Below, in pieces: positions 1 to 35,348 of a DNA stretch of 35,348 nt. The position numbers were made by a program, and so were the translations under genes. Numbering within the stretch: position 1 is the first letter of the stretch; each line of letters opens with the position of its first letter. This stretch comes from Clostridia bacterium (GTDB lineage Bacteria > Bacillota > Clostridia > Oscillospirales > Acutalibacteraceae), in contig JAFQBE010000007.1 of assembly GCA_017416765.1 (NCBI GenBank), positions 1 through 35,348 on the forward strand, written 5' to 3'. The notes beneath the pieces are model-generated. The model made no database searches. It was not told the DNA's origin and saw only the letters and a list, made by a program, of their open reading frames with translations.

Positions 1-191
1 AATGCGATATAATTTCATAAATGAAATTGCGATATAGGCTCGTTACACTCACCTGCGATATGATATAAATCCCCTGTGTGCCGCAGCACATATCGCATCG
101 AAGATATATCGCATTGCAACGCAATATATAGCAAATCCCGTAAGGGATTTATATCGCTACAGTTTTGCGATGAAATCGCAAAACTGTAATT
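1..191. repeat. Mosaic of short palindromes linked by GCGATAT heptamers
   Basis: This non-coding stretch is built almost wholly of small inverted repeats. The heptamer GCGATAT occurs at 4-10, 30-36 and 55-61, and its reverse complement ATATCGC at 90-96, 106-112 and 151-157. Hairpins between them include 11-18 with 21-28, AAATCCC/GGGATTT (133-139 with 144-150), and a perfect 14-bp stem with a 3-nt loop (158-171 with 175-188). No T-tract follows the hairpins, so they do not look like terminators. It resembles a non-autonomous intergenic repeat of clostridial genomes. It starts at or before the window edge and ends against the stop codon of the next gene. Confidence 0.7.
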
Positions 192-196
192 TGTAT

Positions 197-925
197 TCAT
201 AAATACTCGTTGAACACTTCTGAAAACTCATCATATTCTTCTTTTTCTGTTATCCAAACAATAACCGGATATTCTTTTATCCCCAGTTGAGTAAGTGCTT
301 CAAAACGGTGGTTACCGTCAGAGAGTTCAAAGCCGTGATCAACGAAATGCACTATAAGCGGCGGCATATCATCGTTTGATTGAAGTGCTTTCTTTAATGA
401 CTGCACACGCTTTTCAAACCATTCTGCATTAACCCGATATTTTATATTTTCCTCCGGACCGCAACAGCGGGAAAACAAATTCAGCGGCATGATAAACGGA
501 CCTAAATAATATCTGTCAAACAGCTTCAGTCCGTCCGAAAAAGCTTGGTTATGACCGTCCGAGAGTAAAAACGAATGTACCCATTCCTCAAGCTTATCCG
601 CTTTAGAAAACTCCTTTGCCGAGGATAAAGAACACCTGTATTTCAAACTTTTTTCTGCTTTACTGTAAACAATTTTCTTGATTGATTCAACGGAAAGATT
701 ATATTCATCAGCAAGATTTTTAACAGTAAAGCCTGATATGAATTTTTCTTTTATCTCTTGGTTTCTCTCTGCAAGATACCGCTTATAGCCCGAAGTTTCG
801 CCCCACGAGCGTTTGGCTGTAGTTTCAGGCACATAAATCAGCTTGCCTGCGGCAAATTTCTGCACCCGCCTGAGCAAATCCTCCGGCAATATATCGGCAG
901 CATTTTCGTAATTTACTGTTTTCAT
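197..925 (-). CDS. CD3324-like HTH domain fused to ParB-like domain
   Basis: The protein has two parts. Residues about 1-85 (from MKTVNYENAADILPEDLL) match the small CD3324/Mor-like helix-turn-helix family, with the HTH near FTVKNLADEYNLSVESIKK. The C-terminal part contains LSDGNHRFEALTQLG, resembling the DGxHR-type motif of ParB/sulfiredoxin-fold domains. The start at 925 is preferred over an upstream ATG at 952. It gives an exact ATGA overlap with the preceding kinase stop (922-924) and begins exactly where the CD3324 domain begins. Function is unknown; DNA binding is likely, and a nucleotide- or DNA-processing activity is possible for the C-terminal domain. The gene abuts the repeat mosaic at its 3' end. 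Confidence 0.7.
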   Translation of the reverse strand: MKTVNYENAADILPEDLLRRVQKFAAGKLIYVPETTAKRSWGETSGYKRYLAERNQEIKEKFISGFTVKNLADEYNLSVESIKKIVYSKAEKSLKYRCSLSSAKEFSKADKLEEWVHSFLLSDGHNQAFSDGLKLFDRYYLGPFIMPLNLFSRCCGPEENIKYRVNAEWFEKRVQSLKKALQSNDDMPPLIVHFVDHGFELSDGNHRFEALTQLGIKEYPVIVWITEKEEYDEFSEVFNEYL

Positions 926-1449
926 TTTGTTATGAGTTTGGATTTTATCCATTTATCAACATATTCGGCAGCTTGTTCAGGAGTAAGGTTTGAAGTATCG
1001 AGCAAATCAATATTCGGCTGAGTTTTATCGTGATTTTCTTTCAGCCATTTATTAAACTGCATGGAAGAAGCAATCCAGTTTTCGTCCGTAACTCTTCTAC
1101 CGACTGTCATTCTGTGCATCATAGTTTCATCATCACAAACAATGGCAAGATAGTGCAAATCTGAAAACAGTTCTCTTTCAGGTAAGCTTTCAAACTGTTT
1201 CGGAGTACACGCTCCGCAAACAACACAAGGCAGCCCTATTTGCGAAATATTGGCACAAAGCCTTGTCCACATTCTACGATATGTCCTGTAATCATCCTCG
1301 GGTGTGTTATAAACATCATTCCAGGTTATATCACTTTCAAGAACAATATAGTCAGTTTCATTTTTAAAAAGCTCGTTACATACGGTTGTTTTGCCTGCAC
1401 ACGATGCACCCGTGATACAAAATAAAGGTAATTTTTTAGTAGGCTTCAT
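922..1449 (-). CDS. P-loop nucleotide kinase-like protein
   Basis: A 175-residue AAA/kinase-fold protein with a Walker A motif near the N terminus (GASCAGKTTVC, residues about 14-24). Helical lid and arginine-rich sequence follows (RMTVGRRV), as in nucleoside and small-molecule kinases. The substrate cannot be told from sequence. The start has a good AGGAG ribosome site (AAAAAGGAGAAAAACACT-ATG). Its stop overlaps the start of the CD3324/ParB-like gene by four bases, implying translational coupling. A possible extended -10 (TG-A-TACAAT) and a 30-bp dyad lie upstream, so it probably heads a two-gene unit. It is one of four P-loop kinase-like genes in this array. Confidence 0.75.
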   Translation of the reverse strand: MKPTKKLPLFCITGASCAGKTTVCNELFKNETDYIVLESDITWNDVYNTPEDDYRTYRRMWTRLCANISQIGLPCVVCGACTPKQFESLPERELFSDLHYLAIVCDDETMMHRMTVGRRVTDENWIASSMQFNKWLKENHDKTQPNIDLLDTSNLTPEQAAEYVDKWIKSKLITK

Positions 1450-1472
1450 AGTGTTTTTCTCCTTTTTGTTTC

Positions 1473-1478
1473 ATTGTA
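1473..1478 (-). promoter_or_regulatory. Candidate extended -10 box for the kinase/ParB-like pair
   Basis: On the minus strand the sequence reads TGTGATACAAT, a TACAAT -10 preceded by TG as in extended -10 promoters. There is no convincing -35 at 17 bp. It lies about 24 bp upstream of the kinase start codon and downstream of the 1503-1532 dyad. Confidence 0.35.
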
Positions 1479-1502
1479 TCACAGCTATTTTGTGTATGTA
1501 TA

Positions 1503-1532
1503 TGTAAAGAACGGTTATAACCAAACTTTACA
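1503..1532. promoter_or_regulatory. 30-bp operator-like dyad
   Basis: Outer arms TGTAAAG (1503-1509) and CTTTACA (1526-1532) are perfect inverted repeats. They enclose the perfect palindrome GGTTATAACC (1513-1522), with AAC and AAA between. The dyad centre lies about 40 bp upstream of the candidate -10 of the kinase gene and just after the GNAT stop codon. No T-run follows on either strand, which argues against a terminator. It may bind a dimeric regulator; no known operator consensus was recognised. Confidence 0.4.
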
Positions 1533-1535
1533 TTA

Positions 1536-2033
1536 TTACAGCTTCTTCTCCATTATAACGCTTCCGCCGTAATCTTCAATAATCTCAAAGCCGTTTTTCA
1601 TATACATATTAAACGAAATCGGAGCATGCTTAAAAGCATTAAGCACCATTTTTCCAAAGCCGTTTTCTTTGGCATCCTGCTGTAATTTTACAAAAGCAGC
1701 TTTGCCGTAGCCCTGACCTCTGTATTCTTCCTTTATAACATTTTCGATGACAAAGGCGGCATTTTCCTCAAACGGGCTTTTCTGATAGCCGATAACACCA
1801 ATTTTTTCTTCTGCTTCATTCAAAACGATATACAAATAATTATCTTTCGTATTTGCACCGTCAGAAAATACATCATTAAATTCTGATTTAGCCTCTTTAA
1901 CAGCTTTGATTCTGAACTTTTCGTCACCGGATTTAATAAGATTATCTGCGTAATTTTTAACAGACCATTTTTTAAAACGTGAAAATTCATCTTCATTAAT
2001 TCTTCTAAAATCTACAGTTTTTATATCACTCAT
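1536..2033 (-). CDS. GNAT family N-acetyltransferase
   Basis: A 165-residue protein with the GNAT acetyl-CoA site: motif A reads IKEEYRGQGYGKAAF (R/Q-x-x-G-x-G/A), followed by the motif B region YMKNGFEIIEDYGGSVIMEKKL typical of the family's C terminus. It should transfer an acetyl group from acetyl-CoA to an amine; the substrate is unknown. Its start overlaps the end of the upstream pyrophosphatase-like gene by four bases (ATGA-type, 2030-2033), so the two are probably translated together. It is one of five GNATs in the left array, and their sequences are diverse rather than recent duplicates. Confidence 0.85.
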   Translation of the reverse strand: MSDIKTVDFRRINEDEFSRFKKWSVKNYADNLIKSGDEKFRIKAVKEAKSEFNDVFSDGANTKDNYLYIVLNEAEEKIGVIGYQKSPFEENAAFVIENVIKEEYRGQGYGKAAFVKLQQDAKENGFGKMVLNAFKHAPISFNMYMKNGFEIIEDYGGSVIMEKKL

Positions 2034-2404
2034 AATAACACCTCAACCTCGCTGTCATAATACTGCTCCTGAAAGCTGATTGCTTTTTCTATTTCTTCTT
2101 TAGTAAAGCTGTAGTTTTCAGGTGCGGCAACGAGTTTATCTTCAACATCGTTTTGCCTGTACACAATAGCAATTATTTTAGCTTTATACACTTCTACGGG
2201 CTTATCCAAACCAAGCAGATACACATCAAGCTCTTCACCATCACCGCCCAACACCCCCGGAATATAGCCGTAATTTATTGGGTACACAAGCGAATACTTT
2301 TCTTTTTTATGTACATAGCCTATAGGACGGTCAATGTGTATTTCAACGGTTTTGCCCAGATAAGTTTTAAGCTGCTCACCGCGTAAAAATTCAGGCATAA
2401 TCAA
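2030..2404 (-). CDS. Inorganic pyrophosphatase-like protein, short form
   Basis: About 124 residues resembling the core of family I soluble pyrophosphatases: INYGYIPG and then DGEELDVYLLG, close to the acidic metal-binding signature (the usual DxDPxD has E at the third position here). It is much shorter than classical PPases of about 170 residues, so activity on pyrophosphate is not assured. A TTG at 2404 is well spaced from GAGG (7 nt), while the ATG at 2398 lies 13 nt away; either could be used. The TTG start overlaps the upstream sialidase-like stop codon. The stop overlaps the GNAT start by four bases. Confidence 0.65.
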   Translation of the reverse strand: MIMPEFLRGEQLKTYLGKTVEIHIDRPIGYVHKKEKYSLVYPINYGYIPGVLGGDGEELDVYLLGLDKPVEVYKAKIIAIVYRQNDVEDKLVAAPENYSFTKEEIEKAISFQEQYYDSEVEVLL

Positions 2405-3471
2405 TTCAATTCCTCATACATAATTTTAGTGATTTTTGTGCTGTTAAGGCAGATATCCGTACCGTTGCTATGGTAGTAGGCAACAAGGAATCCGTTTTCA
2501 ACCTCAATAATTGCGGGGTAACAGTAGCCGTTGCTCAAATCGTCCTCGATATAGAAAAGCATTGATTTATCAAAAGTTTTTGCCCTGTCGCGGCTGACCG
2601 CTGCTGTGTATGGCGTTCTGCCCCACGGTTCGCTCTCAGGGCGCAGAATATGCTCGGGAACAGGATTGAAAACGGCAACGGTAAATTCGCCGCAATCCTT
2701 TACAAGCATCGGCGAGCAAGCGGAAGAAAGCATCAGGTTCGGTTCGGGAACGGTCCATGTAATACCTTCATCAGCCGAAAAACATTCAAACTGAAAGCCT
2801 AAGCTTGTACGGATATAGCACCACAGCCTGCCGTCGGGCAGCTCGTAAAGACCCGGTTCTTCATAACCGTCGGGATTATTCGGAAACGGACAGGAAAACT
2901 CGGTATCGGTTTTGTACCATGTTTTACCGTCATCATCCGAAATAAAATAACATATTACACCCGGCATAAATTCCTTATGGTCGGTCAGCACGGTATGCCT
3001 TGCAACGGCAAAAATTATGCGTCCGCTTTTAAGCCTTAACACTCTGTCATTATTCAGAACATAATAATCCTGCTCGGCAAGGCAATCCATACAGCTGATT
3101 GGTTCAGACCAGGTTTTTGCTTCATCTGCCGAACGGGTAAAAAGAATTTTATCCGTACCGTCAAGGTTCTTGAAAATATAAAAGGCACCGATATCGCCGT
3201 TATTCATGCGCAGGAAAGAAAGACTCATTATATTCATGCAGTTTTCGGGCTTTTCAAAAAGCACAAATGGCTCGGACCAGGTTTCGCCCTCATCGCGTGA
3301 CACAACTGCGCTGATACGGGCGGTTGCATCGTCCTCCCAAGCGTCGCCGATATATTCGGTATAGCCGAACAGAATTGAACCGTTATTAAGGCGGATAAAC
3401 GCCCCCTCACCGTTGCGGGGATTGTTTTCGCTTGTACCGATAAAAAGTACCTGCCGTCCGATTTTTTTCAT
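2401..3471 (-). CDS. Asp-box (BNR) sialidase-like glycoside hydrolase
   Basis: A 356-residue beta-propeller protein with at least four Asp-box repeats (SxDxGxTW type): SRDEGETWSEP, SADEAKTWSEP, SDDDGKTWYKT and SADEGITWTVP, plus a degenerate SRDRAKTFD. An arginine near the N terminus (GAFIRLNNGS) and a late EVENGFLVAYYHSNG segment fit exo-alpha-sialidase-like propellers. There is no signal peptide, so it would act in the cytoplasm on imported oligosaccharides. AAGGATG lies upstream of the ATG. A REP-like element sits 32 bp upstream of the start. Substrate assignment to sialic acid is uncertain, since many intracellular BNR proteins have other substrates. Confidence 0.75.
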   Translation of the reverse strand: MKKIGRQVLFIGTSENNPRNGEGAFIRLNNGSILFGYTEYIGDAWEDDATARISAVVSRDEGETWSEPFVLFEKPENCMNIMSLSFLRMNNGDIGAFYIFKNLDGTDKILFTRSADEAKTWSEPISCMDCLAEQDYYVLNNDRVLRLKSGRIIFAVARHTVLTDHKEFMPGVICYFISDDDGKTWYKTDTEFSCPFPNNPDGYEEPGLYELPDGRLWCYIRTSLGFQFECFSADEGITWTVPEPNLMLSSACSPMLVKDCGEFTVAVFNPVPEHILRPESEPWGRTPYTAAVSRDRAKTFDKSMLFYIEDDLSNGYCYPAIIEVENGFLVAYYHSNGTDICLNSTKITKIMYEELN

Positions 3472-3502
3472 GTTTAAACATCCTTTGTTTTTTTAAATTT
3501 CA

Positions 3503-3579
3503 GTAGGGGCGATTCACGAATCGCCCGAATTTTACCACCATATTGCTTTTACGGCGGGCAATTCGTGAATTGCCCCTAC
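3503..3579. repeat. REPIN-like element: inverted pair of GTAGGGGC repeats
   Basis: Two imperfect 25-bp copies face outward. The left copy is at 3503-3527, beginning GTAGGGGCGATTCACG. The right copy, at 3555-3579, is on the opposite strand, and each is itself palindromic. Only 27 bp separate them. The same GTAGGGGC-start repeat occurs as an exact inverted pair inside the RAYT transposase gene at 13256-13446, which makes that transposase, or a relative, the likely mobiliser. The element lies between the sialidase-like gene and the nucleotidyltransferase-like gene and codes for nothing. Confidence 0.8.
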
Positions 3580-3622
3580 AAAAATGCACGCATCCCGACA
3601 AACTGTAATTTACGAATCCCCC

Positions 3623-4102
3623 CTATTTTGTAAGGCTAATTATATCCTGTATCAACTCAATTTTCTGTTTATCCTGCTTTTCTTTTACATTCATTCTGTA
3701 GCCATCGAGGGCAGATTTTTCATAAACGCGCAAATACTGCTCCAACGACAAAAGCATAAACTTTGCTTTGCTTTCAACACGAATTTCTAAACAGTTTATA
3801 TCAATACCCGCAAAGCCTTTCAAGCCTTCAATTGCGGCATAAGAATATTCAACACCGTTTTTTACAAAGGTATGTTCGTGTTCATCAACCAAAGTATAAC
3901 CGTTATTTTTCAGAAAATCTTTAAATTCTGCCCACCTGTTTCCCGTAACGAATACCTGCGGAATCAGAATATCAATATCATCTGCATTTAATGATGAATT
4001 CGTCAAGACTTCTAATCCTAACGAGCCATAAAGCAACGGAAGGATTTCAAAACCATTGTTGAGTAATTCTGCATTTTTTAAAAACAATTCAAATTTTGTC
4101 AT
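3623..4102 (-). CDS. Nucleotidyltransferase-fold protein
   Basis: A 159-residue protein with the pol-beta-type nucleotidyltransferase pattern: a G-S motif in LLYGSLGLEVL (residues about 24-34) followed by an acidic DDIDILIP strand, and later GIDINCLEIRV as the third-carboxylate candidate. Similar proteins are often named only as hypothetical. It might modify a small molecule or protein by nucleotidyl transfer, but the family also contains inactive members. The start overlaps the stop of the upstream GNAT by four bases (ATGA, 4099-4102), so the two are likely coupled. No toxin partner of MNT/HEPN type is adjacent. Confidence 0.55.
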   Translation of the reverse strand: MTKFELFLKNAELLNNGFEILPLLYGSLGLEVLTNSSLNADDIDILIPQVFVTGNRWAEFKDFLKNNGYTLVDEHEHTFVKNGVEYSYAAIEGLKGFAGIDINCLEIRVESKAKFMLLSLEQYLRVYEKSALDGYRMNVKEKQDKQKIELIQDIISLTK

Positions 4103-4596
4103 AGTTCTGCCCTATACATAACTTCAACAGCACCATAAGAAAGTTGTTTGTTATCGGTCAATTCAAATCCGTGCTTTTCGTAAAAGCCACGAGCAAAAGT
4201 GTTCTTTTCAAACACCCAAAGCAACACGCTAACATAACCTGATTTCTTGATTTCATTGAATATATGATTCATCATCATTGAACCGTATCCCTTGCCCCAA
4301 TTATCGCTCAAACTATGAATACAAATTAATTCTGCACAATCTGAGAACTGAGGATTTCTTGCTTTGCTCCAAGCTGCAATACAATGAGGTTTACGGTCAA
4401 GTTCAAGAATCGACATTTCAGCATAACCGGATTTTATAACATTCTCGTACATTGCTTCAGCTTTTGCTATATCTGTACATTTTTCCATATCTTCATCAGA
4501 AATGATATCCACAAAAGCAGATTTCCACGATTCCGTCTGAATATGTGCAAGTATTTTCTCATCACCGAGTTTTGCTTTGCGTATTGTTGTGTTCAT
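4099..4596 (-). CDS. GNAT family N-acetyltransferase
   Basis: A 165-residue GNAT with a recognisable beta4-alpha3 acetyl-CoA segment, LICIHSLSDNWGKGYGSMMMNHIF (the G-K-G-Y-G loop). The C-terminal motif VFEKNTFARGFYEKHGFEL is typical of the family. The substrate is unknown. Upstream spacing to the DinB-like gene is only 6 bp, and GGGAATGA lies before the ATG. Its 3' end overlaps the nucleotidyltransferase-like gene by four bases. It appears to be the middle gene of a minus-strand run from 5106 to 3623. Confidence 0.85.
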   Translation of the reverse strand: MNTTIRKAKLGDEKILAHIQTESWKSAFVDIISDEDMEKCTDIAKAEAMYENVIKSGYAEMSILELDRKPHCIAAWSKARNPQFSDCAELICIHSLSDNWGKGYGSMMMNHIFNEIKKSGYVSVLLWVFEKNTFARGFYEKHGFELTDNKQLSYGAVEVMYRAEL

Positions 4597-4602
4597 ATTA
4601 AA

Positions 4603-5106
4603 TCATTCCCACAATCCTGATGTTGATTTTCCGCTTTTACCTGTAATTCCGACAACCCTTGGCCATTGGTTAGTTTCAATTATTGTAGTTGCGTTTATAT
4701 TTCCTAAATGTGCATAGAAATGACGGAACTGCGACATTATTAGCCCGAGTCGGTTTTGCTTACAACCGGTTGGTATCTCATATAACATTTCATCATTTAG
4801 GCTGTTCAGATAATCTGTGATTTTTGCTTCTATGCTTTTCCAATACTCTTGCAACTGCTCTTTTGACAATGTTTCTTCACTTGCGATATCAAGAGAATTT
4901 AAATTTTCCGTATGAAACGCAGGATGCACATATTCTTTAGGATTTATGTACCATTGGTCTAAACTGTGCAGCATATGATAACAGTGTTTCCAAATCGGCA
5001 TATCGCAGAGAATATAGTCCATATCGCAGGTCTGAAGCATTATATATGCATTGGTAAAAATTGTTTCAGTATTCAGTTTTATTACGTTTACTAAATCGCA
5101 TCTCAT
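4603..5106 (-). CDS. DinB-like four-helix metal-binding protein
   Basis: A 167-residue, His-rich helical protein. The pattern fits the DinB/YfiT superfamily of metal-dependent enzymes: an early helix with WKHCYHMLHSLDQW (His 41, 44 and 47) and a late helix SQFRHFYAHLG. Some members are thiol transferases (bacillithiol or mycothiol) and others are uncharacterised. It has a good AGGAG site 8 nt before the ATG and sits tightly upstream of a GNAT. A cytoplasmic detoxification role is plausible but not shown. Confidence 0.65.
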   Translation of the reverse strand: MRCDLVNVIKLNTETIFTNAYIMLQTCDMDYILCDMPIWKHCYHMLHSLDQWYINPKEYVHPAFHTENLNSLDIASEETLSKEQLQEYWKSIEAKITDYLNSLNDEMLYEIPTGCKQNRLGLIMSQFRHFYAHLGNINATTIIETNQWPRVVGITGKSGKSTSGLWE

Positions 5107-5124
5107 ATATATCGCTCCTAATAT

Positions 5125-5517
5125 TTATTCGATAAAAATATGATGATTTTCTGTTTGTGTGATATTACCCGTCAAGTCATGTGAAATCAAAAATACTACA
5201 TACTCATTTTCTTTTAGTTCAGCAAGATGTTCCTGTTTTCTTCCGTAAACAAAAACTTTTATATCGTTATTCAACTTAATATAAAGGTCAACATTGTCAT
5301 AAGGTGGTTTGCTACTATCATTTACGCCGTTAAAGCAGGCAGTTTCAACTGTAACATTCGATAAATCAAAACCAACAATACTTCCGATAAGTGACGGCAA
5401 TAATTGTTCCTCGCCTGAAACGCTGCGGAGATAAGGATAAAAACACTTAATAACCTTCAAATGTTCATTATCTCTGATTTCAATATCTTTAAGTTTTATA
5501 AATTCATCAAAATCCAT
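5125..5517 (-). CDS. Hypothetical protein, about 130 residues
   Basis: I do not recognise a family. The sequence is soluble, acidic and mixed alpha/beta, with no membrane segment and no catalytic motif that I can name (DFDEFIKLKDIEIRDNEH at the start, ENEYVVFLISHDLTGNI near the end). The start is set at the ATG at 5517 because AAGGTG lies six bases upstream; an ATG at 5523 and a GTG at 5526 are alternatives but overlap that site. The reading frame overlaps the end of the upstream kinase-like gene by about 11 bp, so it is probably cotranscribed. Confidence 0.6.
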   Translation of the reverse strand: MDFDEFIKLKDIEIRDNEHLKVIKCFYPYLRSVSGEEQLLPSLIGSIVGFDLSNVTVETACFNGVNDSSKPPYDNVDLYIKLNNDIKVFVYGRKQEHLAELKENEYVVFLISHDLTGNITQTENHHIFIE

Positions 5518-6001
5518 TTCCATCACCTTGATAAATTATATCAATCTCATCTTCGCTCGGCATTTCAAATATTGAAGCAAATTTTGCGGCAAGGTTATCA
5601 TCAACATAATAAGCACTTGTTTCATTTGCAAGCACAGCGTTGTTTCTCTTATGCAAGCGTGATTTCCACACCTTGTCGCTGATATCAATATAATGAAGCT
5701 CACATTCGATATAACGAGATTTATAAAACTCTTTTACAGACTCCCGTTCTGCTTTTGTCCAGAAGCCCCAGTCAAGAACGACATCGATATCTTTGTTAAT
5801 AAACTCCATAGATTTATTTAACAGATATTTCTCTGTTCTTTCCACATATTCATCGTGTTTATCACCGCAATGCTGACCAAAAAGAGCAAGCGTTATTTCA
5901 TCAACCGAGAGCAATACGGCGTTGTTTTCGTTGCAAAGTTTTTGTGCGTATGTAGTTTTACCGCAACAGATTTTGCCGCAGATTAAATAGACTTTTGCCA
6001 T
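5507..6001 (-). CDS. P-loop kinase-like ATPase
   Basis: A compact protein beginning MAKVYLICGKICCGKTTYAQK, a Walker A loop immediately after the start as in small nucleotide, shikimate and zeta-toxin-type kinases. LLSVDEIT supplies an aspartate on the second strand, and DVVLDWGFW is a Walker B-like strand. The ATG at 6001 is chosen because AAGAAGGTG sits six bases upstream; the longer GTG start at 6010 lies within that ribosome site region. The substrate is unknown. It overlaps the next gene and follows the GNAT at 6017. Confidence 0.75.
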   Translation of the reverse strand: MAKVYLICGKICCGKTTYAQKLCNENNAVLLSVDEITLALFGQHCGDKHDEYVERTEKYLLNKSMEFINKDIDVVLDWGFWTKAERESVKEFYKSRYIECELHYIDISDKVWKSRLHKRNNAVLANETSAYYVDDNLAAKFASIFEMPSEDEIDIIYQGDGNGF

Positions 6002-6016
6002 AAGCAACACCTTCTT

Positions 6017-6475
6017 TTATAGCTTACAATACATTTCCTGTGCTTTGGGGATAAAACCGAGTTTTTTATAGAGGTTAATTGCACCGGGATTATTCACAAG
6101 AACATCAAGGTTTATGAAACTACAGTTCCGTTCTTTTGCCCATTTCTTTGCAGCGTTCATTAAAGCTGTTCCAAAGCCTTTGCCACGATGGTTTTCGGTG
6201 ACGATTATATCCATTATGTAGCAATACTTTCCGGGAAGCATAAACGGAAAATCGGGTCTTGTTTTGGCTTGAAGCAGGATAAAACCGACAACCATACCGC
6301 CGTTCTCATAAACAAGAATATCTGACTCTTCGTTAGCAATCGTATTCTCAAGAAACTCTGCGCTCTGGTCGCCTTCTTTTATAAAATCGGGAATCAGCTT
6401 TGCCATTTCTCTGAATTGCTCACGGTATAATTCGGCTATCGCAGGTATATCGTTAATTGTTGCTGTTCTGACCAT
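6017..6475 (-). CDS. GNAT family N-acetyltransferase
   Basis: A 152-residue GNAT of the RimI-like type. The acetyl-CoA loop is IVTENHRGKGFGTALMNAA (R-G-K-G-F-G), followed by NLDVLVNNPGAINLYKKLGF, the classical alpha4 segment. It has a very strong AGGAGG site before the ATG. Gaps to the methyltransferase upstream (13 bp) and kinase downstream (about 15 bp) indicate one operon. The acceptor amine is unknown; it could be a protein N terminus, a polyamine or an antibiotic. Confidence 0.87.
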   Translation of the reverse strand: MVRTATINDIPAIAELYREQFREMAKLIPDFIKEGDQSAEFLENTIANEESDILVYENGGMVVGFILLQAKTRPDFPFMLPGKYCYIMDIIVTENHRGKGFGTALMNAAKKWAKERNCSFINLDVLVNNPGAINLYKKLGFIPKAQEMYCKL

Positions 6476-6488
6476 AGTTAAACTCCTC

Positions 6489-7139
6489 CTATTTAATCGC
6501 TTTCAATGTAAATGTCGCACCCCAGTTATTCAGCACCTCAACAGAGGAAAAGCCCGCTTCAAGTAAAGCTTCGGTTTCGTGTTCTACAGTTAACGGAGTA
6601 TCGTAATGATAAAACTCATCATCGTCAATCCCCTGCTCTTTTTTGAGCTTCAGCAAATCGTTTCTGAATGTTTGCTCATCTTCATCAGATAATGCAAAAT
6701 AATCAGTAAGAATAAAATACCCACCGTCTTTCAATGCCTTGCAGAGCTTCGCATAAAGCGGAATTTTTTCTTCTTTCGTGAAATGATGAAGCGATTCAAC
6801 GGAAACTGCGGCATCAAAAGCGTTTTCGTCAAACGGAACATCGAAATATGAACCGCAAATCAATGTCAAATTCTTTTCGGGAAACTTATTTTTCAATGCG
6901 TTCAGCATTGATTCGGTTAAGTCGATACCGGTTATTTCAGCGGAGGGGTTAAGCACAAAATAGTGTTCCAATTCCAGCCCTGTACCGCAACCCAAGTCAA
7001 GGATTTTTGCACCGTCGGTCTTGGGTAAAAGTTCGGCTGTATATGGATAAAAAGTATCAGACGATTCGATATTTGTCATCATATGTTCGTCGTAACCGTC
7101 TAATCTTTTATTGAAAAATTCGTCCATTTTTTCAAGCAT
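6489..7139 (-). CDS. Class I SAM-dependent methyltransferase
   Basis: A 216-residue Rossmann-like methyltransferase. Motif I is ILDLGCGTGLELEHYF, motif II is the acidic ITGIDLTESML, and the post-II region is FDAAVSVESLHHFTKEEK with LKDGGYFILTDYF. It methylates an unidentified small molecule. Residues before about 45 form an alpha-helical lid (MDEFFNKRLDGYDEHMM), common in the clostridial YjhP/UbiE-like group. AAGGAAA precedes the ATG. The gene sits between a FlaR-like kinase and a GNAT in a tightly packed minus-strand run. Confidence 0.87.
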   Translation of the reverse strand: MLEKMDEFFNKRLDGYDEHMMTNIESSDTFYPYTAELLPKTDGAKILDLGCGTGLELEHYFVLNPSAEITGIDLTESMLNALKNKFPEKNLTLICGSYFDVPFDENAFDAAVSVESLHHFTKEEKIPLYAKLCKALKDGGYFILTDYFALSDEDEQTFRNDLLKLKKEQGIDDDEFYHYDTPLTVEHETEALLEAGFSSVEVLNNWGATFTLKAIK

Positions 7140-7151
7140 AATTATGTTTCC

Positions 7152-7634
7152 TTATATGTTATTTAAAAACTTTGCAACCTGCCGCCGGGTCTTTAACACA
7201 ACTGTTTTGGCTTTGTATTTTTCTTTAATTTCCGCATAGGTTTGCCTGCGCTCCCTGTTCCTGCAGCCGAACAGCGTAAACTTAACAAACCACAAATTCA
7301 TATCGTTTTTATAGCCCGCTTTTTTTCGCTGTTTTGTTCTTTTCAGCGCACGGTAAAAGCAAATAAACCGCGGCAGCAACAGCAGAACAATCATATCTGC
7401 CTGTTCAAGCCGTTCATCATAAAGCAGGTATTTATAGTAGCCGTCGATTATCCAGCTTTCCCTTGCCATAAACTGCGAAACCTGCGGCAAAACAAGCGAA
7501 TCATCAACAGGCTTCCATTCCTTATCCCACTTTATATCGTCAAGGTGAAGAACGGGAATATTTTTCCTTTCGGCTATGTAGTCGGTCAAATAAGTTTTAC
7601 CGCTGCCCGCATAGCCTAAAACCGCTATTTTCAT
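7152..7634 (-). CDS. FlaR-like (topology-modulation-type) P-loop kinase
   Basis: A 160-residue protein starting MKIAVLGYAGSGKTYLTDYI. The Walker A, the second-strand motif LHLDDIKW and the ESWIIDGYYK segment are diagnostic of the adenylate-kinase-related group annotated as topology modulation protein FlaR. The arginine-rich lid is CFYRALKRTKQRKKAGYK. The natural substrate of the family is not established. GGGAG lies before the ATG. It resembles the gene at 12577-13068 in layout (LD.I.W and EWIIDGNY) but is clearly diverged from it. Confidence 0.75.
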   Translation of the reverse strand: MKIAVLGYAGSGKTYLTDYIAERKNIPVLHLDDIKWDKEWKPVDDSLVLPQVSQFMARESWIIDGYYKYLLYDERLEQADMIVLLLLPRFICFYRALKRTKQRKKAGYKNDMNLWFVKFTLFGCRNRERRQTYAEIKEKYKAKTVVLKTRRQVAKFLNNI

Positions 7635-7647
7635 TTTGCACTCCCTA

Positions 7648-9429
7648 TTATATCAGCTCGAAAACAGCCGTTTCGTGCTTATTCATATTAATAGTAAAGC
7701 TGTCTGTTTCGCACACTTCAAAGTCAGTACCGAGAAGCGGTCTGACGGTAGATTTATCAGGCAGAGTTATTTTCACTTCACCGTCCGCAACCGAATGAAC
7801 AGCTAAAAAGCCTTCTCCGCAATAAACAACACAGCCGTCGGTATTGTAGCAATGTACACCGCGAGAAACAAGGAAACTGCGCAGTTCATCTGTGCTGTAA
7901 AAAGGTTTTACCTCACTTGTTTGAATGTAAGGAATGTTCAGCTTTTCACACAACTCAATTGCTTTTTTGCCGCTTTCGGACGGCATCGGTGCAGTGAATA
8001 TTGCAGCACTGTATTTACCAAGGACTTTTTCCGCATCCTCAACCATGCATAAATCAAAGGGTATGCCCGTGTTACCCATTCTGACGCGTGTGTGGTTCAG
8101 GCAGTTGCAAAGATGATTACCCCGCGGAATATTAAGGTACGCTTTTTCATCAACAAAAACAACCGTTTCAGCAGACGGATAAAGCTTTGGATTTTTATTT
8201 ACTGATGATTCAACGGTGTCTTTTATCAATTTTAATTCAGACATAATATTTTCATCATGATACCAGCCGCCCCAAATATCAAACCACCATATACCCGAAG
8301 CGTGGGTAAGCTGGTGCGCAAAGGCTTTGCGGATAGCAGAAAGTGAATTTTCAACGGTATCAGGTCCATGCCATACGGTTTTGTTGCCACTTTCATCGTA
8401 GAGGGTATAAATCCCCTCGGGATATCTGCCGGGGCGTGAAGCCTGCATCTGCTTGGTAAGGTGCGTTCTTATATCACATTCGACAAAATAAAGCTTGCCG
8501 TGCTGTTTAACGGATTCAAAGGGCAGCATATCGCCCCAATCAAAGCCAAGCCTTCTGCCCTCATCATATGCGCATGGCGACGAAAAGAAATCGATATACG
8601 GCGAATCAATTATACAGCGCAAGCCATGTGTACCCCACAGATAATCGCTTACAAAAGCGTTATAACCATAGAAAACACCAACAAGCTGTTCACCGTTTAT
8701 GTACTCTTTCAGCACCTTTGCAAAATGCTCAACGGTATATGCCACCGTTTCGTTGCAGAATTCGCCGTAGCGTGCCGCAGCTTCGTTATATACTCCGCTG
8801 CAAAAATCTGCCTTTGAAAGCACAGGAAAATCCGAAACACCGTATTTTTCTTCAAGCCAAAAACGGAATTTCTGCAAAGCAATATCGGAAAAGCAACCGA
8901 AAAGGTCATGAGGAAACCATTCCTGCGTTGTGCCGCCGCAAAGCTGATAGCCCGCTATGCGTTCGGCATAATCAGCAGAACGGATATGAGCAACAAGCGT
9001 TTTCAAAAGCTCTGAGCCATCGCACATAAAGCGCTCGGAAAACAGCGATTCCCTTTTTCCGTTGGGTGTATCAACAGTTTCGCACGGGTTAGCTGCCAGC
9101 CAGCTGCGGGGCATGGAAATATTGATACGGGGAAAAACGAACGCATCCGGACACTCGGAAAAAATACGGTTCACCGTACAGTCAAATTCCGAATAATCGG
9201 GTTCAGCGCCCTCAAACACACCTGTATTAAACGGAGAAAAGCCTGTTGTGTTATTTATAGGTAAATCGGTAAAAGAAACATTTACAAAAAACATTCTGTA
9301 GCCGGCAGAGATAAAATCAGAATATTCGGCACATTCTTCAAAATAGGAGGTATATGCCTGCGGCGAACAAAGCTCACCGTCAACACAGATATACGGTCTG
9401 CCGTTGTGAAAACGGATATCAGATAACAT
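7648..9429 (-). CDS. Intracellular GH-A-clan glycoside hydrolase (GH42-like)
   Basis: A 593-residue protein with no signal peptide. An N-terminal (beta/alpha)8-type domain has candidate catalytic glutamates E170 (GGTTQEWF) and E317 (LYFVECDIRTH), placed like acid/base and nucleophile in GH42 and related clan GH-A enzymes. A Rossmann-like middle domain (AAIFTAPMPSESGKKAIELC) and a small C-terminal beta domain resemble the trimerisation and C-terminal domains of GH42 beta-galactosidases. The exact family and substrate are not certain. AAAGGAGAAA precedes the ATG. It lies 40 bp downstream of the GH3 gene and is probably cotranscribed with it. Confidence 0.6.
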   Translation of the reverse strand: MLSDIRFHNGRPYICVDGELCSPQAYTSYFEECAEYSDFISAGYRMFFVNVSFTDLPINNTTGFSPFNTGVFEGAEPDYSEFDCTVNRIFSECPDAFVFPRINISMPRSWLAANPCETVDTPNGKRESLFSERFMCDGSELLKTLVAHIRSADYAERIAGYQLCGGTTQEWFPHDLFGCFSDIALQKFRFWLEEKYGVSDFPVLSKADFCSGVYNEAAARYGEFCNETVAYTVEHFAKVLKEYINGEQLVGVFYGYNAFVSDYLWGTHGLRCIIDSPYIDFFSSPCAYDEGRRLGFDWGDMLPFESVKQHGKLYFVECDIRTHLTKQMQASRPGRYPEGIYTLYDESGNKTVWHGPDTVENSLSAIRKAFAHQLTHASGIWWFDIWGGWYHDENIMSELKLIKDTVESSVNKNPKLYPSAETVVFVDEKAYLNIPRGNHLCNCLNHTRVRMGNTGIPFDLCMVEDAEKVLGKYSAAIFTAPMPSESGKKAIELCEKLNIPYIQTSEVKPFYSTDELRSFLVSRGVHCYNTDGCVVYCGEGFLAVHSVADGEVKITLPDKSTVRPLLGTDFEVCETDSFTINMNKHETAVFELI

Positions 9430-9469
9430 TTGCTTTTCTCCTTTCCGAACAGATTTTATAACTTTGTTT

Positions 9470-11653
9470 TTAAATAATTTTACCGTCGCGTACCTTTACC
9501 GCAAAGGTTTTGTGAATATCCTTGCAGGAAGTACCTATCTGCACGGTATAATCGCCCCTGTGCATACCGTAGGACATTTTTTTATTGTAATAAAGAAATG
9601 CTTCATTTGGAACATGAATATCAAGCTGAGCCTTTTCACCCTTTGAAAGCTCAACGCGTTTATAGGCTTTAAGCTCCTGCACAGGCAGAACAACCTCACA
9701 GTTTTCAGCACTTAAATAAATCTGAATAACTTCAGCGCCATCGTACTCACCCGTGTTTTCAACCGTGAGTTTAATATTGAGGCTGTCGCCGTTATTAATA
9801 CACTCAAAATTATCAAGAGCAAAGCTTGTATAGCTCAGACCGTAGCCGAAGGGATAGCGCGGAGAACCATCATTTTCAACATAACCGTAGCCTCTGCCTG
9901 AAGGCTTAAAGCAATAGAACAAAGGCAGTTGACCTACGCTTGCAGGGAAAGTAATGGGCAGCTTTCCGCTCGGGCTGATTTCACCGAACAGAATTTCGCA
10001 AATTGCCTGTGCGCCCTGCTCACCGGGGTACCACACTTCAAGCACTGCGCGGCAGCCGTTTTCCCACGCGCTCATATCTACGGGTGAACCGTTGAGAAGC
10101 ACAACCGCAGAATTTGGGTTTGAACGGGTCATTGCGCGTATGCTTTCTTCCTGGTCTGTTTTGATATCCATTTCAATTTTGCCGACAATAACTGCACTTT
10201 CATCAGCCTGTGCCTTATGAGTAACACCCGGCAGGCGTATATCCGAACGGTCAAGCCCTTCACCTTCAACAACGGTGGTAAAATACAGCGCCGCATCACA
10301 CTGAGCAGCAACTTGTTCAATATGTTCATCATCTGCATAGATAACCTCAGCATAACCTTCAAGGTATTCGCGCAGATACTGCAGCGGTGTTTTTGCATCC
10401 TCCGCCGTCCAGTCAAATTCAAAAGGTCCTGAATAATTTTTACCGAGCGGAATTTCGTTCGCACCCATACCGAACACAGCAAGCTTTTTAATTTTTTGCT
10501 TATTAAGCGGCAGCATGCCATCATTTTTAAGCAGAACCATTGCACGGCGGGCAGCTTCAAGCGCAAGCTTTTTATGCTCGCTGCAGCGTACAAGACGCTG
10601 CGCCTCATCGCGGTCGGCAAAGGGCTTATCCATCAGACCTATGGCAAATTTTGCTTTAAGTACGCGTAAAAGTGCACGGTCAATATCCGCTTCGGTTATC
10701 CAGCCCTCATTATATGCGGTCATAAGCTCATCGCAGGAATTCTGCGGTAAATCCACATCCATACCTGCTTTAAGGCTTTCTGCCTGCGCTTTCCATTCGC
10801 AGTCATAAAGCCGATGTGCCTCCCACACACCCTCAACAGAGTTATAATCGGAAACGACAAAGCCGTCAAAGCCCCATTCACCGCGCAGTATATCATTGAG
10901 AAGGTAATCGTTACAGGTGCAGGGTGTTCCGTCCCAGCTGTTGTATGCCGCCATAATCGACATAGCACCGCCCTCTTTGATGCACTTTTCAAAGGGCTTG
11001 AGATACACCTCGCGCATTGTGCGCTCACTTGTATCGGAAACATTGGAATCTCTGCCGCCGTAGGAATAATTATCCGCATAGTGCTTCGGGGTGGCAATAA
11101 CACCGTTTTTCTGCAAGCCGCGACAGATTGCAACACCCATATTGGAATTAATCAATACATCTTCACCGAAGGATTCAATGGTTCTGCCCCAGCGACAATC
11201 GCGTACAACATTTACAACAGGCATAAGTGCCTGCCTGACACCGACAACAGCACATTCCTTGCCGATAACGTCGCCTATAGCTTCAACAAGCTCATCATCA
11301 AAGGTTGATGCCATACCTATAGGCTGAGGGAAGCAGGTAGCCATACCCCACTGCGCACCGTGGAGCGCTTCGGCATGCTCAATAGGCGGAATGCCTTGAG
11401 AATTGGACTGCATGCTCAGGCGGATATCACGGTTAATTGCATCAGTAACCTCATTCGGTTCAACAGCCGCACCCCTATGCTCATGTAAAAAGTGGCCGGG
11501 ATTGCGGAAATTGCCCATTTTGTAAAGGCGTCTTTCCTCGTAATCCTCGCGTATCGGGTATAACATCTGGCTGGAAAGCTGACACATCTTTTCTTCAAGA
11601 GAAAGCTTATCAAGTAAATCTTTTGCGCGTTCAGCTGGGGTTTTATTATTCAT
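9470..11653 (-). CDS. GH3 beta-glucosidase/beta-xylosidase family enzyme
   Basis: A 727-residue cytoplasmic GH3 enzyme. The N-terminal TIM-barrel domain contains GVIATPKHYA (the KH catalytic-site motif) and the nucleophile signature GFDGFVVSDYNSV, with D269 as the predicted nucleophile. The alpha/beta sandwich domain carries AVVLLNGSPVDM, and a C-terminal fibronectin III-like domain follows YPFGYGLSYTSF. It should release terminal beta-linked glucose or xylose from oligosaccharides. AAGGAGAT lies before the ATG, and a TTGCAA-17-TACAAT promoter sits upstream. The GH42-like gene follows in the same unit. Confidence 0.92.
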   Translation of the reverse strand: MNNKTPAERAKDLLDKLSLEEKMCQLSSQMLYPIREDYEERRLYKMGNFRNPGHFLHEHRGAAVEPNEVTDAINRDIRLSMQSNSQGIPPIEHAEALHGAQWGMATCFPQPIGMASTFDDELVEAIGDVIGKECAVVGVRQALMPVVNVVRDCRWGRTIESFGEDVLINSNMGVAICRGLQKNGVIATPKHYADNYSYGGRDSNVSDTSERTMREVYLKPFEKCIKEGGAMSIMAAYNSWDGTPCTCNDYLLNDILRGEWGFDGFVVSDYNSVEGVWEAHRLYDCEWKAQAESLKAGMDVDLPQNSCDELMTAYNEGWITEADIDRALLRVLKAKFAIGLMDKPFADRDEAQRLVRCSEHKKLALEAARRAMVLLKNDGMLPLNKQKIKKLAVFGMGANEIPLGKNYSGPFEFDWTAEDAKTPLQYLREYLEGYAEVIYADDEHIEQVAAQCDAALYFTTVVEGEGLDRSDIRLPGVTHKAQADESAVIVGKIEMDIKTDQEESIRAMTRSNPNSAVVLLNGSPVDMSAWENGCRAVLEVWYPGEQGAQAICEILFGEISPSGKLPITFPASVGQLPLFYCFKPSGRGYGYVENDGSPRYPFGYGLSYTSFALDNFECINNGDSLNIKLTVENTGEYDGAEVIQIYLSAENCEVVLPVQELKAYKRVELSKGEKAQLDIHVPNEAFLYYNKKMSYGMHRGDYTVQIGTSCKDIHKTFAVKVRDGKII

Positions 11654-11693
11654 GTGAATCTATCTCCTTTTACATCCACTTAATTCCTATATA

Positions 11694-11722
11694 ATTGTAT
11701 ATGTAAAAAAACAAATTTGCAA
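11694..11722 (-). promoter_or_regulatory. Sigma-A-type promoter for the GH3/GH42-like pair
   Basis: On the minus strand TTGCAA (11717-11722) is followed after 17 bp by TACAAT (11694-11699). This is about 40 bp upstream of the GH3 start codon and just beyond the stop of the HEXXH-protein gene. Confidence 0.6.
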
Positions 11723-11729
11723 TTACTTT

Positions 11730-12572
11730 TTATCGGATTTCGGAATCAAACTCTGCATATTCCGTATACGCTTTATTAAGCTTCTTAAATTTCATCAAAG
11801 CAATTTCATTGAGCGAATGTTCTTTCATAAGGTAACGCACAAAGCGGCAACCGAGATAATATCCGACATCGGAATAGCCGTTATAAGAACACCAATCACC
11901 GAAGAAATCCTGAACGCTTTCCTTTGCATCAATACGGCGCAGATATTCCTTTTTGATTTCGGTTTCATTTTTTCGGCACCAATCAAGCCAACCGTCTTTA
12001 TCCTGATGATAAAAGTTATCATCACCGCAAAGAATATGCTCGCAAACCATAGCAACACCTTCCTGATAAAGCTGCTGTATGGCTTTTCTGCGCTTTGTAA
12101 AATCAGGAATATACAAATTGCCGTTCATCTTATGCCACAGATGACCGATTTCGTGCAGAATCAAGGCACGCATATTGATTTCATCACCCCAATCAAGCTC
12201 AATAATCTTCTCAATTCCGAGAAGAACGGTGTTCTTGCCATCAAGTACAGTTGCCCAACCTGCGCCATTACAAAGTCCGAGATACAGAATAATATTTATA
12301 TCGGGTTCTGCATCAAAAAGCTTTGAAAGATTAGCGTTCAGAGTATCAACAACAGTCTGAAAATTCTTGCTCACAAAATCAATTTTTTCTGCATTCAATG
12401 CGGTTTCAAGAACAGGAAGAACATCCTTATTGAAATCATATTCTTTTGCATCGTTTTCGCATTTTGACGGCAATTCTTTTGATATTTCGCCTGCATATTT
12501 TCTCCATACGGACATATCGAAGCCGCCTGAGAAAAGTGATTTTATTTTATCGCAGGTGTTGATGATTTTCAT
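11730..12572 (-). CDS. HEXXH zinc-metallopeptidase-like protein
   Basis: A 280-residue soluble protein carrying HEIGH (H140, E141, H144) in a helix, LILHEIGHLWHK, followed 27 residues later by E171 in YQEGVAMVCEH. This matches a gluzincin-type zinc site. No signal peptide or membrane segment is seen, so it would work in the cytoplasm. The preceding GAGWATVLDGKNTVLLGIEKI looks like the edge-strand region of related predicted peptidases of the DUF2268 kind, but I cannot assign a family firmly. AAGGTGA lies before the ATG. It follows the FlaR-like kinase by 4 bp and is probably cotranscribed with it. Confidence 0.6.
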   Translation of the reverse strand: MKIINTCDKIKSLFSGGFDMSVWRKYAGEISKELPSKCENDAKEYDFNKDVLPVLETALNAEKIDFVSKNFQTVVDTLNANLSKLFDAEPDINIILYLGLCNGAGWATVLDGKNTVLLGIEKIIELDWGDEINMRALILHEIGHLWHKMNGNLYIPDFTKRRKAIQQLYQEGVAMVCEHILCGDDNFYHQDKDGWLDWCRKNETEIKKEYLRRIDAKESVQDFFGDWCSYNGYSDVGYYLGCRFVRYLMKEHSLNEIALMKFKKLNKAYTEYAEFDSEIR

Positions 12573-12576
12573 TTTG

Positions 12577-13068
12577 TCACCTTATTTTTTTCAGATATTC
12601 ATCGGCATCTTCTCTTGATTTGAAAATAAAAATATTTCTGTTTTCTTTGTACTTATCGAGAAGCTCGTATATTTTGGGCAAAGCTGTTTTTGAAAACTCT
12701 TTGATAAAGCTTTCAAATTCGGGGTCTAATTCTTTTTCTATCCACGGCAAGTCGTAACGACCTTTACCGAGACGCTCGGTTGCACCTTGTAAGCAAACTT
12801 CTGTCGGTAAATCAAAAAGGAAAACAGTATCGCATTCGTTAAGTCGCATCTCAATTGTTCTGCCATAATTGCCGTCAATTATCCATTCATCAGTTGCAAA
12901 TATTTCTGATATTCTTTGGTCAAATTCTTCTCTCGGAATATGAGTTTTGTCAGGCTTATGCCATATAGCATCAAGATAGTATAACGGCAATCCTGTAAGC
13001 TTATTAAGTTTTTCTGCAAAGGTTGTTTTGCCTGAACCGGGACAACCGATTATAATAACCTTTTTCAT
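12577..13068 (-). CDS. FlaR-like (topology-modulation-type) P-loop kinase
   Basis: The predicted protein starts MKKVIIIGCPGSGKTTFAEK, with Walker A at residues 8-15. Other motifs are LYYLDAIWHKP, ATDEWIIDGNYGRT and VFLFDLP, matching the adenylate-kinase-related FlaR group. The ATG at 13068 is chosen because TTGAGGT is correctly spaced upstream; a longer TTG start at 13083 is less likely. The substrate is unknown. The gene sits between the RAYT transposase and the HEXXH protein on the same strand. Confidence 0.77.
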   Translation of the reverse strand: MKKVIIIGCPGSGKTTFAEKLNKLTGLPLYYLDAIWHKPDKTHIPREEFDQRISEIFATDEWIIDGNYGRTIEMRLNECDTVFLFDLPTEVCLQGATERLGKGRYDLPWIEKELDPEFESFIKEFSKTALPKIYELLDKYKENRNIFIFKSREDADEYLKKIR

Positions 13069-13083
13069 TCTATACCTCAACAA

Positions 13084-13572
13084 TCAGTTTTCATTTCTAA
13101 TATACCATGCAATCGGATTGTTTTCGATATATTCCCACTTTGTGTTGTAATCTTCATCGTCGCGTATTACATGGTCATAATATAATTTCTGCCAGACCGA
13201 AAAGCCTATTCTTTTGGTTACATAACCTTTAAATTGATTCACAACGGTCGGAATCGTAGGGGCGCCCATCGGGCGTCCGCCTTTATCCGGCAGAATAGTA
13301 AGCAGCAAATGAACATGGTCGGGCATAATTACATATTTATCGAGCCTTATTCCTACATATATTTTTTCAATATTATTGATTGATTCATCAACAATTTTTC
13401 CGTATTCCGATAGCTCACACCACGGACGCCCGATGGGCGCCCCTACGATATTACCGAAGTAATTTCGCCTGTCTTTTGCGCAAATTGTAAGAAAAAAAGT
13501 TCCGCAGGAAGAATAATCAAAGCCCTTTAATCGGTTATCCTTTCGTTTTGGCAACAAATTATCGTTCATCAT
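13084..13572 (-). CDS. REP-associated tyrosine transposase (RAYT, IS200-like Y1)
   Basis: A 162-residue HUH transposase with PDHVHLLL supplying the His-hydrophobic-His metal site (about residues 83-90). The C-terminal FKGYVTKRIGFSVWQKLYYDHVIRDDEDY...YIENNPIAW region is typical of the single-domain Y1/TnpA-REP family and carries candidate catalytic tyrosines. It appears complete. Its start overlaps the HAD gene stop by four bases (ATGA, 13569-13572), so it is expressed in an operon rather than as a free IS. Unusually, it contains an exact 24-bp inverted repeat (13256-13279 and 13423-13446), translated as VGAPIGRP near residue 43 and GRPMGAPT near residue 100. Confidence 0.88.
   Translation of the reverse strand: MMNDNLLPKRKDNRLKGFDYSSCGTFFLTICAKDRRNYFGNIVGAPIGRPWCELSEYGKIVDESINNIEKIYVGIRLDKYVIMPDHVHLLLTILPDKGGRPMGAPTIPTVVNQFKGYVTKRIGFSVWQKLYYDHVIRDDEDYNTKWEYIENNPIAWYIRNEN
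13256..13279 (+). repeat. REP-like repeat inside the transposase, copy 1
   Basis: A 24-bp sequence starting GTAGGGGCGCCC on the plus strand, itself palindromic in its centre. It is identical to the reverse complement of 13423-13446, and both copies have their GTAGGGG end outward. It is in frame with the transposase and supplies residues GRPMGAPT. Confidence 0.85.
13423..13446 (-). repeat. REP-like repeat inside the transposase, copy 2
   Basis: An exact inverted copy of 13256-13279, 143 bp away. It encodes VGAPIGRP in the transposase frame. The related intergenic repeat arm at 3503-3527 would read VGAIHESP in the corresponding frame. Confidence 0.85.
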
Positions 13573-14255
13573 GTCACTTCCTCAACAAAATCAATTAACT
13601 GTTTCAGATTATGGATTGTCCAATTGTCATTGTTTTTACCACTTCGGTCAAGGTAAAATGATGTAAACCCTTGTTCTCTTGCGCCGTCGGCTTCTTCCTT
13701 GCAGTCGTCAACAAATATGCTTTCTGCGGCGTTTACACCTTGTGCCTTGAGTGCGGCATTGAAAATAATCGGACTGGGTTTACCCGCACCGACCAACGAG
13801 CTTGCGGTAAACGATGTGAAATATTTTGCAATATCCAACTGCTGCAAGGTAAATTCAAGTGAAGGAGAAGTATCGCTGATAACTCCCATTTTGTAGCCAC
13901 GGCTTTTAAAATATTCAAGCACCTCAACCGTTTCTGCAAATAAAGCTCTGTCGCCGTTGCACCAAAGCTCATTCAAAAGACAATCCGCTTTTTCCTCAAC
14001 GTTTTCTGTTACACCCTCACCGACAAGAAGATGACAGTAATACCTTCTGAAAAAATCACGCTCATCATCAAGTGTTTTATACCAAGGCTTTCTGCCCTCA
14101 CTTGCAAGGTGAAACAAAGCCATCATTTTATCGTAATCGAGTTCAAACGGCTTACCGCTCCAGCTGCTGATTTTAGTGTTACGCCAAACTTCTTTTTCTG
14201 CGGTGAAATATGTCAGTGTACCGTCACGGTCAAAGAATATTGCTTTGTGTTTCAT
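13569..14255 (-). CDS. HAD-superfamily hydrolase
   Basis: A 228-residue HAD phosphatase-like protein. Motif I is FFDRDGTLTYF, motif II is GVISDTSPSLE, motif III is the lysine in VGAGKPSPIIF, and motif IV is SIFVDDCKEEADGAREQG. The helical cap between about residues 20 and 100 makes it a subclass I member of the phosphoglycolate phosphatase/beta-phosphoglucomutase type. The substrate is unknown. GAGGT lies before the ATG. It overlaps the RAYT gene by four bases, so the transposase depends on this transcript. Confidence 0.87.
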   Translation of the reverse strand: MKHKAIFFDRDGTLTYFTAEKEVWRNTKISSWSGKPFELDYDKMMALFHLASEGRKPWYKTLDDERDFFRRYYCHLLVGEGVTENVEEKADCLLNELWCNGDRALFAETVEVLEYFKSRGYKMGVISDTSPSLEFTLQQLDIAKYFTSFTASSLVGAGKPSPIIFNAALKAQGVNAAESIFVDDCKEEADGAREQGFTSFYLDRSGKNNDNWTIHNLKQLIDFVEEVT

Positions 14256-14264
14256 TATCTAACC

Positions 14265-14897
14265 TCATTTCTTATGCAGAATATGCCACACATCATTACC
14301 GACAAATCCACATTTTCTGTATAGTGCTTCGGGGTTTGTGGAATTATCTACTTTACCCGAAACAGTTGCAAAATCTGCAACACCTTTCATTCTGAATAAT
14401 AGTTCTGTTACTATCAACTGTCCTATTTTCTTGCCCCGGCATTCGGGTAGCACCTGTATCCATTCAAGTATAAGTTCTTTTGCTTTTGTGTCATAATCAG
14501 CTAAACCGCAACCGACAAAGTTACCGGTTGCTTTTTCTTTAACCATTATCCATAAGTTTTCGCTGTAAACAGGTGTTTTAGTATAACTCTTGATAAGTTC
14601 CGTGTTTACTGAAATATCTGTATATGAATCGTTGATTATCTGCACAATTTTCTTAATATCTTTTTGTTTTGCGGTTTTAACTTCAAAATCATTGGTTGTT
14701 ATCGGGGGTATTTCTTTAAGATTGTGATATAAACGAAAATATTTCTCGTCAGTATAGTTTGTTAGTATATCCTCTCTAAAATCCCTATCATGCAGAATTT
14801 TCATAACGGGTGGAATGGTAATGCTTTTAGCTTTCCAATACGGAATGGATAATGTTCCGCAAGGATTATTCAAATATTCATTCAGTGTAATCTTCAT
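14265..14897 (-). CDS. GNAT family N-acetyltransferase with N-terminal extension
   Basis: About 210 residues. The first 70 (MKITLNEYLNNPCGTLSIPYWK...) form an extension before the GNAT fold. The acetyl-CoA region is EWIQVLPECRGKKIGQLIVTELL (R-G-K-K-I-G), and ALYRKCGFVGNDVWHILHKK is the usual C-terminal segment. The ATG at 14897 is preferred over a GTG at 14906, though the ribosome site is weak. Related extended GNATs are common in Clostridia and uncharacterised. It lies 9 bp upstream of the HAD gene and probably heads the unit 14897-11730. Confidence 0.8.
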   Translation of the reverse strand: MKITLNEYLNNPCGTLSIPYWKAKSITIPPVMKILHDRDFREDILTNYTDEKYFRLYHNLKEIPPITTNDFEVKTAKQKDIKKIVQIINDSYTDISVNTELIKSYTKTPVYSENLWIMVKEKATGNFVGCGLADYDTKAKELILEWIQVLPECRGKKIGQLIVTELLFRMKGVADFATVSGKVDNSTNPEALYRKCGFVGNDVWHILHKK

Positions 14898-14990
14898 AAT
14901 AACCACTAACTTTCAAATTATAATTTATCTAACTAATTGATGCTCTGATAACAGCCTTCCCTGTGTAAGTAGAGTCCGATTGACAAAGAC

Positions 14991-15503
14991 TTAAACAATT
15001 CCACATTTTTTATAAATCCGCTCAATATACGGCGATTTATAAGCAATATAATCATCAATGCTGTCGGGGTATAATTTTGCACCGTCTTCTTTCACCTTAC
15101 TGTATTCACATACAGCTTCGGGATTATTCCTCAGATAATTTCTGAAAGTAATATGTCTGTTAAGCTCTGCAGAAAATTCAGGGCAAACATACAAATGGTG
15201 TTTGGGCAAGTCCGCATTACCTCTGTAATCAAAAGCCTCTCTGTCTTTTATACCAAGGTTACCTTCGTGTATGTAACCGAGTGATGCCAGACTTTTAACC
15301 AATGTATCAAAAACATAGTAATCTTTAATAACTATATCAATATCAATAATCGGCTTTGCAGCAAGACCTTCAACAGAGGTACTGCCGATATGTTCAACGC
15401 TGATTACTATATCTTTTACTGCCGGTAACAGATGCTTTTTTATTGTTTCAAAATCCGTTTTCCATTGTTCGTTATACGGAGTAACTATAACTCTTTTTGA
15501 CAT
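14991..15503 (-). CDS. GrpB family protein (UPF0157)
   Basis: About 170 residues of the GrpB family, a nucleotidyltransferase-fold group. EHIGSTSVEGLAAKPIIDIDIVI is the family hallmark (GS and DxD), and FRNYLRNNPEAVCEYSKVK is also conserved. Some members are fused to dephospho-CoA kinase; the stand-alone function is unsettled. The ATG at 15503 has GAGGTG upstream and is chosen over a GTG at 15509. It follows the attenuator-controlled GNAT by about 14 bp and is likely in the same transcript. Downstream, 14907-14990 holds no gene. Confidence 0.85.
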   Translation of the reverse strand: MSKRVIVTPYNEQWKTDFETIKKHLLPAVKDIVISVEHIGSTSVEGLAAKPIIDIDIVIKDYYVFDTLVKSLASLGYIHEGNLGIKDREAFDYRGNADLPKHHLYVCPEFSAELNRHITFRNYLRNNPEAVCEYSKVKEDGAKLYPDSIDDYIAYKSPYIERIYKKCGIV

Positions 15504-15516
15504 AGGCACACCTCTT

Positions 15517-16008
15517 TTATATTACTTTCTCAAAACAAGCCAAAATCAAGCCCGGTTCTGTTTCAAGCCTTTTGCCTGTATCTTTATAGCCGCATTTCGT
15601 GTAGCATTTTCTGTTTTTTTCCAAATCTTCCGGGAAATCAACATACAGCTTTTTAGGTTTTTCCAAAAACCTTTCAGATTGTAATATTGCTTTTGTTGCT
15701 ATACCTTTATTTTGATATTCCGGCAAAATATACACCCTTGTAAGATAATACTTGCCTAACATCAACTTTTTAATAAACGGTGTTGAACCTTTAAGTCTGT
15801 ATAAAATACCGCCGACAATTTTTTCATCATAAAGTATTGTTAAATACAGGAAGTTGGAACTATCCAATCTGCAAAGTATATCACGCTTATCCCTCAAATA
15901 CGGGTTGCCTTCATCGTGGTACTTTTCATAAAGAGGCTGAAAGGCTTGCCGCTGAATATCTGTCAGAATATCAGCATCTTCCATTGTGGTTAATCTTAAT
16001 GAAATCAC
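15517..16008 (-). CDS. GNAT N-acetyltransferase behind a leader-peptide attenuator
   Basis: About 163 residues. The acetyl-CoA site is RVYILPEYQNKGIATKAIL (Q-N-K-G-I-A), and NRKCYTKCGYKDTGKRLE ends the GNAT fold. The N terminus LTTMEDADILTDIQRQAFQPLYEKYHDEGNPY is typical of a widespread uncharacterised Firmicutes group. The start is uncertain: GTG at 16008 is six bases after GGAGTG, whereas GTG at 16017 overlaps that ribosome site. Upstream are a terminator hairpin, a leader ORF and a perfect promoter. Control by ribosome stalling, common for resistance genes, suggests a role in inactivating a translation inhibitor; this is inference. Confidence 0.83.
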   Translation of the reverse strand: MISLRLTTMEDADILTDIQRQAFQPLYEKYHDEGNPYLRDKRDILCRLDSSNFLYLTILYDEKIVGGILYRLKGSTPFIKKLMLGKYYLTRVYILPEYQNKGIATKAILQSERFLEKPKKLYVDFPEDLEKNRKCYTKCGYKDTGKRLETEPGLILACFEKVI

Positions 16009-16024
16009 TTTAATCACTCCAAAT

Positions 16025-16060
16025 AAAAAAAACTCCCCTGATATAAAAATCAGAGGAGTT
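16025..16060 (-). terminator. Intrinsic terminator acting as attenuator
   Basis: On the minus strand a 12-bp stem (AACTCCTCTGAT with ATCAGGGGAGTT, one G-U pair) closes a 6-nt loop and is followed by eight Ts. Plus-strand arms are 16031-16042 and 16049-16060. It lies between the leader ORF stop and the GNAT ribosome site. The 5' arm can instead pair with 16110-16121 inside the leader ORF. Confidence 0.85.
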
Positions 16061-16085
16061 CCGTATAATCAATAAAGCTATATAA

Positions 16086-16160
16086 TTATAGACATATTGC
16101 GGACAAAACAACTTCTGATTTACTATACAAATTTGAATGATAAAGATAATACATTGTCAT
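16086..16160 (-). CDS. Tyrosine-rich leader peptide, 24 codons
   Basis: A short ORF starting at 16160 encodes MTMYYLYHSNLYS and then a further 11 residues ending SAICL, with stop TAA at 16086-16088. Four of the first 12 codons are TAT. AGGTGG lies five bases before the ATG. The ribosome site and start can be masked by a 10-bp stem (16160-16169 with 16099-16108, one G-U). Codons 14-17 (16110-16121) form the 5' arm of a possible antiterminator. The peptide has the features of a cis-acting stalling leader rather than a functional protein. A second ATG is at codon 3. Confidence 0.65.
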   Translation of the reverse strand: MTMYYLYHSNLYSKSEVVLSAICL

Positions 16161-16169
16161 TTTGTCCAC
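16099..16169 (-). promoter_or_regulatory. Leader RNA switch: SD-masking stem and antiterminator arm
   Basis: Two alternative pairings are visible. GUGGACAAAA (16169-16160) pairs with UUUUGUCCGC (16108-16099), hiding the leader ribosome site. AAAUCAGA-AGUU (16121-16110) pairs with the 5' terminator arm (16060-16047), eight contiguous pairs plus four with two bulged Cs. The second pairing excludes the terminator. The first encloses the antiterminator arm in a loop, so only a ribosome paused early in the ORF would free it. Confidence 0.6.
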
Positions 16170-16193
16170 CTGCCTTTCAGTAATTTTTTTGCT

Positions 16194-16222
16194 ATTATAA
16201 CAAATTGAATTTTATCTGTCAA
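16194..16222 (-). promoter_or_regulatory. Perfect sigma-A promoter of the attenuated GNAT
   Basis: On the minus strand TTGACA (16217-16222) and TATAAT (16194-16199) are separated by exactly 17 bp, a full consensus promoter. The -35 abuts the stop codon of the GH36 gene at 16223. Start of transcription is expected near 16187, giving a leader of about 160 nt up to the terminator. Confidence 0.85.
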
Positions 16223-17941
16223 TTATTCGAAATACTTTTTCCAGCTCTTGTCGGAAAGAATTTCACCCTTATCGAGGTTGAAAACAAGCTTATCGCGCTT
16301 GCCGTCTTTTTCCGTTACAACTTCAATAACGGAGCTGTTGACATATTCTGCGGAAATAATCTTTTCGTCGGTCTTTTCAAAGAACTTTCTGACAAGGGTT
16401 TGAGCAGCTTTATCATACTCGCCCGCATTGTCGGAAACGAAAAGAACATTACCGCAAAGGTTATTGATTCTGCCGAGGAGATATTTCTGCTCGTCTGTAA
16501 ACTGGAGCTTATTAAGGTGCATCAATAAAACATCGGTAAATTTAAGGTTGTTTTTACGCAGGAAGAATACATCGGGGTCGTTCATCCACACTCTGCCGTT
16601 CATATGGCGGCGGAAGATTGAATTGTTGATTGCGCTGCGGGCATTGAGCATTTCGTTTGCAACCTGAATACGGCTGTAAATCATGCCCTCATAGAAAAGG
16701 TCAACATCGCAGCTGATACGGCAGGCATCAACAACGCCCATTGCCGCACCAATCGGTACACCGCAGCCGAGAATCAGCTTATCGCCCACACATTCGCGAA
16801 GGAAAGCCATAGCGTCGCACATGATTTCGCCGCGGCTCTTGCCGTGTCTGGGTTTGATACACTGGCTGTAGAGGAAGTCGAGCTTTACCATATCGTAGCC
16901 CCAATCGTTGAGTACGGTATCGAAAACCTGCTTGATATATGCTCTTGCTTCTTCGTTATAAATATCGAAGGTATATGCGCCGCCCCATGCAACACAACCT
17001 ATCATGGGCTTGCCGTTGGTATCCTGAATCAGCCAATCGGGGTGTTCCTTTGCCATGCGTGAAATCTTCTGACAGTTGAAGGGAGCAAGCCATATACCGG
17101 CTTTATAGCCCTTTTCGTGAATTTTATCGGCAATATACTTCATACCGTTGGGGAACTTTGTAGGGTTGGGATCGAGCCAATCGCCGATATAGGTTTCATA
17201 ACCGTCATCAATCTGGAAGATATTTACCTGGTCCTTATACGGGTCAAGTCCGTCAAGGTCACGCAGGATAATGTTTTCGTCAATATCCTGGAAGTAGTTG
17301 TACCAGGATGTGTAGCCGCTCATTGTACCGTGTCTTGTTTCGGGCATATCCCACATACCGAAGTAGTTATCAAAAACTTCTTCATAGCCGCCTTCAAAAT
17401 ATACAATATCGAAAACCTCAAGCGGTTCGGTTACAACCTTGCCGAGAAGGTCCTTTGTAAAATAAAAACGGTTTTCGTTCATCTTTACCTTAAAAATGGT
17501 AAAGCCTGTTTTTTCGGTAAGTGAACCCCAGAGCCTGACATTTTCGCCGTTTCTGATATAGGTATAGCAATGGCTGTGGAATTCGCCGGGCTTTTCGGAA
17601 TACTTTACAATCCATTCATCGCCCGTTTTTCTTACCATGCCTTTTGTATATTCGGAAATATTTGCAAGCTTGATGCAGCCGCGCATAATTTCATCGGCAA
17701 GGTACTCCCTTGTCTTTGTCCAGGACTGATAACCGTTGCCGAAAAATCTGTCACCCTTTTTGAATTCATAAGGCATTTCGGAATAAAACTCAACAAGCTC
17801 AATCATTTTCTTAGGAACAAGCGTTACCTTATAACGGTTGCCTGTTTCTTCAACGCTGATGCTGTATGCATCGGTATCAAGCTCATGCGAGGTAAACTCC
17901 TTACCGCCGAACTTATATTTTACGGTATACTTTTTATTCAT
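16223..17941 (-). CDS. GH36-type alpha-galactosidase
   Basis: A 572-residue cytoplasmic enzyme of the GH36/clan GH-D type. The TIM barrel has FQIDDGYE, KAGIWLAPF and DMVKLDFLYS, with D355 the predicted nucleophile, and CRISCDVD with D412 the candidate acid/base. It is shorter than the 720-residue classical GH36 enzymes and resembles the compact clostridial forms, so the donor sugar (galactose, or N-acetylgalactosamine) is not certain. AAGGGGAT lies before the ATG, and TTGCTA-17-TATTAT sits upstream. It appears to be a single-gene unit; no transporter is adjacent. Confidence 0.82.
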   Translation of the reverse strand: MNKKYTVKYKFGGKEFTSHELDTDAYSISVEETGNRYKVTLVPKKMIELVEFYSEMPYEFKKGDRFFGNGYQSWTKTREYLADEIMRGCIKLANISEYTKGMVRKTGDEWIVKYSEKPGEFHSHCYTYIRNGENVRLWGSLTEKTGFTIFKVKMNENRFYFTKDLLGKVVTEPLEVFDIVYFEGGYEEVFDNYFGMWDMPETRHGTMSGYTSWYNYFQDIDENIILRDLDGLDPYKDQVNIFQIDDGYETYIGDWLDPNPTKFPNGMKYIADKIHEKGYKAGIWLAPFNCQKISRMAKEHPDWLIQDTNGKPMIGCVAWGGAYTFDIYNEEARAYIKQVFDTVLNDWGYDMVKLDFLYSQCIKPRHGKSRGEIMCDAMAFLRECVGDKLILGCGVPIGAAMGVVDACRISCDVDLFYEGMIYSRIQVANEMLNARSAINNSIFRRHMNGRVWMNDPDVFFLRKNNLKFTDVLLMHLNKLQFTDEQKYLLGRINNLCGNVLFVSDNAGEYDKAAQTLVRKFFEKTDEKIISAEYVNSSVIEVVTEKDGKRDKLVFNLDKGEILSDKSWKKYFE

Positions 17942-17972
17942 TTATGTATCCCCTTTCGGTACTGATGCTTAT

Positions 17973-18001
17973 ATAATAACAGAAATATATAGTTTTAGCA
18001 A
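17973..18001 (-). promoter_or_regulatory. Promoter for the GH36 gene
   Basis: Minus-strand TTGCTA (17996-18001) and TATTAT (17973-17978) with a 17-bp spacer, about 30 bp upstream of the start codon. Confidence 0.5.
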
Positions 18002-18006
18002 CTGCA

Positions 18007-18041
18007 AAATAAAATAAAGAAACAGCGTAAACTGTTTCTTT
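18007..18041 (-). terminator. Intrinsic terminator of the divergent-PAP2 gene
   Basis: A perfect 10-bp stem (plus-strand arms 18016-18025 and 18032-18041) with a 6-nt loop. On the minus strand it is followed by ATTTTATTTTG. It lies 22 bp beyond the stop codon at 18063. Confidence 0.65.
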
Positions 18042-18062
18042 ACAAAAAATATCAAAGTGTAA

Positions 18063-18521
18063 TTATGCAAGGAAATTAAAGACTCGTACCATAAGGTAAG
18101 CAACAGTAAATCCTACAACAAAACCGCCGCCGATTTCGGGTAGCGTATGACCCTCAACCTTTTTAAGATCTTCGGTATCTCTGCCGTAAACTTTATCGCG
18201 CAGGCTGTTGAAAGCATCTGTCAGGTAGCTGATGGGAAGGCGGACTTTAAAAGCATCAAACATAACTATAAAAGCAAACACACCTGCAACAGCAAAAACA
18301 TCTGAAGTCCAACCGCTGTGCAGACCTACGGAAGCAGCAAGCGAAATAACCGTAGCAGTATGTGAGCTTGGCATACCGCCGAGTTTGAACAAAGTATCAA
18401 TAGTAACCTTTTCGCCCTTAATACCCTTTGATTTTGCGACAGCATATTTTACAGAATTGATAATAACCTTTAAAAGTTGAGCTGTAAACCAAGCAAGTAT
18501 GCAGATTATAATGATTCTCAT
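18063..18521 (-). CDS. Divergent PAP2 family membrane protein (DUF212)
   Basis: A 152-residue integral membrane protein with KLGGMPSSHTATVISLAAS, the hallmark of the divergent PAP2 group (YuiD-like) related to acid phosphatase/vanadium haloperoxidase enzymes. Hydrophobic segments run at about residues 1-20, 50-70, 75-95 and 128-150. EGHTLPEIGGGFVVG is the second conserved block. It may dephosphorylate a lipid or isoprenoid phosphate, but family function is not established. AAGGAAA lies before the ATG. It is divergent from the acyl-CoA synthetase gene. Confidence 0.85.
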   Translation of the reverse strand: MRIIIICILAWFTAQLLKVIINSVKYAVAKSKGIKGEKVTIDTLFKLGGMPSSHTATVISLAASVGLHSGWTSDVFAVAGVFAFIVMFDAFKVRLPISYLTDAFNSLRDKVYGRDTEDLKKVEGHTLPEIGGGFVVGFTVAYLMVRVFNFLA

Positions 18522-18566
18522 TTCTATGTTTCCTTAACCTTTTGATAATATTGTTTCAAGTTTGTT

Positions 18567-18623
18567 AACATTTTATCTAATGTTACAATAAATTAACAAC
18601 AATTTCAAGAGATAATCTTGAAA
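18567..18623. promoter_or_regulatory. Two inverted repeats in the DUF212/acyl-CoA synthetase intergene
   Basis: TAACATT (18567-18573) and AATGTTA (18580-18586) form a dyad with a 6-bp spacer. TTTCAAGA (18603-18610) and TCTTGAAA (18616-18623) form a second dyad with a 5-bp spacer. The second overlaps the -35 of the plus-strand promoter, as expected of a repressor operator. The rest of 18522-18772 is AT-rich and shows no gene. Confidence 0.4.
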
Positions 18624-18646
18624 AAAATAAAAATTTGTGATAAAAT
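18618..18646 (+). promoter_or_regulatory. Promoter for the acyl-CoA synthetase gene
   Basis: TTGAAA (18618-18623) and TAAAAT (18641-18646) with a 17-bp spacer. The predicted 5' leader is about 120 nt, long for a simple promoter. Confidence 0.5.
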
Positions 18647-18772
18647 GTTCATAAATTATTAAATTTTTCTTAATTTCTACTTTATCAAGCTTTAAAGCCC
18701 TGGTTTTATTTTGCCAATTTCATCAGCAATAATCATTAATTACGGAATGAAAAAGCAAGGAGAGAAACAACA

Positions 18773-20416
18773 TTGAAGAAAAACATTAACATGGGTAACC
18801 CGAATGTACCCGACTACAAAACGCTCAAGGAAATAATTATCAAGGGTACTGAAAGCGGCGGCGATATGAAGCAATACGCTTTCATGGACAAGAAAACCCA
18901 GACTGAGCAAACCCGCACCTTTAACCAGACATGGCGCGAAATCTGCGGCATCAGCACATATTTTTATTCTCTCGGTCTTGAAAACCATGCTAAAATTGCA
19001 ATTGTTGCTGACAATTCCTTCGACTGGATGATTGCCTACTACGCAACGCTTGTCGGCGGCAACATTTCCGTACCGATGGACTGCAAGCTCCCCGCTGACG
19101 ATATTTCTGACCAGATTATCCGCTGCGGCTGCGACGCACTTGTTTATTCAGACAAATATGCAAGCATGGCCGAAGCATTCAAGGCTGACCCTGCTATTCC
19201 GGTAAAACACTATTTAAGTATTGACGAATTTGAAAACTATAAACAAATCGGCTACAAGCTTTTTGACGAAGGCTGTACAGCAGCGATTGACGCTCAAGTC
19301 AAGGCAGATGACCTGGCATGTATTGTATACACATCAGGTACAACAGGCAAAAGCAAGGGTGTTATGCTCACACACTACAATATTGCAAGCAACTGTACCG
19401 CTTCCACCCGCGTAATTTCGGGCAAGCACGCTATCGGCTTCCTGCCCCTTAACCATACATACGCTTGGGTCAGCGCACTTTTTGCCTGTTACATTCTCAA
19501 CGAATGGGGTTACCTTTGCGAAAGCATAAAAACCATTCAGGCAGATATGAAGAGTCAGCACCCCTACAACCTTTCAGGTGTTCCGCTTGTTGTTGAAACA
19601 ATTTACAAGCGTATCTGGAGAACTGCAAAAAGCACAGGCAGAGAAGAAATACTCAAAAAGGGTCTTAAAATCAGCAATACACTTATGAAGTTCGGCATTG
19701 ACAGACGCCGTAAGATTTTCAAGACTATTATTGACAACCTCGGCGGCAACCTTTCAATGATTGTCTGCGGCGGTGCTAACCTTGACCCAAAATACGAACT
19801 CGGCATGCGCGAGTTCGGTATTGAAGTATACAACGGCTACGGTATGACAGAATGCTCCCCCGCCGTTACCTGCAACCGCCCCGGTGCACACAAGCCCGGC
19901 AGCGTAGGCAAGCCCCTCGGCTGCTGTGAAATCAAAATAAACAACCCCGACGAAGAAGGTGTCGGCGAAATCTATGTTAAGGGTACAAATGTAATGGCAG
20001 GATATTACAATGACCCTGAAGCTACCGCAGCCGCATTTGACGGCGAATGGCTCAAAACCGGTGACCACGGCAGAATTGACGAAGACGGCTTCCTGTTCAT
20101 GGTCGGCAGAAAGAAGAACCTTATCTGCCTTTCAAACGGTAAAAATGTTTCTCCCGAAGAGATTGAAGACAAGCTTTCACAGCAGATTGAATACATTCAG
20201 GAAGTTCTTGTATACGATGAAAACGAGCAGATTATTGCCGAGCTTTTCCTCAACGAAGAAGAATACCCTGATGCACGTGAACGCTTAAAGGCTGACATGA
20301 AAAAATTCAACAACGGCATGGCATCCTTCAAGCGTATTAACAAAACCATTGTACGCGACACCGAATTCCCAAAAACAACAACACTTAAAATTGTTCGCAA
20401 ATATATGCAGAAATAA
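18773..20416 (+). CDS. Long-chain acyl-CoA synthetase (AMP-forming ligase)
   Basis: A 547-residue ANL-superfamily enzyme. The P-loop is YTSGTTGKSKGVMLTH, the acyl-adenylate motif is NGYGMTECSPAV, and the hinge region is WLKTGDHGRIDEDGFLFMVGRKKN. A C-terminal lysine is present in FPKTTTLKIVRKYM. It activates a carboxylic acid, most likely a fatty acid, with ATP and CoA. No acyltransferase domain is attached. The TTG start at 18773 follows AAGGAG by ten bases; the next in-frame ATG is too far away. Codons are strongly C-ended (AAC, GAC, TAC), suggesting good expression. A clear terminator follows. Confidence 0.85.
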   Translation: MKKNINMGNPNVPDYKTLKEIIIKGTESGGDMKQYAFMDKKTQTEQTRTFNQTWREICGISTYFYSLGLENHAKIAIVADNSFDWMIAYYATLVGGNISVPMDCKLPADDISDQIIRCGCDALVYSDKYASMAEAFKADPAIPVKHYLSIDEFENYKQIGYKLFDEGCTAAIDAQVKADDLACIVYTSGTTGKSKGVMLTHYNIASNCTASTRVISGKHAIGFLPLNHTYAWVSALFACYILNEWGYLCESIKTIQADMKSQHPYNLSGVPLVVETIYKRIWRTAKSTGREEILKKGLKISNTLMKFGIDRRRKIFKTIIDNLGGNLSMIVCGGANLDPKYELGMREFGIEVYNGYGMTECSPAVTCNRPGAHKPGSVGKPLGCCEIKINNPDEEGVGEIYVKGTNVMAGYYNDPEATAAAFDGEWLKTGDHGRIDEDGFLFMVGRKKNLICLSNGKNVSPEEIEDKLSQQIEYIQEVLVYDENEQIIAELFLNEEEYPDARERLKADMKKFNNGMASFKRINKTIVRDTEFPKTTTLKIVRKYMQK

Positions 20417-20422
20417 TAAGCA

Positions 20423-20464
20423 AACAAGCCAACACAGGAAAGAATCTGCGTTGGCTTGTTTTTA
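20423..20464 (+). terminator. Intrinsic terminator after the acyl-CoA synthetase gene
   Basis: An 11-bp stem AACAAGCCAAC (20423-20433) with GTTGGCTTGTT (20450-20460), followed by a T-run. It overlaps the 3' end of the convergent histidine phosphatase gene. Confidence 0.85.
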
Positions 20465-21145
20465 TAACAATGTAAAATGTGAACTGTCGTTAATACAGCC
20501 AAAAACTGTATCGCCCCACTTATTGGTACCCGGTTTATAGTAAATAACGCGAGTGACACCTGTGTTATATATATCAACATCAAACACGGGCTTTGTTTTG
20601 TCAAGCCCCATAATAAGCAGGATTACATTGGTTAAAAACGCTGCATGGCTGACAATTGCAACCTTTTCGCCGTTTTTATAGCGCGCACGCATATAGTCAA
20701 TAACCGACTGCGCCCTTGCATAAACATTTTCGGGTGTTTCGTGCTTATCGTAGCGCATACGGGTCAACTCATAATCCGCACCCTCGGCATACTGTACAAG
20801 TGGATAAATTTCACGCAGCTCATCAATTTCAACACCTGTATACTCTAAAGGAATACCGACTTCGCAAAGCTCCGGCATAATATACAGCAGCTTTTCCTTC
20901 GGTTGACGCTTTGCAATTTCAGCCGCTGTGCGCGTTGTACGAAGCATGGCACTTGAATAAAAGGCATCAAAATCAGTATTCTTATAAAATTCACCTGCGG
21001 CAACAGCCTGCGCTATACCCTTTTCAGTTAACACAGGGTCAACCGCTTCTTTAAGCGTAAGGTCTGTTCTGCCGCCGTAGCCTGCGTTACCAACGCTTTC
21101 ACCGTGTCGGATTAAATAAAGCTCAAGTTCAATTACAGGTTCCAT
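20462..21145 (-). CDS. Histidine phosphatase family protein
   Basis: About 227 residues of the phosphoglycerate mutase-like superfamily. LYLIRHGESVGNAG carries the phospho-accepting histidine, FDAFYSSAMLRTTRTA the second arginine, and KVAIVSHAAFLTNVIL the second catalytic histidine. The 60-residue insertion before it fits a small-molecule phosphatase rather than glycolytic mutase; the substrate is unknown. The start could be ATG 21145 or TTG 21151, the latter overlapping the butyrate kinase stop and lying closer to AAGGAT. Coupling to butyrate kinase is likely. Confidence 0.87.
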   Translation of the reverse strand: MEPVIELELYLIRHGESVGNAGYGGRTDLTLKEAVDPVLTEKGIAQAVAAGEFYKNTDFDAFYSSAMLRTTRTAAEIAKRQPKEKLLYIMPELCEVGIPLEYTGVEIDELREIYPLVQYAEGADYELTRMRYDKHETPENVYARAQSVIDYMRARYKNGEKVAIVSHAAFLTNVILLIMGLDKTKPVFDVDIYNTGVTRVIYYKPGTNKWGDTVFGCINDSSHFTLL

Positions 21146-21147
21146 AA

Positions 21148-22206
21148 TCAATATATCCTTGCTTCTTCTTCACCGTTGAGTACACGCAAAGCGCCCTGAG
21201 CGAGTGAAAGAAGTTCATTTTCGCCTGCAAGTACCATAACAGGTGCAATTTTTTCAACATATTTTTTAATTTCGGCAACAAGACGCTCTGAATAAGCCAT
21301 TCCGCCTGTAAGAACAATAGCATCAACATCAAATTCCAGAACTGCGGCAAGCGAACCGATATTTTTTGCAAGCTGATAAGCCATTGCTTTAAAAATCAAC
21401 ATTGCAGCTTCATCATTATCGTCAAATGCTCTGTCAACAACGCTCTTGAAATCCTTAGTACCAAGGTATGAATAAACACCTGCTTTGGTACTGATTGTTT
21501 TAATTACTTCCTCCTTACTCATACCGGAGAAGCAATAATCAATAAGCTGGTACACAGGTAATGCGCCGCCTCTGTCCATAGCAAAGCAGCCTTCATCGTA
21601 AAGATTAAAAAGGTCTACTGCTCTGCCCTGCTTATGCGCTACGGCGGTTACACCGCCGCCCATGTGAGCAACAACAAAGTTACAGGTATCGTAAGTTTTG
21701 CCGAGCATTTCTGCAGCCTTGCGCGCTGTGCTGCGATGATTAAGTGCGTGGAACATGCTGCGTCGGTTCATACCGTTAAAGCCGGTAACACGTGCAACGT
21801 CTGTAAGCTCGTCAACAGAAACGGGGTCTACAAAAAACGCGGGTACATCCGTACCTTTTGTAAGCTCCCAAGCAAGCAACGGACCTAAATTAGAGGCATG
21901 TTCATGCACAGGAGAATGTTTCATGGTATCAACAACATTTTCATCAACAACATATGTTCCTGCAACAACAGGCTTTGTAAAGCCGCCCCTTGCGCTTACG
22001 GCATCAAGCTCGCTGATATGGTAGCCTGCATCTTCAAGTATGTCGTGAATAATGTTCATACGGTAGTCAAGCTGGTCAAGAACATGATGAAAATGAGCCA
22101 GGTCTTCTACACTATGGTTAATAGACTGGGTGTATACGGGGGTTTCTTTTTCGTAAATTGCGATTTTAGTGGAAGTTGAGCCGGGATTAATTACCAGTAC
22201 TTTCAC
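21148..22206 (-). CDS. buk: Butyrate kinase
   Basis: The 352-residue protein beginning at GTG 22206 reads VKVLVINPGSTSTKIAIYE, the acetokinase-family phosphate-1 signature. AHMGGGVTAVAHKQGR and ALPVYQLIDYCFSG follow, as in butyrate and branched-chain fatty acid kinases. It interconverts butyrate plus ATP with butyryl phosphate. AGGAGG lies seven bases before this GTG; the frame is open upstream to 22254, but that extension lacks a family match and contains the ribosome site. The phosphotransbutyrylase partner (ptb) is not in this window. Confidence 0.92.
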   Translation of the reverse strand: MKVLVINPGSTSTKIAIYEKETPVYTQSINHSVEDLAHFHHVLDQLDYRMNIIHDILEDAGYHISELDAVSARGGFTKPVVAGTYVVDENVVDTMKHSPVHEHASNLGPLLAWELTKGTDVPAFFVDPVSVDELTDVARVTGFNGMNRRSMFHALNHRSTARKAAEMLGKTYDTCNFVVAHMGGGVTAVAHKQGRAVDLFNLYDEGCFAMDRGGALPVYQLIDYCFSGMSKEEVIKTISTKAGVYSYLGTKDFKSVVDRAFDDNDEAAMLIFKAMAYQLAKNIGSLAAVLEFDVDAIVLTGGMAYSERLVAEIKKYVEKIAPVMVLAGENELLSLAQGALRVLNGEEEARIY

Positions 22207-22225
22207 ACGAAATCCTCCTAAAAAC

Positions 22226-22239
22226 AGAATAATTATTCT
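22226..22239. promoter_or_regulatory. 14-bp palindrome in the buk leader
   Basis: AGAATAATTATTCT is a perfect palindrome between the predicted buk -10 and its ribosome site, a position suited to a repressor. It is only loosely like Fur/PerR boxes, and the AT-rich context makes chance occurrence possible. Confidence 0.3.
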
Positions 22240-22262
22240 TTTATACAAAAACAATTATCTAC

Positions 22263-22291
22263 AGTTTATAAATATTTTATAAATTTGTCAA
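22263..22291 (-). promoter_or_regulatory. Promoter for buk
   Basis: Minus-strand TTGACA (22286-22291) and TAAACT (22263-22268) with a 17-bp spacer. Its -35 lies one base from the -35 of the divergent ZIP transporter promoter. Confidence 0.6.
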
Positions 22292-22292
22292 G

Positions 22293-22320
22293 TTGATTTC
22301 ACGCAAAATTATGGTAAAAT
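22293..22320 (+). promoter_or_regulatory. Promoter for the ZIP transporter gene
   Basis: TTGATT (22293-22298) and TAAAAT (22315-22320) with a 16-bp spacer, about 57 bp before the start codon, back to back with the buk promoter. Confidence 0.55.
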
Positions 22321-22376
22321 AGAAAATAAAGGTAACTTAAAACACCACATTAACATAAGATAGGAACGGTGATATT

Positions 22377-23159
22377 ATGCTTACAAATGTAATTCAGGGA
22401 CTTTTGCTCCCGCTGCTGGGCACTTCATTGGGTTCAGCCTGTGTGCTGTTTATGAAAGGCTCTCTAAACGAAAAAGTACAGCGTGCTTTAACAGGCTTTG
22501 CCGCAGGCGTTATGGTTGCAGCTTCGGTATGGAGTTTGCTCATTCCTGCGATGAATCATGCAGAACATATGGGGAAATTTGCTTTTCTTCCTGCCGTTAT
22601 AGGGTTCTGGCTTGGTGTACTTTTCTTGCTGGCGCTTGACCATATCATTCCCCACCTTCACCTTAACAGCAATTCAACAGAAGGTATTAAAAGCAAACTG
22701 CCGAAAAACACAATGCTTGTTTTTGCCGTTGCGCTGCACAACCTGCCCGAAGGCATGGCTGTAGGCGCGGTATATGCGGCACTGCTTGCAGGTGATTCAT
22801 CGGTCAGCGTAAGCGCGGCACTTGCGCTTTCACTTGGTATTGCAATACAGAACTTTCCCGAAGGTGCTATAATTTCAATGCCGCTTTGTGCGCACGGCAC
22901 AAGCAAAGGCAGAGCTGCACTTTACGGCATACTTTCGGGCGTTGTTGAACCGTTGGGCGCAGTAATAACAATTCTGCTTTCATCGCTTATTACCCCTGCC
23001 CTGCCCTATTTTTTAAGCTTTGCCGCAGGCGCAATGATATATGTTGTAGTTGAAGAGCTTATACCCGAAATGTCAACAGGTAAGCATTCAAACATCGGTA
23101 CGGTTTTATTTGCCGCAGGCTTTTCGGTAATGATGGCACTTGATGTAGCTTTAGGCTAA
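22377..23159 (+). CDS. ZIP family metal transporter
   Basis: A 260-residue membrane protein with about eight hydrophobic segments. The paired metal-site helices HNLPEGMAVG and GIAIQNFPEGAIIS define the ZIP family (GufA/ZupT-like branch). DHIIPHLHLN in the loop after TM3 is a His-rich metal-binding stretch. It should import or equilibrate divalent cations such as zinc, iron or manganese. AGGAACGG lies before the ATG. It is a single-gene unit between back-to-back promoters and a metallophosphoesterase that has its own promoter. Confidence 0.9.
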   Translation: MLTNVIQGLLLPLLGTSLGSACVLFMKGSLNEKVQRALTGFAAGVMVAASVWSLLIPAMNHAEHMGKFAFLPAVIGFWLGVLFLLALDHIIPHLHLNSNSTEGIKSKLPKNTMLVFAVALHNLPEGMAVGAVYAALLAGDSSVSVSAALALSLGIAIQNFPEGAIISMPLCAHGTSKGRAALYGILSGVVEPLGAVITILLSSLITPALPYFLSFAAGAMIYVVVEELIPEMSTGKHSNIGTVLFAAGFSVMMALDVALG

Positions 23160-23167
23160 AATAAGTA

Positions 23168-23196
23168 TTGATTTTTATTTGGATTCAATATATAAT
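23168..23196 (+). promoter_or_regulatory. Promoter for the anchored metallophosphoesterase
   Basis: TTGATT (23168-23173), 17-bp spacer, TATAAT (23191-23196), about 34 bp before the start codon. Confidence 0.65.
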
Positions 23197-23229
23197 TCTT
23201 TAGTATAAAATAATGAAAGAGGTATAAAT

Positions 23230-24201
23230 ATGTCTGTTATCATCAGCTGGATAACCAGCATAGCTACTGCTCTTGCAGCGGCACTTCCTATACTCGGTGT
23301 GCTTGCCCCCTCACCCTTTGAAGCAAAAGAACCCGACAAAATCCGCCTTAACGCTTCCATTGTTTCCGACACCCACCTTGACACACAGTTCAAACCCATC
23401 GGCTGGTTTCTCGGAATAGGTCTTCAGGATATGGCACACGCAAAAACACCTGTTGATACGGTAATAATCACCGGTGACCTTACAAACTACGGCGACGAAG
23501 GCTCTATTGACCATTTCTTTGATATAATGGAAAAGAACTGGGAAGGTAACGCGGTTATTGCAATGGGCAACCACGATATAGGCCATGTTGAAGACAAAAC
23601 AGCTGAAGAAGCAAGACAGTATTTTGTAAAGAAATACAACGAATACACAGGCCTTGAAATTGAACAGCCCTACTACAGCACAATGGTAAACGGCTACCGC
23701 TTTATCGTGCTTACCGACCAATCAGACGATTCATGGGATCACCCCGACCTTTATCAGGACCAGTTTGATTTCCTTGTAGCTGAGCTTGAAAAGAGCAAGG
23801 CTGAGGATATGCCCGTATTTGTTGTATGCCATTGGCCGCTTGCACACACCCACGGCGAAGAGGTTGCCTGGGATGACGGCGATATTGACGAGCCGTATTC
23901 AACAATGATTCAGGAAATCATTGAACAGTACGAAAATGTATTTTTCCTCAGCGGTCATATACATATCGGTCTTAACGGAAACTTTACCCGCGAAACTTTC
24001 GGCGTTTCAAGCTATGACGAAAGAAATGGCGTACACTATCTCAACCTGCCCTCCTACGGTCTTTTCAGCCGCTACGGCACACTTCTTGGCGGCAGAGGCT
24101 ACCAGATGGAAGTTTATGACGACTATGTAATGTTCCGCGCAAGAAACTACGCAACACACAACTGGTTTAACCTTTACGAAACAAGAGTTGAGCTTGTATA
24201 A
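23230..24201 (+). CDS. Membrane-anchored calcineurin-like metallophosphoesterase
   Basis: A 323-residue protein with an N-terminal hydrophobic segment (about residues 3-26) serving as signal or anchor, then a complete metallophosphoesterase domain. Metal motifs in order are SDTHLD, TGDLTNYGD, MGNHD, VCHWPLAHTHG and SGHIHIG. The catalytic domain would face outside the cell. Substrates of such proteins include phosphodiesters and nucleotides, and cannot be told here. GAGGT precedes the ATG. A paralogue without the anchor lies at 25202-26167 on the other strand, and a clear terminator follows this gene. Confidence 0.88.
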   Translation: MSVIISWITSIATALAAALPILGVLAPSPFEAKEPDKIRLNASIVSDTHLDTQFKPIGWFLGIGLQDMAHAKTPVDTVIITGDLTNYGDEGSIDHFFDIMEKNWEGNAVIAMGNHDIGHVEDKTAEEARQYFVKKYNEYTGLEIEQPYYSTMVNGYRFIVLTDQSDDSWDHPDLYQDQFDFLVAELEKSKAEDMPVFVVCHWPLAHTHGEEVAWDDGDIDEPYSTMIQEIIEQYENVFFLSGHIHIGLNGNFTRETFGVSSYDERNGVHYLNLPSYGLFSRYGTLLGGRGYQMEVYDDYVMFRARNYATHNWFNLYETRVELV

Positions 24202-24213
24202 TTAATAATTGTG

Positions 24214-24253
24214 CAGCGAAGTGATTTTTACAGTTCACTTCGCTGTATTTTTA
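24214..24253 (+). terminator. Intrinsic terminator after the metallophosphoesterase
   Basis: CAGCGAAGTGA (24214-24224) pairs with TCACTTCGCTG (24235-24245), an 11-bp stem followed by TATTTTTA. Confidence 0.85.
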
Positions 24254-24266
24254 TGCTAATTTACTC

Positions 24267-24295
24267 TTGAATCATTATGCATTGAGTGCTATACT
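24267..24295 (+). promoter_or_regulatory. Promoter for rhaD
   Basis: TTGAAT (24267-24272) and TATACT (24290-24295) with a 17-bp spacer, placing the transcript start about 28 nt before the preferred ATG. It also shows that the longer upstream reading frame is not translated. Confidence 0.6.
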
Positions 24296-24329
24296 ACTAA
24301 CGATAATGAAAAATATGGGAGAAATAAAA

Positions 24330-25145
24330 ATGAAAGATATTTTAACCGCAAAATTTGTTAAAGAAATGCAGGCAACAACAGCTAATATGTACCGCCTCGG
24401 CTGGGACGAAAGAAACGGCGGCAACATAAGCTACATGCTCGAAACTGAAGAAGTTGCAGAATACCTCGACCTCAACAATGTAATACGCACAATTCCCACA
24501 GGCTTTGACGCAACAGACCTTATCGGCAAAATTTTCATTGTTACAGGTACAGGCAAGTATTTCAAGAATGTTATGGATGACCCCGAAAACAACCTCGGTA
24601 TTATCCGCATTGCAGCTGACGGCACAACAGCTGAACTTCTCTGGGGCTATGCAGACGGCGGCAAATTCACAAGCGAGCTGCCCGCTCACCTTATGAGCCA
24701 CATGGCAAGACTCAAGGTTGACCCCGAAAACAGAGTTGTTATGCATTCCCACCCCACAAACACACTTGCAATGAACTACATTCATGAGCTTGACGAAAAG
24801 AAGTTTACACATACTCTTTGGGAAATGTGTACAGAGTGTATTGTTGTTTTCCCCGACGGTGTAGGTGTACTCCCCTGGATGCTCTGCGGCACAAACGAAA
24901 TCGGCGAAGCTACAGCAAAGAAGATGGAAGAATTCCGCCTTGTTGTATGGGGTATGCACGGCATCTACGGCGCAGGCAAGACAATGGACGAAACCTTCGG
25001 TCTTATTGAAACAGTTGAAAAAGCTGCACAGATTTATATGCTCACCGCACACATGCCCAGAGTAAACACAATCAAGGACAGCGAAATGGTTGAGCTGGCA
25101 GAGTTCTTCGGCGTTAAGTACAGAAAAGATTTTCTTAACCTTTGA
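24330..25145 (+). CDS. rhaD: Rhamnulose-1-phosphate aldolase
   Basis: A 271-residue class II aldolase. WDERNGGNISYM is the substrate-phosphate loop, ELPAHLMSHM contains the catalytic glutamate region, and VVMHSHPTNTLAM gives the paired zinc histidines, with the third in VVWGMHGIYGAG. It splits L-rhamnulose-1-phosphate into DHAP and lactaldehyde; closeness to RhaD rather than fuculose-phosphate aldolase is judged from overall motifs. The ATG at 24330 has GGGAGA upstream and a promoter at 24267-24295. No rhaA, rhaB or regulator is adjacent. Codons are strongly C-ended, suggesting high expression. Confidence 0.85.
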   Translation: MKDILTAKFVKEMQATTANMYRLGWDERNGGNISYMLETEEVAEYLDLNNVIRTIPTGFDATDLIGKIFIVTGTGKYFKNVMDDPENNLGIIRIAADGTTAELLWGYADGGKFTSELPAHLMSHMARLKVDPENRVVMHSHPTNTLAMNYIHELDEKKFTHTLWEMCTECIVVFPDGVGVLPWMLCGTNEIGEATAKKMEEFRLVVWGMHGIYGAGKTMDETFGLIETVEKAAQIYMLTAHMPRVNTIKDSEMVELAEFFGVKYRKDFLNL

Positions 25146-25151
25146 TATCTT

Positions 25152-25202
25152 AAAAAAAAATAACGGAGCTGAATCACAAATGTGTTTCAGCTCCATCTTT
25201 TT
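25152..25202. terminator. Bidirectional terminator between rhaD and the second metallophosphoesterase
   Basis: GGAGCTGAA (25165-25173) pairs with TTCAGCTCC (25186-25194). A run of As precedes it and Ts follow it, so it can stop both convergent transcripts. Confidence 0.85.
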
Positions 25203-26167
25203 TATTTAAGCTTATATTCAAGCCTTGTGTATTCGCCCGTTATGTATTCGCCTGTTATGAATTTACGCGCTCTGAACACAATTCTGTCGGCATAAACTTC
25301 CATGAAGTAGCCCACACCGCAATCCTGTATTCCGAAATTGTTCGGCTTTCTGTAGCCGGGAATACTTATTGAATAAACGCCGTTTTCTTCATTGACGGTA
25401 TCCTGAACGTTCTTATAAATACCGCCGTGCAGATGACCGTTTATGAAGAAAACATTTTTGTATTTTTCCATTACGGCTCTGACACGGTCATTCTGTTCGC
25501 CCAAATCGCCCGTTTCCCATACCTCAGGCAAGCCATGCATATTTGCAAAGGGCTGATGGCACATTACAAACACGGGCTTACCGTCTTTAGTACCTCTTGC
25601 AAGCTCTTTGTCGATAAATGCAATCTGTTCATCGGATATATACGCCTTTTCAAGCACAGCCTTTTCCGTACACATAATTATGAAGGTGTAGCCGTTTATA
25701 TCGTAAGAATAGTAGCTCTTTCCGTTAGTTTTTATACCCAGATATTCATCAACCTTGTTCATAACGATTTTTGAATTCTGCTTATAGAAAAAGCGCGCAT
25801 CATGGTTTCCAAGGGTAACCAGCAGCTTTGATACCTTTTTCTGATTGTCAAGCGGTCTGAAAAAACGCTTGTATTCGTTTTTTGTACCGTAATCTACTAT
25901 ATCGCCCGCCATAAGAAAAGCATCAAACTTTTCGGGGGAATTTTCAAGGTCAACAAACACATTGTTGAGGTTGATTTCTGCCTTTTCGCGGTTGGGCAGG
26001 TGTGTATCGGCAATTATTGCGGCAGACAGCAGAACATTGGCGCTATCCTCAAACACAATCGGATTTTCTTTGGATACGGTATAAACCACATCATATTTCG
26101 GCGATACAGCCTTAAACTGCGCACCGTGCTTTGCATACCAATCGTTATATCGTTCTTTTAAAGTCAT
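25202..26167 (-). CDS. Cytoplasmic calcineurin-like metallophosphoesterase
   Basis: A 321-residue paralogue of the protein at 23230-24201 with the same motif order: IADTHLP, AGDIVDYGT, LGNHD, MCHQPFANMHG and NGHLHGG. It also has the matching C-terminal GYFMEVYADRIVFRARKF. It lacks the N-terminal hydrophobic anchor, so it should be cytoplasmic. A small in-frame tandem duplication gives ITGEYITGEY near the C terminus. AAGGAG lies before the ATG. It follows the flavoprotein gene by 12 bp and is probably expressed from the promoter at 27584-27612. Confidence 0.87.
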   Translation of the reverse strand: MTLKERYNDWYAKHGAQFKAVSPKYDVVYTVSKENPIVFEDSANVLLSAAIIADTHLPNREKAEINLNNVFVDLENSPEKFDAFLMAGDIVDYGTKNEYKRFFRPLDNQKKVSKLLVTLGNHDARFFYKQNSKIVMNKVDEYLGIKTNGKSYYSYDINGYTFIIMCTEKAVLEKAYISDEQIAFIDKELARGTKDGKPVFVMCHQPFANMHGLPEVWETGDLGEQNDRVRAVMEKYKNVFFINGHLHGGIYKNVQDTVNEENGVYSISIPGYRKPNNFGIQDCGVGYFMEVYADRIVFRARKFITGEYITGEYTRLEYKLK

Positions 26168-26179
26168 GTTTTATACTCC

Positions 26180-27544
26180 TTATTCACTTACCATATCTGC
26201 CATTTTACCGCACTGCTTCCAGATTTCGTCAGCCTTGTCGCACCAGGCTTTGTAATCAGCAGGGTTTACGGGGAATTTTTTATAGTGAGAACAAATTTTT
26301 GCACCGTTTGCAACAGCTTTGAGCATTGCAGTCAGCGTAGACATACGCAGTTTACCGGATGTTACACCCTTTAAGAAACCTTTTGCCATTTCAGCTATTT
26401 CGGCAGGTGTGAAATTCGGTATACCGCCTTCGCCCATTGCAATCATATTCTTTGTGCTGAAAATCAAATCGTTTTCAAACAGGTATTCGTTTTCCTCCGC
26501 GCTTGATGCAACTGCGCCGACAAGCACCGCCATCTGATTGGCAAAATCAGCACCCTGTGCTTCATAATACTTTTTATTGAAAAGCCAGAGGTTGAAGCGG
26601 TTAAGCGGTCTGCCGGATTTAAGCAGAGGCAGAATGACCTCAAGGGCAACATCCATCTGAACCATAGCCGCCGTTACGCCCTCACCGCAGGAAGGTTTAG
26701 TAATACAAGCGGCATCGCCAAGGGCAATGAAGGAATCTGAAACCATTGAATACGGCGGTCTGCGATAGGGAGTAAATCCGCGTTCAAAATAGTCAACCTC
26801 ATATTCGGGAAGCTTTACAGCCGCCTCAAATTCCTTATAAACCTTTTCGCACACATCGTAGCTTAAATTTGCACCGATGCCGAAAATTGCACCGTCGGGA
26901 TTGTGCTGCGGTGCTTCCCATGTTTTATAGAATGGCCAGGAAAGAAGCTCCAGCTTATCCTCAGGATTTTTAAAATGTATGTAGCGAAGCACAACATAGA
27001 ACATATCGGTCGGGTCTATTTTAAAGGTTTCTACTCCGTAGCTTTCGGGTAAAGAGGTTCTTACAACGGCAGGAATACCCGAACAGTCAGCAACAAGCTT
27101 TGCATAAACCTCGTAATTTCTGCCGCCCTTTTTATATTTTACACCGACTATTTTGCCCTTTTCATCAAAAATACATTCGGTGAATTTGGCTTCATATTTA
27201 ATTTCTGCACCCGCATCCTTTGCCCAGCGGTTAAGGCGCAGAGTATAATCATGCATATGCATACCGACTACAGGACCGGGAGAAAATTTAGGATGGTTGC
27301 CGAAAGCTGAACAAACATTAGTACTTTCAAATTCAAAGGCATAATCCTTGCCTTTTTCGGGCCAGGGCAGGCTGAATTTGTCAAAATCGCCCCTGCCGAC
27401 ATGGAAAATATCGTATTTTGTACCGACCTTTTCCTCCGGCTGAGAATCGATAACCAGAACGCTTGCACCGTTTTCGGCAAGCTTACGCGCAAAATAGCTG
27501 CCCGCAGTAGCTGCACCGACAACAATTACATCATAATTCTTCAT
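26180..27544 (-). CDS. FAD-dependent oxidoreductase, geranylgeranyl reductase-like
   Basis: A 454-residue flavoprotein. The N-terminal dinucleotide fold reads YDVIVVGAATAGSYFARKLAENGASVLVID, and SFIALGDAACITKPSCGEGVTAAM is the second FAD-contact block of the geranylgeranyl reductase/PHBH-like group. VAGCSG-type sequence (VADCSGIPAVVR) is also present. It may reduce isoprenoid chains or another hydrophobic substrate; in gut Clostridia such proteins are uncharacterised. An alanine in GAATAG replaces the usual glycine of GGGPAG. GGAGGG lies before the ATG. It is cotranscribed with the metallophosphoesterase. Confidence 0.8.
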   Translation of the reverse strand: MKNYDVIVVGAATAGSYFARKLAENGASVLVIDSQPEEKVGTKYDIFHVGRGDFDKFSLPWPEKGKDYAFEFESTNVCSAFGNHPKFSPGPVVGMHMHDYTLRLNRWAKDAGAEIKYEAKFTECIFDEKGKIVGVKYKKGGRNYEVYAKLVADCSGIPAVVRTSLPESYGVETFKIDPTDMFYVVLRYIHFKNPEDKLELLSWPFYKTWEAPQHNPDGAIFGIGANLSYDVCEKVYKEFEAAVKLPEYEVDYFERGFTPYRRPPYSMVSDSFIALGDAACITKPSCGEGVTAAMVQMDVALEVILPLLKSGRPLNRFNLWLFNKKYYEAQGADFANQMAVLVGAVASSAEENEYLFENDLIFSTKNMIAMGEGGIPNFTPAEIAEMAKGFLKGVTSGKLRMSTLTAMLKAVANGAKICSHYKKFPVNPADYKAWCDKADEIWKQCGKMADMVSE

Positions 27545-27583
27545 TGCTTCGCCCTCCGTATTGATTAAAACAAGTATGAATAG

Positions 27584-27612
27584 AGTTTAACATATATAAG
27601 TTTTCTTTGCAA
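27584..27612 (-). promoter_or_regulatory. Promoter for the flavoprotein/metallophosphoesterase operon
   Basis: Minus-strand TTGCAA (27607-27612) and TAAACT (27584-27589) with a 17-bp spacer, about 40 bp before the start codon. Confidence 0.55.
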
Positions 27613-27634
27613 GAAAAATATAAAGAACTTACAG

Positions 27635-28939
27635 CTATTTCATATCGGAATTCGCAGGATTATCAATAACTTTTCCGTTTTTATCAAAGCGTGAACCGTG
27701 ACACGGGCAGTCCCACGAATGCTCTGCCGCATTCCACTTTAAAGCACAACCAAGATGGGGACAGCGGGGTTTTGTAATTTTGAGCATGTTTGTTGCCGAC
27801 TCAAAGCCGTTTACAAAAAGCTGCGGCTTTAAGATACTTCTTGACGGTGAAAAGAATTGTGCATAATTATCGTTTCTGTCACAAACCAAATTGCTTAATA
27901 TCATTGCAGAAAGCATAGCACCCGTCATACCCCACTTATTAAAACCGGAGGCAACATATAAATCGGGTGTGTTTTTTGAATAGTTCCCTATATAAGGCAT
28001 ACCGTCAAGGCTCATACAGTCCTGTGTTGCCCAGAAAAAATTCTCCTTTGCCTGCGGATAGTATTCAGCTGCAAATTTGCGCAGTTCTGACCAGTTTCCA
28101 CCCTTTTTTCCGGTGCGGTGTCCCCCACCGCCAAGCAGAAGATAATCGCCGTAATTTCTGAAAGAAAGCCCGGTATCGCTTTCATCAACATACATTCCGT
28201 TCACCTGACCTGCGTTTTCAAGCGCAATGACATACGAGCGGTGCTGATAAAGCTTGAGCGAATAGCTGCCGTGCTTATTAATAAACGGAAAATGGGTTGC
28301 AACTATCACCTTTTGCGCTTTGATTTTTCCCTTATCGGTTACGGCGGTACAGCCGTTCATTTCTTTAACAAATGTGTTTTCATAAATATTCAGCCCGCTT
28401 GAAATTGCTGCAATAAACTTCAACGGATTGAACTGCGCCTGATTCTTTACGCACACTGCCGCTTTTATATTTACAGGTAAAGGCAAATCAAGCAAAAGGC
28501 TTGCATCTGCGCCAAGTTTTTCAAGCGCTTCACATTCTTTTTCAGCCTTTTTAATATCCGAAAGTGTATAAACATAATTTTTCTTTATTTCATAATCACA
28601 ATCTATACTGCTGCAAAGCTTTGAATAATTTTTTAAAGCTGCATTGTTACCGTCAAGATAAGCTTTGGCAGTTTCAAAGCCACAGGTGCGCAACAGCTTA
28701 TCGTAAATAAATGAGTGCTGAAAGGTAATTTTTGCGGTAGTGTTTGCAGTTACCTTTGAACATATTCTCTCCTTTTCAACAAGCACATAATCCACACCGT
28801 TTTGCTGTAAATGATAAGCCGTCAATACTCCTGCCATACCGCCGCCGATTATAAGCACATCGGTTTTTATATCATGTTCAAGTGAAGGAAAGCTTTTTAA
28901 GGTAACACCGTTTTGCCATACCGATTTTATTTTAATCAC
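27635..28939 (-). CDS. DAO-type FAD oxidoreductase with C-terminal Rieske domain
   Basis: A 434-residue fusion. The N-terminal part is a glycine oxidase-like FAD domain ([30 protein letters not shown]), and [29 protein letters not shown] is the distal FAD-binding stretch. The C-terminal 60 residues hold a Rieske [2Fe-2S] site, [11 protein letters not shown]...CPCHGSRF, with both Cys-His pairs. The domain ends soon after the second pair, so it is a minimal Rieske. The natural substrate is unknown. The start is GTG 28939 with a weak ribosome site, so it is somewhat uncertain. It is divergent from the esterase operon. Confidence 0.87.
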
Positions 28940-28956
28940 CGCTTTATTAATAATAG

Positions 28957-28986
28957 TTGATTTTATTACTTAATATGTGATAAAAT
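28957..28986 (+). promoter_or_regulatory. Promoter for the esterase/GH130 operon
   Basis: TTGATT (28957-28962) and TAAAAT (28981-28986) with an 18-bp spacer, about 30 bp before the start codon, which has a strong AAGGAGG site. Confidence 0.5.
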
Positions 28987-29015
28987 AAATCAGTTATGTA
29001 CAAGGAGGATTTCAT

Positions 29016-31253
29016 ATGCTGAAAAAATCACTTTGTTTATTATTAGCCGGTATACTTTTAATGTGCTGCTATTCACCTGCCATGGCAGCTGATACAAGTA
29101 CAAGGCTTTACACAGCTTACGGCGACGGTATGCTTTTTAAACAGAATGAACCCGTAACGCTTGCAGGCATTGCAGAAAACGGCTGCGTAATTTCCGCTTC
29201 ACTACTTAATGCAGAAAACAATGAACTTGCATCTGCACAAGCTACTGCCCAAAGCAACAGCTTTTCTCTCACCTTTGACGGTATGCCCGGCGGATACGAT
29301 ACATACACAATTATACTTAAAGCCGACGGCAAGGAAATTGAAAAGCTTGAAAATATTGTTTTCGGCGAGCTCTGGCTTGCAAGCGGACAGAGCAACATGA
29401 TGTATCCTTTAGGTCAGGCAAAAGACGGCGCAAAAATGGCTGCAGAAGGCAAAAAAGGCAGCGAATGGCTGCGCATATATATTGAACCTCCATATCCTCC
29501 CTATAACGGAAAAGAAAACGCAATACCCGTTGAAGCACAGCCCGAAATTGTGGGCGGACACTGGATTACAGGTAAAAGCAACGAAGTTTACGGCATGAGT
29601 GCCGTTGCGTATTACTTTGCAGAAAAGCTGATAAAAGAGCTTGATATGCCCGTAGGCATACTAAATTCTTCACTCGGCGGTTCAACAATTTACAGCTGGC
29701 TTTCAAGAGAAGCCATTGACAATGACAAAGATCTTAAAGAATATTATGTCAATGCCGATGAGTATATTGAAAAATCCGATTGGAAAGAAGACCAAATTGA
29801 TATATACAACACCATGTGTGCCAACTATAACCTGCGCACATACTCATACCGCAATTTCAGAATTTCAGGTATGATATGGTATCAGGGCGAAACCGAACTG
29901 ATGTATAACAGAAGTACAGACAGATATGCACGTGAGCTTGATTTAATGCAGCGCAGCTATGCCGAGCTTTTCAATTATGGCGGTGAAAGACTGCCGCTTA
30001 TAATGACACAGCTTGCAGCATACTGTTACTCAGATAATGAATTTGTTCTTCCCGAAAGAAACTATGCTTTTACACAGATGCAGCAAAGCAAGCCCGATTC
30101 AATGGCGGTTACTTCGCTTTATGATTTACCCGTAACCTACCTGCCCGAATTAGGTGTTATTCACCCCGAACACAAAACCGAAGTCGGTCAACGCATGGCA
30201 TTCGCCGCAATGGGTCTTGTATACGGCAAAAAAATTGCATATACAGTTGCAACACCTGAAAAAACAGAAATAAAAGACGGTAGCATTTACATCACCTTTA
30301 AAAACACGGGTGACGGACTTATAGCAAGCAGCGAAATAATCCGCGGCTTTACCGTTTGCGGCGATGACGGAATACACATCCCCGCAAAGGCACAAATAGT
30401 TTCGGCAGACACCGTAAGGGTATATAACGAGAATATTGCCGAACCCAAATCGGCAAGCTATGCTTACTGTGTAACAAATGAGCGCGCAAACCTTTACGCA
30501 AGCGAAAACGGCGAAATTACCCTTCCCGTAAGCCCGTTTGACACAAATCCTGATATAAGCACAAGGTATTGGCGCGAAGCAACATGGATGGATTGCGACG
30601 ATGAAAAAGCATGGCGCAACAGCTATGAAAACAGCGCTTATTACACCACATGGGCAGGCGAAAACGCAGCCCTTGAAAAAAGCAAGGATTTTTACAGCGG
30701 TACAGCTTCACTCAACATAAAAACAAACGAAAAAGCCTTTGCTGTCCATCCGGTTACTTTTATTGATAAAACAGATATTTTCTGCGATGCTGAAAAGGAT
30801 TTCAGCGATTACAACACACTGAGCTTCTATATAAAAAACAACGGCAGCGAAGCCGTAACCTTTGACGGACTTAAAATGTACAGCTGCAAAACCGGCTTTG
30901 AATACTATTCCCCCGCTGTTATAGGTACAAAGGATATCTGCGCTGAAATACCTGCCGACGGTCAATGGCACAAAGTAACGCTTGACCTTGACCAAGTTTA
31001 CTATTACGGCAACGAATGTACAGCCGCTTATTCAAACAGCAAGCTTAAATACACCGGCAAAATAAGCTTTTGCTTTACAGCAAACAGCGATAATACAGAT
31101 ATAAACATGGACTGCTTCGAATTCACAGCATCAAACGAAAAAGTAAATACACGCTTTGACTGTGACATTACAAATGCAGATAATGTATGGGAATATATCT
31201 GCGCTTTATTTACAACAGTTATAGGCGCAGTAATAAGCTTGTTCACAAAATAA
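29016..31253 (+). CDS. Secreted sialate O-acetylesterase-like SGNH protein
   Basis: A 745-residue exported protein. The signal peptide is residues 1-24 (MLKKSLCLLLAGILLMCCYSPAMA, cut before ADT). Next comes a beta domain, then an SGNH esterase domain with LASGQSNMMYPL (S126 predicted nucleophile), GILNSSLGGSTIYSW, MIWYQGETE and VIHPEH (H383). The order matches sialate O-acetylesterase and bacterial glycan acetylesterases. A C-terminal jelly-roll, carbohydrate-binding-like region (about 520-715) follows, then a short hydrophobic tail. It removes O-acetyl groups from glycans outside the cell. AAGGAGG precedes the ATG, and it heads the operon. Confidence 0.83.
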   Translation: MLKKSLCLLLAGILLMCCYSPAMAADTSTRLYTAYGDGMLFKQNEPVTLAGIAENGCVISASLLNAENNELASAQATAQSNSFSLTFDGMPGGYDTYTIILKADGKEIEKLENIVFGELWLASGQSNMMYPLGQAKDGAKMAAEGKKGSEWLRIYIEPPYPPYNGKENAIPVEAQPEIVGGHWITGKSNEVYGMSAVAYYFAEKLIKELDMPVGILNSSLGGSTIYSWLSREAIDNDKDLKEYYVNADEYIEKSDWKEDQIDIYNTMCANYNLRTYSYRNFRISGMIWYQGETELMYNRSTDRYARELDLMQRSYAELFNYGGERLPLIMTQLAAYCYSDNEFVLPERNYAFTQMQQSKPDSMAVTSLYDLPVTYLPELGVIHPEHKTEVGQRMAFAAMGLVYGKKIAYTVATPEKTEIKDGSIYITFKNTGDGLIASSEIIRGFTVCGDDGIHIPAKAQIVSADTVRVYNENIAEPKSASYAYCVTNERANLYASENGEITLPVSPFDTNPDISTRYWREATWMDCDDEKAWRNSYENSAYYTTWAGENAALEKSKDFYSGTASLNIKTNEKAFAVHPVTFIDKTDIFCDAEKDFSDYNTLSFYIKNNGSEAVTFDGLKMYSCKTGFEYYSPAVIGTKDICAEIPADGQWHKVTLDLDQVYYYGNECTAAYSNSKLKYTGKISFCFTANSDNTDINMDCFEFTASNEKVNTRFDCDITNADNVWEYICALFTTVIGAVISLFTK

Positions 31254-31279
31254 ACAGATAAGGATTTGATTTTTACCTC

Positions 31280-32011
31280 ATGAACAAAACTAAAAAAACT
31301 CTCATTTCAGTTGCAGCAGTTATCGTGGCACTTGTTGTTATCTGCACAGCGTATCTGACAAGCTACAGCAAGGCAAACATTACCTCCTCCGCATTTATGG
31401 CAATAAACTACGGAGAGAACTATATCAGACCGCACAGGCTTGAAAATCAGATTGTTTTAGCACCTGAAGAAGCAAAGGCAGGCTTGATTTTTTATCCCGG
31501 CGGTAAGGTTGAAGCAGATGCTTACATTCCGCTGATGATTGCCTGTGCACAGCAGGATATATTTTGCGTAATTGCTGAAATGCCGTTTTATTTAGCTGTT
31601 TTTGATAAAGATGCGGCAGGAAATATAATCAACGAATACCCCGAAATAGAAAGCTGGTACATTGCCGGTCATTCACTCGGCGGTTCAATGGCGGCAAGCT
31701 ACGCGGCAGAAAACGCAGACAGCTTAGACGGTATTATACTGCTCGGAGCATACTCAACGGCTGACCTTTCGGACGCTGAGCTTGAAGCCCTCAGCATATA
31801 CGGAAGCGTTGACGGAGTAATGAACAAAAAGAACTACAATAAATACAAAACCAACCTTCCTGAAAATTACAGCGAATATGTAATTGAGGGTGGAAACCAC
31901 GCTTTTTACGGTGTTTACGGCACACAAAGGGGTGACGGCAAGGCTACCGTAACAAACGAAGAACAAATAAAAATTACAGCACAGAAAATCATTGAATTTA
32001 TAAACAAATAA
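31280..32011 (+). CDS. Membrane-anchored alpha/beta hydrolase
   Basis: A 243-residue protein with an N-terminal membrane segment (residues about 8-28) and an alpha/beta hydrolase domain. YIAGHSLGGSMAASYA is the nucleophile elbow (G-H-S-L-G), and EGGNHAFYG holds the catalytic histidine. AGLIFYPGGKVEADAY is the oxyanion-side strand. It matches the small alpha/beta hydrolase group with YPGG that is common in Firmicutes; possibly an acetylesterase acting with the neighbouring SGNH enzyme. The ribosome site is poor: AAGGAT lies well upstream of the ATG. It is 26 bp after the esterase gene and 12 bp before GH130. Confidence 0.75.
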   Translation: MNKTKKTLISVAAVIVALVVICTAYLTSYSKANITSSAFMAINYGENYIRPHRLENQIVLAPEEAKAGLIFYPGGKVEADAYIPLMIACAQQDIFCVIAEMPFYLAVFDKDAAGNIINEYPEIESWYIAGHSLGGSMAASYAAENADSLDGIILLGAYSTADLSDAELEALSIYGSVDGVMNKKNYNKYKTNLPENYSEYVIEGGNHAFYGVYGTQRGDGKATVTNEEQIKITAQKIIEFINK

Positions 32012-32023
32012 GAGGTACAGAAT

Positions 32024-32974
32024 ATGGCAAAAATAATCGGTACGGCAATCCCCAACATTCCGTGGCAGGATAAACCCGAAGGCTATAAATACCCCGTGTG
32101 GCGTTATGACGGCAACCCTGTAATAACAAGAGATAACCTTTATGGCGCAAACAGTATTTTCAATTCCGCTGTTGTCCCCTACGGTGACGGCTTTGCAGGA
32201 GTATTCAGAGTTGACGATATCAGCCGCGACCACACACTGGTTGTAGGCTACAGTAAAGACGCCATAAACTGGGAGCTTGAAGAAAAGGTCATTTTCCGCG
32301 GCTATGACCCCAGACTTTGCGAAATTGAAGGCAAATACTACCTTTCATGGGTTAACCTTACACCTTACGGCACAACAATAGGCATAGCCTACACAACAGA
32401 TTTTAAAGAGTGGGTACAGCTTGAAGATGTCTGCTACCCTGTTGCGCGTAACGGCGTACTTTTCCCCAGAAAAGTAAACGGCGAATATATGCTCTTTATC
32501 CGTCCGTGTGACAGAGGTCATACACCCTACGGTGATATTTTTTTAAGCCACAGCAAGGACCTTACATATTGGGGCAAACACCGCTTTGTAATGAAGCCCG
32601 TTAAAAACTGGGAGATGACAAAGGTTGGTGCAGGACCCACACCGATTGAAACAGACGAAGGCTGGCTGATGTTCTACCACGGTGTACTGACAAGCTGCAA
32701 CGGCTTTACCTACGCTATGGGTGCGGCAATACTTGATAAAGATGAACCGTGGAAGGTACTGCACAGAGCCGACTGCTTCCTGCTTGCACCGCATGAACTT
32801 TATGAATGTGTCGGCGATGTACCGAATGTTGTATTCCCCTGTGCCGCACTTGCCGACAGCGACAGCGGCAAAATAGCAATATACTACGGTGCGGCTGATA
32901 CAAGCGTTGCCCTTGCATTCACAACAGTTGATGAAGTAGTAGCATTTATAAAAGAACATGATTTGAATAAATAA
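32024..32974 (+). CDS. GH130 beta-mannoside phosphorylase
   Basis: A 316-residue five-bladed beta-propeller with GH130 landmarks: NSIFNSAVVPYGDGFAGVFRVDD, FRGYDPRLCEIEGKYYLSW, NGVLFPRKVNGEYMLFIRP, VGAGPTPIETDEGWLMFYHG and NVVFPCAALAD. The aspartate in GYDPRL is the expected catalytic acid position. The family phosphorolyses beta-linked mannosides, giving mannose-1-phosphate; the mannooligosaccharide-type subfamily seems closest, from memory. There is no signal peptide, so it is cytoplasmic. AGAGGT lies before the ATG. Operon partners that deacetylate glycans suggest acetylated mannan or N-glycan fragments as the source. Confidence 0.88.
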   Translation: MAKIIGTAIPNIPWQDKPEGYKYPVWRYDGNPVITRDNLYGANSIFNSAVVPYGDGFAGVFRVDDISRDHTLVVGYSKDAINWELEEKVIFRGYDPRLCEIEGKYYLSWVNLTPYGTTIGIAYTTDFKEWVQLEDVCYPVARNGVLFPRKVNGEYMLFIRPCDRGHTPYGDIFLSHSKDLTYWGKHRFVMKPVKNWEMTKVGAGPTPIETDEGWLMFYHGVLTSCNGFTYAMGAAILDKDEPWKVLHRADCFLLAPHELYECVGDVPNVVFPCAALADSDSGKIAIYYGAADTSVALAFTTVDEVVAFIKEHDLNK

Positions 32975-32975
32975 T

Positions 32976-33018
32976 TATAAAAGCCTGAAAGCTCAAATGA
33001 ACTTTCAGGCTTGTTTTA
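32976..33018. terminator. Terminator after the GH130 operon
   Basis: AAGCCTGAAAG (32981-32991) pairs with CTTTCAGGCTT (33002-33012), an 11-bp stem followed by GTTTTATT. The opposite strand has TTTTATAATT, so it may also serve the convergent oxidoreductase gene. Confidence 0.85.
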
Positions 33019-33035
33019 TTACATTTTATGTAAAA

Positions 33036-34067
33036 TCAGAAATTATAGTTAGGTTTAACAATCTTACCGGTTTCAGCCGCTTCAACAATTGCAAGGCAGA
33101 CCTCAACGGTTTTTGCGCCTTCAATTGCGCTTGTTGAAACAGGCTTATTGTTAAGGATTTCGTCTGCAAATACAGCAAATTCAGCAATTGCGTTGTGGTT
33201 GTTAAGCTCAATATCAATAATTTCGGGCTTTTCGGGTGCTACACCCTCTTCATCGGCGACAAACAGCTGCATTGTGGGTGAAGTATTATCGCAGATAATT
33301 GTACCCTTTGTGCCGTAAATAACGGTACGCATTGTGTAGTCGCGCTTGCAGCCTGTTGAAACAAAAACCTTACCCATGCAGTCCTCGGAGAATTTCATGA
33401 TAGCAATTGTAGCATCATCATAATCAACCTTGGGAAGCATTTTGTGTGTACCGTATGCAAAAACCTCAATCGGGTCGCCTACAAGCCAGCGGATAAGGTC
33501 AACGGCATGGCAGCCGCCGCCGACAACGCCGTGACGCTTGGGGTCAGCGCGCCAATGAGCAGAGCCGTCCTTATTTTCAACTATCTTCATATAGTCGTGA
33601 GCATATTCGCTTTCAACGAAATAAACTTCGCCTATTGTGCCTGCCTCAATAATCTGTTTTGCCTTAACAAAAGCAGGGGTAAAGCGGCAAATCTGACCAA
33701 CCATGAACTTGCAGCCGGATTCATCGGCAGCTTTACAGATTGCTGCAATATCTTCGCGTGTAAGTGCAAGCGGCTTTTCGCAAAGGACATGCTTGCCTGC
33801 AGCCAAAAGCTCGCAAACAACCTGCCTGTGCTGCTGGTCGGGAATAGCAACAGAAACAACATTGATATCAGGATTATTGATAATATCGTGATAATCAGTA
33901 CACTGCTTTTCAACAGGAATATTATATTTTTCGCCTGCTTTACGAAGTGTTTCTTCATTACAGTCGCAGATAAGGGCAATTTCCGCATCCTCGCAAGCAA
34001 GAGCACCTTCAACGTGTGCCATGCCAAACATCATACCGATATTGCCCACAATTAATTTTTTATCCAT
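33036..34067 (-). CDS. Gfo/Idh/MocA family oxidoreductase
   Basis: About 343 residues. The N-terminal NAD(P) domain starts KLIVGNIGMMFGMAHVEGAL, with the family signature HVLCEKPLAL. The C-terminal alpha/beta domain carries HWRADPKRHGVVGGGCHAVDLIRWLVG, including the catalytic-type histidine and aspartate. Such enzymes oxidise or reduce sugars, inositols or amino sugars. The ATG at 34067 has AAGGAGA upstream and a promoter further upstream; the frame is open to 34136, but that part overlaps the promoter. It is divergent from a LysR regulator, which probably controls it. Confidence 0.88.
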   Translation of the reverse strand: MDKKLIVGNIGMMFGMAHVEGALACEDAEIALICDCNEETLRKAGEKYNIPVEKQCTDYHDIINNPDINVVSVAIPDQQHRQVVCELLAAGKHVLCEKPLALTREDIAAICKAADESGCKFMVGQICRFTPAFVKAKQIIEAGTIGEVYFVESEYAHDYMKIVENKDGSAHWRADPKRHGVVGGGCHAVDLIRWLVGDPIEVFAYGTHKMLPKVDYDDATIAIMKFSEDCMGKVFVSTGCKRDYTMRTVIYGTKGTIICDNTSPTMQLFVADEEGVAPEKPEIIDIELNNHNAIAEFAVFADEILNNKPVSTSAIEGAKTVEVCLAIVEAAETGKIVKPNYNF

Positions 34068-34101
34068 TGTTCTTTTCTCCTTATAAAAAAATAACAGCAT
34101 T

Positions 34102-34130
34102 ATTTTACTATAAAACCGTAAATTAATCAA
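34102..34130 (-). promoter_or_regulatory. Promoter for the Gfo/Idh/MocA gene
   Basis: Minus-strand TTGATT (34125-34130) and TAAAAT (34102-34107) with a 17-bp spacer, about 35 bp before the ATG. Confidence 0.55.
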
Positions 34131-34159
34131 CATCAAAATTACGATTTTTCACCTAAAAC

Positions 34160-34188
34160 TTGATTTATTAATTGCTTTGTGTTATCAT
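34160..34188 (+). promoter_or_regulatory. Promoter for the LysR gene
   Basis: TTGATT (34160-34165) and TATCAT (34183-34188) with a 17-bp spacer, about 34 bp before the ATG. Only about 30 bp separate it from the divergent promoter, so a LysR site there could affect both. Confidence 0.5.
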
Positions 34189-34221
34189 CTTATAAATTAA
34201 TTTTTCACGGAGGCAACAGAC

Positions 34222-35148
34222 ATGAATTTACTGCATTTAAAATACGCTGTTGAAATAGCCGAAACAGCCTCCATGACCAAAGCAGCCGAAAACCTTTACA
34301 CTTCACAGCCGAATTTAAGCCGAGCCATGCGCGAACTTGAAAGCACGCTTGGAATAACAATATTCAACCGTACATCGAAGGGCATATTCCCCACCCCTGA
34401 AGGTGACGAATTTTTAGGCTACGCCCGTAAGATTCTTTCACAGGTTGATGCCGTTGAAGAAATGTACCGCGGAGAAAAGAAAAAGGTACAGAAATTTTCC
34501 ATTTCCGTACCGAGAGCGAGCTACATATCCTGCGCATTTACAGAGTTTTCAAAGCAGCTCAATACACAGATGCCCGCTGAAATTTTTTATAAAGAAACTA
34601 ATTCCATGCGAGCCATAACCAACATACTCAACAACGATTACAAGCTCGGCATACTGCGCTACCAGGCACAGTATGAAATGAATTTCAAAAACATGCTTGA
34701 AGAAAAGGGATTAAGCTTTGAAACCATATGCGAATTCAGCTATGTTCTTATGATGAGTCCCGAACATCCGCTTGCAAACAAGGAAGAAATTCTGCTTGAC
34801 GATTTAAACCAATACACGGAAATTGCCCACGCTGACCCGTTTGTTCCTTCAATGCCGCACAGCACGGTAAAAAAGAACGAAATTTCCGACAAGGTAGATA
34901 AACACATTTTTGTTTTTGAGCGCGCAAGCCAGATGGATATACTTTCCGAAATGACAACATCGTTTATGTGGGTTTCCCCCGTACCGCAGCAGCTGCTCGA
35001 CAGACACGGGCTGATTACACGAACCTGCAAGGAAAACACAAAAACATATAAAGATATACTCATTTACAAAAAGGATTATAAATTCAGCGCACTTGATGAC
35101 CTGTTCTTAAAAGAGCTGATTAAATTCAGAAACCAGTTAACTAAATAA
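34222..35148 (+). CDS. LysR family transcriptional regulator
   Basis: A 308-residue LTTR. The winged HTH lies at residues 1-60 (LHLKYAVEIAETASMTKAAENLYTSQPNLSRAMRELE and then LGITIFNR), followed by a linker helix and a two-lobe effector domain (from about residue 92). CGGAGG lies before the ATG. It is divergently placed from the Gfo/Idh/MocA gene, the classical arrangement for LTTR control of its neighbour. The inducer is unknown. A terminator follows at 35158-35190. Confidence 0.92.
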   Translation: MNLLHLKYAVEIAETASMTKAAENLYTSQPNLSRAMRELESTLGITIFNRTSKGIFPTPEGDEFLGYARKILSQVDAVEEMYRGEKKKVQKFSISVPRASYISCAFTEFSKQLNTQMPAEIFYKETNSMRAITNILNNDYKLGILRYQAQYEMNFKNMLEEKGLSFETICEFSYVLMMSPEHPLANKEEILLDDLNQYTEIAHADPFVPSMPHSTVKKNEISDKVDKHIFVFERASQMDILSEMTTSFMWVSPVPQQLLDRHGLITRTCKENTKTYKDILIYKKDYKFSALDDLFLKELIKFRNQLTK

Positions 35149-35157
35149 ATTATATAT

Positions 35158-35190
35158 GTCATCCCGAACACAAGTTCAGGATGACTTTTT
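35158..35190 (+). terminator. Intrinsic terminator after the LysR gene
   Basis: GTCATCC (35158-35164) pairs with GGATGAC (35179-35185), with an inner GAAC/GTTC pairing, and is followed by TTTTT. Confidence 0.8.
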
Positions 35191-35251
35191 AAGTTTAAAA
35201 CAGACATATTACAGTTTGTTGAGTTCTTTATCAATGTGAAAGTAAGGCTTA

Positions 35252-35348
35252 AGCTCCCTTTCAAGGGAGCTGTCACGAAGTGACTGAGGGTTGCTAGTAA
35301 AATTTTAATCAACATAAAATCCTGCAATCCTCCGTCTTTTGCTTCGCA
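35252..35348. repeat. Partial MITE/REP-like intergenic repeat
   Basis: It begins with palindrome AGCTCCCTT-TCAAGGGAGCT (35252-35271), then GTCAC-GAA-GTGAC (35272-35284). An imperfect inverted pair follows: GACTGAGGGTTGC (35282-35294) with GCAATCCTCCGTC (35324-35336). The right end is cut by the window edge. This AAGGGAGCTGTC-type repeat is, from memory, frequent in gut Clostridia. No coding potential is seen in 35191-35348. Confidence 0.7.

Follow-up and report, generated by a model that had tools for sequence, protein, structure and literature searches.

The window analysed here, a 35,348-nt stretch of a Clostridia bacterium genome (family Acutalibacteraceae), carries on its minus strand a row of genes headed by a GNAT acetyltransferase and preceded by a leader with its own promoter and terminator (Table 1). 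The promoter stands directly 3' of the stop codon of a melibiase-like gene. A first-pass annotation had described it as a perfect TTGACA-17-TATAAT element; it is indeed there, and its TTGACA (16222-16217), 17-nt spacer and TATAAT (16199-16194) form the sole 12/12 promoter match within 11700-16300. The strong ribosome site and the 24-codon ORF reported downstream of it were confirmed as well, with the four TAT (Tyr) codons noted among the first twelve falling at codons 4, 5, 7 and 12.

Table 1. Leader elements and downstream genes in the window, with the basis for each.
Feature	Position	Strand	Basis or remark
Consensus promoter TTGACA-17-TATAAT	16194..16222	-	12/12 match to consensus
Leader ribosome-binding site AGGTGG	16166..16171	-	mostly within arm 1, 5 nt before ATG 16160
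Leader ORF, 24 codons, MTMYYLYHSNLYSKSEVVLSAICL	16086..16160	-	frame through arm 2 conserved across related leaders
Arm 1, ribosome-site/start-codon half of anti-antiterminator	16156..16169	-	fold and covariation
Arm 2, 3' half of anti-antiterminator, codes late leader codons	16099..16112	-	fold and covariation
Antiterminator segment AATCAGAAGTT within leader ORF	16110..16120	-	duplex and mask folding
Intrinsic terminator (attenuator), 14-bp stem and T run	16025..16062	-	fold and covariation
GNAT acetyltransferase, first gene of operon	15517..16008	-	PF00583, 1.1e-12; start set by homologues
GrpB, probably co-transcribed	14991..15509	-	PF04229; no same-strand terminator-like site between GNAT and GrpB
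Second GNAT, probable operon member	14265..14906	-	no strong terminator-like site before it
HAD-family hydrolase, probable operon member	13569..14255	-	HAD domains also behind leaders L008, L133
P-loop kinase-like ORF, possible distal operon member	12577..13083	-	relatives in L033, L035-L037

We corrected the start of the GNAT, as its homologues begin at the second GTG (16008) and not at 16017. From the attenuator down to 12577, the only same-strand terminator-like site is a weak 5-bp one at 13786, so GrpB, the second GNAT, the HAD hydrolase and perhaps more are likely co-transcribed. The earlier proposal, that the leader governs a GNAT of uncharacterised function and that GrpB probably belongs to its operon, was supported. 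The gene row also holds an ORF resembling a REP-associated tyrosine transposase (13084-13572, minus strand; NF047646, 2.2e-17, 63 bits against a cut-off of 80).

Two stems dominate the predicted fold of the leader. The first, a masking stem joining 16169-16156 to 16112-16099, takes in the start codon and most of the ribosome site and reaches -19.5 kcal/mol, against a mean of -10.9 for shuffled sequences, none of which did as well (0/200). The second, the terminator stem, joins 16062-16049 to 16042-16029, is followed by a T run to 16025, and reaches -19.6 against a shuffle mean of -7.2 (again 0/200). Both had been recognised in the first-pass annotation and are real, but each is 14 bp long rather than the 10 and 12 bp given there. 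As had also been proposed, a segment inside the leader ORF, AATCAGAAGTT (16120-16110), is predicted to be able to pair with the 5' arm of the terminator. The ribosome site of the main gene (GGAG, 16021-16018) is unpaired in a fold of 16018-16070 and hence not sequestered in this local structure, unlike in translation attenuators of the ermC/cat type.

The window's own genome showed no second copy of the leader. When 300 genomes of the family were searched at the DNA level with the window leader, 35 gave matches at an E-value of 0.001 or better, its own genome included. Matches were long in six other genomes; the remainder were mostly short, many limited to the promoter, the ribosome site and the first codons. 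Reading out the short matches showed that a good part of them represent leaders whose peptides and downstream genes vary, and that some are chance (for example L021 and L025-L027). A two-arm pattern occurred at 37 places in 27 of 398 same-family genomes (the window's own counted, one place read on both strands), with no match in those genomes for the reversed pattern. Among 394 same-order genomes the pattern matched 11, three of them already known, leaving eight further, against one match for the reversed control. Four of 291 same-class genomes matched, the window's own included; one of the others fits the leader type (49 nt, in frame), and the remaining two (63 and 62 nt) do not. From 62 pattern candidates we retained 53, dropping five without a ribosome site, three on the opposite strand and L178, which has a weak terminator.

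A covariance model built from 50 leaders extended this picture. At an E-value of 0.01 it matched 43 of 200 same-family and 22 of 197 same-order genomes, and at 1e-5 it matched 19 and 9 of them, respectively, with the window's own genome counted in each figure. The weaker matches are a mixture, and among those read some look like members (L200-L208, L210, L221-L224) and others like chance (L209, L213, L226). Tens of loci with the same architecture are more than chance would give.

Rfam returned no match at gathering score in the window or in eight member loci, and the best sub-threshold match on the leader scored 25 bits against the 54 needed. Guanidine-IV variant RNAs also stand before GNATs, according to the portion of PMC9788692 consulted; as an identity for the leader they were rejected, given no Rfam match in the window or the eight member loci. 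A viral origin was likewise rejected, since the 19 pattern matches on viral contigs have other arm spacings (1 of 19 equal to 1 mod 3). A viral scan found no relative of the window GNAT, and three leader queries (window, L154 and L010) found no plasmid match; the one phage match to the leader is a promoter-like stretch of 51 nt. Titles and abstract starts in the open-licence PMC literature yielded no description of such a leader family, which is not proof of absence.

The stretch from arm 1 to arm 2 measures 46, 49, 52, 55, 61 or 67 nt, and its length is 1 mod 3 in 52 of the 53 retained leaders. Because many leaders are related, the independent evidence for a kept frame is these six length classes. 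The exception, L022, has a stretch of 77 nt that breaks the frame through arm 2, and it was left out of the duplex re-dealing, geometry and mask-folding analyses (n = 52). In those 52 leaders the ORF spans 16-24 codons, and in 50 of them the stop codon lies 7 or 10 nt from the end of arm 2. The peptides vary in their first half, and their ends (AVLS, VVLS, TVLS and the like) are set by the sequence of arm 2. In an alignment of 50 leaders (L022, L032 and L039 left out), the AGG and GG columns of the ribosome site are invariant, the GG being imposed by the search pattern for most members. Judged from sequence, the leader ORF is predicted to be translated.

Based on the leader peptides, we assigned the leaders to four subtypes (A, AATCAGATGTT with AACTCCTCTGATT; B, CGGAGAGCC with GGCATCTCCG; C, GATAAAATCA with TGATTTTATC; D, GTGAAGTCAG with CTGATTTCAC). 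Leader peptide and terminator differ among them and the plan is shared. In the 50-leader alignment a TACGGA stretch recurs shortly before the terminator, shared by the window leader with several others of subtypes C and D, perhaps as a pause site.

We then asked whether the alternative pairings are kept as sequences change. Duplexes between arm 2 and the terminator averaged -12.3 kcal/mol for each leader's own pair, compared to -8.9 (sd 0.35) when partners were re-dealt among the 52 leaders, and none of 10000 re-dealings reached the observed mean. When partners were re-dealt within subtypes, 0 of 10000 did as well or better for B, 30 for C and 2892 for A, in which the sequences hardly vary. 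In the 50-leader alignment 9 of the 10 terminator pairs have changed on both sides, and the helix between arms 1 and 2 is 98.7% paired with no double changes, partly because an exact pattern had found most members. We therefore examined a second set of 32 matches in 29 loci, mostly found without the exact pattern and fitted to the structure of the covariance model (three are weak hits, E 0.003-0.004). Here 8 of the 12 pairs in the helix of arms 1 and 2 and all 10 in the terminator have changed on both sides, and for neither did any of 500 shuffles reach the observed measures. Compensated arm pairs can also be read by eye, as in L223 (GTGAATGACATG with CTGTCATTCAC) and L210 (GCGGACAGA with TCTGTCCGC). 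The covariation anticipated in the first-pass annotation thus holds for the antiterminator, the terminator and the helix of arms 1 and 2, and the conservation of Tyr codons anticipated with it is confined to subtype A. The anti-antiterminator, the antiterminator and the intrinsic terminator are predicted to be mutually exclusive.

These kept pairings and the kept frame support the earlier proposal of a ribosome-mediated transcription attenuator in which the masking stem acts as anti-antiterminator. The leader architecture is well supported; the trigger we infer. Without a ribosome at the leader start, arm 1 would pair with arm 2, the antiterminator segment would be trapped and transcription would end before the GNAT. 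With a ribosome halted on the start codon or within the first few codons, arm 1 would be covered and the antiterminator segment left free, so that the antiterminator could form and the GNAT-GrpB-(GNAT-HAD) operon be transcribed. We put the probability of this reading, with translation inhibitors as inducers, at about 0.7. As natural inducers we would expect inhibitors that arrest ribosomes on the start codon or shortly beyond it, compounds that the controlled enzymes would mostly modify or remove.

The position of the antiterminator relative to the start codon bears on where the ribosome would have to stall. In the predicted duplexes its first base falls at +17 to +19 in 12 of 15 subtype C leaders (+9, +21 and +24 in the others), at +20 to +29 in B, at +22 in D and at +29 to +40 in A. 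A ribosome at a start codon has its downstream edge at +16 to +18 in the consulted portion of PMC12121999, and the vmlR toeprint lies at 16 nt in that of PMC9226507. In subtype C, then, only a start-codon ribosome should cover arm 1 while leaving the antiterminator free. In the window, stalls up to about codon 6-9 should work too, because the antiterminator starts at about nt +33 to +41 of the leader ORF.

Folding with a masked ribosome footprint gave results both for and against this scheme. With the start masked (-15 to +16), the antiterminator folds in all 52 nascent leaders, and full leaders left unmasked form the masking helix in 50 of 52 and the terminator in 51 of 52. The antiterminator is already favoured by energy in 20 of 52 unmasked nascent leaders (12 of 23 in B, all three in D), and once the terminator is complete it prevails in 38 of 52 leaders even when the start is masked. 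The scheme therefore depends on the order of folding or on pausing. For vmlR, NusG-dependent pausing prevents leaky expression, as described in the consulted portion of PMC9226507. The first-pass annotation had also held that a ribosome finishing the leader covers the antiterminator arm; this found little support, as 35 of 52 nascent leaders still formed the antiterminator when 31 nt around the final sense codon were masked.

The same annotation took a stall in the Tyr-rich codons to be the only way to open the switch; as a general trigger this was not supported. In trp/his-type leader-peptide attenuators, the 1:2, 2:3 and 3:4 pairing logic is governed by a region 1 made of a run of control codons, and the targets are biosynthetic. 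The pairing logic here is the same, but region 1 is the start codon and the targets are not biosynthetic; control codons for a product amino acid before biosynthetic genes are not what the window leader type shows. An attenuator of the amino-acid type, in which scarce charged tRNA-Tyr stalls an early ribosome and so induces the operon, would fit subtype A, whose members carry 3-5 Tyr per leader (11 members): Tyr occupies codon 4 in all 13 of the subtype A leaders read and codon 5 in 12 of them, the other (L037) having Phe, and a stall at these codons leaves the antiterminator free. Subtypes B, C and D, however, have 0-1 Tyr in 41 of 41 members, so Tyr richness is confined to one subtype of four and Tyr scarcity was rejected as the general signal. 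Since the controlled genes are also not those of amino-acid biosynthesis, we regard this explanation as quite improbable.

Peptide-specific stalling of the erm type, with a drug-bound ribosome arrested at a particular motif, deserves consideration for subtype B, where most peptides contain Arg-rich motifs such as FRNRRAVLS. The codons for this motif, however, make up the antiterminator segment itself, whose first base lies at +20 to +29, so a ribosome stalled there would cover it, and the AVLS codons are explained by the pairing of arm 2. Context-specific arrest is, in our judgement, rather improbable.

To examine how closely the leader is tied to the GNAT, as the upstream alignment suggested in the first-pass annotation would do, we fetched 80 homologues. 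The covariance model matched directly upstream of all 11 nearest ones, at 73-87% identity, whereas the remaining 69, at 58% identity or below, gave no match; for L053 and L069 among these the available upstream DNA is too short to tell. Seven of the 11 leaders are training leaders of the model or the same contig stretches and match by construction; L032, L037, L039 and L042 lie outside its alignment, and the leaders at all 11 can be read directly. The link held for close homologues and failed for distant ones, and the leader's absence from the latter indicates that the link is not ancestral to the enzyme. Two of the homologues have other leader ORFs followed by a terminator, MAVNISTLMITVIMHDEDTRYWDSPGLYCRTQISV about 213 nt upstream in L049 and MNQNLHVRRYMYAYPRRIWL about 224 nt upstream in L052. 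In L049 a sequence towards the end of the ORF, ATTGTCGTAC, has its reverse complement in the start region, GTACGACAAT, the same plan with a possibly independent origin.

GrpB is not a fixed partner of the GNAT. Of the 11 close homologues, only L033 has it downstream (tblastn, 3 kb behind each; a hit in L003 is the same contig), and it is itself the first gene behind leaders L008 and L139.

Across the family, first genes behind leaders carry a GNAT domain (PF00583) in 33 of 59 cases, some of them interrelated, compared to 1 of 37 upstream-side control ORFs. The 59 exclude nine window-type orthologues, and L019, L119 and L123 were left out of 40 upstream controls; by our rule L019, L123, L132 and L176 have no first gene. 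Tandem and triple GNATs occur behind L148 and L154. Other first genes include LytTR (4), ABC_tran (4), GrpB (2), His phosphatase (2) and HAD (2, counting the L008 ORF, where HAD follows GrpB), as well as a methyltransferase, a nucleoside phosphorylase, a TIM-barrel protein and ABC exporters. In L200 the first gene is an ORF whose start is similar to that of the window's kinase-like ORF. L011, L012 and L022 have the same leader type before LytTR-type response regulators, with longer leader ORFs in L011 and L022. At L129, L132 and L019 no intact gene follows the leader closely, which gives the appearance of gene loss.

None of the nine GNATs scanned passed an NCBIfam cut-off for a named resistance enzyme. 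Against solved structures, the window GNAT weakly matched GNATs (PaiA type, E 0.004-0.005) and, about as weakly, kinases, which we took as chance. As for control of antibiotic-resistance ABC-F genes, the window gene is a GNAT, and among the first genes scanned L205 alone is ABC-F-like (NF000355, 1.4e-69, 235 bits against a cut-off of 380), behind a leader that is a weaker model match (E 1.5e-5) with a GTG start.

The breadth of these targets raises the question of what the enzymes act on. The leader may instead be a general sensor of translation stress, in which any slowing of early elongation induces enzymes acting on cell components and not on drugs. The peptide sequence varies widely while the geometry is kept, and the target genes are mixed, both of which such a sensor could accommodate. 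Against the drug-defence reading, the TIM-barrel, histidine phosphatase and LytTR genes are not obvious resistance genes. The enrichment of GNATs, the ABC-F-like gene, the methyltransferase and the exporters, however, suit drug defence better, and we consider the stress sensor unlikely, though well worth keeping in mind. For the window operon, a role in resistance is plausible.

Comparison of two pairs of related genomes points to exchange of the genes that follow the leader; in both pairs these genes differ while the flanks match. In the first pair, G187 and G261 (L241, G187:C28; L242, G261:C29), a block of 800 nt at 96% identity stops 16 nt past the first base of GGACAAAATG, and the sequences align again 2.2 kb further on in one genome and 0.14 kb further on in its partner. 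In a second pair, G177 and G313 (L243, G177:C50; L244, G313:C18), the match spans the leader and its terminator and resumes 2.0 and 2.7 kb later. The swap boundary in these two pairs thus lies within the leader or just after its terminator. At L010, L018 and L032, loci picked by eye and then tested, a TnpV gene (PF14198) lies upstream with its end some 70 nt ahead of arm 1, hinting at spread with mobile elements. The region upstream of the leader at L019 resembles these three.

Such swaps, starting at or just after the leader, and the TnpV genes upstream of three loci would also be expected if no ribosome regulation took place and the inverted repeat were simply a boundary or recombination site of the exchanged genes, with an ordinary terminator. 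A site of that kind gives no reason to expect the kept frame, the co-varying antiterminator or the nearly constant stop position, and we hold this explanation to be very improbable.

The leader type would belong, as an attenuator responding to a stall in the start region, with known systems. The vmlR leader of Bacillus subtilis has the same plan in the consulted portion of PMC9226507, with a uORF within the anti-antiterminator hairpin, an antiterminator and an intrinsic terminator, and is induced by drugs that stall initiating ribosomes. As described there, however, its uORF has 3 codons (MIN), its target is an ABC-F gene and its SL-4 masks the main ribosome site, whereas the ORFs here have 16-24 codons, run in frame through the masking arm and precede mainly GNATs, and the main-gene site in the window is unmasked in a local fold. 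The cplR leader of Clostridioides difficile and that of lmo0919/vgaL likewise combine a uORF, an anti-SD element and stalling that leads to terminator read-through (PMC10201436, consulted in part). From that description, cplR is set apart by its uORF, MRI, and by a terminator stem that also masks the main ribosome site, which the window's does not. A further likeness is the toiL uORF of the Escherichia coli topAI-yjhQ locus, where start-codon stalling by tetracycline or retapamulin induces the downstream genes; in the consulted portion of that report (PMC12121999), control by toiL involves Rho and is directed at the topAI ribosome site, whereas here the terminator is intrinsic. By analogy, the leader type probably works like the vmlR and cplR start-codon-stall attenuators and differs in its longer in-frame ORF, its targets and, as far as seen, its hosts.

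More tentatively, and with somewhat less than even confidence, we propose that in uncultured gut Clostridia start-codon-gated attenuators are a common sensor module, interchangeable between genes, at the head of a reshuffled set of inducible drug-modifying enzymes, a set in which we count single, tandem and triple GNATs, GrpB, HAD, methyltransferase, kinase-like and ABC-F proteins and exporters. If the attenuator reading is true, start-codon-stall attenuation would extend from ABC-F genes to GNATs, and one RNA signature would flag dozens of uncharacterised enzymes that are switched on when the ribosomes of gut bacteria are blocked. Resistance functions could then be found by their regulation and not by sequence similarity, with a simple test of each enzyme's target. 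The occurrence of this leader type before many genes suggests, on sequence grounds, a little-known inducible defence against ribosome-blocking drugs.
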